DNA from: Haloarcula taiwanensis
Lineage (GTDB): Archaea; Halobacteriota; Halobacteria; Halobacteriales; Haloarculaceae
Direction: 5' to 3'
Length of the DNA stretch: 64,000 bases
Assembly: GCA_002844335.1 (NCBI GenBank)
Contig: CP019154.1
Span: 1,798,001 to 1,862,000 of the forward strand
The position numbers and the translations under genes are program-made. Shown one piece after another: positions 1 through 64,000 of this stretch. Each line of letters begins with the position of its first letter. The first letter of the stretch is position 1. A model generated the notes under the pieces. It saw only the letters and a list, made by a program, of their open reading frames with translations, ran no database searches and was not told the origin of the DNA.

Positions 1-1
1 C

Positions 2-232
2 GCCGTCGAGACGTTCGAGGAACTGGGCGGCGACATTCTGGGGCTGTCCTTCGGCGAGGACGGCGGCGGCGACGTGTCGCTGGCCGGCGACGTGGTCGAC
101 CTGGTCCTGACAGTCCGTGAGCAGGAGCGGGACGCCGGCAACTACGAGCGGGCCGACGAACTCCGCGACGAACTCGAAGCCCTCGGCGTCGAGGTCCAAG
201 ATACTGATGACGGGCCGACATATCGAATCTGA
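2..232 (+). CDS. cysS: cysteinyl-tRNA synthetase, C-terminal fragment (cut by left edge)
   Basis: An open frame enters from the left edge and ends at a TGA at 230-232, giving 76 residues. It ends in the helical anticodon-side domain typical of class I CysS: a segment with VLTVREQERDAGNYERADE followed by LRDELEALGVEVQDT and a terminal DGPTYRI, which is the usual close of archaeal and bacterial CysS. The enzyme charges tRNA-Cys in the cytoplasm. The catalytic HIGH and KMSKS motifs lie outside the window, so the call rests on the tail alone. The gene after it (319) is separated by an AT-rich promoter-like gap. Confidence 0.85.
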   Translation, partial: AVETFEELGGDILGLSFGEDGGGDVSLAGDVVDLVLTVREQERDAGNYERADELRDELEALGVEVQDTDDGPTYRI

Positions 233-318
233 TATTTCATATCAAGATTGCGTATTTAGGACATTCTAACACGCCTCACTACGATTTTATATACTATTAG
301 TGCGTTTATATAATTGTT

Positions 319-840
319 ATGAAATACGTACCAACTACTGTCGGTTTCACCCGGATGATCGTCTCTCTCATGCTCGTTGTTGCCGCGGTCGGCGCGGTCG
401 CATCCCCCGTCGCCGCACAGAGCGACCAGCCCGACTGGGCCGTCCAGATGTTCGAGGACATGGGACCGATGGTCGAGACGTACAACGCGAACGTCGACCC
501 GGAGGACTTTGGCTTCATAGCTGGTGAGCTACAAGGTGAGAAGGTGAACCTCGTGGTGGACGACCCCGAGAACGGAACCGAAGCGTCGGTGTCGTTCAGC
601 ATGAACAACGCCCTTCAGATGCAGGAACTGGCGCTTGGCACCCGTGACGACGCTACTATCCAGATGAACACGGACAAGGCGACGATGGACCGAGTCATCG
701 CGTCGAACAACCCCACTGTGGAATTCAAGAATGCCGTCACCGCGGGCGAAATCAGCGTCTCCGGTATCGGCCTCTTGGGCGGCGTCAAGTGGTACGCGAT
801 TAACGTGGTCGCCGACGTCCTCCGGGGCATCTTCGGCTGA
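319..840 (+). CDS. secreted protein with possible SCP2-like fold
   Basis: This 173-residue protein begins with a Sec-type signal (residues about 10-34: hydrophobic stretch, then a VAAQS cleavage-like site). The mature part is acidic. Residues about 65-150 read like a sterol-carrier/SCP2-like pattern: a strand-rich start, then LALGTRDDATIQMNTDKATMD, then a segment ending GEISVSGIG. That resemblance is a reading by eye and the ligand is unknown. A hydrophobic tail (IGLLGGVKWYAINVVADVL) could be a membrane-associated helix. The start at 319 follows an AT-rich stretch (TATACTATT) about 25 bases upstream, consistent with a leaderless or short-leader transcript. Confidence 0.6.
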   Translation: MKYVPTTVGFTRMIVSLMLVVAAVGAVASPVAAQSDQPDWAVQMFEDMGPMVETYNANVDPEDFGFIAGELQGEKVNLVVDDPENGTEASVSFSMNNALQMQELALGTRDDATIQMNTDKATMDRVIASNNPTVEFKNAVTAGEISVSGIGLLGGVKWYAINVVADVLRGIFG

Positions 841-900
841 CGCGGCCGACGCCCAGCGGCCACAAAACGTTTTCCCGTACCGGACAGTGCTTGGAAGTAG

Positions 901-1536
901 ATGGTACGCCGCTTGCTCCCCGTCGCCGTGGCGCTCCTTCTCGTGACCTCCGGCTGTGTCGGGCTCATCACCGGCGAGACGGTCACCTTCGAGGCCTCGC
1001 CCGCGACCGTTTCTGACAGCACGCTCGACTCGACCGGATACGAACTTAACAACGCGACACAGGCGAACGTCACCCGCGACGTGACCGTCGCCGGGCAGGA
1101 CCGGACGGTGCGGCTCGTGACCGAGCGCAGACAGTACACCCGGAGCGGCTCCCTGCTCGGCGTCGAGGTCGTGGAGCTGTCGCGGTTCGTCGTCGTCTCC
1201 GTTCCGAGCGCGACCGTCGCCGGCCAGACGCTCAACCCCGCCGCCGACTGGGCGAACCGGCGGGTCCTCGAAGCGGTCCAGGGCCAGACCGGCAGCATCG
1301 ACGACGTCGAGTCGGCCGGGAACCGGACGGTCCGGGCGCTGGGCGCGGACCGCCAGGTCAGCGAGTACACCGGCACGACCGAGGTGGCGGGCCAGTCCAT
1401 CGACGTCCGCCTTCACCTCGTCAGCTTCCAGCACGAGGGCGACATCGTCATCGGCGTCGCCGTCCACCCCGAGACCGTCGACGAGACCGACGCCGTCGAC
1501 GACCTGCTGTCCGGCCTCCAGCACGGCGGCGACTGA
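901..1536 (+). CDS. haloarchaeal lipoprotein (DUF6517-like)
   Basis: This 211-residue protein has a short hydrophobic signal and a lipobox (VTSGC, Cys at residue about 18), so it is probably a lipid-anchored surface protein. The remainder is beta-rich with repeated VTRDVTVAGQDRTVRL-type strands and a conserved-looking segment FVVVSVPSATVAGQTLNPAADW. It resembles the haloarchaeal DUF6517 family; no catalytic motif is visible and the function is unknown. It lies in the same orientation as the secreted protein upstream, with a 60-base gap. Confidence 0.6.
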   Translation: MVRRLLPVAVALLLVTSGCVGLITGETVTFEASPATVSDSTLDSTGYELNNATQANVTRDVTVAGQDRTVRLVTERRQYTRSGSLLGVEVVELSRFVVVSVPSATVAGQTLNPAADWANRRVLEAVQGQTGSIDDVESAGNRTVRALGADRQVSEYTGTTEVAGQSIDVRLHLVSFQHEGDIVIGVAVHPETVDETDAVDDLLSGLQHGGD

Positions 1537-1615
1537 CGGGCTTCGGGATGCAGTGAGTTCGGACGCCGGCGGCCTCGGGCATACCCTTTTTATCGGGCGC
1601 GGTGATGGCTGGGCC

Positions 1616-1786
1616 ATGAACACCGTCCTGGCGCTGGGCCTGGGGCTCACCGTCGTCGGCCTGGCGGGCTACGTCGCGGGCGTCGCGGTGCCGTACCCCG
1701 GCCGCGCGTTCTCGGTGACCGCCTTGCTCGCCGGGATGACGCTGCTGGCCGTCGGCCGCTCGGACGAGACGGAGGGCGGGGCGTGA
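1616..1786 (+). CDS. small two-helix membrane protein upstream of corA
   Basis: A 56-residue protein made almost entirely of two hydrophobic helices (LALGLGLTVVGLAGYVAG and FSVTALLAGMTLLAVG) with an acidic tail SDETEGGA. The ATG at 1616 is chosen over an upstream GTG because everything before it lacks hydrophobic character and it follows a short AT-rich element (CTTTTTATCG near 1584-1593) at promoter distance. It overlaps the CorA gene by 4 bases at the end (GTGA), suggesting translational coupling. The function is unknown; a CorA accessory role is only inference from coupling. Confidence 0.6.
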   Translation: MNTVLALGLGLTVVGLAGYVAGVAVPYPGRAFSVTALLAGMTLLAVGRSDETEGGA

Positions 1787-2760
1787 TATCCGCACTCGTC
1801 TACGCCGGCGAGACGGCCGAGCCCTACGACGACCTCGGGGCCGCCCGCGCGGCCGCGGGGACGACGTGGGTCCACGCCGCCGAGGCGACCGACGAGGAGA
1901 TACGCGCCGTCCAGTCGGCATTCGACCTCCACCCGCTCGCCATCGACGACCTCCGGGGGGACGTCCGGGCCAAGACCGAGGAGTACCGCGACTACACCTT
2001 CGTCCTGCTGAAGACGATGCGGCTCACCCCGGGCGAGACCACCTTCGAGAAGGAGGTGACGACAAGCCCGGTCGGCGTGTTCGTCGGCCGCGACTGGGTC
2101 GTCTCGCTGGGCTTAGACGAGGCCCGGCCGGTCCAGCGCGTGATGGACGCCGCCCGCCGGGGGGACGAGCGCCTGCTCCAACACGGCCCGGACTTCACCG
2201 CCTACCGCGTCGTCGACGTCGTCGTCGACGCCTACTTCGACCTGCTCGACGACATCGAGACGGACATCGAGGAGATAGAGGAGGAGGTCACCGTCTCCAC
2301 CGACAGCGAGACCATCGAGAAGATAAACGACGTCCGGCGGGACCTGCTGTCGTTCCGCAAGCAGGCCTGGCCCGCGCGCGAGGCCGTCGGCAGCCTCGCC
2401 CGTGGCGACCCAAAGCAGATACAACCACAGACGGAGAAGTACTTCCGGGACGTCTACGACCACCTCGTCCAGATTGTGGACCTGACCGAGACCTACCGCG
2501 ACCTCGTCTCGGGTGCGCGGGACATCTACCTCAACACCGTCTCGCAGTCGACCAACGAGGTGATGAAGGTGCTGACCGTCGTCGCGACGGTCTTCATCCC
2601 GCTGACGTTCGTCGTCGGGGTCTACGGGATGAACTTCGCCGACAGCCCGTACAACATGCCGGAACTGGGCTGGACCTTCGGCTACCCCGCGGTGATGGTC
2701 GGCATGGGCCTCATCGTCGCGATACTGCTCGGCCACTTCCGCCAGCGGGGCTACCTATAG
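1783..2760 (+). CDS. corA: CorA family magnesium/cobalt transporter
   Basis: A 325-residue protein with the full CorA layout: an alpha/beta cytoplasmic domain, a long charged helix region (DLLDDIETDIEEIEEEV around residues 150-185), then two C-terminal membrane helices. The first helix ends in YGMNF, the family selectivity signature, and the second ends in the basic tail FRQRGYL. It forms a homopentameric Mg2+/Co2+ channel in the cell membrane. The start is a GTG overlapping the stop of the small membrane protein upstream. The gene converges with the TctA-like gene and the two overlap by 6 bases at their 3' ends. Confidence 0.93.
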   Translation: MISALVYAGETAEPYDDLGAARAAAGTTWVHAAEATDEEIRAVQSAFDLHPLAIDDLRGDVRAKTEEYRDYTFVLLKTMRLTPGETTFEKEVTTSPVGVFVGRDWVVSLGLDEARPVQRVMDAARRGDERLLQHGPDFTAYRVVDVVVDAYFDLLDDIETDIEEIEEEVTVSTDSETIEKINDVRRDLLSFRKQAWPAREAVGSLARGDPKQIQPQTEKYFRDVYDHLVQIVDLTETYRDLVSGARDIYLNTVSQSTNEVMKVLTVVATVFIPLTFVVGVYGMNFADSPYNMPELGWTFGYPAVMVGMGLIVAILLGHFRQRGYL

Positions 2761-3981
2761 CGCAAGCGGGACGAGCAACACCCCCATCAGCGTCGCCCGG
2801 CGGGACCCGAACCGCGGCGGGAGATGTCCGACCAGCGTGGCCGCCCCGAACGCGCCGACGCCCACGAGGCCGGCAAACAGCGCCGAGAGGCCGACAAGGA
2901 CCGCGACCACTGAAAGCGAGAGGGCCGTCTGGTCCACCCGACCGACGGCACGGAGATAGCGGTCACCCAGTGTCGGGACGAGTATCGCGCCAGCGACGGC
3001 GGCGACGGCGACCGCCGCGAGCAGCGCCGGGAGCACGAGCGGCACCTCGGCCCGGTCGAGCGCGACGAGGACACCGGTTCGGGGCGTCCCGAGCGAGATG
3101 AGCGCGAACAGCGCAAACACCGCTGTCGCCGTGTTGACGCCACTCGTCGTCACGATGAACGCACGCGGCCCACGCTCAGCGACCAGTCCAAGCGCCAGCG
3201 TGGCCGCGATGGCGCTTGAGACGCCCGGAATGTAGCCGACAGCGCCACCGCAGAGCGTTCCGACGCCCGCGAGAACGACGACCGTTCGCCGCGGCGTCGT
3301 CACCGCCGCGTCGGCCTGTGGCGGGACCCCCTCCCCCTCGATGGCGGCCAGGAGCACCGGCGCGCCGAACAGCCCCGAAAACAGCGGGACCAGTACGTCG
3401 GAGACTGGCAGCACTCCGGTCACCGGCGCGTCGAGGAGGGCGATTCCAAGCAGGCCGCTGGCTGCCAGTGAACACGCCGCGCCGATTTGCCGACGGCGGC
3501 CCTGTTCCGTGACCACAAGCAGGACAGCGACTCCCGCGAGAAGTACCGACAGCCACGGCTGGAGCAGCGGATACGCTCGCTCCATCAGGAGGGTGAGTGG
3601 AACCGCCAGCGGGACGGCAAACACTACGGCCAACCCGCTCCCCAGCGCTGACAGGCGCAGCGCCTCCCGACCGCGACCCTCGATGACCAGCTGGTGGCTC
3701 GGCAGCGCACTGGCCGCCAGTGCCGGGTCCGGCACGCCCAGCGCCAGCGCCGGAATCACGTCGAGAAAGGTGTGTGTCACCCCGGCCGCCAGCATTGCCA
3801 CGCCGACGTAGAGTCGTGGCCCCGGTAGACTGCTCGCCGCCGCGGCGAGCAAAAGTGCGAAGGTGTTGGCGTGCAACCCCGGAACGAGCCCGCTAAGCGT
3901 TCCCAGTCCAACTCCCGCCCCAACCGCAGCGAGGAGCGCGAGCGTCGCTGTCGGGTCGACGGCGGGAGCCATGGACTGCAT
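2755..3981 (-). CDS. TctA-like tripartite tricarboxylate transporter permease (DUF112 type)
   Basis: A 408-residue membrane protein with about ten hydrophobic helices. The N-terminal half has the TctA pattern: GLGTLSGLVPGLHANTFALL, then THTFLDVIPALALGVPDP, and the middle holds a second copy-like GGAVGYIPGVSSAIAATLAL, matching the two G-x-x-P-G-like repeats of this family. It should be a secondary permease for small acids. No TctB or TctC (binding protein) gene lies nearby, so the substrate and the mode of use are uncertain. A later Met (residue 4, at 3972) is an alternative start. It reads divergently from moeA across 279 bases. Confidence 0.8.
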   Translation of the reverse strand: MQSMAPAVDPTATLALLAAVGAGVGLGTLSGLVPGLHANTFALLLAAAASSLPGPRLYVGVAMLAAGVTHTFLDVIPALALGVPDPALAASALPSHQLVIEGRGREALRLSALGSGLAVVFAVPLAVPLTLLMERAYPLLQPWLSVLLAGVAVLLVVTEQGRRRQIGAACSLAASGLLGIALLDAPVTGVLPVSDVLVPLFSGLFGAPVLLAAIEGEGVPPQADAAVTTPRRTVVVLAGVGTLCGGAVGYIPGVSSAIAATLALGLVAERGPRAFIVTTSGVNTATAVFALFALISLGTPRTGVLVALDRAEVPLVLPALLAAVAVAAVAGAILVPTLGDRYLRAVGRVDQTALSLSVVAVLVGLSALFAGLVGVGAFGAATLVGHLPPRFGSRRATLMGVLLVPLAL

Positions 3982-4260
3982 AGCGGGGCGTGGCCCCGTT
4001 CCCGTACTTGAACCTCTGCGACGTTCGGCCCGGCTACCACTCTACAGCGTAGTGCGGGCCGACCGGACCGTGTTCGGCGTGAGTCCCGGCGCTAGGAGGG
4101 GTGGTGAGACAGCAGTGCCGACTGTCGGTCGCGACCAGTCCTTTCGAGAGGGCGCTCCCGAAGAGGCGACAGCGCAGGTCCGACTCAGCCAGACGTTCTC
4201 TTCCGACCGAAGCCCCCTGAACCTGGCGAGCTTTTTGGTGTGCCGGCCATTCGTACACAC

Positions 4261-5481
4261 ATGAGCAACGAGTCCCGAAAGTCGGCCGGGTTCAAGGACC
4301 GGACGCCGGTAACGACAGCCAGGGAGGCGCTGCTGGACGCAGTGTTCCCACACGAGCGGACGGAGCGCGTCTCGCTACGCGACGCCGACGAGCGCGTCGT
4401 CGCGGGGGAAATCACCGCCGAGCGAGCGGTGCCCCACTACCGGCGCGCGGCGATGGACGGCTTCGCCGTCAGCGCGGAAGACACGTTCGGCGCGAGCCAG
4501 CGGTCGCCGGAATCGCTCCAGGTCGGAGAGACAGTGACCACCGGCACGGCGACCCGCGTACACACGGGCAGCGAACTCCCAGCGGGTGCCGACGCCGTCG
4601 TGATGATCGAGGAGACCGAGGTCGCCGGTGACACCGTCACCGTGTTCGATGCGGTTGCTGGCGGGGAGAACGTCGCTCCTGTCGGCGAGGACGTAGAGCA
4701 AGGGCAGACGCTGTATGCAGACGGCCACCTGCTCCGCCCGTCGGACCTCGGGCTGTTGAAATCGGTCGGGAACGACGCTGTCGAGGTGTACGAGCGGCCG
4801 ACTGTCAGCGTGATTCCGACCGGTGAGGAGTTAGTCCAAGATGACCCGGAACCGGGCCAAGTAGTCGAGACGAACGGCCAGACCGTCACGCAGTACGTCG
4901 AGCGCTGGGGGGGTGACGCGACCTACCGCGACATCGTTACCGACGACGTGGACGCGCTCCGGGCGGCCATCAGCGACGACTTGGACCACGACCTCGTGGT
5001 GACGACCGGCGGCTCTTCCGTCGGCGAGCGGGACCTGCTCCCGGAAGTCGTCGACGACCTCGGCGAGGTGCTGGTCCACGGCGTCGCGCTGAAGCCGGGT
5101 CACCCGGTCGCGCTGGGCGTGGTCGAAGAGACGCCGATTCTGATGCTCCCGGGTTATCCGGTCGCCTGCATCGTCAACGCCGTCCAGTTCCTCCGGCCGG
5201 CGCTCCGCCGTGCCGGCCACCTCCCGGCGACCGACCCGCCGACGACCGAGGCCGAACTCACGCGGAAGATAGCCAGCGAGCCGGGGACCCGGACCTACGC
5301 TCGGGTACAACTGCGCGAGGAGGACGACGACGGACCGACCGCGACGCCGACGCGGGCCAGCGGGTCGGGCGTCCTCTCCAGCGTCGCGCTCGCCGACGGC
5401 TGGGTCGTCGTGCCGGAGTCCGTGGAGGGCTACGACGCCGGTGACACTGTGCCCGTCGAGGACTGGGAGTGGTCCCAATGA
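4261..5481 (+). CDS. moeA: molybdopterin molybdenumtransferase MoeA
   Basis: A 406-residue MoeA that inserts Mo (or W) into adenylated molybdopterin in the cytoplasm. Visible motifs in order: YRRAAMDGFAV (conserved MDG loop), GSELPAGADAVVMIEE, SVIPTGEELV, the MoCF nucleotide-binding motif TTGGSSVGERDLLPEV, and LKPGHPVALG followed by LPGYPVACI. The ATG at 4261 is preferred to one 21 bases upstream because the intervening residues are unrelated to the family. The gene overlaps the second moeA by 4 bases (ATGA), so the two are translationally coupled. One MoeA of such a pair may prefer Mo and the other W; this cannot be read from sequence. Confidence 0.95.
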   Translation: MSNESRKSAGFKDRTPVTTAREALLDAVFPHERTERVSLRDADERVVAGEITAERAVPHYRRAAMDGFAVSAEDTFGASQRSPESLQVGETVTTGTATRVHTGSELPAGADAVVMIEETEVAGDTVTVFDAVAGGENVAPVGEDVEQGQTLYADGHLLRPSDLGLLKSVGNDAVEVYERPTVSVIPTGEELVQDDPEPGQVVETNGQTVTQYVERWGGDATYRDIVTDDVDALRAAISDDLDHDLVVTTGGSSVGERDLLPEVVDDLGEVLVHGVALKPGHPVALGVVEETPILMLPGYPVACIVNAVQFLRPALRRAGHLPATDPPTTEAELTRKIASEPGTRTYARVQLREEDDDGPTATPTRASGSGVLSSVALADGWVVVPESVEGYDAGDTVPVEDWEWSQ

Positions 5482-7358
5482 GCGACCGCCGCGAGTTCCG
5501 CGACCTCGCATCACCGGAGGAGGCCCACGAGGTCGTCGCAAACCTCGACATCGACCCCGACCCGGAAACGGTCCCGCTCGCCGACGCCCGCGACCGCGTC
5601 CTCACCGAGCGGATCGACGCCGACATCGACGTGCCAGGGTTCGACCGCGCGAGTATGGACGGCTACGCCGTCCACGCCAGAGACACCTTCGGCGCTGACG
5701 AGGCCGACCCGGTGACGCTGTCGGTCGCCGGGGAAGTCCACGCGGGTGAGAAGCCCGACGTAACGGTCGAACCGGGTTCGGTCGCCGAGATTTCGACCGG
5801 CGCGGTGATGCCGCCCGGTGCCGACGCCGTCGTGATGGTCGAGCGAACGACTGAAACCGACGCCGGCGTCGAGATACGCACATCCGTCGCGCCCGGTGAT
5901 AACGTGATGCTCGCCGGCGCAGATATCGCGGCCGGCGCGCGCGCCCTCGGTCCAGGAACGCGAATCACGCCCCGTGAAATCGGACTCCTGTCTGCCCTTG
6001 GCGTCGACGAGGTTCCGGTGCGTGGCCGGCCACAGGTCGGCATTCTCTCGACGGGCGATGAACTTGTCCGGCCCGGGGACCCCCTCGACAGCGCCGCCGG
6101 CCAGATTTACGACGTGAACAGCTACACGCTGGCGGGCGCGGTCGCGGAGGCCGGCGGTGAGCCGGTGATGTACCCCCACGCTGGCGACGACTACGAGGAA
6201 ATGGAGCGATTGCTCCACCAAGCGGCTGACGAATGCGACCTCGTCCTCTCGTCAGGGTCGACCAGCGCCAGCGCGGTCGACGTCATCTACCGCGTCATCG
6301 AGGAACGCGGCGAACTCAGGCTCCACGGTGTGGCCGTCAAACCCGGCAAGCCGATGCTCGTGGGGACTATCGGCGACTCGGCGTACGTCGGGCTGCCTGG
6401 CTACCCAGTTTCGGCGCTGACTATTTTCCAGACGTTCGTCGCGCCAGCAGTACGGAACGCTGCTGGACGGGAGCAGCCACAGACAGCTACGGCCTCCGGC
6501 ACAATGGCAGTCCAGGAACGCTACGGCGAAGGGCGACGACGCCTCATGCCAGCCGGGCTGGTCGAAGACGACTCCGGGTCGCTGCTGGTCTACCCGGTCG
6601 ACAAGGGCAGCGGCGCGACGACGAGCCTCGTCGACGCCGATGGCTTCGTCGACGTGCCGCCGGGGACCGACTACCTCGCCGAGGGGGAGACGGTCGATGT
6701 GACGCTGTTTTCCCCCGCCGTCAGGCCGCCGACGCTGCTGGGCATGGGCGAGGACGACCCGCTCCTCTCGCGCCTGCTCGATACAATCGACCGCCCGCGG
6801 TACCTCCCGCTGGGATCGACCGAGGGAGTCCGCCGCCTCGGCAACGGCGTGCCCGACGTCGCCGTCGTCGCGGGTCCGACCGACGCCGACCACGAGGCAA
6901 CCGATATCGGCGGCTGGCAGCGCGAGTGGGGGCTGGTCGTCGACGCCGAGGCCGACATCTCCGACCTGGCCGACCTCGTCGACGGCGACTACCGCTTCGT
7001 CAACCGCGACACCGCCTCCGGACTCCGTCGGAGCTTCGACGACGCGCTCGACGCTCTTGGCGAGGAGCGGGGCCTCGGTCGCGCCGAAGTCGCCGACGCC
7101 GTCGACGGCTACGAACTCACGACGAAGGCCCACGAAAGCCCCGCCCGGAAGGTCCTGGCGGGCGACGCGGACGCGGGCCTCGGTCTCCGCGCCACGGCGG
7201 CGAAACTCGGCCTCGGCTTCGTCTCGCTCGGAACCCAGCCCGTTCGGGTGCTCGCTAATCCGAATCGGCGGGAGAAAGACAGCGTCGACGCGCTCGCCGC
7301 GACCCTCGAAGACCTCGACTCGCTGGCCGACGGACTGGCTGGCATAGAAGTGCAGTGA
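5478..7358 (+). CDS. moeA: MoeA fused to a PBP-like substrate-binding domain
   Basis: A 626-residue two-domain protein. Residues 1 to about 400 repeat the MoeA motifs: FDRASMDGYAVHA, GAVMPPGADAVVMVE, ILSTGDELV, a variant SSGSTSASAVDVIYRV in place of the usual TTGGxSxGxxD loop, and VKPGKPMLVG with LPGYPVSAL. Residues about 420-626 form a periplasmic-binding-like domain (start SRLLDTIDRPRYLPLGSTEG; end LGFVSLGTQPVRVLANPNR), a known fusion that may present molybdate or tungstate to the insertase. The ATG at 5478 overlaps the upstream stop (ATGA) and is preferred to a GTG 9 bases earlier. The SSGSTSASA variant loop suggests altered nucleotide or metal handling in this paralogue. Confidence 0.93.
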   Translation: MSDRREFRDLASPEEAHEVVANLDIDPDPETVPLADARDRVLTERIDADIDVPGFDRASMDGYAVHARDTFGADEADPVTLSVAGEVHAGEKPDVTVEPGSVAEISTGAVMPPGADAVVMVERTTETDAGVEIRTSVAPGDNVMLAGADIAAGARALGPGTRITPREIGLLSALGVDEVPVRGRPQVGILSTGDELVRPGDPLDSAAGQIYDVNSYTLAGAVAEAGGEPVMYPHAGDDYEEMERLLHQAADECDLVLSSGSTSASAVDVIYRVIEERGELRLHGVAVKPGKPMLVGTIGDSAYVGLPGYPVSALTIFQTFVAPAVRNAAGREQPQTATASGTMAVQERYGEGRRRLMPAGLVEDDSGSLLVYPVDKGSGATTSLVDADGFVDVPPGTDYLAEGETVDVTLFSPAVRPPTLLGMGEDDPLLSRLLDTIDRPRYLPLGSTEGVRRLGNGVPDVAVVAGPTDADHEATDIGGWQREWGLVVDAEADISDLADLVDGDYRFVNRDTASGLRRSFDDALDALGEERGLGRAEVADAVDGYELTTKAHESPARKVLAGDADAGLGLRATAAKLGLGFVSLGTQPVRVLANPNRREKDSVDALAATLEDLDSLADGLAGIEVQ

Positions 7359-7422
7359 CGGCGTCGACCTGAGCACCGTGACACCCGCCAAGATTACGCT
7401 ATGACCCGCAAGCGACTGCGAC

Positions 7423-7442
7423 GTACCTGCGCTTGCAGGTAC
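7423..7442. promoter_or_regulatory. perfect palindrome upstream of the Fe-ADH gene (candidate operator)
   Basis: Two 8-base arms, GTACCTGC and GCAGGTAC, flank a GCTT spacer, giving a perfect inverted repeat 65 bases before the ATG at 7507. The half-site GTACCTG recurs in front of the HxlR regulator gene (11109-11115, 11318-11324 and inverted at 11222-11228). It may be a regulator operator; an RNA hairpin is the alternative. Confidence 0.5.
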
Positions 7443-7506
7443 CACTGGAAGACGGCACTGGCGACCTGAAGTGATAAACACGAGCAGGGCTGAATGGGTC
7501 ACAGCG

Positions 7507-8730
7507 ATGCCCGACACATCGGTTGCCGCTGACCTCGATTCCCCGTTCCGGTTCGAGTACGAGCCTGCGACACTCCGATACGCCCCTGACGCCGTGCAGT
7601 CGCTGGGTGCGGAGTTAGACGCGCAAGGCTACAACAGTGCGCTGGTCGTCTGTGGCGCGACCGTTGGTGACACGCCGGCTGTGATGGACCCCGTTCGGGA
7701 GGGTCTCGGCGACCGACTGGCCGGCACCTTCGCCGAAACGACGCCAGCCAAGCGGCTCGGCACCGCCTGCGACGGACTCGAACGCCTCCGAGAAGTCGAT
7801 GCCGATTGTCTCGTGGCCGTCGGCGGTGGGAGCAGTCTCGACGTTGCGAAAATCATCAGTATCCTCGCAGCGACTGACCGCGACCCGGCGGCTGTCGGCC
7901 AAGCGTTTGTCGACTCCGGAACGATAGCTGTCCCCGAGGCGGAGCTGCCGCCGATTATCGCCGCCCCGACGACGCTGGCCGGCGCTGACCTGTCTCTCGT
8001 CGCCGGGGTCACAGCCGCGCCAGACACCTGCCCTGTGAACGAGCCTGCCAGTGGTGGTGTCAGCGATCCGAAACTGATGCCCGAAGCAGTCTGTTATGAC
8101 CCCGATCTGATTGCGACGACGCCCCGTCCGATCCTCGCGGCGTCAGCGATGAACGGCTTCGATAAAGGTATCGAGACGCTGTACGCGGCCAGCGCAACGC
8201 CAGTAACCGACGCCACAGCCTCTCGCGGCCTCGGCCTTCTCACGGACGGACTGCTCGCATTCGGTACTGGTGACGACGACCCATGGGTGTACCAGTCGCT
8301 CACCCAGGGTCTCATGCTCGTCCAGTACGGCATTTCGCGGGCTGACGGGACGACGCTCTCACTGATTCATGCCCTCGGTCACGGGCTGACCCGGGCCTAC
8401 GAGGTCCAGCAGGGCGCGGCCCACGCGGTCATTGCTCCGCACGCACTCTCATATCTGTTCGAGCAGGTCGACGGTCGGCGGTCGCTTTTGGCCGACGCAC
8501 TCGGCGCCGGCGATGCTTCAGACCCCACTGCTGCGGTCATCGACCAAATAAACGACGTGGTGACTGCGCTTGGACTCCCGACGCGACTTCGGGATGTCGA
8601 CGGGCCCGGCCGCGAGGCGTTCCCCGAAGTTGCTGATGCCGTCCTCGAAGACGCCTTCATAGCGAACGCCCCGTCAGAACTGGCACCCACACGAAAGGAC
8701 ATTGTCAGTGTGTTAGAGTCGGCCTGGTAG
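7507..8730 (+). CDS. iron-containing alcohol dehydrogenase family protein with degenerate metal site
   Basis: A 407-residue group III dehydrogenase-like protein. The N-terminal Rossmann-like domain shows LVAVGGGSSLDVAKIISIL (the GGGS nucleotide-binding motif) and the PTTLAGADLS turn. The C-terminal helical domain should carry the metal: in the family the ligands are D-x3-H, H and H-G. Here the D-x3-H pair reads N-x3-K (in AMNGFDKGIE), the first later His is kept (LIHALGH), and the pHG His is replaced by Gln (EVQQGAAH). Three of four ligands are therefore changed, which argues for metal-free or altered chemistry, as in some maleylacetate reductases. The ATG at 7507 is used rather than a GTG at 7471. 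The substrate is unknown. Confidence 0.82.
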   Translation: MPDTSVAADLDSPFRFEYEPATLRYAPDAVQSLGAELDAQGYNSALVVCGATVGDTPAVMDPVREGLGDRLAGTFAETTPAKRLGTACDGLERLREVDADCLVAVGGGSSLDVAKIISILAATDRDPAAVGQAFVDSGTIAVPEAELPPIIAAPTTLAGADLSLVAGVTAAPDTCPVNEPASGGVSDPKLMPEAVCYDPDLIATTPRPILAASAMNGFDKGIETLYAASATPVTDATASRGLGLLTDGLLAFGTGDDDPWVYQSLTQGLMLVQYGISRADGTTLSLIHALGHGLTRAYEVQQGAAHAVIAPHALSYLFEQVDGRRSLLADALGAGDASDPTAAVIDQINDVVTALGLPTRLRDVDGPGREAFPEVADAVLEDAFIANAPSELAPTRKDIVSVLESAW

Positions 8731-8793
8731 CCGGCAGTGAATGCCGCTCAGAGCTCCGGTAGACCCCGAATACCGTCTCTCTGGTGCGGTTTC

Positions 8794-8825
8794 GCGCGAA
8801 TCGCCCCGCGATTTCGCGCCTTTTT
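8794..8825 (+). terminator. hairpin plus T-tract after the Fe-ADH gene
   Basis: GCGCGAATCGC pairs with GCGATTTCGCGC (one bulged base, CCC loop) and is followed by TTTTT at 8821-8825. It sits 64 bases past the Fe-ADH stop and fits an intrinsic-type terminator. Archaeal termination mainly needs the U-tract plus FttA, so the stem may be incidental. Confidence 0.5.
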
Positions 8826-8891
8826 AGTCCACGCTTTGCGAGGAGTAGGTCGCGCGGTCAGGTCGACCCCGACGAAATAAAAAGGTCCTAT

Positions 8892-10061
8892 CTACATGTC
8901 GGGCCAGGCCTTGGCGGCCCGACCAACGCCGGTCACGTCGTTGATCCAGCGGGCGGCAATCGCTTTCTTCAGCAGTTTCGCGGGCAGCCCGCCAAACGTC
9001 TCAACTGGGACGTTCACCACGTCGTGGGCGACGGCTTTCTCCCCGACGGAGACGACCGTCCCTTTGTCCTTGTGGGTCCACGTCTTCAGCGGCTGACCCC
9101 GTGCCGCCCGGGCGAGGTTTTCGCCGGCCACCTCGGCGGCCTGCCAGGCGGCCTGAGCGGTCGGTGGCGCGGGCTGGTCGCCCGGCTGGTCGATCAGCGC
9201 CGAGTCGCCGATGGCGAAGACCCGTTCGTCCTCCGTCTGGAAGTTCCCCTCAGCGTGGACGCGGTGGTTGCGCTCGTCTTTGTCCAGATCCACATCCTGC
9301 ATGCAATCCCGGCCGGTGATGCCGCCGGTCCAGACCAGCACGTCGTAGTCCAGTTCGTCCTCGTCGCCGATGTATACGGTCTCCTCGTCGACCTCGCCGA
9401 TGAACTCACCGCACTTGATGTTCACGTCGGCGGCTTCCAAGCGCTTGCGCAGCGCGCCCTGGAGTTCCGGGTCGCTGTTGGGCAGCACCTGGTCGAGGCC
9501 CTCGACGAGGTGGATGTCGATGGGCGCGTTGTGTTCGTCGCGGAACTCGGCGACCTCGCCGGCGGTCTGGATGCCCGAGAGGCCAGCGCCGCCGATGACG
9601 ACCTGCGCGGGGTCGTTGGTCGAGGCTTCGCGAGCGGCCTGCTGGATGTTGTCGTGGATATTGAGGGCGTCGTCGAGGCTCTTGAGCGTCAGAGCGTGCT
9701 CTTCGAGCCCGTCAATACCGAAGAATGCGGTCTGGGAACCCAGCCCGACCAGCAGGTAGTCGTACTCGACAGCAGCGGAGTCGGCGAGGGCGACCTCCCG
9801 AGCGTCGGTGTCGATGCCGACGACCTCGTCCTGAATGAAGGCGGTCGAGGGCTGCTTGATCTCGTGAACAGGGATAGCGATGTTCTCCTGAACACTCGGG
9901 TCCCGAATGCACCGATGAGACTCGTGCAAGACCAGATGATAGTCCGTCTCAGAAACCCACGTGACATCAACGTCCGCCTCACCGTCTAACTCGTCCTCTA
10001 AACTCTTTATTGCCCCCGCGCCGGCATACCCCGACCCGAGCACGACCACGTTCTCTGTCAT
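8892..10061 (-). CDS. NAD(P)/FAD-dependent oxidoreductase, type II NADH dehydrogenase-like
   Basis: A 389-residue flavoprotein. It opens with the FAD dinucleotide fold VVVLGSGYAGAGAIKSL, has the central GLGSQTAFFGIDGLEE segment, a second nucleotide fold VVIGGAGLSGIQTAGEVAEF for NAD(P)H, and the terminal FAD motif VFAIGDSALIDQPG followed by PPTAQAAWQAAEVAGEN. This order is that of NDH-2 and sulfide:quinone reductase-type enzymes. The Cys pair that marks sulfide:quinone reductases is not obvious, so NADH:quinone oxidoreduction at the membrane is the more likely role. An amphipathic C-terminus (LPAKLLKKAIAARWI) would fit membrane attachment. It converges with the Fe-ADH gene. Confidence 0.85.
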   Translation of the reverse strand: MTENVVVLGSGYAGAGAIKSLEDELDGEADVDVTWVSETDYHLVLHESHRCIRDPSVQENIAIPVHEIKQPSTAFIQDEVVGIDTDAREVALADSAAVEYDYLLVGLGSQTAFFGIDGLEEHALTLKSLDDALNIHDNIQQAAREASTNDPAQVVIGGAGLSGIQTAGEVAEFRDEHNAPIDIHLVEGLDQVLPNSDPELQGALRKRLEAADVNIKCGEFIGEVDEETVYIGDEDELDYDVLVWTGGITGRDCMQDVDLDKDERNHRVHAEGNFQTEDERVFAIGDSALIDQPGDQPAPPTAQAAWQAAEVAGENLARAARGQPLKTWTHKDKGTVVSVGEKAVAHDVVNVPVETFGGLPAKLLKKAIAARWINDVTGVGRAAKAWPDM

Positions 10062-10288
10062 AGGCCACTCTCCGGAGTCATTAGATACAAACCCTTTGGA
10101 ATCGGTCTACGGCTCTGCTGTTGTCCTCGCATACTGGCTCATGGTCGTGGTCCAGTTTCCTAAGTTTGCAGTTGCCTTCGGTCACCATCCCGAGAGAAAA
10201 CAGCGCCTACCGTTCCGAAAGACGACTCTTAATCACCAATTACGATTCGAGCGGTCGTTTCCAGACAGCTAATTGGGAGTCAGTCGGG

Positions 10289-11014
10289 CTACCAGGCACC
10301 ACGACGGTTGTCCTGATGAGCAGGACTGTTCGGCGTGGAGTGATCGCGCTCATTCGACGCGGCCCACGCAACGGCGTTGTGCAAGAGCCTCTGGACGACT
10401 GGCCGGTGGTACACGGGAAACGTTTCGTGACCGGGTTGGAAGTAGAATATACGCCCTGCACCACGGTAGTAACAACACCCGCTGGGAAATACCGTGCCGT
10501 CGTCGCACCAACTTACAGTCACCAGGGTGTCGGGTATCGGTAGGTCGAACCCCTTTCCGTATATCTCGGCACGTTCGAGTTCGAACTCCTCGGGAAGTCC
10601 GTCGGTAATAGGATGGCTCGCTTTGACGACCCAGACGTGCTCACGCTCGCCCTCCTCGCGCCACCGCAGGGTACCAGTTCCCCCGATAAGCGCCTCGAAC
10701 GGCTTCGATTCGTGGCTGGAGTGAAGCGGAATGAACCCCATCCCGTCACGGACAGCCTGCTCAACGCGGCTCGCAGCCGCATCGCTGACGGCATCATGTG
10801 CGACATCGCCCCACCACAGTAACACGTCAGTGTCGGTGAGCACCGTCTCGGTGAGTCCGTTAGCAGGATCATCAAGTGTCGCTGTCCGAACAGTGTGGCC
10901 GTAGGACGTAAGCATCTCAGCCAACGTCGTGTGGATCCCGTCGGGGTACATCGCATTGGCGGGGCCTGTCGCCCGTTCGTGCCGGTTTTCGTTCCACACG
11001 GTGACTGCAACCAT
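10289..11014 (-). CDS. ThuA-like domain protein
   Basis: A 241-residue protein of the trehalose-utilisation ThuA family, a glutamine-amidotransferase-like fold. Motifs: VAVTVWNENRHE at the start, a TDTDVLLWWGDVAHDAV segment, GFIPLHSSHESKPF where the family has its conserved His region, and GRIFYFQPGHETFPVYHRP near the end. The Met at 11014 is chosen because the extra 20 residues of the longer frame are unlike the family. Haloarchaeal ThuA proteins are often found with sugar oxidation genes; here the divergent neighbour is an HxlR regulator across a 356-base gap. The exact reaction is unknown. Confidence 0.83.
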   Translation of the reverse strand: MVAVTVWNENRHERATGPANAMYPDGIHTTLAEMLTSYGHTVRTATLDDPANGLTETVLTDTDVLLWWGDVAHDAVSDAAASRVEQAVRDGMGFIPLHSSHESKPFEALIGGTGTLRWREEGEREHVWVVKASHPITDGLPEEFELERAEIYGKGFDLPIPDTLVTVSWCDDGTVFPSGCCYYRGAGRIFYFQPGHETFPVYHRPVVQRLLHNAVAWAASNERDHSTPNSPAHQDNRRGAW

Positions 11015-11105
11015 ACAAGAATACACTGAATAACCAGAGAAAAATATGACTACTCGCTCGCGGCTGAAGAGCAACGTGTCAATACTAGCGAGGATCGAAG
11101 TGATC

Positions 11106-11121
11106 CCGGTACCTGTTCAGG
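11106..11121 (+). repeat. 16-base repeat copy A, candidate operator
   Basis: CCGGTACCTGTTCAGG; it differs at 2 of 16 bases from copy B at 11315-11330. Its core CCTG-TT-CAGG is itself palindromic. It lies 92 bases upstream of the thuA start on the opposite strand, so it could serve the thuA promoter. Confidence 0.5.
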
Positions 11122-11314
11122 CATTCGACTGGTTTTTTCGAACATCGCGACCAGCCGACGCGACGAGCTGCGACAATAGTTGAAATCGCCTGCGGCAGCA
11201 ACCGTGCTGGGAAGCCATAATCAGGTACCGCTGGATATGGCGGGCCATAGTTCTTTCCGACATCGGTGTGGGAGTGTCCACCGTGTCTCCCGATGTAGTC
11301 CACAGACGGTGGTT

Positions 11315-11330
11315 CCGGTACCTGCACAGG
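11315..11330 (+). repeat. 16-base repeat copy B, candidate hxlR operator
   Basis: CCGGTACCTGCACAGG lies 40 bases upstream of the hxlR ATG, immediately before a weak TATA-like TAGTTATTAG (11333-11342). The position would suit autorepression by HxlR blocking TFB/TBP. Binding by HxlR is inference. Confidence 0.5.
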
Positions 11331-11370
11331 GGTAGTTATTAGCCGGCCGCGGCCGAAATCACGACAAGAT

Positions 11371-11745
11371 ATGAGCGATTCACCGGAGAAGCTTTCCGTC
11401 TGGTGTGCTGGCGAGGACTGGTGTCCTATAACCACGACGGCGTCCCTTATCGGGAAGAAGTGGCACCCCGTTATCATCCACCGGCTGCTTGATAACGGCC
11501 CCTCAGGATTTAACGAACTCAAGGAGAACGTCGACGGTATCTCATCTAAAGTGCTCTCCGACAGCCTCGAAGACCTGCAGGAGAAGGGGCTCGTCGACCG
11601 CGAAGTAATCAACGAACAGCCGTTTCGCGTCAATTACTCGCTCACCGAACACGGAGAGTCACTGGAGTCCGTAATTACCGAAATGGCAGCGTGGGGCGAG
11701 ACCTACCTGCAGGAACCGACAGAGGCTGATGAGCCCGCAGAGTAG
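11371..11745 (+). CDS. HxlR family winged-helix transcriptional regulator
   Basis: A 124-residue MarR-fold regulator of the HxlR class. The N-terminus has two cysteines (WCAGEDWCP), then the HxlR signature ASLIGKKWHPVIIHRLLDNGPSGF, the recognition-helix region GISSKVLSDSLEDLQEKGLVDRE and the wing VNYSLTEHGES. In this family an N-terminal Cys often senses oxidants, quinones or aldehydes. The divergent gene is thuA and the gene 46 bases downstream is a CoA-binding protein. The upstream 16-base repeat is the best candidate for its binding site. Confidence 0.92.
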   Translation: MSDSPEKLSVWCAGEDWCPITTTASLIGKKWHPVIIHRLLDNGPSGFNELKENVDGISSKVLSDSLEDLQEKGLVDREVINEQPFRVNYSLTEHGESLESVITEMAAWGETYLQEPTEADEPAE

Positions 11746-11791
11746 GTCCCGCAGGCAATCGCTTTTATTGGTGCCCGACGAACTGTCGTGT

Positions 11792-12202
11792 ATGCCCGTT
11801 ACTTCGGATGACGAACTCAGAGACATTCTCGAACTGGACCGCGTCGCCGTCGTCGGCTGCTCGACCAGCCCCGGCAAGGACGCCCACGAAATTCCGAAGT
11901 ACCTCACCGAACAGGGGTACGAGGTGATACCGGTCAACCCCTTTGCTGACGAGATATTCGGGCAGAAGGCCTACGACTCACTGGCAGATATTCCCGGTGA
12001 TATAGACATTATCGACGTCTTCAGGCCCAGCGACGAGGTCAGCGATATCGTCGACGCGGCCCTGGAACGCGACGACGACGCCGTCATCTGGCTGCAGCTC
12101 GGCATCCACGACGACAAGGCCGTCGAACGCGCCGAAGCTGCTGGCCGCCGCGTCGTCCAGGACCGCTGTATGAAGCCGACACACCAGCAACTGCTGGCCT
12201 GA
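11792..12202 (+). CDS. CoA-binding protein (YccU-like)
   Basis: A 136-residue single-domain Rossmann protein of the CoA_binding family: VAVVGCSTSPGKDAHEIPKY at the start (the G-x-S nucleotide turn), GYEVIPVNPFADEIFG, then IDIIDVFRPSDEV, AVIWLQLGIHDDKAV, and a terminal CMKPTHQQL. It probably binds CoA or a related nucleotide in the cytoplasm; the physiological role is unknown. A short AT-rich element (CTTTTATTG, 11762-11770) sits about 25 bases before the ATG, which is the expected spacing for a leaderless transcript, so the gene may have its own promoter. Confidence 0.85.
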   Translation: MPVTSDDELRDILELDRVAVVGCSTSPGKDAHEIPKYLTEQGYEVIPVNPFADEIFGQKAYDSLADIPGDIDIIDVFRPSDEVSDIVDAALERDDDAVIWLQLGIHDDKAVERAEAAGRRVVQDRCMKPTHQQLLA

Positions 12203-12282
12203 ACAGGCAGATAATGGCTGAGTACGGTTGACACGGCCGTCGCCCGGTACGGTTTAGTCCGTGGCTGAGCCACATCCGGTGT

Positions 12283-13740
12283 ATGCTGCCGTGGGAGCCA
12301 GCGGCGTACTGGCTCGTTCGGATGCTGTTCCACCGGGCGCTGGCGGTTATTTACCTGCTGGCGTTCGTCGTCGCAGCCACGCAGTTCCGTCCGCTCGCGG
12401 GCGAGGACGGCCTGTTGCCGATACAGCAGTACGTCGACCGCTACGAGTTCCGTGACCGGCCCAGTCTGTTCTATGTCTATCCGAACGACCGCGTCATCGG
12501 TATCACAGCCTGGGCCGGCGTCGGGCTCTCGGCGCTGGCACTCGTCGGAGTCCCGTCGTGGCTCCCGCGTCCGTACGCGGTCCCCGTGTCGATACTCCTG
12601 TGGCTCCTGCTGTGGGCGCTGTATCTCTCTTTCGTCAACGCCGGGCGGACCTTCTACGGCTACGGCTGGGAGTCGATGCTGCTGGAGACCGGCTTCCTCG
12701 CGGCATTTCTCGGCGCGGGGACAGCGGGGCCACCGGTCGCTGTCGTGTGGCTCCTCAAGTGGGTGCTGTTCCGAAATATGTTCGGTGCCGGACTCATCAA
12801 ACTGCGCGGGGACGACTGCTGGCGGGACCTCACCGCACTGGACTACCACTACGAAACCCAGCCGATTCCGAACCCGGTGAGTTGGTACGCCCACCACCTC
12901 CCCGACCGGTTCCACCGACTCGAAGTGCTGGGAAACCACGTCGTCGAAGTCGCCGTACCGTTCCTCTACTTCGCGCCACAGCCGTGGGCGTCAGTAGCGG
13001 GGGTAGCGACCATCGGCTTTCAGTGCTGGCTCATGCTGACGGGGAACTTCTCGTGGCTCAATGCCCTCACTATCGTTCAGGCTATTGCGGCATTCAGGGA
13101 CGACGTTTTCACAGCAACCCTCCCGGTCACTGCTCCGAGCGCGACTGCGCCGCCGCTGTACCTGCAGGCGCTGTCGGTCGGACTCGCTGCTGTCGTCCTC
13201 TGGCGTAGCATCGGACCGGTCCGCAACATCCTCTCGGAGCGGCAGGTGATGAACACCGCTTTCGACTCGCTCCGGTTAGTCAACGCCTACGGCGCGTTCG
13301 GCTCGATTACCAGAACGCGCTACGAAATCGTCGTCCAGGGGACCACCGACGAGGTCGTCACGGCCGACACGGAATGGGAGACTTACGAGTTCAAAGGCAA
13401 ACCAACAGACCCAGCACAGCGGCCGCGGCAACTCGCGCCCTACCACTACCGGCTTGACTGGCAGTTGTGGTTCGCGGCGATGACCTCTTCGCCGCGACGG
13501 AGTCCGTGGTTTCTCGCGCTGCTGGACCGACTGCTTGCAGGCGACGAGGCTACCGAAAAACTGCTCGCCTCGGTGCCGTTCTCGGAGACCACGCCGACGC
13601 ACGTCCGTGCGGTCCGCTACCGGTATCGGTTCACGACGCCCGAAGAGCGCCGCGAGACTGGGCAGTGGTGGGAGCGCGAACGCGTCGGCACCTATGTCAG
13701 CCCGATCAGCGACGGTGACCTGCGACTCGCCGACGTTTGA
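12283..13740 (+). CDS. lipase maturation factor family membrane protein
   Basis: A 485-residue protein with several membrane helices in the first 330 residues and a soluble C-terminal domain. Family marks: an early GEDGLLPIQQYVDRYEF, RTFYGYGWESMLLETGFLAAF, KWVLFRNMFGAGLIKLRGDDCWRDLTALDYHYETQPIPNP (given here only as a region, residues about 160-200), and GNFSWLNALTIVQ. The C-terminal part has LRLVNAYGAFGSITRTRYEI and PYHYRLDWQLWFAAM, both typical of LMF1/LMF2. In animals LMF1 folds lipases in the ER. In haloarchaea the client is unknown; folding of an exported protein is inference. Confidence 0.9.
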   Translation: MLPWEPAAYWLVRMLFHRALAVIYLLAFVVAATQFRPLAGEDGLLPIQQYVDRYEFRDRPSLFYVYPNDRVIGITAWAGVGLSALALVGVPSWLPRPYAVPVSILLWLLLWALYLSFVNAGRTFYGYGWESMLLETGFLAAFLGAGTAGPPVAVVWLLKWVLFRNMFGAGLIKLRGDDCWRDLTALDYHYETQPIPNPVSWYAHHLPDRFHRLEVLGNHVVEVAVPFLYFAPQPWASVAGVATIGFQCWLMLTGNFSWLNALTIVQAIAAFRDDVFTATLPVTAPSATAPPLYLQALSVGLAAVVLWRSIGPVRNILSERQVMNTAFDSLRLVNAYGAFGSITRTRYEIVVQGTTDEVVTADTEWETYEFKGKPTDPAQRPRQLAPYHYRLDWQLWFAAMTSSPRRSPWFLALLDRLLAGDEATEKLLASVPFSETTPTHVRAVRYRYRFTTPEERRETGQWWERERVGTYVSPISDGDLRLADV

Positions 13741-13749
13741 GATGGGGCG

Positions 13750-14133
13750 TCAGTTCGCGTCGTTCCTGCGCGCTGGCGGCGTCTTCGACATGACCTTCCC
13801 CCACTTCGAACGGTTATCGGCGATCCGCCGATAGGCCCGCTCGCGGAATCGCTCGTAATCCTCGAACTGCCGGAGAAACGAGAGCAGCGGCCGAGCCGCC
13901 TTGCCCATGTCGGTGTATGTGAGCGCTGTCTCGATGGATTCCCCGCAGGAGTACACGTCCTCCTCGGTCACCAGATGCGAACAGGATTCGTAGTCGTCCG
14001 GGAGTCGCTCTAGTACGTCGTCGTCTAGCTCGGAGAAGCCCACGACCCTGAGGTCGGACCGCTCGTCGATGAAGTCCGCCCACCACGTACAGAAACCGCA
14101 GTCGTCGTCGTAGACGAGCGTTGCGTCGCTCAT
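13750..14133 (-). CDS. DCC-family thiol-disulfide oxidoreductase-like protein
   Basis: A 127-residue protein opening with VYDDDCGFCTWWADFI, the YDxDCxxC active-site motif of the DCC (DUF393) family, a thioredoxin-like fold. A second region SCSHLVTEEDVYSCGESI and a C-terminal RFRERAYRRIADNRSKWG match the family ending. It is likely a redox protein. The start at 14133 places the CxxC near residues 11-14, as is usual. In several organisms DCC proteins sit next to lipase-maturation-factor-like membrane proteins, and here the two genes converge end to end, so a shared job in protein folding or electron transfer is plausible but unproven. Confidence 0.85.
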   Translation of the reverse strand: MSDATLVYDDDCGFCTWWADFIDERSDLRVVGFSELDDDVLERLPDDYESCSHLVTEEDVYSCGESIETALTYTDMGKAARPLLSFLRQFEDYERFRERAYRRIADNRSKWGKVMSKTPPARRNDAN

Positions 14134-14212
14134 ATACGAGCTACGTGCCAGAGGCACAAACACCTGTGGTTCAGCCGGCAGGGATTTACCGCCGGTCACC
14201 GCAGGCACGGGC

Positions 14213-14389
14213 ATGGAGCGGTTCGTCAAGCTGGTCGTTGCTGGCGGGCTGGCGCTGGTAGCCGGGCTCTGGACCGTCCGACTTACGGCCTCGCTCTCGG
14301 CGCTCTGGCTCGGCGGGGTCGCGCTCGCGGTTCTGGGACTGGTCGCCCTCGGGGTCGGTATCGGTCGGGAGCTGTCAATCACTCGGTGA
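14213..14389 (+). CDS. small two-helix membrane protein
   Basis: A 58-residue open frame starting MERFVKLVVAGG with two hydrophobic helices (VAGGLALVAGLWTV and LGGVALAVLGLVALGVGIG) and a short polar tail ending SITR. Codon use matches the neighbours (GC-rich third positions). It reads toward bolA, 52 bases away. The function is unknown; it is reported because its size, composition and start position are typical of haloarchaeal small membrane proteins. Confidence 0.55.
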   Translation: MERFVKLVVAGGLALVAGLWTVRLTASLSALWLGGVALAVLGLVALGVGIGRELSITR

Positions 14390-14441
14390 CCACGACTGTG
14401 TGACGCCAACTGTTTTGCCCGCCGCTCTCCACAGAGCGCGT

Positions 14442-14684
14442 ATGGACGAGGATGCGGTCGCCGAACTGATCGAGGACGCGCTTCCGGAGGCACAGGCGAC
14501 GGTCACCACGCCGCGGGACCCCGACGACGACAAACACTACGCGGTACGCGTTGTTTCGCCGGCGTTTGAGGGCGAGTCGCTGGTCGACCAGCACCAGCGT
14601 GTCCACGACGCGCTGGGAGAGCATCTCACTCGCGACATTCACGCCATCGAGCTGACGACGCTGACGCCCGAAGAAGCCGAGTAA
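14442..14684 (+). CDS. BolA family protein
   Basis: An 80-residue BolA-like protein: VAELIEDALPEAQATV, a DKHYAVRVVSPAFEGESLVDQH core with the conserved His-containing segment, and HDALGEHLTRDIHAIELTT. BolA proteins pair with monothiol glutaredoxins to hold or deliver [2Fe-2S] clusters. The glutaredoxin gene starts only 71 bases downstream in the same orientation, which supports that role. The start at 14442 is used because the longer frame adds 14 unrelated residues. Confidence 0.85.
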   Translation: MDEDAVAELIEDALPEAQATVTTPRDPDDDKHYAVRVVSPAFEGESLVDQHQRVHDALGEHLTRDIHAIELTTLTPEEAE

Positions 14685-14755
14685 CCGTGTACCCCGGCGG
14701 TGCGGCTCTGCTCGACCGTCGGTACGCCTTTATTGCCGACGCTGTTAGTGACGGT

Positions 14756-15094
14756 ATGGGATTTGAGCCCGAAGAACTCTCCCCGGATGAAGTCACGGAT
14801 CAGGTAGACAGCGTCATCGAAGACAACGAGGTTGTGCTGTTCATGAAAGGCAATGAGCTGATGCCACAGTGTGGCTACTCGAAGAAGGCCCTCGCACTGC
14901 TGCAACAGCACCGCGACGACATCGAGACAGTGGACGTGCTCAAAGCGACTGATGCCTATCGGGAGGCTCTAGAGCGCCACAGCGGGCGCGAGACGATTCC
15001 ACAGACGTTCGTCGACGGGGAGTTCATCGGTGGCAGCGATATCCTCGAACAGCTTCACGAGCGCGGCGAACTCGGCGAAAAAGTCGGTCAGTAA
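14756..15094 (+). CDS. monothiol glutaredoxin
   Basis: A 112-residue glutaredoxin with an N-terminal extension (FEPEELSPDEVTDQVDSVI) before the fold. The fold shows VVLFMKGNELMPQCGYSKKAL with the monothiol CGYS active site (usually CGFS), then the TIPQTFVDGEFIGGSDIL segment carrying the cis-Pro and glutathione-binding GG-D motif. Such proteins carry [2Fe-2S] clusters, usually with a low-molecular-weight thiol; haloarchaea use gamma-glutamylcysteine rather than glutathione, so the co-ligand may differ. It follows bolA, forming the standard BolA-Grx pair. Confidence 0.92.
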   Translation: MGFEPEELSPDEVTDQVDSVIEDNEVVLFMKGNELMPQCGYSKKALALLQQHRDDIETVDVLKATDAYREALERHSGRETIPQTFVDGEFIGGSDILEQLHERGELGEKVGQ

Positions 15095-15112
15095 CTGCGG
15101 TCGGGAGCGGCG

Positions 15113-15292
15113 TTACTCTTCGTCTTCGTCTTTCATGTCGCCGAGCTTGTCGACGAGGTCGCTCGTGGTCGCCTCCGTCTCGAAGGAGACCGATCCGTCG
15201 TGGTCGTTCTCGTGGACCGCAACGCCATCGCTGTCGTCTGCATCTACGTCGTTGTCCTTCTGTTCGGATTCATCGTAGCTACCAAAGCCCAT
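15113..15292 (-). CDS. small acidic haloarchaeal protein (DUF5786-like)
   Basis: A 59-residue, highly acidic protein opening with MGFGSYDESEQ and ending KLGDMKDEDEE. The opening matches a small haloarchaeal family usually labelled DUF5786. No Cys, no membrane helix and no catalytic motif are visible. The Met at 15292 is preferred to one two residues earlier since the family starts at MGFGSYDE. It converges with the glutaredoxin gene. The function is unknown. Confidence 0.75.
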   Translation of the reverse strand: MGFGSYDESEQKDNDVDADDSDGVAVHENDHDGSVSFETEATTSDLVDKLGDMKDEDEE

Positions 15293-15466
15293 ACACACAC
15301 AACTCGGAGTCCCACACTAAAATTCGCCGGTTCCTGCCGAGCTACAACCCTCCAATGACATAGCGAGACAAGCAAAGGTTCTTTACCGTGCTTGCACTCC
15401 CGCTAGATAACGGCAGTCGAGAGCCGTGGTTTTACCGACGGCTATCGGGCCTCCATCTCCAAACTT

Positions 15467-17389
15467 ATGAGTTCCGCAGACGAGACACTTGATCGAATTA
15501 AAGCACAGGTCGAAGAAGAGACACCGGACGACATCGAAATCGAATCTGTCGCGTTCGAGGGACCGGAACTAGTTATTTACACGCCGGACGCGCAGACGGT
15601 TGCCAACCGCGACGGTATCGTCAGAAATCTCGCACAGACGCTGCGGAAACGAATCAACGTTCGCCCCACGCAAGAAGCACTCGTCCCGCCGAACGAAGCG
15701 CGGACTCGAATCACGCAGACGATTCCCGAGGACGCTGGCGTCCAGAACTTGGATTTCGACCGCCAGACCGGCGAAGTGTTCATCGAAGCCGAAAAGCCCG
15801 GTCGCGTCATCGGCCGCCACGGGGCAACCCTCGACGAGATCTCCGCCTCCGTCGGCTGGACCCCGGAGGTCGTCCGGACGCCGCCGATGGAGTCCTCGAC
15901 GGTCTCGAACGTCCGGAATTATCTCAAGCAGGAACGCGAGGAACGCCGGGACATCCTCCAGCGTGTCGGTCGCCAGATCAACCGACCTACCACGAGCGAC
16001 GAGGACTGGGTTCGGCTCACGACGCTCGGCTGCTGTCGTGAAGTCGGTCGCGCCGCATTCATCCTCTCGACGCCGGAGTCCCGAATCCTCATCGACTGCG
16101 GTGACAAACCCGGTGCTGAGGGCGAGGTTCCGTATCTCCAAGCACCCGAAGCCCTCGCGGCTGGGCCGAATTCTCTCGACGCCGTCGTCCTGACCCACGC
16201 CCACCTGGACCACTCTGCGCTCATCCCCATCTTGTTCAAGTACGGCTACGACGGGCCGATATACACGACCGCGCCGACGCGGGACCTGATGGGCCTGCTC
16301 CAGCTGGACTACCTCGACGTGGCCTCGAAGGAGGGCCGCACCCCACCCTACGAGAGCCAGCAGGTCCGGGACGCGCTGAAACACACGATTCCACTGGAGT
16401 TCGGCAACGTCACCGACATCGCGCCCGACATCAAGCTCACGATGCACAACGCCGGGCACATCCTCGGCTCGGCGGTGTGTCACTTCCACATCGGCGAGGG
16501 CCGGTACAACGTCGCCTTCTCTGGGGACATCCACTACAAAGATACCCGCCTGCTCGATGGCGCGGTCAACGACTTCCCGCGAGTCGAGACACTCGTGCTT
16601 GAGTCGACCTACGGCGGGAAAAACGACTACCAGACCGACCAGTCCGACTCCGAGCGGGTCCTCAAGGACGTTATCAACGAGGCCCACGAGAACGACGGCA
16701 AGGTACTGATTCCGGCCTTCGCCGTGGGTCGGTCGCAGGAACTCATGCTCGTTCTCGAAGAAGCGATGCGAAAGGGCGACATCCCGACGATGCCGGTGTA
16801 CCTCGACGGGATGATTCGGGAGGCGACGGCCATCCACACCGCGTATCCGGAGTACCTCCGGGACGACCTCCGCCAGCGTATCCTCTACGAGGACGAGAAC
16901 CCGTTCCTCGCAGAGCAGTTCGAGCAAGTCGACGGCGGCGACGAGATGCGACGGGACATCGCCGACGACGAACCGTCTATCATTCTGACGACCTCCGGGA
17001 TGGTCACCGGCGGCCCCGTGATGTCCTGGCTCCGGCTGCTGGGCAGCGACCCGGACAACACGATGGCGTTCGTCGGCTATCAGGCTGAGGGGACGCTCGG
17101 TCGGCAGATACAGCGGGGTCAGGACGAGGTCACCCTCGGCGACACGAGCGGGCCACGCGCCGAACGGGTGAGCCTCAGACTGAACGTGGAGACGGTCGAC
17201 GGCTTCTCCGGCCACGCCGACCGACAGGGGCTCGAATCGTTCGTCGAGACGATGCATCCGCGGCCGGAGAAAATCCTCTGTGTCCACGGCGACGCGTCAA
17301 CGACGAACCAGCTGTCCTCGGCGCTGTACCAGAAGTTCAACATGCGGACCCACAACCCGAAGAACCTCGAAACGTTCCGGCTGTCCTAA
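15467..17389 (+). CDS. fttA: archaeal CPSF-like beta-CASP ribonuclease (aCPSF1/FttA)
   Basis: A 640-residue protein with two N-terminal KH-type domains (residues about 1-140; the second contains GRVIGRHGATLDEI, a GxxG-type RNA loop), then a metallo-beta-lactamase core with LTHAHLDHSALIP (Zn-binding HxHxDH), the VAFSGDIHYKDT motif, and a beta-CASP domain with LVLESTYGG, IPAFAVGRSQELML and TTSGMVTGGPVMSWL, ending in FSGHADRQGLESFV. It cleaves nascent RNA 3' ends and is the main archaeal transcription termination factor. A leader hairpin with 6-base arms (AGCCGT 15422-15427, ACGGCT 15438-15443) lies just before the start and might be part of self-control; that is speculative. Confidence 0.95.
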   Translation: MSSADETLDRIKAQVEEETPDDIEIESVAFEGPELVIYTPDAQTVANRDGIVRNLAQTLRKRINVRPTQEALVPPNEARTRITQTIPEDAGVQNLDFDRQTGEVFIEAEKPGRVIGRHGATLDEISASVGWTPEVVRTPPMESSTVSNVRNYLKQEREERRDILQRVGRQINRPTTSDEDWVRLTTLGCCREVGRAAFILSTPESRILIDCGDKPGAEGEVPYLQAPEALAAGPNSLDAVVLTHAHLDHSALIPILFKYGYDGPIYTTAPTRDLMGLLQLDYLDVASKEGRTPPYESQQVRDALKHTIPLEFGNVTDIAPDIKLTMHNAGHILGSAVCHFHIGEGRYNVAFSGDIHYKDTRLLDGAVNDFPRVETLVLESTYGGKNDYQTDQSDSERVLKDVINEAHENDGKVLIPAFAVGRSQELMLVLEEAMRKGDIPTMPVYLDGMIREATAIHTAYPEYLRDDLRQRILYEDENPFLAEQFEQVDGGDEMRRDIADDEPSIILTTSGMVTGGPVMSWLRLLGSDPDNTMAFVGYQAEGTLGRQIQRGQDEVTLGDTSGPRAERVSLRLNVETVDGFSGHADRQGLESFVETMHPRPEKILCVHGDASTTNQLSSALYQKFNMRTHNPKNLETFRLS

Positions 17390-17397
17390 ACGGCGAG

Positions 17398-18411
17398 TTA
17401 GCTCTCCTCCGAGAGATTCAATCCGGCAAACAGCCGCGCCGAGATCACTTGCTCGACGATGTCGACGAGGACGGTGTCGTCACTCGTGTAGTCGGCGAAG
17501 ATACCGAGTGGCACCTCGCCGCCGGCCATCTCGCGGTGTCCGCCTGCGCTCCCAACATCGCTCAGGGACTCGCTCAGCACGTCGCCGATGTTGACCCGGG
17601 AGTCGGTCGACCGGGCGCTGAGCTGGATAGCGTCTTCGACAATGCCGAAGACGATGGCTGTCTCGACGCCCTCAAGCGTCGCCAGATAGTCGGCCGCCTG
17701 CGGGAGTGCGTCCCGCTCCCCTGTCCGGCCGACGTGTGATATCAGCACCGACCCGCGGACCGTCCGGTTCTCGATTGCGTCGGCGATTGCATCGACGGTC
17801 GCGCCGCTGACAGACGGCGAGGAGAGCTGCCGCAACAGGCCAGAGTCGGCCGTGTCGGCCAGAAAGCCGGCCGCGCCGTACTCGTCCGGCGTCACGCCGC
17901 GCAGGAACCCCAGCGTCTCCCGCCGGATGGCAAACAGCAACGCTGTCGCCAGACGGTCATTGAGTTCGATGTCGAGGTCTCGGAGGTACTCGGTCAGTAT
18001 CGTCGCCGTCGCTCCGATCTCTTCCCGGTGGTCGACGAACGTGGCCGCGATATCCTCGGCTGGGTGATGGTCGATGACGATGTCAACCGAGACATCTTCG
18101 GGGACCCGGTTGTTCGACCCCGGAACAGAGTGGTCAACGAAGGCGAGCAGCTCCGAAGACTCGCGGTCGGTCACGTCGGCCGGGTCGAACTCCCGGAGGT
18201 CCATCTCCAGCAGATTGACGAACGAGCGGTTCTGCTGGTGTGAAATCTCCCCGCTGTAGAGGATTCGCCGTTCGTCGATGCCGATGGCGGCCGCGATGCG
18301 ACCGAGCGCGAGCGCGCTGGCAAGACAGTCGGGATCGGGGTTGTTGTGACAGACGATAGTGAGTGAGTCGGCTTTTCCAAGCAGATTTTCGAGTTCCGTT
18401 GCAGGGCGCAT
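17398..18411 (-). CDS. DHH-family phosphoesterase (NrnA-like)
   Basis: A 337-residue DHH/DHHA1 protein. Visible motifs: VCHNNPDPDCLASALAL (motif I variant), LLAFVDHSVPG, DIVIDHHPAE (the DHH), and the C-terminal DHHA1 GSAGGHREMAGGEVPLG. These bind two metals and hydrolyse phosphodiester bonds of short oligonucleotides or pAp. It converges with the aCPSF1 gene, 8 bases apart. A pairing with the RNA-end nuclease (oligo-RNA clean-up) is attractive but only inferred from position. It could instead be a more specialised nucleotide phosphatase, as haloarchaea carry several paralogues. Confidence 0.88.
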   Translation of the reverse strand: MRPATELENLLGKADSLTIVCHNNPDPDCLASALALGRIAAAIGIDERRILYSGEISHQQNRSFVNLLEMDLREFDPADVTDRESSELLAFVDHSVPGSNNRVPEDVSVDIVIDHHPAEDIAATFVDHREEIGATATILTEYLRDLDIELNDRLATALLFAIRRETLGFLRGVTPDEYGAAGFLADTADSGLLRQLSSPSVSGATVDAIADAIENRTVRGSVLISHVGRTGERDALPQAADYLATLEGVETAIVFGIVEDAIQLSARSTDSRVNIGDVLSESLSDVGSAGGHREMAGGEVPLGIFADYTSDDTVLVDIVEQVISARLFAGLNLSEES

Positions 18412-18534
18412 CTATCAGTTGCCCCTTCGACCTCCTGATACAAGCGTGTGGGGGCCGGCAGACACGCAGTGTATAGAAGCCAAGAACAGCCGGAAAGCCA
18501 CGGTTGGCGGCCCTCGCGGGACGCGCTGCAATGC

Positions 18535-19620
18535 TCACGACCGGGCGCGCAGTTGCTGGACGAGAACGCCGAGGACGAGTGCGAGACCGAGGTTGACGAG
18601 CACACCGAAGACACCGATAGCCGCGACAGCTGCCAAGTCGTCCGTTCTGGAAACCCCGGTCCAGCCCAACTGGAGCGCGATCAGTACCAGAATGACCCCG
18701 AGAAGCGCCGTCGGGTAGGCCGCGATGACACCGACAGCGAGGAACGCGGTCAGCACGTAGCCCGCGCCGAGTATCAGATTGGCACCGGGCGTTCTGGCCC
18801 CGAAAGCGTACTTCCCGGCGACGCCGCCACTCCCGTGACACATCGGAAACGCGCCGAAAGGAACCGCGACCAGATTCATCAGCCCCATGCTGTTCGAGAG
18901 CTGGTCCGCGGATACGTCCTGGTCGAAATAATCGGCGAGCAGGACCGACGTGGCGAGGGCGGCGTTACCGACCGTGACCGCGACCTGAGCGAGGATAGCC
19001 TCTACCGTCTGCACCGACAGTGTCATCGTCGGGAGCATAAACATGGCGTCAACCGCTGGAACGGCCGGCGTCGGAACCCCGGTCTCCACGAGAGCGATGG
19101 CCGCTCCAAAGACGAAGACGGCGAAGGCGCTCTGCCCGCTGTAGCCGACCACCGCAAGGACAGCGACGATACCGGCGGCGACGGCCACGAGCTTCGGGTC
19201 GTCGAGTCCGAGACCGACGCCGGTCTCCAGCAGGACCAGCGCGACACCGAGTTGTACCCCACGAACAACAGTGTCATCGACGTACTGGTTGACAGTTTCG
19301 AGCGACTGTGTGGTGCCAAGCGCGAGTAAAAGCACTGCCAACAGGAGCCCTGCGACGACGAGTTCCCCGGTCGAAATGGTCCCGGCGATGACCAGCGCGG
19401 CGAAAGCCTTCATCGGCTCGACCGATATCGGAGCACCGTAGTACAGCCCCCAGACGACCTGAAACACGCCGAACCAGACGAGCATGACTGGGAGCGAAAG
19501 CTCTGTCAGCACGGCGACAGCCACGACAACCGGGAGCACCGTCGCAGAGTCCCCGACTGCTCCGGTCAGTTCGGTCCACGACAGCGAAACCGTCGTCCGG
19601 TCGCGGAACCGGAAACTCAT
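18535..19620 (-). CDS. MOT1-type molybdate/sulfate transporter
   Basis: A 361-residue membrane protein of about ten helices. It carries the two MOT1 family signatures: YYGAPISVEPMKAFAAL (P-x-x-V-x-P-M-K) near residue 70, and FGAFPMCHGSGGVAGKYAFG near residue 260, preceded by NAALATSVLLADYF. MOT1 proteins are high-affinity molybdate carriers in the SulP superfamily. The location next to moaA, yqeC and mobA strongly supports molybdate (or tungstate) as substrate. It reads in the same direction as moaA, whose stop lies 51 bases upstream of this gene's start. Confidence 0.9.
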   Translation of the reverse strand: MSFRFRDRTTVSLSWTELTGAVGDSATVLPVVVAVAVLTELSLPVMLVWFGVFQVVWGLYYGAPISVEPMKAFAALVIAGTISTGELVVAGLLLAVLLLALGTTQSLETVNQYVDDTVVRGVQLGVALVLLETGVGLGLDDPKLVAVAAGIVAVLAVVGYSGQSAFAVFVFGAAIALVETGVPTPAVPAVDAMFMLPTMTLSVQTVEAILAQVAVTVGNAALATSVLLADYFDQDVSADQLSNSMGLMNLVAVPFGAFPMCHGSGGVAGKYAFGARTPGANLILGAGYVLTAFLAVGVIAAYPTALLGVILVLIALQLGWTGVSRTDDLAAVAAIGVFGVLVNLGLALVLGVLVQQLRARS

Positions 19621-19671
19621 GACGGTTGGTACCGACGGCGAAACAGTGAGCGTACCGGCCCGCGGCGGCCG

Positions 19672-20754
19672 CTACTCCGAGTACTCGTAGGGCGCACGGT
19701 CCCCGTCAGTGTCGATGTACGCCTCGTTTATCTCCCACTCGCCGTCCTCTGTTTCAACCATGTACTCGCCGTAGTAGGGGACGCGGGTGTCGACTGTCTC
19801 GCGGAACGCGGCGCGCATCGACTCCTTGGTCGTGCCGATGTCGCGCAGGTCGTCGTTGCGGTTCAGACAGCCCTTGAGATACCCGTCGTGGGTGAGCCGG
19901 ACGCGGTGGCAGTTCGCACAGAAGTTCTCGTTGCCGACGGGGTCGACGATTTCGACCATCCCGCTGTTGTGGTTGTTGACCGGCTCCGTCCGAACGCCGC
20001 CGTCGGACGCGGCCAGCGATGTGGTCGCGCCGCTACTTTCGACCGCCGCGTCACTGCTGTGCATCCAGTAGCGCTTGCGGTCGTGCATCTCCCGGTGTTC
20101 GACCTTGTCGGCGCGGTCTTCCAACCAGTCGTGGACGCGGTCGATGTCGATGGCCCACTCCGGGTGGCCAGCCAGCTCGGGCATGTACTCGATGAGTTGG
20201 AGCTGGAGGCCGGGGTTCTCGGCGACGTGGTCGACCATCTTCGGAACGTAGCCCGCGGTCGGCTCGAAGACGACCATATTGAGCTTCACCGGGGCGAGGC
20301 CGGCGTCCAGCGCCGCTTCGACGCCTTCGAGAACGCGGTCGTAGGCCCCGCTCTGTGTCAGTTCGGCGAAGGCCTCGCTATCGAGGGCGTCCTGCGAGAC
20401 GTTGACTCGCTCGAGTCCGGCGTCGACGAGGTCCGGGGCGCGTCCGGGGAGGAAGGTGCCGTTGGTCGTCATCGACACCTCCATCTCGTCGGGGGCGCGG
20501 CGGACAATCGCTTCGAGGTCTTCCCGAAGCATCGGCTCCCCGCCGGTGAACTTCACCGAGTCGACCCCGAATTCGGCGGCGACTTCGAGGAAGGCCACGA
20601 TGGTGTCGGCAGTGAGTTCGTCGTCCTGTGCCTCCATCGGGCCCCGTGTGTCGCCCAGCCCCTCGTTGTGGCAGTAGACGCAGTCGAAGTTACACCGGTC
20701 GGTGAGGGAGACGCGGACACCGGAGACCTCGCGACCGAAGTCGTCTTCGAGCAT
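19672..20754 (-). CDS. moaA: GTP 3',8-cyclase MoaA
   Basis: A 360-residue radical SAM enzyme for the first step of molybdopterin synthesis. The N-terminal SAM cluster motif is CNFDCVYC (Cys 21, 25, 28), followed by [13 protein letters not shown] (the GGEP SAM-binding segment). The C-terminal [4Fe-4S] ligands appear as [19 protein letters not shown]. Compared with bacterial MoaA there is a Ser/Ala-rich, low-complexity insert of about 30 residues (starting [11 protein letters not shown]) before the C-terminal cluster, and I see no C-terminal Gly-Gly. It heads the leftward molybdenum unit with MOT1 downstream, and reads divergently from yqeC across 106 bases. Confidence 0.95.
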
Positions 20755-20860
20755 ATCCTTGCTAACTGTTCACAGCACAGCCTATTAAATGGCGTGACTG
20801 TTCCGGTTCCGTCGTCGGACACGGGGTAACGATTAACCAGACCACCGCCCTGCACTGCGT

Positions 20861-21580
20861 ATGGACATCGTCGACGCGCTGGACGGGCGACATGGGACCA
20901 CCTGCTTCGTCGGCGCTGGGGGGAAGAAGACGACGATGGCAACGCTCGCAGCGCGACTGGAGCAGGCAGTCGTCACCGCGACGGTTCGGATACCCATCTT
21001 CGACGGCTGGGTCGCGGACGTTGTCGTGACTGAGAGCCCCCGATCAGCCATCGACACGGCGTCTGCGTGGCCGCTGGGCGTCGTCCCGGCACAGGAGCGA
21101 CCGGACCGCTACCGCGGCTACGACCCGGAAACCGTCGCCGACCTGGCTGACATCGCGTCCCCGATTCTGGTGAAAGCTGACGGCGCGCGGATGCGGGAAT
21201 TCAAGGCGCCGAGCGACCGCGAGCCACAGCTCCCCGCGACGGCATCGACGGTCGTCCCCATCGCGAGCGCACACGTCGTCGGCGAACCGCTGACGGACGA
21301 CATTGTCCATCGGGTCGACGAGGTGGCCACAATCACAGGGCGTGCCCCCGGCGACGAGATTCGACCGAGAGATGTCGCCGCGGTGCTCGCCAGCGGCCGC
21401 GGCGGGCTGAAAGACGTGCCAGCCGACGCGACCGCGATTCCGCTGCTCAACATGGTCGACGACGAGCGACTCGAAACGAACGCGCGGGCTGTCGCCGAGG
21501 CGATTCACGACCGCGCCGACGTGCCACGCGTGGTGCTCGCGGAAATGCGAGCCGACGATCCACTGGTGGCAGTCGTCTGA
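20861..21580 (+). CDS. yqeC: YqeC-like selenium/molybdenum hydroxylase accessory protein
   Basis: A 239-residue protein with an N-terminal P-loop-like segment FVGAGGKKTTMATLAARL (GxGGKKTT, the YqeC signature) followed by VTATVRIPIF, and a mid-region ILVKADGARMREFKAP and EPQLPATASTVVPIAS typical of the family. YqeC is linked by gene context to selenium-dependent molybdenum hydroxylases in bacteria. In this window the context is molybdenum cofactor synthesis and no selenocysteine gene or Sec codon is visible, so it more likely helps mature a Mo enzyme without selenium. It converges with mobA. Confidence 0.85.
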   Translation: MDIVDALDGRHGTTCFVGAGGKKTTMATLAARLEQAVVTATVRIPIFDGWVADVVVTESPRSAIDTASAWPLGVVPAQERPDRYRGYDPETVADLADIASPILVKADGARMREFKAPSDREPQLPATASTVVPIASAHVVGEPLTDDIVHRVDEVATITGRAPGDEIRPRDVAAVLASGRGGLKDVPADATAIPLLNMVDDERLETNARAVAEAIHDRADVPRVVLAEMRADDPLVAVV

Positions 21581-21607
21581 GAGCGAGCCGACGCCGGCCC
21601 CGTTCGT

Positions 21608-22213
21608 TCAAAACCGCTCGGCCGCGGCCTCGAACTCCTCGCGGGTGTTGAGGTTCTCGAACGTCTCCAGCGTGGTGTGTTCGAGCACGGCTTCGCGCTC
21701 AACGACGACGTAATCGAGGTCGAACAGCGGTTCGACGACCTTGTGCTCGCCGCGCTCCAGCGCTCGCCGGCAGGCGTCGTGCATCGCGTCCGCGTGATAC
21801 ACTGCCTGCGTCGTCTGAAACCACTCGTCCGGGCGCGGAACTGCGGCCTCGTGGGACGCCGCCTGCTCGAACAGGTAGTCGACGAATGTCGGATCGACAA
21901 AGGGCATATCGCAGGCCACCACGGCGGCGTACTCGCTGTCGACGGCCTCCAGCCCGGTCGCGATGCCCGCCATCGGCCCCTGGTCGGGGTCCGCATCGAG
22001 CGCGAACGTCGGGTCGAGGGCGTGGCCTGACAGCGCGGCGTCGATGGCCTCGACCTGGTCCTCGCGGCAGTTCACGACGAGCTCGTCGACGACCTGACCC
22101 AGTCGGTCGGCGACGCGGCGAATCATCGGCGTGCCAGCGAGGTCGGCGACGGCCTTGTCGCTGTCGCCGAACCGCGTCGACCGGCCGCCAGCGACGATAG
22201 TGCCTGCGCGCAT
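21608..22213 (-). CDS. mobA: molybdenum cofactor guanylyltransferase MobA
   Basis: A 201-residue nucleotidyltransferase: TIVAGGRSTRFGDSDKAVAD (the LAGGxSxRxGxDK GTP loop), then GPMAGIATGL and AAVVACDMPFVDPTFVDYL (metal-binding CDMPF). It attaches GMP to Mo-molybdopterin, making the dinucleotide cofactor used by DMSO-reductase-family enzymes. The formate dehydrogenase downstream in this window is such an enzyme, so the two fit together functionally. It reads divergently from the aldehyde oxidoreductase homologue (86-base gap) and converges with yqeC. Confidence 0.93.
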   Translation of the reverse strand: MRAGTIVAGGRSTRFGDSDKAVADLAGTPMIRRVADRLGQVVDELVVNCREDQVEAIDAALSGHALDPTFALDADPDQGPMAGIATGLEAVDSEYAAVVACDMPFVDPTFVDYLFEQAASHEAAVPRPDEWFQTTQAVYHADAMHDACRRALERGEHKVVEPLFDLDYVVVEREAVLEHTTLETFENLNTREEFEAAAERF

Positions 22214-22302
22214 ACCCTGCCTTCTCGGCTCTGGCAGAAAGGCGCTTCGTGCATGGCTGGTGGGGATAATCCTTTAGTCGACAGACGGAGGAGTGAGGTA
22301 TG

Positions 22303-24072
22303 ATGACAGTAGCCAACCGGGACCGGATGCTCCACGTCGACCTGTCGTCGGCGTCAGTCGAAAGCCGTCCGGTCCCAGAGGGTTGGCGTCGCCAGTTCGT
22401 GGGCGGCAAGGGACTCGGCGCTCGGTACCTGTACGACGAACTCGACGCCGGCACCGACCCGCTTGGCCCCGAGAACCTCCTGTTGTTCATGCTCGGGCCG
22501 GTATCGGGGCTGTTGCCGGGTGAGACGAGATATGCCGCAGTCACGAAGTCGCCCCTGACCGGCGGCTTCCTCGACTCGTACGCGGGCGGGACGTTTCCGG
22601 ACACGCTAGCCGGCGCGCTGCGGAACCACATCGGGATTCTGGTCACCGGGCGCGCGCCGGAGCCGGTCACACTTGTCGTGGAGGACGACGGCGCGACGGT
22701 CGAACCCGCCGAGACGTGGGGACAGGACACAGCCGAAACTGACGCGGCGTTCCCCGAGGCCGCAGTGGCGTGTATCGGGCCGGCCGGCGAGCAGGGCGTC
22801 GCATTCGCCACCATCGCCTCCGACGGCGGCGAACACCACGCCGGGCGAGGCGGTGCCGGGGCGGTGATGGGCGCAAAACGGCTGAAAGCCGTCGTCGTTC
22901 GCGGCGACCCGCCGACGGACCTCGCGGAGTTACGGGAACGGTACGCAAAGCGGTACCGCGAGGGCGACACCGGCCAGTGGCTACAGGCCAGCGGGACCGT
23001 CGAGACGGTCGATTTCGCCAACGAGGTCGGCGCGCTCTCGACGCGCGGCTGGGAGGACGGCCAGTTCGAGGGCGCCGACGGCGTCGGCATCGAGGCCGTC
23101 CAGGAACTCGCCGCAGGCCGGGAGTACGACGACGAGGGTAGCCCCGGCGGCTTCCGCGTCCAGACCGAAGACGGCGAGACCATCCCGCGCGGCGCGACAG
23201 CGATGAGTCTCGGGGCCGGGCTCGGCATCGACGACTTCGATGCCGTGGCGGCGCTGGGCGAGACCTGCAACCGGCTGGGGCTCGACCTCATCAGCGCCGG
23301 GAGCGCCGTCGCGTGGGCCATCAAGGCCGGCGATGCCGGCCTGCTCGACCGCTCGCTCGAGTACGGAAGTCCCGACGATGCGCAGGCGCTCCTCGAAGAG
23401 ATTGTCGCGCGGGAGACAGCGCTCGGCGACGCTCTGGCCGACGGTGTCGATGCGGCTTCAGACCGTCTGGGCGGAGCCGACCTCCTGCCGACGGTCAAGG
23501 CCATGGAACTGCCCGCCTACGACCCCCGCGGCGCGCGGAGCATGGCGCTGGCGTACGCGACCAGCGACCGCGGGGCCTGCCACCGGCGGGCGCTCCCCAT
23601 CGAGCGGGAGGCCTTCGACGGCGACTGGAGCCCCGAGCGGGCGGCCGCAGCCGTCATTCGCGAACAGGACCAGCGCTCGGCACTGTGGTGTCTCATCGTC
23701 GACGACTTCGTCGGCGACGCCTTCGACGACCTCGGCGCGGAGTGGCTCGACGCTATCGGCCTCGACACGGACGACGACCTCGCGACGGTCGGTGAGCGCG
23801 TCTGGACACTCACTCGCCTGTTCAATGTCCGCGAGGGCGTCTCGCGGGCCGACGACGAACTCCCGGCAAAGCTACAGGAACCGCTCGATTCGGGACCGAA
23901 CGCGGGCGCGGCGGTCGACGCCGAGTCTTTCGACGCGATGCTCGACGCCTACTACGGCCAGCGCGGCTGGGACGCCGACGGCCGGCCCACCCGCGAGACG
24001 ATAGAGCGACTGGGCCTCACGGACCCACTCGACCCGTCGACGCTCCCGGCAGGCAGGACACTCGGAGAATGA
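22303..24072 (+). CDS. aldehyde:ferredoxin oxidoreductase family protein lacking N-terminal cluster cysteines
   Basis: A 589-residue AOR family protein. Domain 1 is well kept: MLHVDLSSASVESRPVP, FVGGKGLGARYLYDEL, LMLGPVSGL-like FMLGPVSGLLPG, KSPLTGGFLDSYAGG and the molybdopterin-binding HAGRGGAGAVMGAKRLKAV. The region that normally holds C-x2-C-x3-C of the [4Fe-4S] cluster (residues about 270-290) reads LAAGREYDDEGSPGGFRV with no cysteine; a later Cys in ALWCLIVDD is where the fourth ligand might fall. The cluster is therefore probably absent or rebuilt, and ferredoxin transfer would be affected. It is encoded next to mobA and coupled (ATGA) to the acidic gene downstream. Assigning an aldehyde as substrate is not safe. 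Confidence 0.85.
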   Translation: MTVANRDRMLHVDLSSASVESRPVPEGWRRQFVGGKGLGARYLYDELDAGTDPLGPENLLLFMLGPVSGLLPGETRYAAVTKSPLTGGFLDSYAGGTFPDTLAGALRNHIGILVTGRAPEPVTLVVEDDGATVEPAETWGQDTAETDAAFPEAAVACIGPAGEQGVAFATIASDGGEHHAGRGGAGAVMGAKRLKAVVVRGDPPTDLAELRERYAKRYREGDTGQWLQASGTVETVDFANEVGALSTRGWEDGQFEGADGVGIEAVQELAAGREYDDEGSPGGFRVQTEDGETIPRGATAMSLGAGLGIDDFDAVAALGETCNRLGLDLISAGSAVAWAIKAGDAGLLDRSLEYGSPDDAQALLEEIVARETALGDALADGVDAASDRLGGADLLPTVKAMELPAYDPRGARSMALAYATSDRGACHRRALPIEREAFDGDWSPERAAAAVIREQDQRSALWCLIVDDFVGDAFDDLGAEWLDAIGLDTDDDLATVGERVWTLTRLFNVREGVSRADDELPAKLQEPLDSGPNAGAAVDAESFDAMLDAYYGQRGWDADGRPTRETIERLGLTDPLDPSTLPAGRTLGE

Positions 24073-24800
24073 CAGACCAGATAGACCTCGACGACCTCGA
24101 CGTACAGGACGACGAAGAGACGCCGAACCGGGGCGACTGGTTCTGGAGCGGGGAGGGCGAACCCGAGGACGAACCGGTGCCAGCCGGGGACGGGGCGGCA
24201 TCGGCTGACGACGCCACGGACGCGAGCGCAGACGCGGACAGCGAATCGGCCGACAGCCCGGGCGGCCAGCCGGTCCCTCACGTCCCGCGGGAGAACAAGG
24301 ACAAGCCGGTCGGCATCCCGACGGACAGCGGCGGCGCGGGCGGCGCGGCCGCGGCCGACACCGACTCAGCCTCGAATGTCGCCGAGGACCCGGACGCTGG
24401 CGAGGAGGCCGTCGAAGCGAGCGGTCCGCACGGCGGCGGCATCGACGACATGACGATGGCCGTGACCTACGACGCGGCCCGGCAGTTCGCCGACCCGCAA
24501 CTGGTGTTCCGTGAGGCGCGGGGATGGGCCGACTGGGTCGGTATCGTCGGCGACGTCGACGCCTTCGTCATCAACAAGTTCCAGCGCGACCACGGCATCG
24601 ACGCCGACTTCTTCAGCGGCGCGGGCCAGGAGCCGGCCGAGCGCCTCGCCGACATCGACGAGCACTCGATGTTCTACGCCGAGCGGATGGTCCTGGTCGG
24701 CCGCCCGGACGACGAACCCGTCGCCGAGCGGGCCGGCTGGGAGTTCGTTCCGCTCGCCGACGCCGCAGAGAAAGCGGACTGGGACCTCGTCGACGGGTAA
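24069..24800 (+). CDS. acidic protein with C-terminal globular domain, coupled to the AOR homologue
   Basis: A 243-residue protein. Residues 1 to about 125 are low-complexity and Asp/Glu/Ala/Gly-rich, and look disordered. The C-terminal 115 residues look folded: DDMTMAVTYDAARQFADP, ARGWADWVGIVGDV, INKFQRDHGIDADFF and EHSMFYAERMVLVGRPDD. It resembles an uncharacterised haloarchaeal domain (DUF7124-like). The start ATG overlaps the AOR homologue's stop, so the two proteins are probably made together and may interact. No cysteine or metal motif is visible, so it is not an obvious replacement electron carrier. Confidence 0.65.
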   Translation: MTDQIDLDDLDVQDDEETPNRGDWFWSGEGEPEDEPVPAGDGAASADDATDASADADSESADSPGGQPVPHVPRENKDKPVGIPTDSGGAGGAAAADTDSASNVAEDPDAGEEAVEASGPHGGGIDDMTMAVTYDAARQFADPQLVFREARGWADWVGIVGDVDAFVINKFQRDHGIDADFFSGAGQEPAERLADIDEHSMFYAERMVLVGRPDDEPVAERAGWEFVPLADAAEKADWDLVDG

Positions 24801-24847
24801 CGCCGTATTTTATAATGCTTGCTGGTCATTGTCATACACGAACAACA

Positions 24848-25114
24848 ATGACACTTCGAACCGCGATCCAGCAGTCGAAGATACTCACGTTCGTGGTACT
24901 GGGAGCCTTCGTCTGGCTCTTACTGACACTGTTCGATGTCGCGTCGACCATCGACCTCGCGACCGGGACAACCTCATTCGTTGGCCAGAACGCGCTGGGC
25001 GGGGTCGCCGGGGTGCTCGTGTTGACCATCGTACTCGGGGCGCTCGTGGTCCTGTACTCCGAGATTACCGAGACGGACCCGGCTCCGCAGTCGTGGCCGC
25101 CATCCGAAGAATGA
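24848..25114 (+). CDS. two-helix membrane protein
   Basis: An 88-residue protein with two membrane helices (TFVVLGAFVWLLLTLFDVA and LGGVAGVLVLTIVLGALVVLY) and an acidic tail ending SWPPSEE. It starts at an ATG 48 bases after the preceding gene, behind an AT-rich TATTTTATAATG (24807-24818) at promoter distance, so it probably begins a new transcript. It overlaps the zinc-ribbon gene by 4 bases. It is a typical small haloarchaeal membrane protein of unknown role. Confidence 0.7.
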   Translation: MTLRTAIQQSKILTFVVLGAFVWLLLTLFDVASTIDLATGTTSFVGQNALGGVAGVLVLTIVLGALVVLYSEITETDPAPQSWPPSEE

Positions 25115-25254
25115 CCTACTACAGCTGCGAGGAATGCGGCCAGATGATAGACCTCTCGGCGTTCGAGGGGCAGCCGCGCCGGCAGGAGTGTCCGGTGTGT
25201 GAGGAGACGACGCTGTGGACGCCCGAGTTCGAGGGCGAGGGGGTGTCGTTTTGA
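25111..25254 (+). CDS. small zinc-ribbon protein
   Basis: A 47-residue protein with two CxxC knuckles: YSCEECGQM near the start and ECPVCEETTLW in the middle, which together form a zinc ribbon. The start ATG overlaps the stop of the membrane protein upstream (ATGA) and its own stop is shared with the start of the next frame. Such single-ribbon proteins are common in haloarchaea. The partner and role are unknown. Confidence 0.75.
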   Translation: MTYYSCEECGQMIDLSAFEGQPRRQECPVCEETTLWTPEFEGEGVSF

Positions 25255-25595
25255 CGCTCGCCTTCGAGGTGAGCGACCGGCTGTACGAGGCCGCCCAGGA
25301 GTGGGCCGACCGGCGGCTAGAGGACATTGACGAGGCGCTGGAGACCAAAGTCGAGCAGGCGCTGCTAGAGATTGAACACCTCGTTTCACAGTCCCACGAC
25401 GTGGTCTTCGAGGTCGACGGCCGCGAAATACGGTACGAACCGACCGAGGAACTGGCCGCGTTGCTCCGTCGACAGGCCGAAGAGAGCGGGATCGACGAGA
25501 GTGCCGTTCTGAAGATGCACGTCGACCTCTACGCCAACGCGTTCCTCGACGAGGTGACGGACGAGCAGAAACCGCCGGGGACGCCGTCTGAGTGA
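25251..25595 (+). CDS. conserved hypothetical protein, helical and acidic
   Basis: A 114-residue protein starting at a TTG that overlaps the zinc-ribbon stop (TTGA at 25251), or a 126-residue one starting at a GTG at 25215. The TTG is preferred because it continues the coupling pattern of this cluster and the family-like sequence starts at LTLAFEVSDRLYEAA. The protein is mostly helical and acidic (EWADRRLEDIDEALETKVEQAL, DESAVLKMHVDLYANAFL) with no motif I recognise. Confidence 0.6.
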   Translation: MTLAFEVSDRLYEAAQEWADRRLEDIDEALETKVEQALLEIEHLVSQSHDVVFEVDGREIRYEPTEELAALLRRQAEESGIDESAVLKMHVDLYANAFLDEVTDEQKPPGTPSE

Positions 25596-25639
25596 CGGCA
25601 CCAAAATTTAAGCCCAGTCACTGTGACAGTTGATACATA

Positions 25640-25768
25640 ATGGCACACGAACAAGGCGAGTGGAAACCCAAAGGTGCGACAGAGACGTTCAACGGCTTCG
25701 AGGTCTGGGACCACGGCGTCTGGCCGGCTGACGTGAACCAGAACGACACGACGAGCGACGAGGAGTAG
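25640..25768 (+). CDS. small conserved haloarchaeal protein
   Basis: A 42-residue frame starting MAHEQGEWKPKG, with aromatic-rich FEVWDHGVWPADV and an acidic tail TTSDEE. An AT-rich stretch (AAAATTTAAGCC, 25602-25613) lies about 27 bases upstream, which is the right place for a TATA box and points to a real leaderless or short-leader transcript. The sequence composition (three Trp in 42 residues) is not that of a shadow frame. The function is unknown. Confidence 0.6.
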   Translation: MAHEQGEWKPKGATETFNGFEVWDHGVWPADVNQNDTTSDEE

Positions 25769-25807
25769 CGGCGTCCGCCTTCAATTCTCACAGCTGATCA
25801 GCGGCGG

Positions 25808-27025
25808 CTACGGGGCCGGGAAGGCCCGCTTGTCGCGGGGCGGGACGTAGAAGTTCGAGCGTGACACCACCTCGATGAACTCCAGCAGACCGTTGTTCTG
25901 CCGGTCCCGGAGCTCTTCGTGTTCTTCCCGGAGCCACCAGCCGTTCATCGCGTCCCGGACCTCTTCGAAGTCACGCGGGTGCTCCTGTAGCGAGAGGAAG
26001 TGCAGGCCGGCCTGACCGCCGTCAATCGTGTTGAAGTCCCGCCGGAGAAGAATCGGCTCTCCGTCCTTGCGGGCGCGGGCCACCTTCTCGAAGTGGCCGA
26101 CCTCCCCCTCGCTGCTCGCGTGCTCGCGGACCACGTCGGCGAAAGGGAGGTCGCCCCTGTCGATGTCCGCCGGCGAGAACTCCGCAGAGAACAGTCGCTT
26201 GACGCGGTCGGACTGGGCGAGTTCCCACCAGGTATCGAAGGCCTCGTTGATTCGTGAGAGGTGTATCGTCGTCCCGCCGGCGTAGGGACCGTCGTCGATT
26301 GTAACGCGGTCCTCGCTGGCCTGGGTGCCGGACCGGCCGGCAAAAAAGCCAGAGAACATATAAGACTCCTCGGGGATGTCGGCAGGGACGCCTTCGGCAT
26401 CAGCGTGGGCCGCCGGGAGTCCCTCGCCGATGAAGCCGCCGCGGCGGTCGGCGACGGAGAACACGTCACCAAGCCGGCCCTGAATCTCCGTATCGGCCAG
26501 CCTCGGCCGCGTGTCGAACATCGCGGATTCTGCGGCGGCGAGGTGCGAGGGAACGTCGCTCGCGAGAACGAGCATCGCGTCGAAAGACTGCAGGTCGGGG
26601 TCGTCCGTCCGGGAGAGGGCTCGCGGGCTGCGTATCGGGGACGTATCGAGCGACCCGTAGGTGTCGAAGTAGTTCGTCCCCCAGGCGAGCATGTGCAGGA
26701 GCCCTGCACTGTTGAATTCATACGCGTCTTCCAGTGTTCGCATCGCTAGCTCGACAGTCTCCGCGGCTGCATCCGACGGCTCGGTGTCGAGGTCGAGCAT
26801 GAACAGCCGGAAATGATGTGGCAGCAGGTCGTTGCCGGCGGCATCGCTCCGGAGGCGCTCGTTCCAGGCGTGTTGCCGTATCGGGAGTTCGTCGGCTCGC
26901 GGGTTCGGGTCGAGGTCACCCGTCGGTGACTCCGCTTGTCTGGCCAGCAAGGACGAACAGCCGCTGAGACCGGCCGCTCCGGTGAGTGCAGAGAGCCGAA
27001 GCAGCAGTCCGCGGCGCGAAGTCAT
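25808..27025 (-). CDS. Tat-exported DyP-peroxidase-like lipoprotein
   Basis: A 405-residue protein with a short twin-arginine signal (TSRRGLLLRL) and lipobox (LSGCSS), so it is exported folded and lipid-anchored. The body resembles dye-decolorising peroxidases: GGFIGEGLP where the family has GxxDG (Asp replaced by Glu here), GPYAGGTTIHLSRINEAFDTWW, a GHFEKVARAR segment where the proximal heme His is expected, and ILLRRDFNTIDGGQAGLHFLSLQEHPRDF near the end. Heme binding is therefore plausible, but peroxidase activity is uncertain. It reads divergently from a cluster of three small membrane proteins. The haloarchaeal family is usually listed as DUF7405-like. Confidence 0.7.
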   Translation of the reverse strand: MTSRRGLLLRLSALTGAAGLSGCSSLLARQAESPTGDLDPNPRADELPIRQHAWNERLRSDAAGNDLLPHHFRLFMLDLDTEPSDAAAETVELAMRTLEDAYEFNSAGLLHMLAWGTNYFDTYGSLDTSPIRSPRALSRTDDPDLQSFDAMLVLASDVPSHLAAAESAMFDTRPRLADTEIQGRLGDVFSVADRRGGFIGEGLPAAHADAEGVPADIPEESYMFSGFFAGRSGTQASEDRVTIDDGPYAGGTTIHLSRINEAFDTWWELAQSDRVKRLFSAEFSPADIDRGDLPFADVVREHASSEGEVGHFEKVARARKDGEPILLRRDFNTIDGGQAGLHFLSLQEHPRDFEEVRDAMNGWWLREEHEELRDRQNNGLLEFIEVVSRSNFYVPPRDKRAFPAP

Positions 27026-27122
27026 GGTATACTATCACAGGGGTGGAACTACGGGGAGAAAAACTTTGTCTCAGGAGCACAGGTCGCAACGGTTTTTTAG
27101 TTGCCAGTCCGTACCACATTCC

Positions 27123-27272
27123 ATGTTAACTATACCCATTCACTCGGAACCGGGACTCAATCTCCCGTTTCCACCCGATATGGGCGCGGCAGTCCTCGGT
27201 GTCGGGCTGGTCGTCCTCGCCGTCATCACGTACGATATCTATCAGCAGCACTGGGCCGGAGAGGGTACCTGA
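27123..27272 (+). CDS. small single-helix membrane protein
   Basis: A 49-residue protein, MLTIPIHSEPGLNLPFPP then one hydrophobic helix (GAAVLGVGLVVLAVITYDIY) and a short polar tail. Its stop overlaps the next start (TGATG). It opens a run of three overlapping small membrane genes. The function is unknown; association with the divergent exported DyP-like protein is inference from position. Confidence 0.6.
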   Translation: MLTIPIHSEPGLNLPFPPDMGAAVLGVGLVVLAVITYDIYQQHWAGEGT

Positions 27273-27547
27273 TGGCCACCGAGCAATCGAATTCCAGGCT
27301 GACCGCCGTTTCACTTCTCGGATATCTCCGAATTCTGGTTTACACCCTCGCTACGCTGCTGGCGCTGTCACTGCTTGTTGTCGGCACAATCGGCCTCATC
27401 GCCGAACTCAAGGGGAGCTGGCACTGGCAGATTCACCTCGAATCGACCATCAGCTACATCGGGCTGTTCGTCAGCCGCCTCCTGATGGTCCTCGTGCCGC
27501 TGTTCGTGGTCCTCGTCGTCGGTCGACGGGTGGTCCCCGATGCGTGA
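27272..27547 (+). CDS. two-helix membrane protein
   Basis: A 91-residue protein with membrane helices at about 27-48 (TLATLLALSLLVVGTIGLIAE) and 64-85 (IGLFVSRLLMVLVPLFVVLVV). It overlaps the previous gene by one base and the next by 8 bases. There is no recognisable motif. It is probably the middle member of a small membrane complex with its neighbours, judged only from overlap. Confidence 0.65.
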   Translation: MATEQSNSRLTAVSLLGYLRILVYTLATLLALSLLVVGTIGLIAELKGSWHWQIHLESTISYIGLFVSRLLMVLVPLFVVLVVGRRVVPDA

Positions 27548-27773
27548 GCGACTGCGTGTGAACCCATTCGGGGTAGTCGCGGCGGTGTCGGTCACGCTGC
27601 TCTGCGTGCTGGTCGCGGGTGCGGGAGCGGTCGCAGTCATCGCACAGTCGGTCAATACCTGGCGGTCGCTCTTTCTCATGGAACAGGCGATGGCGTTCCT
27701 GCTGCCCGCGGTGAAGGTCCTGCTGGTCGTCGGCCTCGTCGCCAGCGTGGGGCTCGTCCTCCGCATCCAGTAG
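27540..27773 (+). CDS. two-helix membrane protein
   Basis: A 77-residue protein with helices VVAAVSVTLLCVLVAGAGAVAVIAQ (region about 12-36) and FLLPAVKVLLVVGLVASVGLVL. It starts inside the end of the preceding gene (8-base overlap), the tightest coupling of the cluster, and converges with torD one base before its stop. The function is unknown. Confidence 0.65.
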   Translation: MRERLRVNPFGVVAAVSVTLLCVLVAGAGAVAVIAQSVNTWRSLFLMEQAMAFLLPAVKVLLVVGLVASVGLVLRIQ

Positions 27774-27774
27774 C

Positions 27775-28401
27775 CTAGCCGATCTGGGCGACGATTTCGT
27801 CCTCGAAGCGGACCAGGCCCTCACAGACTAGCGCCGCCGCGAGGAACAGTCCGTCGTCGGCCTCCTCGCGCATCTCGTCGGTGAAGTCGACGACCCACTC
27901 GCTGAGGTGTTGCTCGATGAACACCCGCTCGTAGCCGACGGTCTCCTCGTCGCCCTCGCGCTGGCGCTCGATGAGATAGCGCAGGAACGCCAGTTCGACG
28001 GCGATGAAGTCGTCCTCCTCGGGGTACTCCTCGGGGGGTGCCCACCCCGCCGCGGCGTAGCTGGCATCGACCTCGGCCAGCCCCTCGCCGATGAACTCCG
28101 TGTCCTCGCGGTAGTTCGTCTCGTGGGGCAACACCGGCGGGCGCGGGCCGACGAGCAGGTCCGTGTACTCCCGTTCGAGGTCGTCACGCACCGCCGACAC
28201 CGACCGGTCCGCGTTGTCGTCGATCCACGCCCGTAGCATCTCGAAGCCCTCGTCCAACTGGTCGTTGATGGAGTCGCCCGGCAGCTGCACGTCGCCGCTC
28301 AACAGCCGCTCGACGAACGCCTCGTCGGGCACGTCCCAGAACACGTCGATGACGAAATCGACCAGTTCGAGGCGGGCCTCGTAGACGGCCGCGTCGTTCA
28401 T
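27775..28401 (-). CDS. torD: TorD/DmsD-family molybdoenzyme chaperone
   Basis: A 208-residue all-helical acidic protein. Family marks: EREYTDLLVGPRPPVLPHETNY (the Y-x-x-L-F/L-x-G-P...-P-x-E-S/T motif of TorD chaperones, residues about 75-95) and DFIAVELAFLRYLIERQREG. Such chaperones bind the Tat signal of a DMSO-reductase-family enzyme and hold it for cofactor insertion. The natural client is the Tat-exported formate dehydrogenase alpha subunit at 30766. It overlaps the upstream HdrA/MvhD-like gene by 4 bases (ATGA), so the two are made together. Confidence 0.9.
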   Translation of the reverse strand: MNDAAVYEARLELVDFVIDVFWDVPDEAFVERLLSGDVQLPGDSINDQLDEGFEMLRAWIDDNADRSVSAVRDDLEREYTDLLVGPRPPVLPHETNYREDTEFIGEGLAEVDASYAAAGWAPPEEYPEEDDFIAVELAFLRYLIERQREGDEETVGYERVFIEQHLSEWVVDFTDEMREEADDGLFLAAALVCEGLVRFEDEIVAQIG

Positions 28402-30530
28402 CGTTTCTCCCCCTGATCGAACAGCAGACGGCTCCGACAGTCGCTACAGTACTCGAAGACCGAGTGGTCGGCGTCGGGGGCCAGGCCCTCGACCTGACTG
28501 CCGACCTCCTCCTCGATTTTGGTCGCGGAGGCGACGCTGGTGAACGGCTTGCCACAGCGGACGCATTCGAGCATGTCGCCGTCGTGGACGGTCACCCAGG
28601 CCTCGCCGCCCCGGTTCTCCGGGAGCAGGGAGCGGTCCAGCCCGTCGTGCATCGTAATCGCCGTCTCGGGACACCCCTCCTCGCAGAGCCCGCAGTTCAC
28701 GCAGTCCGCGTGGTTGAACGCCAGTTCGCCCTCGCCGGTCCGCTGGATAGCGTCGGTCGGACAGAGGTTCGTACAGGTCGGCGTCAGCGTGCACGCGTCG
28801 CTGACGTCCATGACGCCGAAGTCCTTCAGCCCGCGAATTACCTCCCGCTCGGGGTCGACGTGGTCGAGGATGGTTCGGACGCTCTCTAGAGTCCAGCCGT
28901 GGCTGTCGAAGTCGGGGTTGGGGCGGGGTTCCTCGCGGTCGGCGTCGCTGCGGCCCGTCGCCTCGTAGTCGCCGGCCGGTATCGGCGTCTCGTCGAGGCC
29001 GAACTCGACGAACCCGGACAGTGACTCGGCGAAGGCCTCGGGGTTGCCCGCTTCCGGGGCGAAAAAGCCGACGCGGTCGCCTAGGCCGAGGTCGGTCGTC
29101 GCCTGATTGAGCCGGTCGACGAGGTCCTGCTTGGGGTCCGGCCCGGAGTGGAGACAGGAGCCGCCACAGCCGACGATGGCGACGCCGTCCGCGCCGGCCG
29201 CCAGCGCGTGCATGACGTGTGCCTCGCCGACCGTGTCGGTGCAGTTGACCCGGACCGGGAGGATGGGCGGGTAGTCGAGGTCCCCCGACTGGACGGCCTT
29301 CCGTCCGTGCGCCCGGAGCCGCTCCATGGCGTACTCCGAGCAGACGAACGCGATGACCTGCGTATCGATGCCGTCGTCGCCGCGCGAGAGCAGGCCACCG
29401 TCGGCGTCGTCCTCCAGCAGCGCCTCGACTTCGCGTGCGAGCCGGCGGTTCGACGGCTCGCGGAGCTGTGTCGCGCCCGTCGGACAGGCGCTCGTGCAGG
29501 CCCCGCAGTTCTCGCAGGCGGCCTCGTCGAACTCCACGGAGTCGATGGTCGGCCGGTCGACCGCGCCGTGGGGACAGGCGTCGACGCAGGCCGTACACCC
29601 CTCCTGACTGGACGCGCCAGCGGCACAGACGTCCATCTCTAGGTCGAGGAACTGCGGCTTCTCGATGCCGCCCAGTTGCGATTCGACGGCGGCGATAGTG
29701 CCGGCGTCGACCGGGCCGGTGTAAAAGCCCAGCCGGCCGCCGCGGGCGTCGTCGCGGCCGCCGGGGTAGATGACCTGGTCGACCTCGACGGTGCGCGTGA
29801 CCCCCGCCAGGTCGATGGCGTCGGTCGGACAGGTGTCCGTCCACGCGCCGTCCGGTGCGTCCGGGTAGATGTCGACGGGGAACTCCGTCACCATGCCGTC
29901 GGGACCCTCCCGCACGCAGTCCATGCAGTCGATGCAGTCGTCGGTGACGCGGGCTTCCAGCGTGAGTTCGTACTCGCCGTACGAGCCCTCGATGTCGACA
30001 ACCCGCCCGCGCTCTATCGTCACATTGCTCAGCCCTTCCACGTCAGCGAAGTCCTGCCCGTCCGCGATGACCGTCACGTCGGCGTCGTCGGTCAGCGACC
30101 GGGCGGTCCCCGGGTCGCCGACGACGGCGACGCGGTTGCCGGCGTCTTTCGACACCGTTCGCGAGGGTGCTTCCTCGCGAAGTCCCGCGCGTGTCGCGTT
30201 GATGAGGCGGGCCGTCTTGTCGGTTGCCGCCGCCTCGCCGTGGACCCAGGCGTTGGTCTCCCGATGGTCGACGAACACCGACGCCTCGGGGTGCAGGCCG
30301 TGCTCGTCCGCAAGCCCGCGAATGCGGTCCTGACACGACGGTTCTGGCGTCGTCGCGATGATCTGGTCGAGGTCGTACTCCTCGATGACCTGTGACATCC
30401 CGGCCAGCCCGTCCTGGCAGAGCAGTTCGGAACTGGCGACGACATCGACATCGTCGACACCGTCCCGTACCGCTTCGAGGTCGATGTTACACGACCCCCC
30501 ACAGGAACACACAAAGGCACCTATATTCAT
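28398..30530 (-). CDS. HdrA/MvhD-like multi-cluster iron-sulfur protein
   Basis: A 710-residue cytoplasmic protein. The N-terminus GAFVCSCGGSCNIDLEAV resembles HdrA; a short Rossmann-like VAVVGDPGTARSLTDD stands where HdrA has its FAD domain, but most of that domain is missing. Then come ferredoxin-type clusters: CIDCMDC with CPTDAI, CTACVDACP with CENCGACTSACP, an MvhD-like domain (VIAFVCSEYAMERL, VRVNCTDTVGEAHVMHAL, GADGVAIVGCGGSCLH), then CTLTPTCTNLCP with CVNCGLCEEGCP, and a terminal CxxC pair set (CVRCG...CSDC). It looks like an electron hub taking electrons to or from formate oxidation. It is coupled to torD and divergent from fdhA. The canonical MvhD CC-x-W-C ligands are reduced here. 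Confidence 0.82.
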   Translation of the reverse strand: MNIGAFVCSCGGSCNIDLEAVRDGVDDVDVVASSELLCQDGLAGMSQVIEEYDLDQIIATTPEPSCQDRIRGLADEHGLHPEASVFVDHRETNAWVHGEAAATDKTARLINATRAGLREEAPSRTVSKDAGNRVAVVGDPGTARSLTDDADVTVIADGQDFADVEGLSNVTIERGRVVDIEGSYGEYELTLEARVTDDCIDCMDCVREGPDGMVTEFPVDIYPDAPDGAWTDTCPTDAIDLAGVTRTVEVDQVIYPGGRDDARGGRLGFYTGPVDAGTIAAVESQLGGIEKPQFLDLEMDVCAAGASSQEGCTACVDACPHGAVDRPTIDSVEFDEAACENCGACTSACPTGATQLREPSNRRLAREVEALLEDDADGGLLSRGDDGIDTQVIAFVCSEYAMERLRAHGRKAVQSGDLDYPPILPVRVNCTDTVGEAHVMHALAAGADGVAIVGCGGSCLHSGPDPKQDLVDRLNQATTDLGLGDRVGFFAPEAGNPEAFAESLSGFVEFGLDETPIPAGDYEATGRSDADREEPRPNPDFDSHGWTLESVRTILDHVDPEREVIRGLKDFGVMDVSDACTLTPTCTNLCPTDAIQRTGEGELAFNHADCVNCGLCEEGCPETAITMHDGLDRSLLPENRGGEAWVTVHDGDMLECVRCGKPFTSVASATKIEEEVGSQVEGLAPDADHSVFEYCSDCRSRLLFDQGEKR

Positions 30531-30570
30531 TAATCATGCAAAATCCTGTCGAAGTAATAGAACTTGCGGA

Positions 30571-30613
30571 GTGTTCACATATGTGTTCGTGAACACAACC
30601 CCCAAAATTTTGG
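30571..30613. promoter_or_regulatory. palindromic elements in the fdh/hdr-torD divergent region
   Basis: GTGTTCAC (30571-30578) is followed by the palindrome GTGTTC-GT-GAACAC (30583-30596), and 5 bases later comes the perfect 12-base palindrome CCAAAATTTTGG (30602-30613). The region is AT-rich between two GC-rich operons and 235 bases long, with 40-83 bases to the leftward start and about 153-195 to the fdhA start. The repeated GTGTTC half-sites fit a dimeric regulator controlling both directions. The regulator is unidentified. Confidence 0.6.
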
Positions 30614-30765
30614 CCCGTCAAAAAATCCCCAGTAATAATCATGGCAAAATATGACACCTTTTATCATACATGACAGTGAATTTGTAGCACGCCTAGTTAG
30701 ACAATGACAAACCAGATTGCGTGGCAAACGTGGACAGCATCGGTAATGGGTGGGCACCATTCACC

Positions 30766-33700
30766 ATGAGTACACAACAGGACCCAGTCTCACTGGACCT
30801 CGACCGGCGCTCGTTTATGAAAGCGAGCGCCCTCGCAGGGGGCGTCGCCCTCGGCGTCAGCGGCGCTGGTCGGGCACTTCAGGAGGACGGCGAGGAAACG
30901 GACGGAGCAGACACGGACACCGAACTGACCAAGACAATCTGCAACTACTGTTCGGTGGGCTGTGGCTTCCGCGGCGAGCGACAGGGTAATTCCTTCGTCG
31001 GCATGGAGCCATGGCACGAACACCCGATAAACGCCGGGTCGCTGTGTTCGAAAGGGGCTGGCATCTACGAGACCGAACACTCCGAGAAGCGTCTCAAGCA
31101 CCCGATGATACAGGAGGACGGGGAGTGGCGCAAGATGGGGTGGAACGAGGCCTACGACCGTCTGGCGACGGACATCCGGGCGCTGTGGCCCGACGACGAC
31201 ACCTCACCGGACGAGGCCGTCGACGTCGACGCGGAGCACAGCCGCGAGAGCGTGATGTTGCTCGGCAGCGCCCACCACTCCAACGAGGAGGCCTACGCCA
31301 TCCGGAAACTGGCGGCGTTCATGGGCACGAACAACATCGACCACCAGGCCCGGATTTGCCACTCCACGACGGTGACTGGGCTGGCAAACACCTGGGGCTA
31401 CGGCGCGATGACGAACACCGTTCAGGACTACCGGAATTTCGACCTGAATATCATCATCGGCCAGAACCCCGCCGAGGCACACCCCATCGCGATGCAGCAC
31501 ATCCTCGAGGGGCAGAAACGCGGCGGGACCATCCTCAATCTGGACCCGCGGTTCACCAAGACCTCGGCCCACGCCGACGAGTTCATGCGGTTCCGGCCGG
31601 GCACCGACGTGGCCCTGATGATGGGTATCATCAAAGAGCTCCGGGACAAGCACGGGCTCGCGATGGACCCGGACGCGGACGACAGCGGGCAGAACATGCT
31701 GACCGACCGCGTCCAGGGCTGGGAGGACGTCGACGCTGAACTCGACCAGTACGACAAGGAGACCGTCGAGGAGATAACCTGGGTGTCCGCCGAGGACATC
31801 GAGCGCATCGCCGACATGATAGACGAGGCCCGGCCCCACATCCAGATCGAGTGGGCGATGGGCGGGACCCAGCACAACAACGGGACCCAGAACATCCGCT
31901 CGTACGCGATGGCGAGTCTCGCTTCCGGGAGCGCGGCCCGGAGCGGCGGCGGCCTCCAGGTCATGCGTGGCCATGCAAACGTCCAGGGTGCGACCGACCT
32001 CGCGGTCGCGAGCCATATCCTGCCGGGGTATTACGGTCTCTCAGCCGGCGGCTGGTCCTGGTGGGCCGAAATCTGGGACCGGACCCCGGAGACCAGCGGC
32101 GACACATCGTTTGCGGACATGTACAACCGGTTCGAACTGATGCCGCCGGAGAAGTATGTCCGCCAGAGCCCGAACTACGAAGGGAGCGAGGACGCCGACT
32201 CGCTACCGCCGAACGCCGACCACGGGCCGAACAACCCGGCGGAGAACTCGATGATGTTCCAGAACGGGCTGACGGTGGCCCGCTGGTTCGAGTCGGCGCT
32301 CGACCGGGAGGACCGGTACCAGGAGACGCCGATATACCAGCCCGACCAGACGAAAATCGCGTTCTTCTGGGGGCACTCGGCGAACTCCATCAGCGAGATG
32401 GAGCAGATGAAAGAGGGGATGGAGAACCTCGACCTGCTGGTCGTTATCGATGTGTTCCCCTCGGTCGCGAGCGTCCTCCCGGACTACGAGGACGGCCCGC
32501 CGGTGTTGCTGTTGCCGGCGTCGAGCCAGTACGAACACTACCGGTCGCTGACCAACACGAACCGGTCGGTGCAGTGGTCCGAGCCGGTCCGCTCGCCGGC
32601 CCACAACTCCAAGCCGGACCTCCAGATAATGCAGGAGCTGGCCGGCTATCTCGGCTTTGGCGAGCACTTCGACTGGGGCGCAGGCTCGGAGCTGTACAAC
32701 GGCAAGTCCAGCTACGAGGGCGTCGTCCGGGAGTTCAACCTCGGGACCAACACCATCGGCTACCGGCAGACCCCCGAGCGCCTCCAGCAACACTTAGAGT
32801 ACGACTGGGCGTTCTCCAACGAGGACCTCAAAGGGGCCGAAGGAACGCCGGTCGCAGGCGAGTACTGGATGCTCCCCTGGCCCTGCTGGGGCGAGGACCA
32901 CCCGGGCACCCCGATTATCTGGAACGACGACTTGGACCCCAACAACGGAGGGCAGGACTTCCGGACCCGCTGGGGCGTCCAGGCACCCACGCCGGAGGAC
33001 TGGGAGGCGATGCCGACCGACGACGACTACCCGATGCAGGAGACGCTCGACGCCGTCGGCGACCGGTACGAGAGTCAGGAAGAAGCGCTTGACCTGACCC
33101 GTGCGCCGTACGACCCAGAGTGGGCCGACGACGACGATACGGCCGCGGACGGCATGATTCACGGCATCCCGGAGTACCCGGGCTGGAAGGTGACGCCGCC
33201 ACAGAGCCTCGTCGACCCCGAGCAGGAGGTCCAGCCGGACGAACTCACCATCCCACAGCAGTACGCGCTCGACAATCAGGAGTCTGTGTACACCGCCGCG
33301 CAGGCGCTGAACGACCCTGACACCGGGAGTGCAGTGTTCGACGAGTACCTTGAAACGATGATTGGCGAAGGCGTCGACCCCGAGTTCTACGAGGAGTACG
33401 ACTACGCCCAGCCCGACGCGCCGACCGGGCGCGGCCGGGCACGGGCCGTCGTCTGGAGCTTCCTCGACAAGGTGCCGGTCCACCGTGAACCCATCGAGGG
33501 GCCGGACACGGAACTGCTGAACGAGTGGCCAGCGAACGGCCAACAGCGGAACTTCTACCGCCTCGACCAGAACAACCTCGTCGAGCAGGAACGGGCCACA
33601 GATATAATCCACAATCAGGACGACGGTCCAGATCTTGACACCATCATGACCAGCGGGCGGCAGGTCGAACATCAGGGCGGCGGCGCGGAGACGCGAAACA

Positions 33701-34167
33701 ACATCCACACCGCCGACCTCCAGCCGCACATGTACGCGGAGATTACGCCGAACAAGGCGGAAGAACTCGGCGTCGACGGCGGTGATCTCGTGGTCATCTC
33801 CTCGACGGACCGTGGCTCCGTGCTGGTGAAAGCCCGCGTGACGGACCGGCCGAACGACCAGGAGGTGTTCCTGCCGTACCACTGGGGCGGCGTGTTCAAA
33901 GGCGAGAGTCTGGAGGACAAGTACCCGGACGGCCACGTCCCCTACGCCATCGGGGACTCGGCGAACGCCATCACGTCCCGGGGCTACGACGTAGAGACAC
34001 AGATGCAGGAGACAAAGGTGTCGATGGTCGCGGTCAACCCGGCGACACCGGCGGTACTGGACCGGTACAACATCGACGTGGACCTCGACTTCGACTTCCC
34101 GCAGGACGTGAACGACGTCGGGACCCAGAAGGACTTCGATGTCCGCGACAACTCGACGGTGCAATGA
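30766..34167 (+). CDS. fdhA: formate dehydrogenase alpha subunit (molybdopterin-dependent, Tat-exported)
   Basis: A 1133-residue DMSO-reductase-family enzyme. The Tat signal is DRRSFMKASALAGGVALG. The N-terminal [4Fe-4S] set is ICNYCSVGCGF with a later GSLCSKGAG. The active-site segment reads DHQARICHSTTVTGLANTWG then GAMTN, matching the formate dehydrogenase pattern where the Sec or Cys Mo-ligand is followed by His; here it is Cys. The C-terminal dinucleotide-binding domain holds MYAEITPNKAEELGVDGGD and YHWGGVFKGE. It oxidises formate on the outer face of the membrane. The ATG at 30766 sits directly before the Tat signal. Length exceeds usual FdhA by about 120 residues, from inserts around residues 480-560 and 800-880. 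Confidence 0.9.
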   Translation: MSTQQDPVSLDLDRRSFMKASALAGGVALGVSGAGRALQEDGEETDGADTDTELTKTICNYCSVGCGFRGERQGNSFVGMEPWHEHPINAGSLCSKGAGIYETEHSEKRLKHPMIQEDGEWRKMGWNEAYDRLATDIRALWPDDDTSPDEAVDVDAEHSRESVMLLGSAHHSNEEAYAIRKLAAFMGTNNIDHQARICHSTTVTGLANTWGYGAMTNTVQDYRNFDLNIIIGQNPAEAHPIAMQHILEGQKRGGTILNLDPRFTKTSAHADEFMRFRPGTDVALMMGIIKELRDKHGLAMDPDADDSGQNMLTDRVQGWEDVDAELDQYDKETVEEITWVSAEDIERIADMIDEARPHIQIEWAMGGTQHNNGTQNIRSYAMASLASGSAARSGGGLQVMRGHANVQGATDLAVASHILPGYYGLSAGGWSWWAEIWDRTPETSGDTSFADMYNRFELMPPEKYVRQSPNYEGSEDADSLPPNADHGPNNPAENSMMFQNGLTVARWFESALDREDRYQETPIYQPDQTKIAFFWGHSANSISEMEQMKEGMENLDLLVVIDVFPSVASVLPDYEDGPPVLLLPASSQYEHYRSLTNTNRSVQWSEPVRSPAHNSKPDLQIMQELAGYLGFGEHFDWGAGSELYNGKSSYEGVVREFNLGTNTIGYRQTPERLQQHLEYDWAFSNEDLKGAEGTPVAGEYWMLPWPCWGEDHPGTPIIWNDDLDPNNGGQDFRTRWGVQAPTPEDWEAMPTDDDYPMQETLDAVGDRYESQEEALDLTRAPYDPEWADDDDTAADGMIHGIPEYPGWKVTPPQSLVDPEQEVQPDELTIPQQYALDNQESVYTAAQALNDPDTGSAVFDEYLETMIGEGVDPEFYEEYDYAQPDAPTGRGRARAVVWSFLDKVPVHREPIEGPDTELLNEWPANGQQRNFYRLDQNNLVEQERATDIIHNQDDGPDLDTIMTSGRQVEHQGGGAETRNNIHTADLQPHMYAEITPNKAEELGVDGGDLVVISSTDRGSVLVKARVTDRPNDQEVFLPYHWGGVFKGESLEDKYPDGHVPYAIGDSANAITSRGYDVETQMQETKVSMVAVNPATPAVLDRYNIDVDLDFDFPQDVNDVGTQKDFDVRDNSTVQ

Positions 34168-34178
34168 GGTGAGCTAGT

Positions 34179-34841
34179 ATGTCAACAGGAAATGAAGTAA
34201 TGCACGACGGCGTGATGAGTACCGGCGAGGACGCGCGCATCTTCCCGGACGTCGAAGCGTGCATCGACTGTGGCGGCTGTGTCGTCTCCTGTAAGCGTAC
34301 GTGGGATGTCCCACGGGACGAACAGCGAATCAGTATCGCGACGATGCTCGAAGGCCAGGAGGCAGCCTCCGGGCTCAACGCGAGCAGCGGTCGAGCGATG
34401 GAACAGAGCGAATCGCCCGGCGAGACCGCGGTGCCGATGCAGTGTTACCACTGCTCGAACGCGCCGTGTGTGTCGGTGTGTCCGACCGACTCGCTCATCT
34501 CGAAGGAGAACGGCTTCGTCCGGGTCCGAGACGACCTCTGTATCGGCTGTCAGTACTGCCTCTCTGCGTGCCCCTTCGGCGCGCCCCAGTTCCCCGACGA
34601 GGACGAGGGGGTCGCCAACCTCGTCGGCAGCGGCGGCAATATGGACAAGTGTACCATGTGCGAGGAGCGCCAGGACGTCGGCAAGGGGCCGGCCTGCGCC
34701 GAGGAGTGTGCCACTGACGCGATTCTGGTCGGAACGCCTGAACAGATCTCGGACGAACTGGACAACAGGGACAGTGGCACCTTCTTCAACGACGTCGCCA
34801 TGGACATCATCTTTGGCGAGGACGCCAGTGAGTTCCAATGA
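34179..34841 (+). CDS. fdhB: formate dehydrogenase beta subunit (ferredoxin-type electron-transfer)
   Basis: A 220-residue protein with four [4Fe-4S] cysteine sets: CIDCGGCVVSCKRTW, CYHCSNAPCVSVCP, CIGCQYCLSACPFGAP and CTMCEERQ with CAEECATDAI. This is the FdnH/DmsB layout. It carries electrons from the alpha subunit to cytochrome b. It has no own signal and would be exported with alpha. The start lies 11 bases after fdhA with an RBS-like GAGGTGAG (34167-34174). It overlaps the next gene by 4 bases (ATGA). Confidence 0.93.
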   Translation: MSTGNEVMHDGVMSTGEDARIFPDVEACIDCGGCVVSCKRTWDVPRDEQRISIATMLEGQEAASGLNASSGRAMEQSESPGETAVPMQCYHCSNAPCVSVCPTDSLISKENGFVRVRDDLCIGCQYCLSACPFGAPQFPDEDEGVANLVGSGGNMDKCTMCEERQDVGKGPACAEECATDAILVGTPEQISDELDNRDSGTFFNDVAMDIIFGEDASEFQ

Positions 34842-35248
34842 CAAACACAGAAGACCTTCCAGAGGTGAACGGCTACAGCCGCGTCTCGGTGCTCGTCAGC
34901 GCGGTCGTCGGCCTCGTGGTCGCAGGGCTGGCGCTGTTCTGGGCACAGGGATTCAGGCTCGGCTACGAGTCGCTGTACCGGGTCAATCCAAGCGTCGAGG
35001 GCGGCGGTATCGGCGCGGACTGGGTGTTCGGCAACACCATCCCCGCGCTCGATTTCCTCATCGCGCTCATCCACGCGGCCGACGTCATCATGGGCGCGTT
35101 CATCCTCGTGATGGTGTTCATCCACTGGGCGGCGTTCCAGCGGCTCGCCGGCCAGATGCGCGACCCGGGAGAGGACGTGGGCGAGGCCGTCGCGGCCGAC
35201 GGTGGCTCGCCGGCTCCCGGTGAAGGACAGGGAGGTGACAGCTCGTGA
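34838..35248 (+). CDS. two-helix membrane protein inside the fdh operon
   Basis: A 136-residue protein with two membrane helices (VSVLVSAVVGLVVAGLALFWAQ near residues 12-33, and LDFLIALIHAADVIMGAFILVMVFIHW near residues 67-95), a loop between them and a Gly/Asp-rich cytoplasmic-type tail. It contains His and Trp residues in helix 2 (IHAAD, FIHWAAF), so a heme or quinone contact is conceivable. It is coupled to fdhB and to the cytochrome b gene by 4-base overlaps on both sides. Bacterial Fdn operons have no such gene; I do not recognise the family. Confidence 0.75.
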   Translation: MTNTEDLPEVNGYSRVSVLVSAVVGLVVAGLALFWAQGFRLGYESLYRVNPSVEGGGIGADWVFGNTIPALDFLIALIHAADVIMGAFILVMVFIHWAAFQRLAGQMRDPGEDVGEAVAADGGSPAPGEGQGGDSS

Positions 35249-36288
35249 GCAACCTAGACCACGGGAAGTTCACGCGCGTGACGACCCTGTTCCACTCGCT
35301 GCTGGGCCTTGACGTGTTCCTGCTGTTTTTCACCGGCTACGCCATCATGTTCAACGACGAACTGTGGTGGATGCTGACGCTGATGGGCGGGGCCTCCGGT
35401 GTGACGGCGATTCACCGCATCACCGGCATCGGGCTGGTCGCGCTCGTCGTCTTCTGGATCACACTGCAGGTGATCTCCTCGACCGGACGGAGCAACTTCG
35501 CGAAGATTCTCCCGGCGAAAGACGATGTTGACGCGTTCATTCAGGACATCCAGTTCGTGCTCGGCCGGGTCGACGAACGGCACCCGAGCGCCCGGCAGTT
35601 CGCCGGCTACAAGGCCGACGAGGTCCCGCTGCTGTCCTACATCGGCAAGGGCGTCGTGTTCATCTTCTCCATCGAGCTGACCCTGCTTGCGATTTCGGGG
35701 CTGCTCATCTGGAGCAAGACCGGCCTCGCTGCGATGTTCCAGACCAAGGCGGCCGCGATGGCCTTCGTGACGTTCCACGGCCTGCTGGGCGTCATCATGC
35801 TGATGGGGGTCATGTTCCACATCTTCGAGCACGGGATGCACCCCGCCTTCTACCCCGTCGAGACGAAGGCGTTCATCCCCCGGAGCATGGTGCCCGAGCA
35901 CCACGGCGACGACGATGAGGAGCCGGACACCACGGGGATTGAGCGCCTCTCGCTGTCCCCGTCGTGGCGAACGGTCTCGACTGTCTTCGGCGCGATGACC
36001 GTCATCGGCATCGTCTCGGTGCTCATCGGGAGCATCTTCGACGAGGGCTATCCGGTCCCGCGTGAAATTGCCATCGGCGGCGGACCGTCGAGCATCCTGT
36101 TGACCGTCGGTATCAACCTCGGGATGGTCGTGCTCGGCGTCGGCCTCGTGCTCTCGATGTACGGAAACGTCCTTCGCATCCGCTGGGAACAGCAGTTAGA
36201 GCAGGAGCGGGAGCCGACGACTGCGGCCGACGGAGGCGAACCCCAGACCGACGGCGGCCAGCCTGAATCAGACGACACCGAGAACTGA
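35245..36288 (+). CDS. fdhC: formate dehydrogenase gamma subunit, cytochrome b
   Basis: A 347-residue membrane protein starting at a GTG (GTGA overlap). Helices: LLGLDVFLLFFTGYAIMF, ITGIGLVALVVFWITLQV, GKGVVFIFSIELTLLAISGLLIW, TFHGLLGVIMLMGVMFHIFEHG, then two near the C-terminus (VFGAMTVIGIVSVLIGSIF and LLTVGINLGMVVLGVGLVLSMY). Heme-ligand candidates are the His in KFTRVTTLFHSLLG, HRITG, TFHGL and MFHIFEHG. It should anchor FdhAB and reduce the quinone (menaquinone in haloarchaea). The last pair of helices, after an acidic loop, is an addition to the usual four-helix FdnI. Confidence 0.85.
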   Translation: MSNLDHGKFTRVTTLFHSLLGLDVFLLFFTGYAIMFNDELWWMLTLMGGASGVTAIHRITGIGLVALVVFWITLQVISSTGRSNFAKILPAKDDVDAFIQDIQFVLGRVDERHPSARQFAGYKADEVPLLSYIGKGVVFIFSIELTLLAISGLLIWSKTGLAAMFQTKAAAMAFVTFHGLLGVIMLMGVMFHIFEHGMHPAFYPVETKAFIPRSMVPEHHGDDDEEPDTTGIERLSLSPSWRTVSTVFGAMTVIGIVSVLIGSIFDEGYPVPREIAIGGGPSSILLTVGINLGMVVLGVGLVLSMYGNVLRIRWEQQLEQEREPTTAADGGEPQTDGGQPESDDTEN

Positions 36289-36315
36289 CCCGACTGAGAA
36301 CCGTTTTCTGTGCAG

Positions 36316-36714
36316 CTACGCGATGAGTGCCTGTCCTTCCGGCGATAGCTCGACGCCGACATCCTGTCGGGTCTGCTCCTGAATCTGGTTCAGGTTCCGC
36401 GTCAGGACCTTGAGAATGTCTTTGGGTTCCGGATAGACGAGCATGTTGCCGTCGCCGTCCTCCATGACCAGCTGTGTGTCGGAGAGCGCGACCTGATCGC
36501 CCTCGATGCTGGCGACGATGACATCCAGTGCTTCCGCGCCGCCGGGGTCGCCTTCCGTCACCTTCGTGATATAGAGCGCATCAAGCCCGATGAGGTCCTT
36601 GTACTCGCGGACCTGTTCGGCGCAGGCGACCATGTCCTGTGTCACCGCCGTCTTCTGATCATTCCCATGAGCACCCTCGTAGCAGTGTTTACAGATTCGC
36701 AGTTCGAGACGCAT
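36316..36714 (-). CDS. conserved hypothetical protein with a CxxC motif
   Basis: A 132-residue protein starting MRLELRICKHCYEGAHGNDQK; the CKHCYE pair may bind a metal. The rest, YKDLIGLDALYITKVTEGDPGG and LDVIVASIEGDQVALSDTQLV, then PKDILKVLTRNLNQIQEQT, is acidic and mixed alpha/beta. The start at 36714 is chosen because the longer frame is rich in residues rare in its neighbours. It converges with the fdh operon, 27 bases away. The function is unknown. Confidence 0.6.
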   Translation of the reverse strand: MRLELRICKHCYEGAHGNDQKTAVTQDMVACAEQVREYKDLIGLDALYITKVTEGDPGGAEALDVIVASIEGDQVALSDTQLVMEDGDGNMLVYPEPKDILKVLTRNLNQIQEQTRQDVGVELSPEGQALIA

Positions 36715-36803
36715 GTCCCTGACTATGTGACTGTCTCTCATTACCGTTGTGGCGGGGCCGTGCAACCAGTAGTGTTTACTGTACCGCTGTGAAATGATAG
36801 CAT

Positions 36804-36980
36804 ATGGCATCAGCGCTCAACGCGGTGTATCTGGCACTGGTCGTCGTCGTCGGTATCGTCGGAACGCTGTTCGTCGCGAGCATCAGGTCCGCTGACGTGC
36901 AGCCCAGATGGCTCGAACTATCCTCGATTGGGGTCGTCGTGCTGTTCCTGCTGGGGCTGGGCGTCCAGTTCCTCGCGTAA
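36804..36980 (+). CDS. small two-helix membrane protein
   Basis: A 58-residue protein with helices AVYLALVVVVGIVGTLFVA and LSSIGVVVLFLLGLGVQFLA at the C-terminus. It is divergent from the CxxC protein gene by 89 bases, with AT-rich DNA between. Unknown role; its composition and start spacing support a real gene. Confidence 0.55.
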   Translation: MASALNAVYLALVVVVGIVGTLFVASIRSADVQPRWLELSSIGVVVLFLLGLGVQFLA

Positions 36981-37648
36981 CTGCACACCTCGATCTGACA
37001 CGCCACTGCTGAAGCGATAGCTATAGCGTGTCCTTCCCTGCGCAAAATATACAGACAGATGAGTGGTAATATATCTCAGTACCAGTAGAATATAGTTGTC
37101 TCTATCCAAAACTCGAATATATTTCGCGCTATTTGCATCTACGCTGCTGTGTTAGTACTATATTTCGAAAAATTGTGTCTAAAACAGATATTCAGACGTA
37201 CTACATCGAAATTCGGTGTGTTTAGCTACTACTTGGAACATATCCAGTGATACGAAACGCGTAATCGATGTGTCTCAGTTAGCGTAACAGTAGTACATCC
37301 ATTATTGAGATACGGACTACGGCAGAGTCATGGTAGCATCCAGTACCGACCGATGTACGATGACGTTGACAACCGTTCACTCATACGGAACAATACGCAG
37401 AGACACCGGTTATCAGCCAACGCTACGAACTAACAGTATCCAATGAAAGCAGGGGCTCGTGTCCCCTTACGGGTGTTATGTGACGATATAATACGTGGCA
37501 AACGCTTACGTGCACTTCGAGTTCTCCCTTGACCGGTCTGTGTTGTGCTACAATCGCTGTCCGAGTACGGCCGTGTTGTCGAAAGTACGCTGCTCAAGCG
37601 TGGCGTCCACAGGATTGTACTATCGTTCCCCGTCGCTGAACACTGCCG
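36981..37648. other. 668-base AT-rich intergenic region
   Basis: I see no gene here. The stretch is far richer in A/T than the flanking genes (many TATA-like strings between 37025 and 37250). The longest ATG frame, 37331-37447, encodes about 38 residues without homology I recognise. It may be the scar of a lost element, or hold an unannotated RNA. Confidence 0.5.
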
Positions 37649-38413
37649 TCACGAATAGGTGACGTTCAGCTCAATCACGTTGGCGACTTCCAGTACTTTC
37701 TGCGGGAGTTCCTCGCGGAACCGATCGCCACGGAACCGATTGGTCGGTCCCGAGACGCTGATCGCACCGAGAATGTCGTCATCGTGGTTGAGCACTGGGG
37801 CAGCGACGCAGCGAAGCCCTTCGAGACGCTCTTCGTCGTCGAAAGCGACGCCGCGCTCCCGAACGTCCGCTAACTCTTGCTCCAGCTCCGCTCTGGTGCG
37901 TATCGACTTGCTGGCCTCCCCACCGAGTCCGTGGCGGTCGACGATTGCATCAATCCGTTCGGTCGGCATGTGTGCGAGAATCGCTTTTCCGAGCGCTGTC
38001 GTATGAAGCGGAACGCGCGTTCCGACGTGGGCCTTGACCTGCACGGCTTTGTCTCCCCGAGCGCGGTACAGGTATGACCCGCGGCCGTGTTCTTCGACAA
38101 GAATATTCGCGAGTTCGCCGGTTTCTGCAGCCAGCCGATCAACTTCTGGCTTCGCAATCTCGAACAGTTTCTCCCGGTGACGGGCGTACGCGCCCAGTTC
38201 CAGGAATCGGAGTCCGACCTCGTACACGCCGTCTCTGTTGACAACGTACTCTTCTTGCTCCAGCGTGCTCAAGTAGTTGTGAACCGTGCTCTTCGGGATG
38301 CCGAGGTGCTGTGCCAGTTCGGTGACTCCGGCCCCATCGAGGTCTTTCAGTGCGTCAAGCACCTCGAATGTCGTCTCGGCGGATTTGACTGGGTTTTGAG
38401 CGGTCTTTGCCAT
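37649..38413 (-). CDS. IclR family transcriptional regulator
   Basis: A 254-residue regulator: an N-terminal winged helix (SAETTFEVLDALKDLDGAGV, LAQHLGIPKSTVHNYLSTLEQEEYV) and the IclR effector domain (LYRARGDKAVQVKAHVGTRVPLHTTALGKAILAH, then FDDEERLEGLRCVAAPVLNHDDDILGAISVSGP). A TATA-like TTTAATA (38436-38442, minus strand) lies about 25 bases before the ATG, so the transcript is probably leaderless. The FAH-family enzyme is the next gene upstream in the same direction. In Haloferax the pentose regulator XacR is also IclR-type, so control of sugar-acid degradation is plausible. Confidence 0.92.
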   Translation of the reverse strand: MAKTAQNPVKSAETTFEVLDALKDLDGAGVTELAQHLGIPKSTVHNYLSTLEQEEYVVNRDGVYEVGLRFLELGAYARHREKLFEIAKPEVDRLAAETGELANILVEEHGRGSYLYRARGDKAVQVKAHVGTRVPLHTTALGKAILAHMPTERIDAIVDRHGLGGEASKSIRTRAELEQELADVRERGVAFDDEERLEGLRCVAAPVLNHDDDILGAISVSGPTNRFRGDRFREELPQKVLEVANVIELNVTYS

Positions 38414-38737
38414 ACCCGGTCATGGTACGCCCTCGTATTAAACAGTTGTTCAAACATCTGGGACAGAGCGGTGGCTTCGACGGCACACTGGTCCCGGTCA
38501 TGGCATATCAATAGCACCTCATTGCAGACTGTAGCGCGTCTGTTTCGGCCGATTGTCGCAGACAGCGATACCCACGGCGCGGGCAGTCAAATGAAGTGTA
38601 ATAACTCCGTCGGCGCACATCCCTACCAGACCCACACACAGGCGCACAATCGAAATCAAGCCGAGGGGTGAGCGGGGTATCACGCTGTGACACCCTATCC
38701 AAAGCGGGTACTGACCCGTGCTCGGTCCGATGGTCGC
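38414..38737. promoter_or_regulatory. 324-base region upstream of iclR with promoter and small palindrome
   Basis: Contains the minus-strand TATA-like element 38436-38442 and, just upstream of it, the small inverted repeat TGTT-CA-AACA (38447-38456), placed where a repressor would block TFB/TBP. The rest shows no gene. IclR autoregulation is inference. Confidence 0.45.
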
Positions 38738-39601
38738 TCAGACGACTGTAACGGGATTTTTCAGCGTTCCGATGGACTCGATGTCGATAGTGACTTCATC
38801 TCCCTCCTGCAGCGTGAAATCGTCGTCGGGAACGAGCGAAGTACCGGTGAGTAGCACTGACAGCTCGGGGACTGCGTTGTGTGCGGTGTAGTACGAAACG
38901 AGTTCCTCGCAGGTGCGTTTCATCTCGCTGGTGTTGGTCTCGCCGTGATAGACACGGTCGCCGCCGCGGTGAATCGACATCGAGAGCGTCAGCGAGTGCG
39001 GGTCCTCGATATCCGTGGCGACGGCCGGGCCGACCGAACAACAGCGGTCGTACACCTTAGCCTGGGGCAGATACAGCGGGTTCTGCCCCTCGATAGACCG
39101 ACTGCTCATGTCGTTACCGACAGTGTAGCCGACGATTTCTCCTTCGTAGAGAACAACCGCGAGCTCAGGCTCGGGCACGTCCCAGTCTGAGTCGGCTCGG
39201 ATACCGACCGCTTCGCCGGGACCGACAGTCCGATTCGGCGTCGATTTGAAGAATATCTCCGGTCGCTCCGCGTCGTACACGTCGAGGTACATCTCGGGCG
39301 TGTCGCTTTCCTCCGTCCGCGCTTCTTCGCTGATCTGGTATGTCACGCCAGCGGCCCAGACTTCGTCGGCAGTAACGGGATCGGTCGCATCTGCTCCGAG
39401 CCGCTGTTCGGACACTGCCTCGGCAGCATCGAGGTGGCGGGCGCTGAGTTCGTCCGGCGGGGTCTCCGCAATCGACGATGATTTGAGGAGGTCACGGAAC
39501 GTTCGGAGCTGGGGCTTGACGCTGGTCAAATCGTACGTACTGTCCCCAGTTTCGACCGCTAACCGCTGTGAGTTCCCGTCGCGTAGCTGGTAGTATCTCA
39601 T
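38738..39601 (-). CDS. fumarylacetoacetate hydrolase family protein, KdaD/XacE-like dehydratase
   Basis: A 287-residue FAH-fold enzyme. The core shows VWAAGVTYQISEEAR, a YDAERPEIFFKSTPNRTVGPGE segment, the metal-site EPELAVVLYEGEIVGYTVGNDMSSR (E-x-E...D pattern), and QAKVYDRCCSVGPAV. The N-terminal part and YDAERPEIFFK-type segment look more like 2-keto-3-deoxy-pentonate dehydratases (archaeal KdaD, haloarchaeal XacE) than like acylpyruvases, which fits the IclR neighbour. The Met at 39601 is preferred over one 12 bases upstream because the family starts MRYYQ. The other pentose pathway genes are not in this window. Confidence 0.78.
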   Translation of the reverse strand: MRYYQLRDGNSQRLAVETGDSTYDLTSVKPQLRTFRDLLKSSSIAETPPDELSARHLDAAEAVSEQRLGADATDPVTADEVWAAGVTYQISEEARTEESDTPEMYLDVYDAERPEIFFKSTPNRTVGPGEAVGIRADSDWDVPEPELAVVLYEGEIVGYTVGNDMSSRSIEGQNPLYLPQAKVYDRCCSVGPAVATDIEDPHSLTLSMSIHRGGDRVYHGETNTSEMKRTCEELVSYYTAHNAVPELSVLLTGTSLVPDDDFTLQEGDEVTIDIESIGTLKNPVTVV

Positions 39602-40135
39602 ACAGAGATGCAAACTGCAACACTACATGAATCTTGTGCTGCCAACGGTATGGCTCTTGCCTGTCGTAAGACCGCACTGATATTTGCTGTGGAAGGCGGC
39701 TATCCGGTGGTAGGCAAGTAATTGGGCGCAACCACTATGTTCCACAGAGCTACACACGCCCAACTTCCTGCCGTCGGGCAACAACCACCTTTCAATCAGG
39801 CGGATCTCTGTTCAGCAATACGGAACACTGCGAATGACAGACGTACATACGTTATTCTGATATCCCAGTGTGTGTCGTGAGACCCAGCAGCTCAGTTCCT
39901 ATTCGAGGCACAGGTGTTTGAGTGATAGCATTACGGCTTTCAATCCGCCACCACCTTTGTAATGTCCATTTGCAACAAGTCACAAGCAATAGATAAATCG
40001 CACGCGAATTCTGCAAGCACTGCCCACACGGTTACAACCACACTCGGACTTTTCTGATCCATATTCGAGTATACAAGCAGATATTATCGACATATGTCAT
40101 TGCTAGACTGGATACAGCGTTTTTAATATCAATTC
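39602..40135. other. 534-base intergenic region, low GC in part
   Basis: No gene or RNA could be supported. It contains the divergent and upstream DNA of the FAH gene and the 3' side of the methyltransferase gene, with scattered AT-rich runs (for example 40040-40130). No inverted repeats long enough to suggest an IS end were seen. Confidence 0.45.
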
Positions 40136-40738
40136 TCACTTGGGAACCCGAAAAATCCGAACAGTATCGCGCTTTCCATCTATCGAATCCACTTCGATAA
40201 GTCCACAGTCTGTGAACACCGCCTTCCAGTCCCGATAGTACAGCGGGACGTTGTCATCGACGTAGTTTACTTCACCTGCGTCGCCACCTTCGTTCTCGAC
40301 GGTGATTAGCAGATCGTCCACAATCCGTGCCAGTTCCTCGAACGCCCAGTCGACATCCGGATGGAGGTGCTGGAGGGTTTCGACTGAAAAAACGGCATCG
40401 TACGTGTCATCCGCGACATCCGTGACGAAGTCCTCGATAGCCATCGCGTGGAACGAACCGTCGGCCGCGAGTTCGGGATACGTCTCGGCAAGGATGTCCA
40501 GCGCGTCGGCGTTGATATCGACTCCGGTTAGATCAGAGTAGCCAGCGTCGGACAATGCGGCGAGGTGCCGCCCGGAACTGCACCCGACCTCTAGAATAGC
40601 CGCGTCTCGCTCGACATGCTCTGCAAGTATCGACTGCACCAGCTCACTCGTCTCGTCCGCTCCATAGTAGGCATAATACGCGGGAGAGTACTCGCCGGAC
40701 CGGTCGGCCCACTCCTCGCGAATGTCGGTAGAGTCCAC
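40136..40738 (-). CDS. class I SAM-dependent methyltransferase
   Basis: A 200-residue enzyme with the SAM fold: AAILEVGCSSGRHLAALS (motif I, ExGCxxG), LTGVDINADALDIL (acidic motif II), YDAVFSVETLQHLHPD (motif IV/V). The acceptor is unknown. The GTG at 40738 is used; upstream codons in the long frame are Arg/Ser-rich and atypical. It is divergent from the acyl-CoA synthetase gene with under 60 bases between the starts, so the two share a regulatory region. Confidence 0.82.
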   Translation of the reverse strand: MDSTDIREEWADRSGEYSPAYYAYYGADETSELVQSILAEHVERDAAILEVGCSSGRHLAALSDAGYSDLTGVDINADALDILAETYPELAADGSFHAMAIEDFVTDVADDTYDAVFSVETLQHLHPDVDWAFEELARIVDDLLITVENEGGDAGEVNYVDDNVPLYYRDWKAVFTDCGLIEVDSIDGKRDTVRIFRVPK

Positions 40739-40791
40739 GGTCAACTCGGGTGGGGAAGACGGAAAGTTCTGCCGGAACGGTCGTGATGACC

Positions 40792-42507
40792 ATGACCGAA
40801 AGACGCAACAGCCACCCAGACGACCAGCATGCCATGGGCTGGACAGTGATGCCGGACTTCGAGGGACACGACGAGGCACGCGAGCAGTTCACCTGGGAAC
40901 TGCCGGAGTCGTACAATCCGGCCGTCGACTTCCTGCAAAAACACGACGACCCCGAACGGGTAGCGCTCGAACAGGCGTACCCCGACGGGCGACGCGAACA
41001 GTACACGTTCCGCGAACTGGACGCGCTATCGGACCGGTTCGCGACTGGGTTGGCTGGGCTCGGCGTTGAGGCTGGCGACCGAGTCGGTGTCGTCGTGCCA
41101 CAGAAGCCACAGAACCCGGTTACGCACCTGGCGAACTGGAAGCTCGGAGCCGTGTCGGTTCCGCTGACGGTCCTGTTCGGCACGGACGCGCTCCAGTACC
41201 GACTGGACGACGCCGGCACGAACGTCGCGATTATCGATCCGGCCGTGCGTGACGACATCGACGCAGTTCGGGATGCCTGTCCGGCGCTGGAACACGTCGT
41301 CGAAATCGAAACCGACGCGCCGGCGGGTGATGTCCACGCCTTCGAGGATGTGCTCGCCGCGCCGGAAAACACCGACATCGAACCCTACGAGTCCACGCCG
41401 GACACCGATACAGCGATACTGTACACGAGCGGGTCGACCGGGCCGCCGAAGGGCGTCCGCCACTCCCACGCGCTCTGGCTCGGGCGCGCGGCGGCGGCGT
41501 ACAACTTCTTCGACCAGGGACTCGGCCCGGACGCGACCGTCTGGACGCCCGCGGACTGGGCCTGGGGCGCAGCGCTGGGCGGGACGCTCTTTGCGACGTG
41601 GCACCACGGCGGGACCGTCGTCGGCTACCCCGCTTCGGGCTTTGACCCCGACGAAGCGTTCGGCCTGCTCTCGGAGTTCGGCGTCACCCGGTCGTTCGTG
41701 CCCGCGACGGCCCTCCGGATGCTGATGGACGTCGAGAACCCGACGGCGACGTACGACCTCGACGTCGAGACCATCGCCGTCGGCGGCGAGTCGCTGACGC
41801 CGGAAATCGTCGACTGGGTGGCCGAGACGTTCGACTCGGTCACCATCAACGAGTTCTACGGGCAGACGGAACTGAACCTCGTCGTCGCCAACAACTCGAA
41901 CTGGTTCGACACCCGGCCCGGCAGCATGGGCAAGCTGCTGCCGGGCTATGACCTGGCGATTCTGGACCCCGAGGCCGCCGACCGCGGCGTCGCCGACCCC
42001 GTTCCGGCCGGCGACCTCGGCGAGATAGCGCTGCGCCCCCACGACCGCTCGGTGTTCTTCGACGAGTACTGGAACATGCCCGAAAAGACGGCGGCCAAGG
42101 AGGTCGAGGGCTGGTTCGTCACCGGCGACCTGGCCCGGCAGGACGACGACGGCTACGTCTGGTTCAAATCGCGCAAGGACGACGTCATCATCACGAGCGG
42201 CTACCGCGTCGGGCCGACGGAGGTCGAGAGCGCGATTCTCGAACACCCCGACGTGGTCCAGGCCGGCGTCATCGGCGTCCCCGACGACACGCGCGGGGAA
42301 ATCATCAAGGCCTACGTCGAGACGGCCGCGGACGCGCCGGCACGGGAGACGCTCCGGTCGGAAATCGAGTCCGTCGTTCGGGACCACCTCGCCGAGTACG
42401 AGTACCCCCGCGAAATCGAGTTCGCAGACGCGTTGCCACAGACGACCAGCGGGAAAATCCGGCGCACAGAACTCCAGGAGTGGCACGCCGACGGCGAGTC
42501 ATCGTAG
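40792..42507 (+). CDS. AMP-forming acyl-CoA synthetase
   Basis: A 571-residue ANL-superfamily enzyme: AILYTSGSTGPPKGVRHSHA (P-loop-like A3 motif), FVPATALRMLMDV, INEFYGQTELNLVVANN (A5), VTGDLARQDDDGYVWFKSRKDDVIITSGYRVGP (A7-A8; shown in parts) and QTTSGKIRRTEL with the catalytic Lys. It forms acyl-AMP and then acyl-CoA. The overall pattern (WTPADWAWGAALGG) is closer to medium-chain/benzoate-type and archaeal acetyl/propionyl-CoA ligases than to long-chain ones. An alternative ATG lies 6 bases upstream (40786). Confidence 0.92.
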   Translation: MTERRNSHPDDQHAMGWTVMPDFEGHDEAREQFTWELPESYNPAVDFLQKHDDPERVALEQAYPDGRREQYTFRELDALSDRFATGLAGLGVEAGDRVGVVVPQKPQNPVTHLANWKLGAVSVPLTVLFGTDALQYRLDDAGTNVAIIDPAVRDDIDAVRDACPALEHVVEIETDAPAGDVHAFEDVLAAPENTDIEPYESTPDTDTAILYTSGSTGPPKGVRHSHALWLGRAAAAYNFFDQGLGPDATVWTPADWAWGAALGGTLFATWHHGGTVVGYPASGFDPDEAFGLLSEFGVTRSFVPATALRMLMDVENPTATYDLDVETIAVGGESLTPEIVDWVAETFDSVTINEFYGQTELNLVVANNSNWFDTRPGSMGKLLPGYDLAILDPEAADRGVADPVPAGDLGEIALRPHDRSVFFDEYWNMPEKTAAKEVEGWFVTGDLARQDDDGYVWFKSRKDDVIITSGYRVGPTEVESAILEHPDVVQAGVIGVPDDTRGEIIKAYVETAADAPARETLRSEIESVVRDHLAEYEYPREIEFADALPQTTSGKIRRTELQEWHADGESS

Positions 42508-42892
42508 CTTTCGGGACCGAACAGTCACTTGGTGCCGAAATCGGTGAAGTGAACACCACATCTGGGACGCTGTGTTCGTATCCTGGTTTTCTATCGATGC
42601 GTCGGCATAAATGCCTGAACCCATCACGGATTATGTTCAGAAATTGCGGTTTATGAGCAATATATAGTAATAAATACCGTCATTATACGCTTAAATACGA
42701 AATACGACACCAAATTAACGGCGCTTGGAGACTCTAACGCAATACGGATTCGAGACACCGGTCAGTTACCTGTCGATAGCACGGTTCCCGGCACAATCTA
42801 CTCCAAAACACGGCTGCTCTACTGGCGCGCCGACAGAGCCTCCGGCGGTGTGCCTATACGACACTGGTTGTCGGTGCAGAAAGTATGAATGA
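42508..42892. other. 385-base AT-rich gap before the SRP RNA
   Basis: Contains very AT-rich DNA at about 42600-42720 (TTTATGAGCAATATATAGTAA-type composition) and no supported gene. The right end would hold the SRP RNA transcription end; a terminator is not obvious. Confidence 0.45.
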
Positions 42893-43199
42893 AACGGACA
42901 GCCAGGATAGCCCGGCGTTCGGACGCGGGTAATCCCGTTTGCCTCCTCCACCCCGCGACCCCACGAGCGACGGGTGTTCGATGGTCCGCTGCTCACTTCC
43001 GTGCCTGGCGGGGTGCCATCGTTTAACCACGTGGGCACACCCCTGCAGGTGCGACCACGCGGACCGCCGTCCCCGTGGGACGAGGCTTCCACGTTAGCTT
43101 ACGGGGTCCACGTCCGTCAGACCGGACGCCCCCGGTGTTCGGTCCCCGCTCAAGACCACAGTGCGGGCGAGGAGGGGGGCCTAGCCCCCCGACCTAGTC
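42893..43199 (-). ncRNA. ffs: archaeal 7S SRP RNA
   Basis: About 305 bases on the minus strand. The S-domain helix 8 signature reads GCCAGGCACGGAAGUGAGC at about 43010-42992, the conserved SRP19/SRP54 site. The Alu side has the UGUNR turn (UGUGG at 43160-43156) between the GGGGGGCUAGGCCCCCC hairpin and GC-rich stems. The 5' segment CUAGG pairs with CCUGG near the 3' end (helix 1). This RNA scaffolds the signal recognition particle. Ends are estimated to within about 5-10 bases. Confidence 0.9.
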
Positions 43200-43222
43200 C
43201 ATCTGAAACTCCGCCGCCACCC

Positions 43223-43229
43223 CATAAGG
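43223..43229 (-). promoter_or_regulatory. TATA-like box of the SRP RNA gene
   Basis: CTTATGG on the minus strand lies about 25-28 bases before the predicted RNA start near 43199, the standard archaeal spacing. Confidence 0.55.
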
Positions 43230-43283
43230 GCCTTTCGGATGCGCCCACAGACCGCTGGACGACGACCCAGTGGGCAGACGGGC

Positions 43284-43697
43284 CTACAGCAGGTCCAGCG
43301 CCCGCGCGAACCACGTGCCACCGAGCGGGATGAGACAGCCGACGGCGACAACGCCCCAGCGGTGATGTTCCATCAGCGTTGACTCGGTCAGCCCCAACAC
43401 GAGGCTCTCGGGGACGGTGACCGCCCAGAGGAGACTCAAAGCGACGATGAACACGCCCATGCCGATGCTCGCGCCCGCCGCGACGCTCGGGTCCGACCGC
43501 CCCTCGCGGCCGGCCGCCAGCACGATAATGCAGACGAGCGCGAACACGCCCGGCAACAGCGGGGACAACGCCCCCGAGTTGTAGTACGCTCCCACGGCGC
43601 TCGCGGTCTCGACGAGGCCGTACGGAACCGCGAGCGCAAGGAGATACAGAACGCAGCCGACGATGCCGACAGTTGGAGCGAGCCGCAGGTCGTCCAT
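43284..43697 (-). CDS. four-helix membrane protein
   Basis: A 137-residue protein with about four membrane helices (TVGIVGCVLYLLALAVPYGL, LSPLLPGVFALVCIIVLAAG, GASIGMGVFIVALSLLWAV, WGVVAVGCLIPLGGTWFA). It lies immediately upstream of the SRP RNA on the same strand, 55 bases before its promoter. It is a family of haloarchaeal membrane proteins of unknown function; membership is a guess by composition. Confidence 0.65.
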   Translation of the reverse strand: MDDLRLAPTVGIVGCVLYLLALAVPYGLVETASAVGAYYNSGALSPLLPGVFALVCIIVLAAGREGRSDPSVAAGASIGMGVFIVALSLLWAVTVPESLVLGLTESTLMEHHRWGVVAVGCLIPLGGTWFARALDLL

Positions 43698-43776
43698 ATC
43701 GTCGCTGTGGCCGGCGGCGTCTTAACAGCGACGTTCGAGCGAAACGAGGAAATGTCGGCTCTCCGTATCCGTGACC

Positions 43777-44052
43777 ATGGGACTGGGTTCCACCGCGAAA
43801 AAGATACAGAAGGTCGCCGACATCGCAGAGGACCTCTACAAGAAGGTCAACGAGCTGAAAACACAGCTCGAAGACCTGCGAAGCACTGTCGACGAGACGA
43901 ACACCCGCGTCGACGGGATGGAGCAGGAACTGGCCGAACAGCGCGCGCTCATCGAGGCACTCGCCGAAGAACGGGGCGTCGACCCGGAGGCAGTCGTGGC
44001 CGAAGTCGCCGCTGACACTGATAAGAACACAGCTGAAGCGGCTTCAGAGTAA
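43777..44052 (+). CDS. small coiled-coil protein (DUF5798-like)
   Basis: A 91-residue protein beginning MGLGSTAKKIQKVADIAEDL, then a coiled coil (YKKVNELKTQLEDLRSTVDE, VDGMEQELAEQRALIEALAEE) and an acidic Ala-rich tail. The opening and coiled coil match the haloarchaeal DUF5798 family. The function is unknown. The ATG at 43777 is used; another lies 6 bases upstream. Confidence 0.75.
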   Translation: MGLGSTAKKIQKVADIAEDLYKKVNELKTQLEDLRSTVDETNTRVDGMEQELAEQRALIEALAEERGVDPEAVVAEVAADTDKNTAEAASE

Positions 44053-44091
44053 CTCCCAGACAGCGGTACCATGAGCGCGGCGGAACCGGTT

Positions 44092-44098
44092 GGTTTAA
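44092..44098 (+). promoter_or_regulatory. TATA-like box of tRNA-Arg
   Basis: TTTAAAT is 30-36 bases upstream of the tRNA 5' end, embedded in GGTTTAAATCAT. The spacing suits an archaeal tRNA promoter with a very short leader. Confidence 0.55.
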
Positions 44099-44127
44099 AT
44101 CATAACGTCATCATACCATTGTACGTA

Positions 44128-44202
44128 GGGCGCTTAGCTCAGCTTGGACAGAGTGCTTGGCTTCGGACCAAACCGTCGGGGGTTCAAATCCCTCAGCGCC
44201 CG
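44128..44202 (+). tRNA. tRNA-Arg, anticodon UCG
   Basis: Acceptor stem GGGCGCT (44128-44134) pairs with AGCGCCC (44195-44201), with discriminator G44202. D stem GCTC/GAGT, anticodon stem CTTGG/CCAAA with loop CTTCGGA giving anticodon UCG (positions 44163-44165), and T arm GGGGG-TTCAAAT-CCCTC. It reads CGA (and related) Arg codons. The outer anticodon-stem pair (C-A) is mismatched. No intron. CCA is not encoded. Its last 12 bases plus GT recur in the repeats at 45502 and 46445. Confidence 0.93.
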
Positions 44203-44578
44203 TATCGGTTAGTTCCGGCGAATTTTCGGGTTTAAATCTTTCTAATCGCAGATTCTGGATTTATAATCTCGGTTCCTTTCGTTCAACAATCGAACGGTTC
44301 TGAACTGGAGCGGTAACGTCTGGTGATTCGCCTACATCTGCACCGTTCGTCTCTGAAAAAATCAATCGGCAATTGAGGGGTCACCACCGCTTGTATCGGA
44401 AACTCACGGCATTCAGGAACCGCCTCGAACGCTGTCAAGTGTTCCGTTCTGAATATATAGAAGGAGTTCAACAGTCACGTCTGGTCCGACGACCACTACC
44501 CGACGCGCCTGTGGCGTGTGAGCTGTCCCGGGTCCGGTCAAGTGGATAACGGCTCTCTTTCTCGCTTTGATCGCCGTC
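44203..44578. other. 376-base gap after tRNA-Arg
   Basis: No supported gene. Moderately AT-rich; the first part (TTTTCGGGTTTAAATCTTTC) could terminate the tRNA transcript. It is the usual place for elements that integrate at a tRNA 3' end. Confidence 0.45.
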
Positions 44579-45295
44579 TCAGTGGAGCATATCAAGCAGG
44601 AAGATTGCGAGGAAGCCGACGAAGAAGAGCGTCGTCGACACCGGTGTCTCGGGAACTTTCCCGGCCTTCACCAGCAGTTCCTCGGTGACGAGGTACAGCA
44701 GGGCAGCGGAACCGAAGGCGAGGATAATCGCGATGGGGGCGCCGGTTACTCCGTCAAGTGCAAGCACGCCACCAGTTACGCCTGACGCGAGCAGCAGTCC
44801 GAAGACTGTCGGGACTGCGAGTTTCTTGACCACCCCGATATCTCGTGGGAGTGCGATGACGCCAGCAACACCGAGGAAGAGCACCTCGATGGCCAGCGCC
44901 ACGGCGATGATGACGCCGGTGTCGGGATTGTCAAGGAAGGTTACCCCAATGAGGACTCCGTCAATGAGCATATCGATACTCACGGTGATGAGCAACCCCG
45001 CCGCGCCAGCAAACTGGCCGCCAATATCGCGCTTCTCGATGGTCTTACTCAGCCGGTGGATGCCCAACATCGTCGCAACCCCGATGGCGAACCCAAGCAC
45101 TACGACTCGGGGTGCCCGGTCGTGAATGTTCGGGAGCAACTCAGCGGCAACGGCGGCGATCACAACTCCGGCCGCGAAGTGCTGAATGTTGCTTTCCATC
45201 TGCGGCCCCGGTGGATAGGAGATGGCGATTACGCCGCCCACCAAGGCGGCCACAACCGCGAGCGCGGTGTACGACAGCGCCTGAACCAGTACCAT
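44579..45295 (-). CDS. ZIP family metal transporter
   Basis: A 238-residue membrane protein of about eight helices. Family pattern: IQHFAAGVVIAAVAAELLPNI (helix 2 with the H/E metal site variant), an acidic/basic loop (HRLSKTIEKRDIGG), SIDMLIDGVLIGVTFLD (helix 4, where the classical HSxxDG is replaced by SIDMLIDG) and VALAIEVLFLGVAGVIALP (helix 5, HEIPE-type position reads AIEVLFL). The reduced His content means the metal site differs from zinc-type ZIPs. The start at 45295 precedes a good first helix (VLVQALSYTALAVVAALVGG). Confidence 0.78.
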   Translation of the reverse strand: MVLVQALSYTALAVVAALVGGVIAISYPPGPQMESNIQHFAAGVVIAAVAAELLPNIHDRAPRVVVLGFAIGVATMLGIHRLSKTIEKRDIGGQFAGAAGLLITVSIDMLIDGVLIGVTFLDNPDTGVIIAVALAIEVLFLGVAGVIALPRDIGVVKKLAVPTVFGLLLASGVTGGVLALDGVTGAPIAIILAFGSAALLYLVTEELLVKAGKVPETPVSTTLFFVGFLAIFLLDMLH

Positions 45296-45677
45296 ACGGC
45301 CCCTGCTGACCGAAGCGTCAAGAGTGTTTATCAGATACTGTTCACTGGTCCGGCAGTGGACGCGTCGCTGCTGGCTATGTGCTGTGTATTCAGCACGAGC
45401 CCACGAGAAAGTCTGGTTTCTCACATATAACGGGCATTCGACACCGTGGATTACGATGCCTCAAGCCCAACAAGGAAACCCGTCCACCAGTCGAGCGAGC
45501 GCCCTCCGCGCCCGTCGCGGATTTTCACCACCCAAACTGCCCGACAGCGTTGGCCCGAAATTCTCTATGAACGCAATGTTGTTGCTTTCCTTCGCTCGTC
45601 AAGCGGTTGGGACAGGGCTTGTGCCTTCCGGTGATTTACCTCTAGTCACACTGTACGCCGCTAAGAAACTCAATCAC
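45296..45677. other. 382-base gap holding repeat copy 1
   Basis: Between the ZIP gene start and the VapC end. The only structure I can support is the 58-base repeat at 45458-45515. Small frames on the plus strand here are not supported. Confidence 0.5.
45458..45515 (+). repeat. 58-base direct repeat, copy 1
   Basis: Matches 46401-46458 over 58 bases with about ten differences; the last 31 bases (caccagtcgagcgagcgccc and onward) differ at only one position. Its end, CCCTCCGCGCCCGT (45502-45515), equals the tRNA-Arg 3' end except for one base. The two copies are in the same orientation and bracket the VapBC-like pair. Confidence 0.7.
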
Positions 45678-46094
45678 TCAGCGGGTATCGAACGAGTTAA
45701 TCACGTCACCCGTGGAGTACGTCTCGACCAGGTTCTGTTCCTCGAAGTCGGCATCATCGCTCCAGATAGCTGCATCGTTGGCAATCGCGCACGCCAGATA
45801 GAGAACGTCGTCGGGGTCGGTGTCACCGATTGCTTCGTCTGCGTGCTTGATAGCTGGGTGGAAGTCTCCGGCAGGAACGACTTCGATGTACTGGAACAGG
45901 AGATCGACGAACTGTGCCACGCGGTCCGGTTCCATCCCGGACTTCTCCGCGATCAGTCGTTTGTAGCTATCGATCTCGTCGTGGACGAATGCCGGTGTCA
46001 AGAGGTCCGGTTCGAGTGTGACGATGAGTTCTCGCGTTTTCGAATCAGCGATGAGGGCAGAGATGACGACGTTGGCGTCGATGACCAGTTTTAT
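45678..46094 (-). CDS. vapC: PIN-domain toxin, VapC-like, apparent ATA start
   Basis: A 138-codon frame encoding a complete PIN domain: KLVIDANVVISAL (first Asp), LTPAFVHDEI (Glu), DPDDVLYLACAIANDAAIW (Asp pair) and WSDDADFEE (last Asp). PIN toxins cut RNA. The frame lacks ATG, GTG or TTG at its N-terminus: after the antitoxin stop it reads ACA CGA CGA ATA AAA CTG, so the usual Met is Ile (ATA at 46094-46092). The first downstream Met (46001) would remove the first catalytic Asp. The toxin frame is the same frame as the antitoxin, so readthrough would fuse them. Confidence 0.65.
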   Translation of the reverse strand: MKLVIDANVVISALIADSKTRELIVTLEPDLLTPAFVHDEIDSYKRLIAEKSGMEPDRVAQFVDLLFQYIEVVPAGDFHPAIKHADEAIGDTDPDDVLYLACAIANDAAIWSDDADFEEQNLVETYSTGDVINSFDTR

Positions 46095-46103
46095 TCGTCG
46101 TGT

Positions 46104-46334
46104 CTACGCCGATTCTTCGTCGACGCGCTTCCGTCCACGCTCGTTTATCTTGTCGGCGATCTCCTGTACGTCGGTCTCGGTGAGTTCGCTCTCACTGGTG
46201 AGTTCGTCCATCACTTCGAGCGCCTCGATCTTCTCTTCGATGGCCTGTCGTGTGACCTCGCTCCAGTTGATCTCGGGGTGTCTTTCCATGCGTTCCTTGA
46301 GGTCGTCGTCCACGTTGACAGTGATACTGGGCAT
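46104..46334 (-). CDS. vapB: VapB-like antitoxin
   Basis: A 76-residue protein opening MPSITVNVDDDLKERMERH, a ribbon-helix-helix-type N-terminus for operator binding, then EINWSEVTRQAIEEKIEAL and an acidic/helical tail that would wrap the toxin. It precedes the PIN-domain gene by 9 bases in the same direction, the normal antitoxin-first order. It probably represses its own operon. Confidence 0.85.
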   Translation of the reverse strand: MPSITVNVDDDLKERMERHPEINWSEVTRQAIEEKIEALEVMDELTSESELTETDVQEIADKINERGRKRVDEESA

Positions 46335-46394
46335 ACAACAAGCTATGTGTTCACAGAATACTGTGTTTTTCGGTGAATCTTAGGACCACTGATT

Positions 46395-46412
46395 TTGGCC
46401 GCCTCAGGCCAA
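46395..46412 (+). repeat. 6-base-arm hairpin at the left of repeat copy 2
   Basis: TTGGCC-GCCTCA-GGCCAA, perfect arms; it overlaps the first 12 bases of the repeat. Copy 1 lacks the pairing, so it is not required for the repeat. Confidence 0.4.
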
Positions 46413-46458
46413 ACAATGGACTTCGTTCACCAGTCGAGCGAGCGCCCTCAGCGCCCGT
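46401..46458 (+). repeat. 58-base direct repeat, copy 2, with tRNA-Arg 3' end match
   Basis: Its last 14 bases CCCTCAGCGCCCGT (46445-46458) equal the tRNA-Arg 3' end plus one downstream base (44190-44203). Together with copy 1 it encloses the VapBC pair, the arrangement expected from attachment-site duplications. Confidence 0.7.
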
Positions 46459-46942
46459 GGCATTTTGCTGCGAGCAGACAGTACGAACTGAAGAGTGTTG
46501 CCTGTGGAATTTGCAGCAGGGCGGAGCCGGCGTGACGGTAATCAAGTCCACGGCGCACGTAGCCGTCTGCACGCGTCCAATCGCTCGGGACCTGAAGCGC
46601 TACCGTTCGATGCCGACCACTATCAGGTCGATGTACTGGTCGAAACACCCGATACTGTAAGGGCAAGTGGCGAGCGTCTGAAAGAGTCCAGAGAGCGGAC
46701 CTGGTCGTCGGGTTGCGCTGCAGTGACCTACCGTAGCTGCCAGTACAGCGACCACGATAGCTTCGCCGTCAAACACCGACGGGAGCGTCCCGTAACAGTG
46801 GTAAAGTGACTGTGTTCACCGACCCATCTACTATCCGGCTTGAGAGAACACGGAAGGAGCGCCTGTGCCGATACATTATTACTAACACAAGATTCTATTA
46901 TCACAGGAATTATTAGAAATAGCTGTATATTTAATAACACAG

Positions 46943-47968
46943 ATGGTATCTATCACGCGGCGACGACTACTGCAGACGGCTGGCGCTAGTGCAGCCGCGA
47001 CGACGGTAACCGGCTGTCTCGGCCAGGGTGCGGCCTCGCTTGATTCCGTGACTGTAGGGTACGTCCCGATCTACCCCAACATGCAACACTACGTAATGGA
47101 ACGGGAGGGCTACTACGACGCTGTCCCGGCAGAGGTCACTGTCGAGCGTTTTAGCTCGGGCCCCAGTGTCGTCACAGCGTTTGCCAGTGGGGACGTCGAT
47201 GTCGCGTTCTTTGGCGTCACTCCGGCGATGGTACTCGCCGACAGAGGCACGCACGCAGGTGTTCTCGCTGCGAATTCACGAAACGGGTTCAAGATTATGG
47301 GGACAAGCAAGCTCGTCGACCTGTACGAGCAAGAGGCCGACGCCGTTTTCGACCGCTTCGAGCGTGAGAACGGACGAAAAATCCGGTTCGGTGTCCCACC
47401 GGATGGGAGCGTTCCCGACATTGTGCTCCGGTACTGGATTCAAGAGGCTCTCGACGCCGGGGAAATTGACACCGTCATCGACAAGTCGAAGGTTCCACCG
47501 GCGAAAGCGGTCCAGACAATTCAGTCGGGCGATATCGATGCGACCGTCATTCAGGAGCCGTTCGCGACGATAATCGGCCGTGAAGACGGCTACGGCGAAC
47601 TCGAATGGTCGGGGACTGTCCTGGAGAACCATCCAGTGACGGTGCTCTACGCGACTCAGCAGGTCATCGACGCGAGCGATATCGCACGGTCACTGGTCGA
47701 ACAGCACACCGTAGCGACCGCATTCACAGCGAGCGCACCGGACGTGGCCGCGGGCCACGCCGCGTCGGTCATCGGCTCGGGTGTAAGCGAGGAACTCGCT
47801 CAGGCGGCCTTCGAGTCACAGGCGTCCGATTTCATCTCGGACCCGCATGCTGTCACCGAGCAGACCGCGACGATGGGCGAGTTCGTTGCGAGCGTCGGAA
47901 ACATCGACGAACCGGTGCCGAGTGAGGAACTGTTCGCCTTCGGCCCCTACGACGCCATCGAGTCATGA
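46943..47968 (+). CDS. ABC transporter substrate-binding lipoprotein (NrtA/SsuA/TauA-like)
   Basis: A 341-residue protein with Tat-like RRRLLQ and a lipobox (VTGCLG). The body has the NMT1/SsuA layout: VTVGYVPIYPNMQHYVMER, VERFSSGPSVVTAFASGDVDVAFFGVTPA (in two parts) and DIDATVIQEPFATIIGR. It captures a small anion such as nitrate, a sulfonate or a pyrimidine precursor and hands it to the permease. The ATG overlaps nothing upstream; an AT-rich promoter-like run precedes it. It is the first gene of a three-gene operon and overlaps the permease gene by 4 bases. Confidence 0.87.
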   Translation: MVSITRRRLLQTAGASAAATTVTGCLGQGAASLDSVTVGYVPIYPNMQHYVMEREGYYDAVPAEVTVERFSSGPSVVTAFASGDVDVAFFGVTPAMVLADRGTHAGVLAANSRNGFKIMGTSKLVDLYEQEADAVFDRFERENGRKIRFGVPPDGSVPDIVLRYWIQEALDAGEIDTVIDKSKVPPAKAVQTIQSGDIDATVIQEPFATIIGREDGYGELEWSGTVLENHPVTVLYATQQVIDASDIARSLVEQHTVATAFTASAPDVAAGHAASVIGSGVSEELAQAAFESQASDFISDPHAVTEQTATMGEFVASVGNIDEPVPSEELFAFGPYDAIES

Positions 47969-48807
47969 GCGCGCCCACCGACACCGGTCCCGAGACGCTG
48001 CTGGACGGAGGCGTCGAGAGAGAAGCACGGCGATATCTCCGTGGCCTCGGGGGCCTGGCGAGTTTCCTGCTTATCTGGTGGGTCGGAGCGCTGACGACGC
48101 AGCCGTCGTATCTGGTTCCGGGACCCGTCGACTCCGCACGCGCCTTCGTCCAGCTGTTCGCAACCTCGACACGAATCGTCGCCCCGCTCGCCGGACTGGA
48201 ACTCGTCTTGCCGACGGGACTTGCACATCTCACACAGACCCTGTTTCATTACATCCCGGGCCTACTGCTGGGTGCCGCCTGTGGCAGTAGCCTCGGACTG
48301 GCGATGGGCTGGCACGACGTGCTAGACGACTGGCTGCGGCCACTCGTCCGGGTGCTGCGGCCGATTCCGCCGCTGGCGTGGGTCGTTTTCGCCATCGTCT
48401 GGTTCGGTATCCATCACACGGGAGCGGCCTTCATCGTCTTCGTCGGCGCGTTCTGGATTAACTTCTATGCCGCCTACGGCGGCGTCGAGGGCGTTTCGAG
48501 CGAACTCACCGACGCCGCATCGACGCTGGGAGTCAAACGGGACCTGTCGATGCTGAAGCTGGTCGCGCTCCCGAGTGCCGCCCCGCAGCTGCTGACGGGC
48601 TTCCGTACCAGCATCGGACGCTGCTGGATGATTGTCGTCGGGGCCGAACTGTTCGGTGCGCCCGGTGTCGGCTACGAGATCATCAACGCCGCGAACAACC
48701 TCGCGATGGAGACCAGCGTCGCGTACATGTTCCTCATCAGCCTCGCCTTCCTTACGATGGACGTTGGCTTCCGGCTATTCGAACGGAGGGCTCTCGCATG
48801 GCGCTGA
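47965..48807 (+). CDS. ABC transporter permease (SsuC/NrtB-like)
   Basis: A 280-residue membrane protein with about six helices. The EAA loop reads ELTDAASTLGVKRDLSMLKLVALPSAAPQLLTGF (region about residues 175-210) with the conserved G at the usual place, then TSIGRCWMIVVGAELFG. It is coupled to both neighbours (ATGA overlap upstream, 10-base overlap downstream). It moves the captured anion across the membrane. Confidence 0.9.
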   Translation: MSAPTDTGPETLLDGGVEREARRYLRGLGGLASFLLIWWVGALTTQPSYLVPGPVDSARAFVQLFATSTRIVAPLAGLELVLPTGLAHLTQTLFHYIPGLLLGAACGSSLGLAMGWHDVLDDWLRPLVRVLRPIPPLAWVVFAIVWFGIHHTGAAFIVFVGAFWINFYAAYGGVEGVSSELTDAASTLGVKRDLSMLKLVALPSAAPQLLTGFRTSIGRCWMIVVGAELFGAPGVGYEIINAANNLAMETSVAYMFLISLAFLTMDVGFRLFERRALAWR

Positions 48808-49595
48808 GTGAACGGTCGTCGGACCCGGCCAAAGCGGGTCGGAAAATCGTCGTCGACGGTGTCAGTAAGGCCTACGACTCCGTACAGGCACTCTCGGGTG
48901 TCTCACTCTCCGTTCGGGAAGGCGAGTTCTGCTGTATCGTCGGTCCGTCGGGCTGTGGCAAGACGACGTTGTTGCGAACGATAGCGGGCCTCGAGGACAC
49001 CGACAGCGGCTCGATTCTGGTCGACGACGACCGGGTCACGGAGCCGGGGCTTGACCGCGGGATGGTTTTTCAAGAGTACGCGCTATTCCCGTGGCTGACG
49101 GTCCGGGGGAATATCCGTTTTGGTCTCGACCGGCCCGCGTGTGACTGTCCCGATTGTGAAGGGCGGATACGGGAACTGGTCGACCTCGTCGGTCTGTCAG
49201 GGTTTGAGGATGCGTATCCCAAGGAGCTCTCGGGTGGGATGAAACAGCGCGTCGGCATCGCCCGTGCGCTCGCTGTCGATCCGGAGATACTGTTGCTGGA
49301 CGAGCCTTTCGGCAGCGTAGATGCCAGAACACGCGACCGACTCCACGACGAACTGCTCGATATCTGGGCCGAAACCCGCCAGACGGTCGTCTTCGTCACT
49401 CACGATATCGACGAGGCCGTGAAACTAGCTGACAGGGTCGTTGTATTGGACGACGACCCCGGCACTGTCCAGTCGACAGTCACCGTCGACATAGACCGTC
49501 CCCGAGAGCGAACGTCCCACCGGTTCGTTGAGTACGTCGCACGCATCCGAGCGGAACTCGGTCAGACACCTGGTGCTAGCCAAAGCAGTCGATAA
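48798..49595 (+). CDS. ABC transporter ATP-binding protein (SsuB/NrtD-like)
   Basis: A 265-residue ATPase with IVGPSGCGKTTLLRTIAG (Walker A), FQEYALFPWLTV (Q loop), LSGGMKQRVGIARAL (signature), ILLLDEPFGSVDA (Walker B) and FVTHDIDEAVKLAD (H loop). An insert CDCPDCEGRIRELV holds two CxxC-like pairs; this is unusual for the family and may bind a metal. It energises the permease encoded just upstream. Confidence 0.94.
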   Translation: MALSERSSDPAKAGRKIVVDGVSKAYDSVQALSGVSLSVREGEFCCIVGPSGCGKTTLLRTIAGLEDTDSGSILVDDDRVTEPGLDRGMVFQEYALFPWLTVRGNIRFGLDRPACDCPDCEGRIRELVDLVGLSGFEDAYPKELSGGMKQRVGIARALAVDPEILLLDEPFGSVDARTRDRLHDELLDIWAETRQTVVFVTHDIDEAVKLADRVVVLDDDPGTVQSTVTVDIDRPRERTSHRFVEYVARIRAELGQTPGASQSSR

Positions 49596-49689
49596 GACAG
49601 CTCTTCCTGCCTCGAAAGACGGCCCATGTAGCAGGGCCGCCACACTATCGCTCTACGTCGCAGTGAACACGCCGTCCTATGAGATAGTG

Positions 49690-52083
49690 TCACAACGGCC
49701 CGTTCGCAGTAGATCGACTGAAGAGCACGGCCTGGCTGTCAGCGAGCGTTACCGGTTCGCCCGGGTCCTTGACTGCCAGCCCTGGGGAGGCGAGCGCGAC
49801 ATCCCACCCGTTTTCGTCGACATCGACAAGATGACTGGGAGTGACGGTTTCGGCAACGCCTTCCATGGTCCCCACGAACAGGAGTTCTTCGCCGGTCTCC
49901 GAATCGGTGCGGTAGCCGTAGTACAGTACTGTCCCGTCAGTCGGATAGACGTAGTCGAGTACATCTTCGCCCGTAAGGTCTGTCGTCACCCAGTCGTGCT
50001 CGTGGCGGAACCGTCTGACTTCGAGGTCGAACGCGGTTCGGTCGTCGTCCTGTGTGTCGGTCCAGTGTGAGAGCGTGGCGAAGTGAGCGATGTCCCGCAT
50101 CCAGTCGAGACCCAGTTGTTCCAGGTCCTCGACGGAGAGGTCGTCGCCGACGGGTGTCCCGACCACAGAAAGTAGCGCTGCCATTTCCGCCTTGTCGTAG
50201 TCGGTCATGCTGACCGTGTCGCTGAGACACGTCAGGAACGCGCTCAGTTCCGCGCGGCTTTCGAATCCCCACTCCTTGAGACGGGTGAAAAACCGGTCGT
50301 CTTCGAAGTCGCGGTCCCGTATCTGCCATTCGGGGAAGTTCTTCTCCTCGGCGAGGACTTTCAGGTTCCAGACGGCGTCCGTGTCGCGGACGAAGCCCCA
50401 CGGGGCTCGCATGTTGGCGTGCGTGAAATCCATCGGACAGCCGGGCATGAAGCCGTGAAACAGGATCGTCGTGGCGGGATTGTTGTAGGCCCGTTCGAGT
50501 TGCTCCTGCCGGCTGTCGCCGAGATATCGGTTTATCTGTGGCTGGCTGAACGGCGGGTCCGGTTCGAGCTGTGTCCCGCGGCGGATCGTGTCGTGGTTCG
50601 CGACCCCGGAGATCCAGTTCTCGCCCATGTCCGCGACCTCGCGGACGCGCCACCACTTCGTCGCCCAGAACGTCTGCAATGCCGGCGTATTGTGGGCGAA
50701 CGTGACCGGCCCCCACTGGTAGGCGTGGGGGTGTTCCTCGATGAGCGTCCGGTACGTCGACGCGAGTTCCCAGTCCGAGCGCGGCCACGGGCGGCCGTCC
50801 TCGTAGATCATCCACGGACGGTACTCGACACCGGCCACCTCCTGTGTCACCCGGTCCATCTCGGCGAGGTACTCGTCGTCGTGGTACTCCTCCTCGGCCT
50901 CGGGGTCCCAGTTCGTGAAGTCCTGTGCGCCGTCGACGCGGATCCCGTCCGCCCCGAAGTCCATCTTGCGGCGCTGGAGTTCGAGCAGGCCCGCACGGAC
51001 GACCGGCTGGGTGTAATCAAGCTCCTGCCCGTACATCCCCGGTCCGGCGAACCACTCGTCGTTGAGCAGTGGGAGCGCGCCGTTGTCGGCGTGGCCCAGC
51101 GCGATGTCGAAGACGACCTTGACCGGGTCCGGCATCGTGTGCAAGGTCGCGATGAGGTCGACGAGTTCGTCCGGCCGACGGCTCTCTAAGATGGCCGGGT
51201 TGACCGTTCCGAACCCGGAGATGACAATGTCGTACCCCCAGTTTATCATGTCGGGGCGCCTGACTGTCGCCGTGAGCTGCCCCTCGCTCTCGGCCTCGGG
51301 GAGCCAGTAGCCCAGTTCGTCTTCGTTCTGTGTGATGGGGGCGAGCGGCATTAGCTGGACGGCGTCGTACCCGGTGAAGTTGCGTTCGGCCGGCGTCAGC
51401 GCCTCGCCGTCGCGCTGTTTCTGACCGATTCGGTCGAAGACATCGGTGAGGCCAGCGAGCGTGCCCGACTCGGTTGCGGTCCCCGGGTGGACTTCGAGCA
51501 TGCTCGTCGCAGGCTCGAATCGGGGCAATCCGTCGTCCTCGTGGGCGTGCGGGGCGGCACCGTCCTCTGCGAGCGCTTGGAAGTACGCACGGTCGTCTCG
51601 GCGCTCATCGAGGCGGTCCATGTCGTACAGCTCCGGCGGGCCGTAGGCACCGAAGGGCAGTGAGTCCGCAAACGGATCCGTGATGGTCTCCCGGCTGCCG
51701 TCCTGCTCGTAGCTGAGGCGGTAGAGCGTCCCGAGCTGGTCGCGAGTCCCCGGCCGTGGTCCGTCAACCGCCGCCCACGTAAACTCCCCTTCCCGGCGCG
51801 TCTCCACGAGCTGTCTGTCGAAGGCGACGGTCTGCTCAGCGGCGGCCAGGTCGACCGGCTCTGTCGCCGTCAACAGTTCGAGTTCCACAGATTCGGCCGG
51901 CACCGCACCGACGAGTTCCGGCGTCCAGAACCCGAACTCCGCGTGGCTGTCTCGCCAGTGTGCACCGAGCCGGGACGTGATTTGCGTCGCCGCGTCGAAC
52001 CGACTCTCGTGCTCGTCGAGTCGGTCACGCTGCCAGGTACACAGCGCGTCGGTCGCATCGGGTCGGAAACTGGAACGCGCCAT
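49690..52083 (-). CDS. GH13-type glucosylglycerol hydrolase-like protein
   Basis: A 797-residue alpha-amylase-superfamily enzyme. Regions: VVFDIALGHADNGALP (region I variant), FGADGIRVDGAQDF (region II; nucleophile Asp), WMIYEDGRPWP (region III; acid/base Glu) and ISGVANHDTIRRGTQL (region IV). The full-length layout, with an N-terminal beta-rich part and LMPLAPITQNEDELGYWLPE, matches cyanobacterial and haloarchaeal glucosylglycerol hydrolase (GghA) more than starch enzymes. The reaction would release glucose and glycerol from the osmolyte glucosylglycerol. No transport or synthesis gene for that solute is next to it, so the substrate is inferred from family only. Confidence 0.8.
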   Translation of the reverse strand: MARSSFRPDATDALCTWQRDRLDEHESRFDAATQITSRLGAHWRDSHAEFGFWTPELVGAVPAESVELELLTATEPVDLAAAEQTVAFDRQLVETRREGEFTWAAVDGPRPGTRDQLGTLYRLSYEQDGSRETITDPFADSLPFGAYGPPELYDMDRLDERRDDRAYFQALAEDGAAPHAHEDDGLPRFEPATSMLEVHPGTATESGTLAGLTDVFDRIGQKQRDGEALTPAERNFTGYDAVQLMPLAPITQNEDELGYWLPEAESEGQLTATVRRPDMINWGYDIVISGFGTVNPAILESRRPDELVDLIATLHTMPDPVKVVFDIALGHADNGALPLLNDEWFAGPGMYGQELDYTQPVVRAGLLELQRRKMDFGADGIRVDGAQDFTNWDPEAEEEYHDDEYLAEMDRVTQEVAGVEYRPWMIYEDGRPWPRSDWELASTYRTLIEEHPHAYQWGPVTFAHNTPALQTFWATKWWRVREVADMGENWISGVANHDTIRRGTQLEPDPPFSQPQINRYLGDSRQEQLERAYNNPATTILFHGFMPGCPMDFTHANMRAPWGFVRDTDAVWNLKVLAEEKNFPEWQIRDRDFEDDRFFTRLKEWGFESRAELSAFLTCLSDTVSMTDYDKAEMAALLSVVGTPVGDDLSVEDLEQLGLDWMRDIAHFATLSHWTDTQDDDRTAFDLEVRRFRHEHDWVTTDLTGEDVLDYVYPTDGTVLYYGYRTDSETGEELLFVGTMEGVAETVTPSHLVDVDENGWDVALASPGLAVKDPGEPVTLADSQAVLFSRSTANGPL

Positions 52084-52311
52084 CAGACGTCATCCCATTG
52101 CCTGTCCGATTCGTTCATAGCACGTATGTCTCTCACACACAATATGAGCGTTTCCCTCACATCACTACCTGTGCCCCACCCGCACAGCCGAGAGCGTTGC
52201 CTCTGGTCAGCCCGTTCACGCAGGCGAAAATTACAGTATCGAGCCGACCACCAGCTGCCGGGACAGCAGTCACGTGCCGCGGTCGCCCACAAAAAAGCCG
52301 CCGCCCTGCCC

Positions 52312-53193
52312 TCAGTCGTCGGCCGGTTCCACGACGCTGTCGAGTCCGGTCATCTCCAGCCCGCCGCCGATGGTCCGGTTCGGATACGGCATATTGATGT
52401 CCTCGGCATCGAACCGCTGCTTGACTGACTTGACGTACTCGGCGCGGGTCTTGACGAAGTCGGACCGACTGGGGTTTTCGATCCAGATACGGGACTGGAG
52501 TCCGACAGAGGAATCACCGAGTTCAACGAGGCGAACGGAGGGCTCGGGGTCGTCCATAATCCCCGGGTGTGCCCTGGCCTCGTCGAGAATGATTTCAGTC
52601 GCTTCGTCGATGTCGTCGTCGTAGTCGATGCCGAACACGAACTTCAATCGGAGCTGGTCCTTTGCGACGGGGTTTTTGATGACGCCGTCGGTCAGATTCG
52701 AGTTCGGCACGGTAAGCAGTTCGTTGTCGAAGGTCCGGACGCGAGTCACACGGAGGCTAATGTCCTCAACGACGCCTGAGTTACCGTCCCACTCGATCCA
52801 GTCACCGATGCGGAACGGCTTGTCGGTGTAGATGAACACGCCGGCAACGAAGTTCTTGATGACATCCTGCATCGCGAAGCCGATGGCCAGCGTCGCTGCC
52901 GCGGCGATGGTCGCCAGCGACTGCAGGAAGTTCCCGTACTCGGCCATCCCGAAGGCGACGGAGATGGCGACGAACACGATACCGATGCTGACGACCTTCT
53001 TCAGCGGCCGCCGAGCGTGCGTATCGAGGTCGCGGGACTTGAGCGAGCGGTCGACGATAGGCAGGACGATTGCCTTCCCCAGAACGTAGACGAGGGCGAA
53101 GACAACGACGAAGACCACTGCCGAAGCGATAGAGCCGGCCGCTGGCACACCGAGCCCGTTGAGTAGGTCGGCGAGTGGCTGGACCTGCATCAT
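52312..53193 (-). CDS. MscS family mechanosensitive ion channel
   Basis: A 293-residue membrane protein: a first helix IASAVVFVVVFALVYVLGK, a second with VVSIGIVFVAISVAFG, then the pore helix region LATIAAAATLAIGFAMQDVIKNFVAGVFIY and the MscS beta-domain PFRIGDWIEWDGNSGVVEDISLRVTRVRTFDNELLTVPNS (in part). It releases solutes on hypo-osmotic shock. ATG at 53193 overlaps the YhbY-type gene (ATGA), so the pair is coupled. It lies downstream of the RNA-binding gene in a leftward operon with RNase P component 4. Confidence 0.93.
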   Translation of the reverse strand: MMQVQPLADLLNGLGVPAAGSIASAVVFVVVFALVYVLGKAIVLPIVDRSLKSRDLDTHARRPLKKVVSIGIVFVAISVAFGMAEYGNFLQSLATIAAAATLAIGFAMQDVIKNFVAGVFIYTDKPFRIGDWIEWDGNSGVVEDISLRVTRVRTFDNELLTVPNSNLTDGVIKNPVAKDQLRLKFVFGIDYDDDIDEATEIILDEARAHPGIMDDPEPSVRLVELGDSSVGLQSRIWIENPSRSDFVKTRAEYVKSVKQRFDAEDINMPYPNRTIGGGLEMTGLDSVVEPADD

Positions 53194-53438
53194 TTCTCAA
53201 ACACAGCAGTGTGTCCCCGAACCTGAATCACGGTGGCGTTGACCAGCTTAGCAAGGTCGTCGGCGAGTTCCTCGGTCGTCGTGCCGCCGCGGGACGAGCG
53301 GAGGAACTTGACTTTCACCAGGTCGGTGTTCTCCAGCTGGTCATCGAGTTCGTCCGCTACTGATTCGATGCCGTGTTTGCCGACGCGGAGTGTCGCGTCG
53401 AGGTCGTGTATCCGAGACTGTCGAGAAGAGTCACTCAT
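53190..53438 (-). CDS. YhbY/CRS1-type RNA-binding protein
   Basis: An 82-residue protein: MSDSSRQSRIHDLDATLRVGKHGIESV and a later LVKVKFLRSSRGG then LVNATVIQVRGHTAVFEK, the GxxG-like CRM domain. The family acts on ribosomal or intron RNA. Here it lies between mscS and the RNase P component gene, which supports an RNA role. The ATG at 53438 is used; another is 6 bases upstream. Confidence 0.82.
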   Translation of the reverse strand: MSDSSRQSRIHDLDATLRVGKHGIESVADELDDQLENTDLVKVKFLRSSRGGTTTEELADDLAKLVNATVIQVRGHTAVFEK

Positions 53439-53490
53439 GTACACGGTTTAGCGCGGACAGCCCCTTAAAACCAGTAGTCGTAAAGAATCC

Positions 53491-53778
53491 TCAGTCGTAC
53501 GGGTAGCGGGACTGTGACCCACAGTCGCAGGTGATGACGACGTGGCCGGACTGGGTTCGCGAGCGGGCGTTGTGGCCGTGCAAGAGATACGTGTCGCAGG
53601 CGTCACATGTCGACCGCTCGAACGACCGCGGCAGCCGCAGACGGTGACGCTCCGCGACGCGTCGCGCGCGCCGGACGTACGACCGAGCACGGTCTTCGTT
53701 GCCAGCCTGGACGGCCTCGCGAGCGAGCGACTGGAGGCGCTCGATACGCTCGCGGGCGATGGTCGCCTCGTCCGTCAT
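53491..53778 (-). CDS. rnp4: ribonuclease P protein component 4 (Rpp21-like)
   Basis: A 95-residue protein with a helical N-terminus (IARERIERLQSLAREAV and RARSYVRRARRVAERHRLRLP) and a zinc ribbon CDACDTYLL...ITCDCGSQSR (four Cys). This is the archaeal RNase P component 4 layout. It binds the specificity domain of RNase P RNA. It heads the leftward unit with the YhbY-type gene, separated by 52 bases, and is divergent from the glycosyltransferase gene. Confidence 0.93.
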   Translation of the reverse strand: MTDEATIARERIERLQSLAREAVQAGNEDRARSYVRRARRVAERHRLRLPRSFERSTCDACDTYLLHGHNARSRTQSGHVVITCDCGSQSRYPYD

Positions 53779-53898
53779 TGGCGGTACTGGGTCGGCGGCG
53801 GGAAAATGCCTTCCGAACGAGCTGGCAACTGCGATCTATTACAACCCCTCACAGGGAAAGTCGATAGGATTTTCGGCCCCGGTGGAGTTGCCCGAGAC

Positions 53899-54948
53899 GT
53901 GCGCGTCCTGAACTATCTCGAACTAGCCGACCGCCTCGACCGGTCGGGCATCGGAACTGCCGTGGACCACCAGCGGGCGGCGCTGTCCGAGACCGACATC
54001 GAGGTGGAGACGACGCCCTGGCAGGAGGGCCATCCGGCGTGGGCACTGGGTGGCAATATCGCCTTCAACGATCCGGTGTTCCGAGCGTTTGACATCGCTC
54101 ACTGCAACATGATCGGACCGGGGTCCGTCGCTGTGGCACAACACGCGGCGCAGGCAGACATCCCGCTCGTCCTGCACGCCCACGTCACCCGCGAGGATTT
54201 CCGGGATAGCTTCCGCGGGTCGAACCTGGTCGCGCCGGCACTGGGTCGGTACCTCCGGTGGTTCTACTCGCAGGCCGACCTCGTGCTCTGTCCCTCCGAG
54301 TACACGAAGGACATCCTCGAGTCGTACCCGGTCGATGCGCCGATACGGCCGATGACAAACGGCGTCGACATCGACGCGCTGGCAGGCTACGAGGATATGC
54401 GCGAGGACTACCGCGGGCGCTACGACCTCGACGGGATGGTCGTCTTCGCCGTCGGCAACGTCTTCGAGCGCAAGGGGCTGACGACGTTCTGTGAACTCGC
54501 ACAGGCAACGGAGCACGATTTCGCGTGGTTCGGCCCATACGACGCCGGGCCACAGGCCTCGAAGACCGTCTCGCAGTGGGTGAACGACCCGCCAGAGAAC
54601 GTCACGTTCACCGGCTGGGTCGAGGACATCCGCGGCGCGTTCGGGGCCGGCGACGTGTACCTGTTCCCGACGAAGGCAGAGAATCAGGGTATCGCCGTGC
54701 TGGAGGCGATGGCCTGCGGGAAGGCGGTCGTCCTTTCCGATATTCCGGTGTTCCGAGAGTACTACGAGGACGGCCACGACTGTCTCATCTGTTCTGACAA
54801 AACGGAGTTCCGCGAGGCACTGGAGCGTCTCGCCGAGAACCCGGACCTGCGGGACCGACTCGGAGAGAACGCTAAAGAGACGGCCAGAGAACACAGCTTA
54901 GACCGGGTCGGTCGTCGGCTGATCGAGACGTACGAAAAACTGGTCTGA
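53899..54948 (+). CDS. GT4 family glycosyltransferase
   Basis: A 349-residue GT-B enzyme. Region markers: MRVLNYLELADRL (N-terminal strand), VLHAHVTREDFR, LVLCPSEYTKDILESY, FAVGNVFERKGLTTFCELA and the C-terminal donor site PTKAENQGIAVLEAMACGKAVVLSDIPVF (E-x7-E region). The donor is a nucleotide sugar and the acceptor is probably a lipid or surface glycan. The GTG at 53899 is chosen because upstream residues are unlike GT4. It is followed by a convergent MFS transporter gene. Confidence 0.88.
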   Translation: MRVLNYLELADRLDRSGIGTAVDHQRAALSETDIEVETTPWQEGHPAWALGGNIAFNDPVFRAFDIAHCNMIGPGSVAVAQHAAQADIPLVLHAHVTREDFRDSFRGSNLVAPALGRYLRWFYSQADLVLCPSEYTKDILESYPVDAPIRPMTNGVDIDALAGYEDMREDYRGRYDLDGMVVFAVGNVFERKGLTTFCELAQATEHDFAWFGPYDAGPQASKTVSQWVNDPPENVTFTGWVEDIRGAFGAGDVYLFPTKAENQGIAVLEAMACGKAVVLSDIPVFREYYEDGHDCLICSDKTEFREALERLAENPDLRDRLGENAKETAREHSLDRVGRRLIETYEKLV

Positions 54949-54966
54949 TCGCCGCCCCAGCGGATT

Positions 54967-56289
54967 TTATGCTGAGCGGGGGTCCGTTGCGACAGCTACC
55001 GACGGTGAGCGACGCCAGACGACTGCGACCAGTGCTGCGCCGACAAACACCAGCGCACCGGCGACTGAGAACGCGAGCAGAAAGCCGTAGCCGCCAAGCC
55101 AGCCGCCGAGTATCGACCCGACGCCGCTCGCCAGCCCAGAGACGGCGGTGTAGATGCCGAGCGCCTCGCCGCGAATCGCCGCCGGCGCGAGTTGGGTGAC
55201 GACGCTGGCCGCGGTGACGGCGATGACAGCCCAGGCGACGCCGATGAGGGCGAACACGACGCCGGTGACCGCTGTGCCGACGAGCGCCGCCGAGAAGAGC
55301 AGTCCCACGACGGCGACGGCCGGGTGAAGCGCCGCGCGGGCGAGCAGGCTGCCGACCTGAAGCCCGCTCGGGTCGTACCGCTCGGCGAGTTTGCCGGCGC
55401 GGTCGTACCACAGCGCCGACCCGACGCTGGAGACGAGATACAGCGCAAAGACCAGACCGGAGTTGTAACCGAGCGTCCGCGAGAGATACAGCGGCAACGG
55501 TCCCCAGAACACGCCGAACCCGACGAAGAAGGCGACGACGCCTCCGAAGTAGACCGTCAGCGCCGGAGTGAACCGGGCCACGACGTCCCGTGGATGTATC
55601 GACCGCGTGAGCCAGTACAGCCGGCCCGGGCCGACCGGGAACGTCGCGCTCCTGACCGGGAGCCGGCGCGACCGGGCGATGGCCCGCGAGAGCCGGCTGG
55701 CTCGTGGGCTGGCGAGTTCGTCGGGGTCGGCCGGTAGCCACTTCGCCGCGAGCGCCATCGACAGAGAAACGGCGGCCGCACACAGCCACAGCAGCGACTG
55801 CTGGGCGGGAACCTCACCGAGCGGTCCCGAGAGCAGCGTCGTCCACACGAGGCCGAGGACGAGGCCGCCGGCCCACCCCCAGCCCTGGTAGCGGTTCAGG
55901 ACAGCGAACCGCGCGGGCCAGTCCCGCTCGACGGTTCCGACGGTGACGAGCAGGGTCAGCACCGGCGCGACCGCGCCCGCCGCGAACCACAGCAGGCCGT
56001 TGCCGACGATGACTAGCCACGGCCGCTCCGTCAGCGAGACGAGCACCAGGGCGATGACCGCCAGTCCCAGCGCGACCAGGACGAGCGAACGGCGCTTCCC
56101 CGTTTTGTCGGCGACGCGCCCGAAGACGAGCGCGCCGGGCGCGCCCGCCGCGGCGGCCACCCCGGCGAGGACGCCCAGCATGAACGTCTCGCCGCCGATG
56201 GCGACAAAATACAGCGGCACGAGCAGCGAACCCGCGCCCAGTGCCACCGATGCGAGCGCCCAGGCGTACAGCCAGCCGTCCCGGTCCAT
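54967..56289 (-). CDS. MFS transporter
   Basis: A 440-residue protein with about 12 membrane helices, starting MDRDGWLYAWALASVALGAGSLL. The helix 2-3 loop reads LVFGRVADKTGKRRSL, the MFS motif A, and a second copy LWYDRAGKLAERYDP lies between helices 8 and 9. The substrate is unknown; it could export a sugar or peptide. It is flanked on both sides by GT4 glycosyltransferase genes, so involvement in a lipid or glycan pathway is an inference. Confidence 0.87.
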   Translation of the reverse strand: MDRDGWLYAWALASVALGAGSLLVPLYFVAIGGETFMLGVLAGVAAAAGAPGALVFGRVADKTGKRRSLVLVALGLAVIALVLVSLTERPWLVIVGNGLLWFAAGAVAPVLTLLVTVGTVERDWPARFAVLNRYQGWGWAGGLVLGLVWTTLLSGPLGEVPAQQSLLWLCAAAVSLSMALAAKWLPADPDELASPRASRLSRAIARSRRLPVRSATFPVGPGRLYWLTRSIHPRDVVARFTPALTVYFGGVVAFFVGFGVFWGPLPLYLSRTLGYNSGLVFALYLVSSVGSALWYDRAGKLAERYDPSGLQVGSLLARAALHPAVAVVGLLFSAALVGTAVTGVVFALIGVAWAVIAVTAASVVTQLAPAAIRGEALGIYTAVSGLASGVGSILGGWLGGYGFLLAFSVAGALVFVGAALVAVVWRRSPSVAVATDPRSA

Positions 56290-56409
56290 TACCCACACTC
56301 CACCACGGTCCCGGAAAAGCGCTCTGGCGCTTGGTGGCGGGTGACAATCACCTGATTAGTGGCTTGCCAATGGCAACGGTTTAAGCCCTGGTCCTGCTAC
56401 GCCGCGGCG

Positions 56410-57513
56410 ATGGCACTGCCGCACGTCGCGACGTTTACCGACACGTATCTCCCGACCGTCAATGGGGTGACCTACACGGTGCAGACGTGGCGGGACCGCT
56501 GGCGCGACCGCGGCGGTCGCATGGGCGTGGTCTATCCGAAAAGCGACCACGACCCCGCCGACAACGAGTACCCGGTCCGGAGCCTCCCGTTCCCGTTCTA
56601 CGAGGGCTTTCGCCTCGGGATGCCACAGATACCGAACGGCGTCCGGGACGCCGAACTGGTCCACGCCCACACGCCGTTCAGCCTCGGGATGGCTGGCCAG
56701 CGACTCGCGGGGAAGCTTGACATCCCGTTCGTCGCGTCGTATCACACGCCGACGAGCGAGTACGCCGAGTACGTCTCCTTCAACGGCGCTGTCGAGTCAG
56801 CGGTCCGCTCCAGCGCCGAGAGCTACGAACGCTGGTTCCTTGGCCGTGCCGACACCGTTATCGCGCCAAGCGAGCGCGCAGCGACCCATCTCCGGGAGTC
56901 TATTGGCCTCGATACAACGGTGTCCGTCGTCCCGAACGGCGTCGACACGACCGTGTTCGAACCGGTCGACACGACCGACTTCCGGGACCGCTACGACCTC
57001 CCCGACGGCCCCATCGTCGGCTACACCGGCCGCCACGGCTACGAGAAATGTCTAGCTGACATCATCACCGCCTGCGAGGGGCTGGACGTGACTGTCGTGC
57101 TCGGCGGCGACGGCCCGGCCCGTGAAACCCTCGAAGCGACGGCCGAACACAGCGATGTCGACGTGCGGTTTCTCGGCTTTCTGGACCGGGCGGAGCTTCC
57201 CGAGCTGTACTCGACACTTGACGTGTTCGCGTTCCCCAGCCCCGTCGAAACGCAGGGGCTGGTCGCGCTGGAGGCCAACTGCTGTGGGACGCCCGTCGCG
57301 GGCGTCGACGCCGGCGCACTCAGCGACACCATCGAAGACGGTGAAACCGGCTACTCATACGACGAAGGCGACATCGACGGTTTTCGCCGGGCTATCGAGC
57401 GCGTCCTCGATGACCAGATACAGCTTCGAGAGCGCTGTCTTGCCCGGCGGGACGTAATCAGCGTCGAGCACGCCATCGACAAACTGGCCGACGTGTACGC
57501 TAGCGTGCTGTAA
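56410..57513 (+). CDS. GT4 family glycosyltransferase (mannosyltransferase-like)
   Basis: A 367-residue GT-B enzyme: TFTDTYLPTVNGVTYTVQTW at the N-terminus, LVHAHTPFSLGMAGQRLA, VPNGVDTTVFEP, VGYTGRHGYEKCLADI (the kinase-like K-C-L turn), VLGGDGPARETLE and SPVETQGLVALEANCCGTPVAGVDAG. The start TFTDTYLP-VNGV is typical of phosphatidylinositol-mannoside and sulfoquinovosyl-type glycolipid transferases. In haloarchaea the acceptor is probably a membrane lipid. The ATG at 56410 directly precedes the family start. Confidence 0.9.
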   Translation: MALPHVATFTDTYLPTVNGVTYTVQTWRDRWRDRGGRMGVVYPKSDHDPADNEYPVRSLPFPFYEGFRLGMPQIPNGVRDAELVHAHTPFSLGMAGQRLAGKLDIPFVASYHTPTSEYAEYVSFNGAVESAVRSSAESYERWFLGRADTVIAPSERAATHLRESIGLDTTVSVVPNGVDTTVFEPVDTTDFRDRYDLPDGPIVGYTGRHGYEKCLADIITACEGLDVTVVLGGDGPARETLEATAEHSDVDVRFLGFLDRAELPELYSTLDVFAFPSPVETQGLVALEANCCGTPVAGVDAGALSDTIEDGETGYSYDEGDIDGFRRAIERVLDDQIQLRERCLARRDVISVEHAIDKLADVYASVL

Positions 57514-57544
57514 CCGTCATCCGAACAGCGCCGGACTCCGCAGC

Positions 57545-57730
57545 TCAGGCCCGCGAGTGTGACCAACCGATACCGAACGCGAGCCCGTTGAGTGTCCCGA
57601 GCAGTATCCCGAGGTAGAAATCCCCCAGTGAGACGGCCAGTATCAGGCCAGCCCCGATTCCCAGTGCCAGCCCCTTCAGGACTGTCGGCCAGTGGAGCCA
57701 GCTGAGTCGCCCTTCGGCGTCGTCGCTCAT
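57545..57730 (-). CDS. small membrane protein
   Basis: A 61-residue protein: a polar start MSDDAEGRLSWLHWPTV and two hydrophobic segments (LKGLALGIGAGLILAVSLGDF and LGILLGTLNGLAFGIGW). The start at 57730 drops the unrelated first 15 residues of the longer frame. It converges with the glycosyltransferase gene. The function is unknown. Confidence 0.6.
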   Translation of the reverse strand: MSDDAEGRLSWLHWPTVLKGLALGIGAGLILAVSLGDFYLGILLGTLNGLAFGIGWSHSRA

Positions 57731-57771
57731 ACGCTCTTTCGGGCCGCCGGCGAGTAAACTGTACCCATTCG

Positions 57772-58953
57772 TCACGGGCGCTCGTGCTGGTCACGGGCGG
57801 ACTGTCGCTCTGCCAGCGCAGCGATGCGGCGTTCGACGTCCGGATGCGACCCGGGCAGCAGCCGTTCGGAGACGCTCCGCCAGCGGTGGGCGAGCCGTTC
57901 GGCCCGTCCCTCCGGCGGGTCGGGCGTCCCGTCTGCAATCGCGTACGGCACCACACACAGTTCCCGCACACCGGTCTCAGCAGTTCGGATGTCCGTGGCC
58001 GGGCGCTGGTCCGCTGTCAGCGTCTCCAGAGCACTGGCGAGCGCCGCCGGGGAGCCACAGATGGCGACGCCGCCTGCGTCCGCCGCGTACTCCCGGACTC
58101 TGGACAACAGCCGGTAACAGGTCGTGCTGGCGAGATACAGCGCCGCGGTAAACGGTACTGCGGCGAGCGCGAACGCGACCAGCGGGAGGTGAAAATAGGC
58201 AGTGCCGACGGCGTTTCTGCTTATCTCTCCGTCGAGGAACCGGTGAGTGAACACCGACGTTTCGAGCGTGGTCCGAAGCCTCCGGGTGGCGCGTGCGCTC
58301 ACAATCGGCAGGAACGCCGCCGCTGTCATCACGAACGAGTCGCCGTTTTTCAGATGCGCGAGTTCGTGAGCGAGGACGGCGTCCAGCTCGTCGTCGGCAA
58401 GCTGGTCGATGAGCGCCGTCGTCACGAACAGCGTCCGCTCGCCGGGTCGGCTCGCGGCGTAGCTGTTCGGCGTCGCCGAGTCGATGACGCGCACTTCGGG
58501 CGTTGCCATATCCACCGTCTGGGCCAGCCGTGCGACCCGCTTGCGGAGCTGTGTCGCAGTCCGCTTGCGTTTGATCGCGGTGAAGCGCTCTCTGGTGGTT
58601 TCCGGCCCGGGTGCCTCGGGCAGGTCCGGGCCGCCGGCGGCCTTCCGTAGCGTGACCCGGTAGCCAAAGCAGCACTGGAGGGCCAACACGAGCGGTGTCC
58701 CGGCGAGCACCACGGGTCCGAGCGGGACCAGATGAAACCCCCGGGTCCAGACTGACGCGCCGACCGGGAGGCCAAGCGTCGGGAGCAAGCCGTACGCGAC
58801 GTGTGCCAGGACGTACGCCGTGACCACGGCGAGGGCGTCGAAGGCGACCAGCCCGAGCAGGATGGCACCCAGCCGTAGCCGGCGTGTACTGTGGGTGGAG
58901 GGCACTCTCGTGTCTATTTCACCAGCCTGTTCAAAAAGCGTGACGGGGCGCAA
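57772..58953 (-). CDS. M48 family metalloprotease (HtpX-like)
   Basis: A membrane zinc protease of up to 393 residues. N-terminal helices (LGAILLGLVAFDALAVVTAY and LVPLGPVVLAGTPLVLALQ), a linker with RVARLAQTVDMATPEVRVID, then the catalytic LDAVLAHELAHLKNGDSFV (HExxH) and a later EYAADAGGVAIC for the third ligand (E-x3-D). It degrades misfolded or signal-like membrane proteins. The start is uncertain: the longest frame begins at a TTG (58953), while a GTG at 58905 gives 377 residues and a more usual N-terminus. Confidence 0.85.
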   Translation of the reverse strand: MRPVTLFEQAGEIDTRVPSTHSTRRLRLGAILLGLVAFDALAVVTAYVLAHVAYGLLPTLGLPVGASVWTRGFHLVPLGPVVLAGTPLVLALQCCFGYRVTLRKAAGGPDLPEAPGPETTRERFTAIKRKRTATQLRKRVARLAQTVDMATPEVRVIDSATPNSYAASRPGERTLFVTTALIDQLADDELDAVLAHELAHLKNGDSFVMTAAAFLPIVSARATRRLRTTLETSVFTHRFLDGEISRNAVGTAYFHLPLVAFALAAVPFTAALYLASTTCYRLLSRVREYAADAGGVAICGSPAALASALETLTADQRPATDIRTAETGVRELCVVPYAIADGTPDPPEGRAERLAHRWRSVSERLLPGSHPDVERRIAALAERQSARDQHERP

Positions 58954-59010
58954 ACCCGTCGACCGCGACGCGGGCGAAAAATCACTCGTTCGCTCCGCTC
59001 ACTCGTGTCC

Positions 59011-60288
59011 CTACGCTAGCGCGCTGCCGGCGCGGATTATCTCGCGTTCGCCGAAGGCCGGTCCGACCAGTTGCAGGCCCACGGGGAGCCCATCGTCGGT
59101 CTCGCCGGCCGGCACGGAGATAGCCGGGAGGTTCGCCAGGTTCACTGGGGTCGTGTTGGCGTCGGCCAGGTACATCGTGAGCGGGTCGTCAAGGCTTTCG
59201 CCGCGTTTCATCGGCGGGACGGGCATCGTTGGTGACGCCAACACGTCGGCGTCATCCAGCGCCTCGTCGAAGTCCTGTTTGACCCACGCCCGGGCGTCCT
59301 GTGCCTTCTTGTAGTACTTGTCGTGGTAGCCCGCCGAAAGGGCGTACGTTCCGAGGAGAACCCGGCGCTTGACCTCCTCGCCGAAGCCCTCCTCGCGGGC
59401 GTTGGCGAAGGAATCGTTCCAGTTGCCGTCGTAGCCGCCCGACTGTCCGTAGCGGACGCCGTCGAACCGCGCGAGGTTCGAGGACGCCTCGGACATGGCG
59501 ATGACGTAGTACGCCTCGACGGCGTGTTCGACCGAGGGCAGGTCAACCTCGTGGTAGCTCGCGCCCTGTGCTTCGAGGTCGTCCAACGCCGTCCAGAACG
59601 TCTCGACAACCTCTTGGTCAGCCCCGTCGAGCAGCTCTGTCGGAACACCGATAGAGAGTCCGTCGACGTCACCGTCGGCAGCCGCCGCGTAGGAACCGTC
59701 GGCCTCGGGTGCTTCCTGTGTCGTTGCATCGTGTTCGTCCGGGCCGGCGATAACGTCCAGCAGTTCTGCAGCGTCCTCGACGGTCGGCGCGATGGGGCCT
59801 ATCTGTTCGAGGCTGTTCGCGTAGGCCACGAGGCCGTACCGGGAGACCAGTCCGTAGGTCGGTTTGATGCCGACGACGCCACAGAACGCAGCCGGACAGC
59901 GGATGGAACCGCCGGTGTCGCTCCCCAGCGCGAGGTCAGCATCGCCGGCCGCGACAACGGCGGCCGAGCCACCGGAGGAACCGCCAGGGACGCGGCCCTC
60001 GGCGACGGGGTTCTCGACGGGGCCGAACGCCGACGTTTCGGTGGTCGTTCCCATCCCGAACTCGTCCATGTTGGTCTTGCCGGGGATGGTCGCACCGGCG
60101 TCTTTCAGCCGCTGGACGACCGTCGCGTCGTAGGGCGGGACGTAGTCGGAAAGCATCGCCGAGCCACAGGTCGTCCGGACGCCTTCGGTTGAGATGTTGT
60201 CCTTGACTGCGACGGTCGTGTCCGCCAGCGGGCCGTCCTCGGCCCCCTCGATTGTCTCGTCGGTGACGTAGCCGTTGTACGCCGTCAT
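59011..60288 (-). CDS. gatA: Asp/Glu-tRNA amidotransferase subunit A
   Basis: A 425-residue amidase-signature enzyme: TVAVKDNISTEGV (catalytic Lys region), VPGGSSGGSAAVVAAGDADLALGSDTGGSIRCP (Ser-cisSer-Lys triad region, in part), and the GVVGIKPTYGLVSRYGL segment. It amidates mischarged Glu-tRNA-Gln or Asp-tRNA-Asn using Gln-derived ammonia. It starts directly after the gatC stop. GatB is not in the window. The length, 425, is shorter than bacterial GatA (about 485), as is normal in haloarchaea. Confidence 0.95.
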   Translation of the reverse strand: MTAYNGYVTDETIEGAEDGPLADTTVAVKDNISTEGVRTTCGSAMLSDYVPPYDATVVQRLKDAGATIPGKTNMDEFGMGTTTETSAFGPVENPVAEGRVPGGSSGGSAAVVAAGDADLALGSDTGGSIRCPAAFCGVVGIKPTYGLVSRYGLVAYANSLEQIGPIAPTVEDAAELLDVIAGPDEHDATTQEAPEADGSYAAAADGDVDGLSIGVPTELLDGADQEVVETFWTALDDLEAQGASYHEVDLPSVEHAVEAYYVIAMSEASSNLARFDGVRYGQSGGYDGNWNDSFANAREEGFGEEVKRRVLLGTYALSAGYHDKYYKKAQDARAWVKQDFDEALDDADVLASPTMPVPPMKRGESLDDPLTMYLADANTTPVNLANLPAISVPAGETDDGLPVGLQLVGPAFGEREIIRAGSALA

Positions 60289-60567
60289 CTACGACACCTT
60301 CGGTCCTTTGAACTGTCCTTCCTCGGTGTCGCTGGCGTTCTGGAGTGCGTCCTCCTGTGAGAGACTTTCACGTATCTCGTCGGGGCGCATCACGTTCGAG
60401 AGGTCTGCCTCCCGTTCTGTCTCGGGCACATCGTCGAGCGCTTCGAACGCGTCGAGGATGTCACCGAACTGCTCGGTGAACCGCTCGATCTCGTCGTCTG
60501 CGAGGTCAACACGGGCGAGGTCGGCGACGTGCCGGACCTCCTCGGGATCGACGGCGGGGTCGCTCAT
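60289..60567 (-). CDS. gatC: Asp/Glu-tRNA amidotransferase subunit C
   Basis: A 92-residue protein: AVDPEEVRHVADLARVDLADDEIE (GatC N-terminal motif), FEALDDVPETEREADL and the C-terminal DEIRESLSQEDALQNASDTEEGQFKGPKV typical of GatC (the last part binds GatA). The stop is immediately before the gatA start. It stabilises GatA. Confidence 0.92.
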   Translation of the reverse strand: MSDPAVDPEEVRHVADLARVDLADDEIERFTEQFGDILDAFEALDDVPETEREADLSNVMRPDEIRESLSQEDALQNASDTEEGQFKGPKVS

Positions 60568-60712
60568 GTCGGGCCGGAGTGCTGGATACGCGGTAAGCGT
60601 TTCGAAACACCGGGCAGAAATATAAATAAGTTAACAATTGTGGGAGGTAATACACACGATTTGCCAACTCTTGTTTTCCGTTCCGAAAATTGGACTTCTG
60701 AAACAGACAAAA

Positions 60713-60719
60713 GTTTTAA
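60713..60719 (+). promoter_or_regulatory. TATA-like element upstream of tfb
   Basis: TTTTAAG lies about 73-79 bases before the tfb ATG, following a purine-rich AAAAG that could serve as BRE. If used, the transcript would start near 60745 with a leader of about 45 bases. Other AT-rich boxes in this gap are possible alternatives. Confidence 0.4.
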
Positions 60720-60791
60720 GTCGCCGTAGATACAACAATAGGATACAACACGTTTTTCGGGTACGATACCCGGTTGTCCCACCCCCAACAA

Positions 60792-61766
60792 ATGACCGAT
60801 ACCAGCATCCGCCGATACTCGAACGAGCGCGAAACGGAGACAGAGCAGACGGAGGAAGAGGAGTCGGAATCACTCGTCTGTCCGGAGTGTAGCGGTGCGC
60901 TACTCTCCGACAGCGAGCGCGGTGAGACGGTGTGCGAAGACTGTGGGCTGGTGGTCGAGGAGGACGAGATTGACCCCGGTCCCGAATGGCGCGCGTTCGA
61001 TTCGAAGGAGAAAGACGAGAAATCCCGCGTTGGTGCGCCGACGACGAATATGATGCACGACAAGGGCCTGTCGACCAACATCGGCTGGCAAGACAAGGAC
61101 GCCTACGGCAACTCCCTGTCCTCACGCCAGCGTGAGAAGATGCAGCGCCTGCGCACATGGAACGAGCGGTTCCGGACACGGGACTCCAAAGAGCGCAACC
61201 TCAAGCAGGCGCTTGGCGAAATCGACCGTATGGCCTCCGCGCTGGGCCTGCCCGAGAACGTCCGCGAGACCGCGAGCGTCATCTATCGGCGCGCCCTCGA
61301 CGAGGACCTGCTCCCCGGCCGCTCCATCGAGGGCGTCTCGACAGCGTCGCTGTACGCCGCCGCGCGACAGGCCGGCACACCGCGGTCGCTCGACGAAATC
61401 GCCGGCGTCTCCCGCGTCGAGAAGGATGAAATCGCTCGCACCTACCGCTACGTCGTCCGCGAGCTGAGCCTCGAAATCCAGCCCGCCGATCCCGAAAGCT
61501 ACGTCCCGCGGTTCGCGTCGGACCTCGACCTCTCCGAGGAGGTCGAACGGCGCGCCCGCCAGCTGCTCCAGAACGCCAAGCAAGAGGGCGTCCACTCCGG
61601 GAAGTCGCCGGTCGGCCTCGCCGCCGCCGCCGTCTACGCCGCCTCGCTGCTCACCAACGAGAAGGTGACCCAGAGCCAGGTCAGCGAAGTCGCCAACATC
61701 TCCGAGGTTACCATCCGCAACCGCTACCACGAACTGCTGGAAGCGGAAGACAACATCCACCCCTGA
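60792..61766 (+). CDS. tfb: transcription initiation factor IIB (TFB)
   Basis: A 324-residue TFB. After an acidic N-terminal tail (SNERETETEQTEEEESES) comes the zinc ribbon LVCPECSGALLSDSERGETVCEDC, the B-finger/linker GPEWRAFDSKEKDEKSRVGAP, and two cyclin repeats (first: LNEIDRMASALGLPENVRETAS region; second: LLQNAKQEGVHSGKSPVGLAA), with a recognition helix VSEVANISEVTIRNRYHEL. It recruits RNA polymerase to TATA/TBP. Haloarchaea carry several TFBs; which one this is cannot be said here. Confidence 0.95.
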   Translation: MTDTSIRRYSNERETETEQTEEEESESLVCPECSGALLSDSERGETVCEDCGLVVEEDEIDPGPEWRAFDSKEKDEKSRVGAPTTNMMHDKGLSTNIGWQDKDAYGNSLSSRQREKMQRLRTWNERFRTRDSKERNLKQALGEIDRMASALGLPENVRETASVIYRRALDEDLLPGRSIEGVSTASLYAAARQAGTPRSLDEIAGVSRVEKDEIARTYRYVVRELSLEIQPADPESYVPRFASDLDLSEEVERRARQLLQNAKQEGVHSGKSPVGLAAAAVYAASLLTNEKVTQSQVSEVANISEVTIRNRYHELLEAEDNIHP

Positions 61767-61809
61767 CCGGTATCGTAACCTAAACCTCTGACTGTGCCGT
61801 TCCGTCGGT

Positions 61810-62286
61810 ATGGAGACGACCCGCCATTTTGTCGCAACCGTCTACGTTGTCAGCGACGGCCGCGTCGCGTTGCACGAACACAGCAAGCTCGACATGTGGC
61901 TGCCAGCCGGCGGCCACATCGACCGCGACGAACTGCCCCACGAAGCCGCGCTCCGCGAAACGCGCGAGGAACTGGGTCTTGATGTCGACCTCATCGCACC
62001 CCAGCAGGATATCGAGAGCGAGACGGTCCAGTCGATACCTCAGCCACAGCACTTCCTGCTCGAAGACATCAACGTCACCGCTGAGGGGGAGGTGGGCCAC
62101 CAGCACATCGACTTCATCTTCTACGGCCGGGCGGACAGCCGCGACATCACACCGGGGCCGGGCGAACAGCCGGCCGAGGACTGGGAGTGGTTCTCCGTGG
62201 CTGACTTACGTGACCGGAGCGGGGAACTCCCGGCAGATGTCGTCGAGGTCGGCCAGCGAGCAATCGAGTCGGTTCACGAGCCGTAG
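61810..62286 (+). CDS. Nudix hydrolase
   Basis: A 158-residue Nudix protein: FVATVYVVSDGRVALHEHSK then the Nudix box GGHIDRDELPHEAALRETRE-ELG (G-x5-E-x7-RE-x2-EE-x-G), metal-binding Glu residues intact. It hydrolyses a nucleoside diphosphate linked to another group; the substrate is not clear. It lies just after tfb (43 bases) and converges with the asparagine-synthase-like gene. Confidence 0.9.
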   Translation: METTRHFVATVYVVSDGRVALHEHSKLDMWLPAGGHIDRDELPHEAALRETREELGLDVDLIAPQQDIESETVQSIPQPQHFLLEDINVTAEGEVGHQHIDFIFYGRADSRDITPGPGEQPAEDWEWFSVADLRDRSGELPADVVEVGQRAIESVHEP

Positions 62287-62293
62287 CCGCAGC

Positions 62294-63388
62294 TCACTCG
62301 ATGAGCGCTTCAATGTACTTCGTGACGTGATTGTCCATCCGGCGCTTGTAGCCGGCCTGCCGGGCGAGGCGGTCGAGTTCGCGGGCCGCCAGGGAGCCGT
62401 ACTGGGCGGCCTTCTTGTCCCGGTCCGCAATCTCGTCCGGGAGCGACTCCCGGGCGGCCGCCCGGAGCGCGACTTTCCGCGTCTCACCGTCGACCAGCAG
62501 GTCGCCGTCCAGTCGCAGAGCAGCCCCGACGACGCGGTCGTGCAACAGCGGCGTCACCGGTTCGACGCCCGCGGCCCGCAGCGCGAGCACGTCCCGCTCT
62601 AGCTGGTCGGGGAGCGTGGCGACGACCTCGCGCTGTGCGCCCCTGACCGTGTCAGCGTCGACCCGGGGGTCCTCGGGGGCCTTTGCAACCTTCGCGTAGC
62701 CGCCGAACAGTTCGTCGGCTCCCTGCCCGAGCGCCAGCCGGTCGAAGCCGTCCGCCGCGACCCGTTCGGCGGCAAGGTACAGCGGGAGCGCTATCTGTAC
62801 GTCCATGGCGTTGACCCGCCCCGTCGCGCGGGCGATCTCGGGCACGGCCCGCTCGATGGCGTCGTGGGTGAGTTCGGCGACGCGCACGTCGGTCCCCAGC
62901 AGGTCCGCGGCCGACCGCGCCGCCTCGACGTCGTGGCTGTCCGGGAACCCGGCGACGTACAGCGGCGCGTCGAGCCGCGCCGCGAGCAACGCCGAGTCCA
63001 CGCCGCCGGAGAAGGCGATTGCCAGCCCGTCGGTGTCGACGGCGTCGACGCTGGTCTCGACGGCCGCTTGGACCGCCTCGACCGCCGTCTCTCGGTCCGG
63101 AAACGGGTCGGGCGACGGCAGCGTGAAGCGGCGTCTGGTCCCGTCGCCGTCGCGGACGTGGCCCGCGGGGAACGACCGCGGGTCTTCCAGCGCCGCCGGG
63201 TCGTGACCCCACTGGTCGTGGCCGAGTCGCCCCTCTTCGGCAACGTCTCGCTCCACGAACAGCGGGTAACGCCCGAGCACGTCCCGGACGAGCGTCCCGT
63301 CCACGTCGCCCGCGAACCCGCCGGTCCCCGGGAGCGGGTCGCCGCTGTCGAGCGCGTCGGCGACGGCGGCCGCGTCGGCTCCCTGCAT
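62294..63388 (-). CDS. asparagine synthase-like protein (synthetase domain only)
   Basis: A 364-residue protein whose C-terminal two-thirds hold the ATP-pyrophosphatase (PP-loop) domain: LAIAFSGGVDSALLAARL, then FDRLALGQGADELFGGYAKVA and KVALRAAARESLPDEIADRDKKAAQYGS (regions). The N-terminal part, FAGDVDGTLVRDVLGRYPLF, resembles a shortened glutaminase-like domain but lacks the N-terminal catalytic Cys. It would therefore use free ammonia or act on a different amide. The start at 63388 overlaps the PHP gene's stop (ATGA). Confidence 0.83.
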   Translation of the reverse strand: MQGADAAAVADALDSGDPLPGTGGFAGDVDGTLVRDVLGRYPLFVERDVAEEGRLGHDQWGHDPAALEDPRSFPAGHVRDGDGTRRRFTLPSPDPFPDRETAVEAVQAAVETSVDAVDTDGLAIAFSGGVDSALLAARLDAPLYVAGFPDSHDVEAARSAADLLGTDVRVAELTHDAIERAVPEIARATGRVNAMDVQIALPLYLAAERVAADGFDRLALGQGADELFGGYAKVAKAPEDPRVDADTVRGAQREVVATLPDQLERDVLALRAAGVEPVTPLLHDRVVGAALRLDGDLLVDGETRKVALRAAARESLPDEIADRDKKAAQYGSLAARELDRLARQAGYKRRMDNHVTKYIEALIE

Positions 63389-64000
63389 CACTGTAGGAGC
63401 TCCGCGATACCGTTCTTGACGCGTCGCTTCGCCCCGCCAGCCGCCTGCCGGAAGCTGATGCGCCACGGCGTCCGCTTCCCCTCGACAGTCGTCTTACCCT
63501 CGCGGATCGCGTCTAGAATCGCCTCGACGGTTCGTTCGTCCGTGCCGACGTTGGTGACCGCCTGCCCAACCATCTCCGCGATGTGGGCGTCACTGCCAGC
63601 GGTCATCGGCAGCCCCTTTCGTCGCGCGAACCGCTCGGCCTGCCGGTTCGACCGCCCGGTCAGCAGCCGCGAGTTGTACACTTCGATGGCGTCGGCCGTC
63701 GCGAGTTCGGCCTTCGAGATGTGTTCTAGGACGCCGTGGCGGGACTCCTGAAACGGATGCGGGACGACCGCGAGCCCGCCCTGCTCGCGGATGCGGTCAA
63801 GCGTCTCGTCGAAGGGGAGGTGGGGCGGAATCGCCTCCTGTATCCCCAGCGCGAGGACGTGTCCGGCGGCACACGTGACCTCCATGCCGGGAATCCCGAC
63901 GAGGCCGTACTCCGGGGCGAGTTCGGCCGCCCGGAGGCTGGCGTCGATTTCGTCGTGGTCAGTCACAGCCAGCGCGTCCAGTCCGACACCGCTGGCTTGC
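63388..64000 (-). CDS. PHP-domain phosphoesterase, 5' part cut by right edge
   Basis: The open frame ends at 63388 and runs off the right edge. It contains a PHP-type N-terminal region GLDALAVTDHDEIDASL (HD-like metal ligands), GIPGMEVTCAAGH, IREQGGLAVVPHPF (another ligand set) and LPMTAGSDAHIAEMVGQA (SDAH). PHP proteins are phosphoesterases with roles from DNA repair to histidinol phosphate. It is coupled to the asparagine synthase-like gene. At least 204 residues are visible; the start lies beyond 64000. Confidence 0.85.
   Translation of the reverse strand, partial: QASGVGLDALAVTDHDEIDASLRAAELAPEYGLVGIPGMEVTCAAGHVLALGIQEAIPPHLPFDETLDRIREQGGLAVVPHPFQESRHGVLEHISKAELATADAIEVYNSRLLTGRSNRQAERFARRKGLPMTAGSDAHIAEMVGQAVTNVGTDERTVEAILDAIREGKTTVEGKRTPWRISFRQAAGGAKRRVKNGIAELLQ

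Follow-up and report, generated by a model that had tools for sequence, protein, structure and literature searches.

A cytoplasmic polyferredoxin encoded beside an exported formate dehydrogenase in Haloarcula taiwanensis

The formate dehydrogenase locus

The window analysed here is a 64,000-nucleotide stretch of the Haloarcula taiwanensis genome (contig CP019154.1, positions 1,798,001 to 1,862,000; GCA_002844335.1). It contains a formate dehydrogenase (FDH) operon encoding FdhA, FdhB, a two-helix protein and a cytochrome b, which is divergent from a gene pair for a 710-residue polyferredoxin, here called PFd, and the chaperone TorD. A preliminary description of the sequence had placed these six genes at the locus. 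All of them are found there, the family matches obtained are strong, and the gene order is kept in 48/48 type-A haloarchaeal loci sampled. Its view of one overlapping operon holds for the downstream genes, where FdhB and the two-helix gene, and the two-helix and cytochrome b genes, overlap by 4 bp each, but not for FdhA and FdhB, which are 11 bp apart and therefore do not overlap. The divergent gap between PFd and FdhA measures 235 bp. A candidate operator in it (GTGTTCAC-N10-GTGAACAC, 30571-30596) was rejected, being conserved neither in other genera nor in the same-genus locus L035.

FdhA (30766..34167, plus strand; 1133 aa) matches the Pfam families Molybdopterin, Molydop_binding and Fe4S4 and appears to be an exported catalytic subunit of the Cys198 type. 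Among solved structures it is closest to the tungsten/Cys enzyme from Shewanella oneidensis (PDB 9VAP; 9vap_A, E=7e-208). The Tat signal and the ARICH active-site cysteine described earlier are both present: the motif RRSFMK lies near the N-terminus, with R14, R15 and K19 conserved in at least 98% of 64 homologues, and the same level of conservation holds for Cys198-His199 in ARICHS, Lys96 in CSKG, Arg401 in RGHANVQG and the cysteines of the motif C59-x2-C62-x3-C66...C94, which accounts for one [4Fe-4S] cluster. FdhB (34179..34841, plus strand) has 16 conserved cysteines in the alignment of homologues, as in a four-[4Fe-4S] electron-transfer subunit. Its best NCBIfam match is FDH3_beta (NF038355), at 136 bits against a curated cut-off of 240, and an FdnGHI-style C-terminal membrane helix was not found in it (maximal 19-residue hydropathy 0.98).

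The two-helix protein (34838..35248, plus strand), a haloarchaeal subunit containing two membrane segments, occurs in 48/48 type-A loci and has no Pfam or NCBIfam match. H79, H96, R48, G86, W97 and R102 are invariant, His79 and His96 lying within one helix. That it represents a split-off N-terminus of bacterial FdhC was rejected, as hhalign gave no meaningful match. The cytochrome b (35245..36288, plus strand, GTG start; Pfam Ni_hydr_CYTB, 1.5e-19) is FdhC/FdnI-like and would serve as anchor and quinone module. His17, 57, 178 and 192, invariant in 53 homologues, form the four-histidine pattern of a di-heme protein and presumably correspond to the ligands of FdnI. Taken together, the locus is best explained as encoding a predicted Tat-exported formate:quinone oxidoreductase of FdhA, FdhB and cytochrome b with a haloarchaea-specific two-helix subunit, in agreement with the enzyme type proposed earlier; the Tat motif, active site, four-cluster FdhB and four-His cytochrome b are those of the FdnGHI/FDH3 kind.

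Around these genes, torD (27775..28401, minus strand) encodes a TorD/NarJ-family protein (Pfam Nitrate_red_del, PF02613, 95.7 bits against a gathering cut-off of 22.2). It overlaps PFd by 4 bp, confirming the reported coupling of the divergent iron-sulfur protein to torD, and lies at most 200 bp from PFd in 48/48 type-A loci. On the other side lies a gene for a small CxxC protein (36316..36714, minus strand), with C8-x2-C11...H16 when started at MRLELR and no Pfam or NCBIfam family match. An aldehyde ferredoxin oxidoreductase (AOR) family gene with AFOR_N and AFOR_C domains is located at 22300..24072 on the plus strand. It is a frequent neighbour and probably not part of the FDH itself.

Domain architecture of the polyferredoxin

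PFd (28398..30530, minus strand) was characterized using Pfam, NCBIfam, alignments and an AlphaFold model (pLDDT 87.8), for which Foldseek returned matches to HdrA, HycF and MvhD only. It consists of an HdrA-like N-domain, an FAD-less linker with one four-Cys site, a dicluster ferredoxin, an MvhD/FlpD domain and a second dicluster ferredoxin with a HycF-like Cys quartet. The earlier HdrA/MvhD-like label is therefore correct by domain, yet it takes no account of the missing HdrA FAD domain or of the third, HycF-like module. The alignment to 9sfi_A takes in residues 3-143 and 296-370, the regions of the N-terminal Cys domain and the C-terminal dicluster ferredoxin of HdrA; the N-terminal Cys domain and ferredoxin-MvhD tail are shared with methanogen HdrA/HdrA2. 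Unlike in those proteins, the FAD-binding thioredoxin-reductase domain with its GxGxxG is absent: the alignment breaks there, about 415 residues are reduced to about 150, and the score is about one tenth of curated cut-offs. Flavin bifurcation by an HdrA-like hub was accordingly rejected.

The MvhD/FlpD domain is recognized by Pfam (PF02662, 66.3 bits against a gathering score of 22.3) and by fold (TM by target 0.72-0.76 to MvhD chains), including chains of FDH-Hdr complexes (7bkb_F). Unlike MvhD/FlpD, it is fused inside a larger protein. Its four cysteines are kept in haloarchaeal PFd and lost in the bacterial PFd examined, and haloarchaeal PFd has extra Cys sites that are not in bacterial PFd. 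The C-terminal module (residues 578-701; 28428..28799, minus strand) resembles HycF by profile, by sequence and by fold (7z0s_F, TM 0.59 by target), while PFd scores 50.8 bits against the whole NCBIfam HycF/HyfH model (PRK12387), under its cut-off of 204. As in Escherichia coli HycF, a dicluster ferredoxin is followed by paired cysteines, CxxC-x35-CxxC compared with CxxC-x34-CPxC, and every one of the 45 aligned sequences, archaeal or bacterial, has the quartet C656-x2-C659-x35-C695-x2-C698. In the formate hydrogenlyase of E. coli, this quartet of HycF coordinates a metal where HycF meets the formate dehydrogenase FdhF (PMC9474812). HycF belongs to a stable complex whose FDH is cytoplasmic, whereas the FDH of this locus is exported and the module forms the tail of a larger protein.

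Neither a signal peptide nor a membrane segment was found in PFd. Judged from its sequence, it is an FAD-less chimera, a predicted chain of iron-sulfur centres without flavin. Its predicted sites comprise several [4Fe-4S] clusters, one cluster at the FlpD site, a three-Cys site (C580/C586/C620) and a mononuclear metal at the quartet. So many redox centres could equally mean that PFd serves as an independent electron carrier.

Co-inheritance and genomic context

PFd and FdhA occur together in 74/294 Halobacteria. FdhA is present in 74/77 genomes with PFd, PFd in 74/77 genomes with FdhA (Fisher p 9e-62, uncorrected for phylogeny; three exceptions each way). The situation set beforehand as a refutation, with the 710-residue gene mostly away from fdhA, is thus not what was found, and the proposed tie between a cytoplasmic HdrA/MvhD-related protein and FDH is borne out. 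Not every case follows this pattern. One haloarchaeon has FdhA and no PFd (G129), a second FDH copy has no local PFd (G265), and in seven genomes PFd accompanies an AOR block and a different FDH with TorD not adjacent; G258, one of these seven, has PFd about 20 kb away from FdhA. Exported enzymes of the Arr/Phs type, which differ in substrate and membrane anchor, are likewise found with PFd and TorD, indicating that the shared task is the exported Mo/W enzyme and not formate. An ortholog of the CxxC protein (at least 185 bits) is found in 71/294 Halobacteria, all 71 with PFd and FdhA.

In bacteria, FDH3 loci carry the same polyferredoxin beside TorD, FdhD, MoeA or Mrp. The neighbourhood of PFd homologues includes TorD, DUF3305/3306 and Mrp; for Shewanella, Thiothrix and Halomonas it includes FdhD, and for SAR324 MoeA together with an ABC transporter. 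The H. taiwanensis locus shares the divergent polyferredoxin arrangement with alphaproteobacterial FDH3 loci, and with S. oneidensis FdhAB (9VAP) the best FdhA match, the Cys active site and a four-cluster beta subunit. Unlike these systems, it adds the two-helix subunit, its FdhA is about 180 residues longer and its genome lacks FdhD; FdhB stays under the FDH3_beta cut-off, and neither DUF3305/DUF3306 nor the small Tat protein was detected in haloarchaeal loci. The study of the S. oneidensis locus covers small Tat accessory proteins and catalytic subunits, not PFd (PMC3623810), and a literature search for a functional study of this polyferredoxin found none. Its identification as ArxB2, the ferredoxin of arx clusters, was not established and was set aside.

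Another related system is the membrane FDH of the haloarchaeon Halodesulfurarchaeum formicicum, encoded by HTSR_1573-1576 (PMC5437934). It is likewise exported, with cytochrome b and TorD, and PFd (about 30%) is directly downstream in loci L101/L102. Its FdhA is about 45% identical, the two-helix subunit is missing and all genes are on one strand. In the FDHs for which maturation has been investigated, FdhD is required for placing sulfur on the Mo/W atom (PMC6239281, PMC13197769). FdhD was detected in 0/294 Halobacteria by PF02634, and none scored above cut-off by TIGR00129 in 12 genomes, positive controls being detected; it is apparently absent even from the formate-grower Halodesulfurarchaeum.

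Possible roles of the polyferredoxin

We consider it somewhat more probable than not that PFd acts in the cytoplasm as a docking and maturation factor for exported molybdo/tungsto-enzymes; docking on FDH as such is likely. PFd and TorD would form a divergent cytoplasmic accessory set for FDH, in which the HycF-like module, and probably the MvhD domain, docks on the FdhA-FdhB pair still in the cytoplasm. With TorD, PFd may load, reduce or redox-test the metal centres, after which the enzyme would be exported. Since PFd has no signal peptide or membrane segment and FdhA an almost invariant Tat motif, the two could meet only before export. This reading builds on gene anatomy, domain make-up, FAD-domain loss, FdhA co-inheritance and the bacterial maturation-gene context; from these we infer physical docking, its timing and electron delivery as the action.

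Alternatively, PFd might be permanently associated, from the cytoplasmic side, with the inner face of FDH/cytochrome b and exchange electrons between a soluble ferredoxin pool and either formate or quinol. In methanogen FDH-Hdr complexes, MvhD takes electrons from FdhAB, and the 7bkb_F match, the chain of predicted clusters with MvhD and HdrA-like domains and the constant linkage with FDH all fit this reading. We nevertheless regard it as unlikely, because PFd lacks the HdrA FAD domain, so that bifurcation is not expected, and any membrane segment, the same protein accompanies Arr/Phs-type enzymes, and its bacterial context is one of maturation genes. The same observations speak against the formate-specific outside-to-inside electron link put forward in the preliminary description; of its two suggestions, hub or cofactor maturation, the latter fits better, given FdhD, TorD, MoeA and Mrp in bacteria.

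A further precedent is BamB of class II benzoyl-CoA reductase, an AOR-family enzyme that is served by HdrA/MvhD-like subunits. By analogy, PFd could accept the electrons of the nearby AOR-family enzyme, linking aldehyde oxidation to the FDH neighbourhood. An AOR gene lies within the 18 kb of sequence taken in 35/48 type-A loci, and AOR-DUF7124-PFd-CxxC remain together in type-B genomes. This appears quite improbable, as the family occurs in 147/294 genomes, many without PFd and many without FDH, which excludes AOR as an obligate partner, and no AOR is near bacterial and Halodesulfurarchaeum-like PFd loci. Least probable is that haloarchaeal PFd, perhaps with the CxxC protein, took over the supply of the sulfido ligand to the Mo/W cofactor from FdhD: the absence of FdhD from Halobacteria, the restriction of the CxxC protein to genomes with PFd and FdhA and the extra Cys sites agree with it, yet 9/9 PFd-bearing bacteria keep FdhD, which means that PFd by itself did not arise to replace it, and the CxxC protein is missing from Halodesulfurarchaeum-like genomes and was rejected as a hidden FdhD by fold (poor model, pLDDT 62.7; no match below E=0.05).

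A whole archaeal class with exported FDHs, apparently including a formate-grower, is thus without detectable FdhD. Active haloarchaeal FDH might then be made without it, PFd, TorD and, in most lineages, the CxxC protein forming an FdhD-independent route of Mo/W cofactor sulfuration or activation, a proposal we regard as improbable. In both Bacteria and Archaea, a conserved uncharacterised polyferredoxin accompanies exported FDHs; one of its modules is known so far from the docking surface of a formate dehydrogenase. Most likely, PFd helps to build or check the exported FDH ahead of its export.

Gene organization and the exported enzyme

All six genes that the preliminary description had placed at the formate dehydrogenase (FDH) locus were found at their positions, and Pfam and NCBIfam agreed on the assignment of FdhA, FdhB, the b-type cytochrome and the TorD/NarJ chaperone. 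FdhA (30766–34167, plus strand) bears a Tat motif, and its active site, of the Cys type, is intact; its nearest solved relative in a PDB comparison (9VAP, E = 7e-208) is the tungsten/Cys enzyme FdhAB of Shewanella oneidensis (PMC13397495). The gene order is FdhA, FdhB, two-helix protein, cytochrome b, with 4-bp overlaps at the FdhB/two-helix and two-helix/cytochrome b junctions. The closest NCBIfam family of FdhB is FDH3 beta (136 bits, under the cut-off of 240), and the hydropathy of its sequence indicated no membrane helix. His 17, 57, 178 and 192 of cytochrome b are all invariant. The two-helix protein (34838–35248, plus strand) has no match in Pfam or NCBIfam and occurs in 48/48 type-A loci (FdhA closely related to that of the window). 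Its second membrane helix holds two invariant His at a distance of 17 residues, a spacing compatible with possible heme or quinone contacts. The protein shows no similarity to bacterial FdhC. The enzyme as a whole belongs to a known kind of formate dehydrogenase, of which it is a new haloarchaeal form.

The gene of the 710-residue polyferredoxin PFd (28398–30530, minus strand) lies 235 bp from FdhA on the opposite strand and overlaps torD by 4 bp. The divergent gap contains an inverted repeat (30571–30596, GTGTTCAC-N10-GTGAACAC) that is absent from the other loci checked. A DUF7405/DyP-peroxidase-like protein (25808–27025, minus strand) and two small membrane proteins (27101–27547 and 27540–27773, plus strand) are kept beside TorD-PFd in about half of the type-A loci. 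An AOR-family enzyme (22300–24072, plus strand) followed by a DUF7124 protein (24069–24800, plus strand) are common FDH-locus neighbours, and their linkage to PFd is kept even with a different FDH type. In addition, a small CxxC...H protein of no known family (36316–36714, minus strand) is a second candidate accessory of the locus. Orthologs scoring at least 185 bits are present in 71 genomes, each of which also has PFd and FdhA; that cut-off was fixed after the gap in scores from 185 down to 157 bits had been viewed. Paralogs about 50% identical are found elsewhere.

Architecture of the polyferredoxin

PFd comprises an HdrA-like N-domain (residues 3–143, by sequence comparison), a short stretch with a four-Cys site (C199/202/205/234), a dicluster ferredoxin (302–349), an MvhD/FlpD domain (392–509), a second dicluster ferredoxin and the quartet C656-x2-C659-x35-C695-x2-C698. 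Its ferredoxin and FlpD domains were recognised by both Pfam and NCBIfam. The earlier label "HdrA/MvhD-like" holds insofar as both domains were matched, but the FAD domain of HdrA is lost: about 415 residues there correspond to only about 150 in PFd, without the GxGxxG motif, and PFd was therefore rejected as an electron-bifurcating HdrA. The AlphaFold model (pLDDT 87.8) gave significant PDB matches to HdrA, MvhD and HycF only. In HycF, the same Cys quartet binds a single metal where HycF contacts the formate dehydrogenase FdhF (PMC9474812). An alignment of 45 PFd sequences contains 30 invariant columns, including the whole quartet and every Cys of both dicluster ferredoxins. In haloarchaeal PFd, the second dicluster includes one cluster site with only three Cys (C580, C586, C620), the fourth being replaced by Thr; the stretch 580–590 has CTLTPTC where distant relatives have CTLC, and this site could possibly hold a [3Fe-4S] cluster.

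Distribution of PFd

The 710-residue protein was not found mostly away from fdhA in other genomes, the outcome that the preliminary description would have taken as a refutation. PFd (E ≤ 1e-20) was detected in 77/294 Halobacteria genomes and FdhA also in 77 (type A, 64; the distant type B, 13), the two occurring together in 74 (Fisher p = 9e-62, without correction for shared ancestry). PFd is divergent from FdhA in 48/48 sampled type-A loci (median gap 238 bp), with TorD within 200 bp of PFd in each; these loci were chosen by their PFd hit, and the genome-wide counts are free of that selection. Three genomes carry PFd without FdhA (G160, G214, G287) and three FdhA without PFd at this threshold. 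Among the latter, profile search recovered a divergent PFd beside FdhA in G052 and G182 and none in G129, whose related FDH locus (L076) has NrfD as its anchor. A second FDH copy in G265 (L080) is complete for FdhA-FdhB-two-helix-cytochrome b and TorD without a local PFd, a further PFd being present elsewhere in that genome. In seven genomes FdhA is more divergent (about 40% identical). Six of these have PFd within an AOR-DUF7124-PFd-CxxC block that lies 1–6 kb from FdhA, at a distance from TorD, and in the seventh, G258, PFd and the CxxC gene are about 20 kb from FdhA. It is very doubtful that PFd is a partner of the AOR enzyme.

One scan of GTDB genomes found clear PFd relatives outside haloarchaea, most adjoining FDH3-type FdhA and FdhB (roseobacters, Shewanella, Thiothrix, Halomonas, SAR324, deltaproteobacteria). 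The remainder, with four haloarchaeal loci (L096, L097, L111, L160), adjoin Phs/Arr-type molybdoenzymes that have a four-cluster subunit; TorD is usually present as well, and some of these loci also carry NrfD, Mrp/ApbC or arsenic genes. PFd, a Phs/Arr-like molybdoenzyme and TorD occur together at L096, L111 and L160 (Natronorubrum bangense plasmid NZ_CP031306.1), with NrfD at L111 and L160 and arsenic-resistance genes at L160; such loci may encode a haloarchaeal reductase complex, for arsenic respiration or another function. In bacteria, the genes next to PFd include those of DUF3305, DUF3306, TorD and Mrp, as well as FdhD in Shewanella, Thiothrix and Halomonas. In SAR324 they include MoeA and an ABC transporter whose PBP_like_2 binding protein may serve tungstate. 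An earlier paper (PMC4464133) remarked on "hypothetical ferredoxins" within TorD-fdh operons, and a literature search limited to open-access papers found no functional study of PFd.

A proposed role in enzyme maturation, and the FdhD gap

Since FdhA is exported and PFd retained inside the cell, an encounter of the two would have to precede export, except if PFd makes contact with the membrane complex on its inner face. A respiratory hub linked to outside formate oxidation, which the preliminary description had offered beside cofactor maturation, is an unlikely role for PFd. It is favoured instead that PFd would dock on the immature enzyme pair inside the cell and there deliver electrons or check cofactors, because PFd shares a module with the FDH-contacting part of HycF, its pairing with TorD is constant in type-A loci, bacterial PFd has maturation-gene neighbours, and PFd also accompanies enzymes of other substrates. 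Docking is likely, and redox maturation is a plausible action of PFd.

Maturation of E. coli FDHs requires FdhD, which inserts the sulfido ligand (PMC6239281), and FdhD is likewise required in Methylorubrum (PMC13197769). The FdhD/NarQ family was detected neither in the window's genome nor in any of the 294 Halobacteria, 77 of which have FdhA of this kind, although a very divergent form may escape the search. This search was positive in 8 control genomes, three of them archaea, and in 9/9 PFd-carrying bacteria; a second FdhD profile gave nothing above cut-off in 12 genomes. Formate use has been reported for Halodesulfurarchaeum formicicum (PMC5437934), and FdhD was not detected either in G001, a genome whose gene order suggests strain HTSR1 of that species. 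An FdhD-independent activation route in haloarchaea is considered quite improbable. The FdhD gap in haloarchaea is the unexpected element of the analysis, and PFd, so far unstudied, is a recurrent accessory-protein family.
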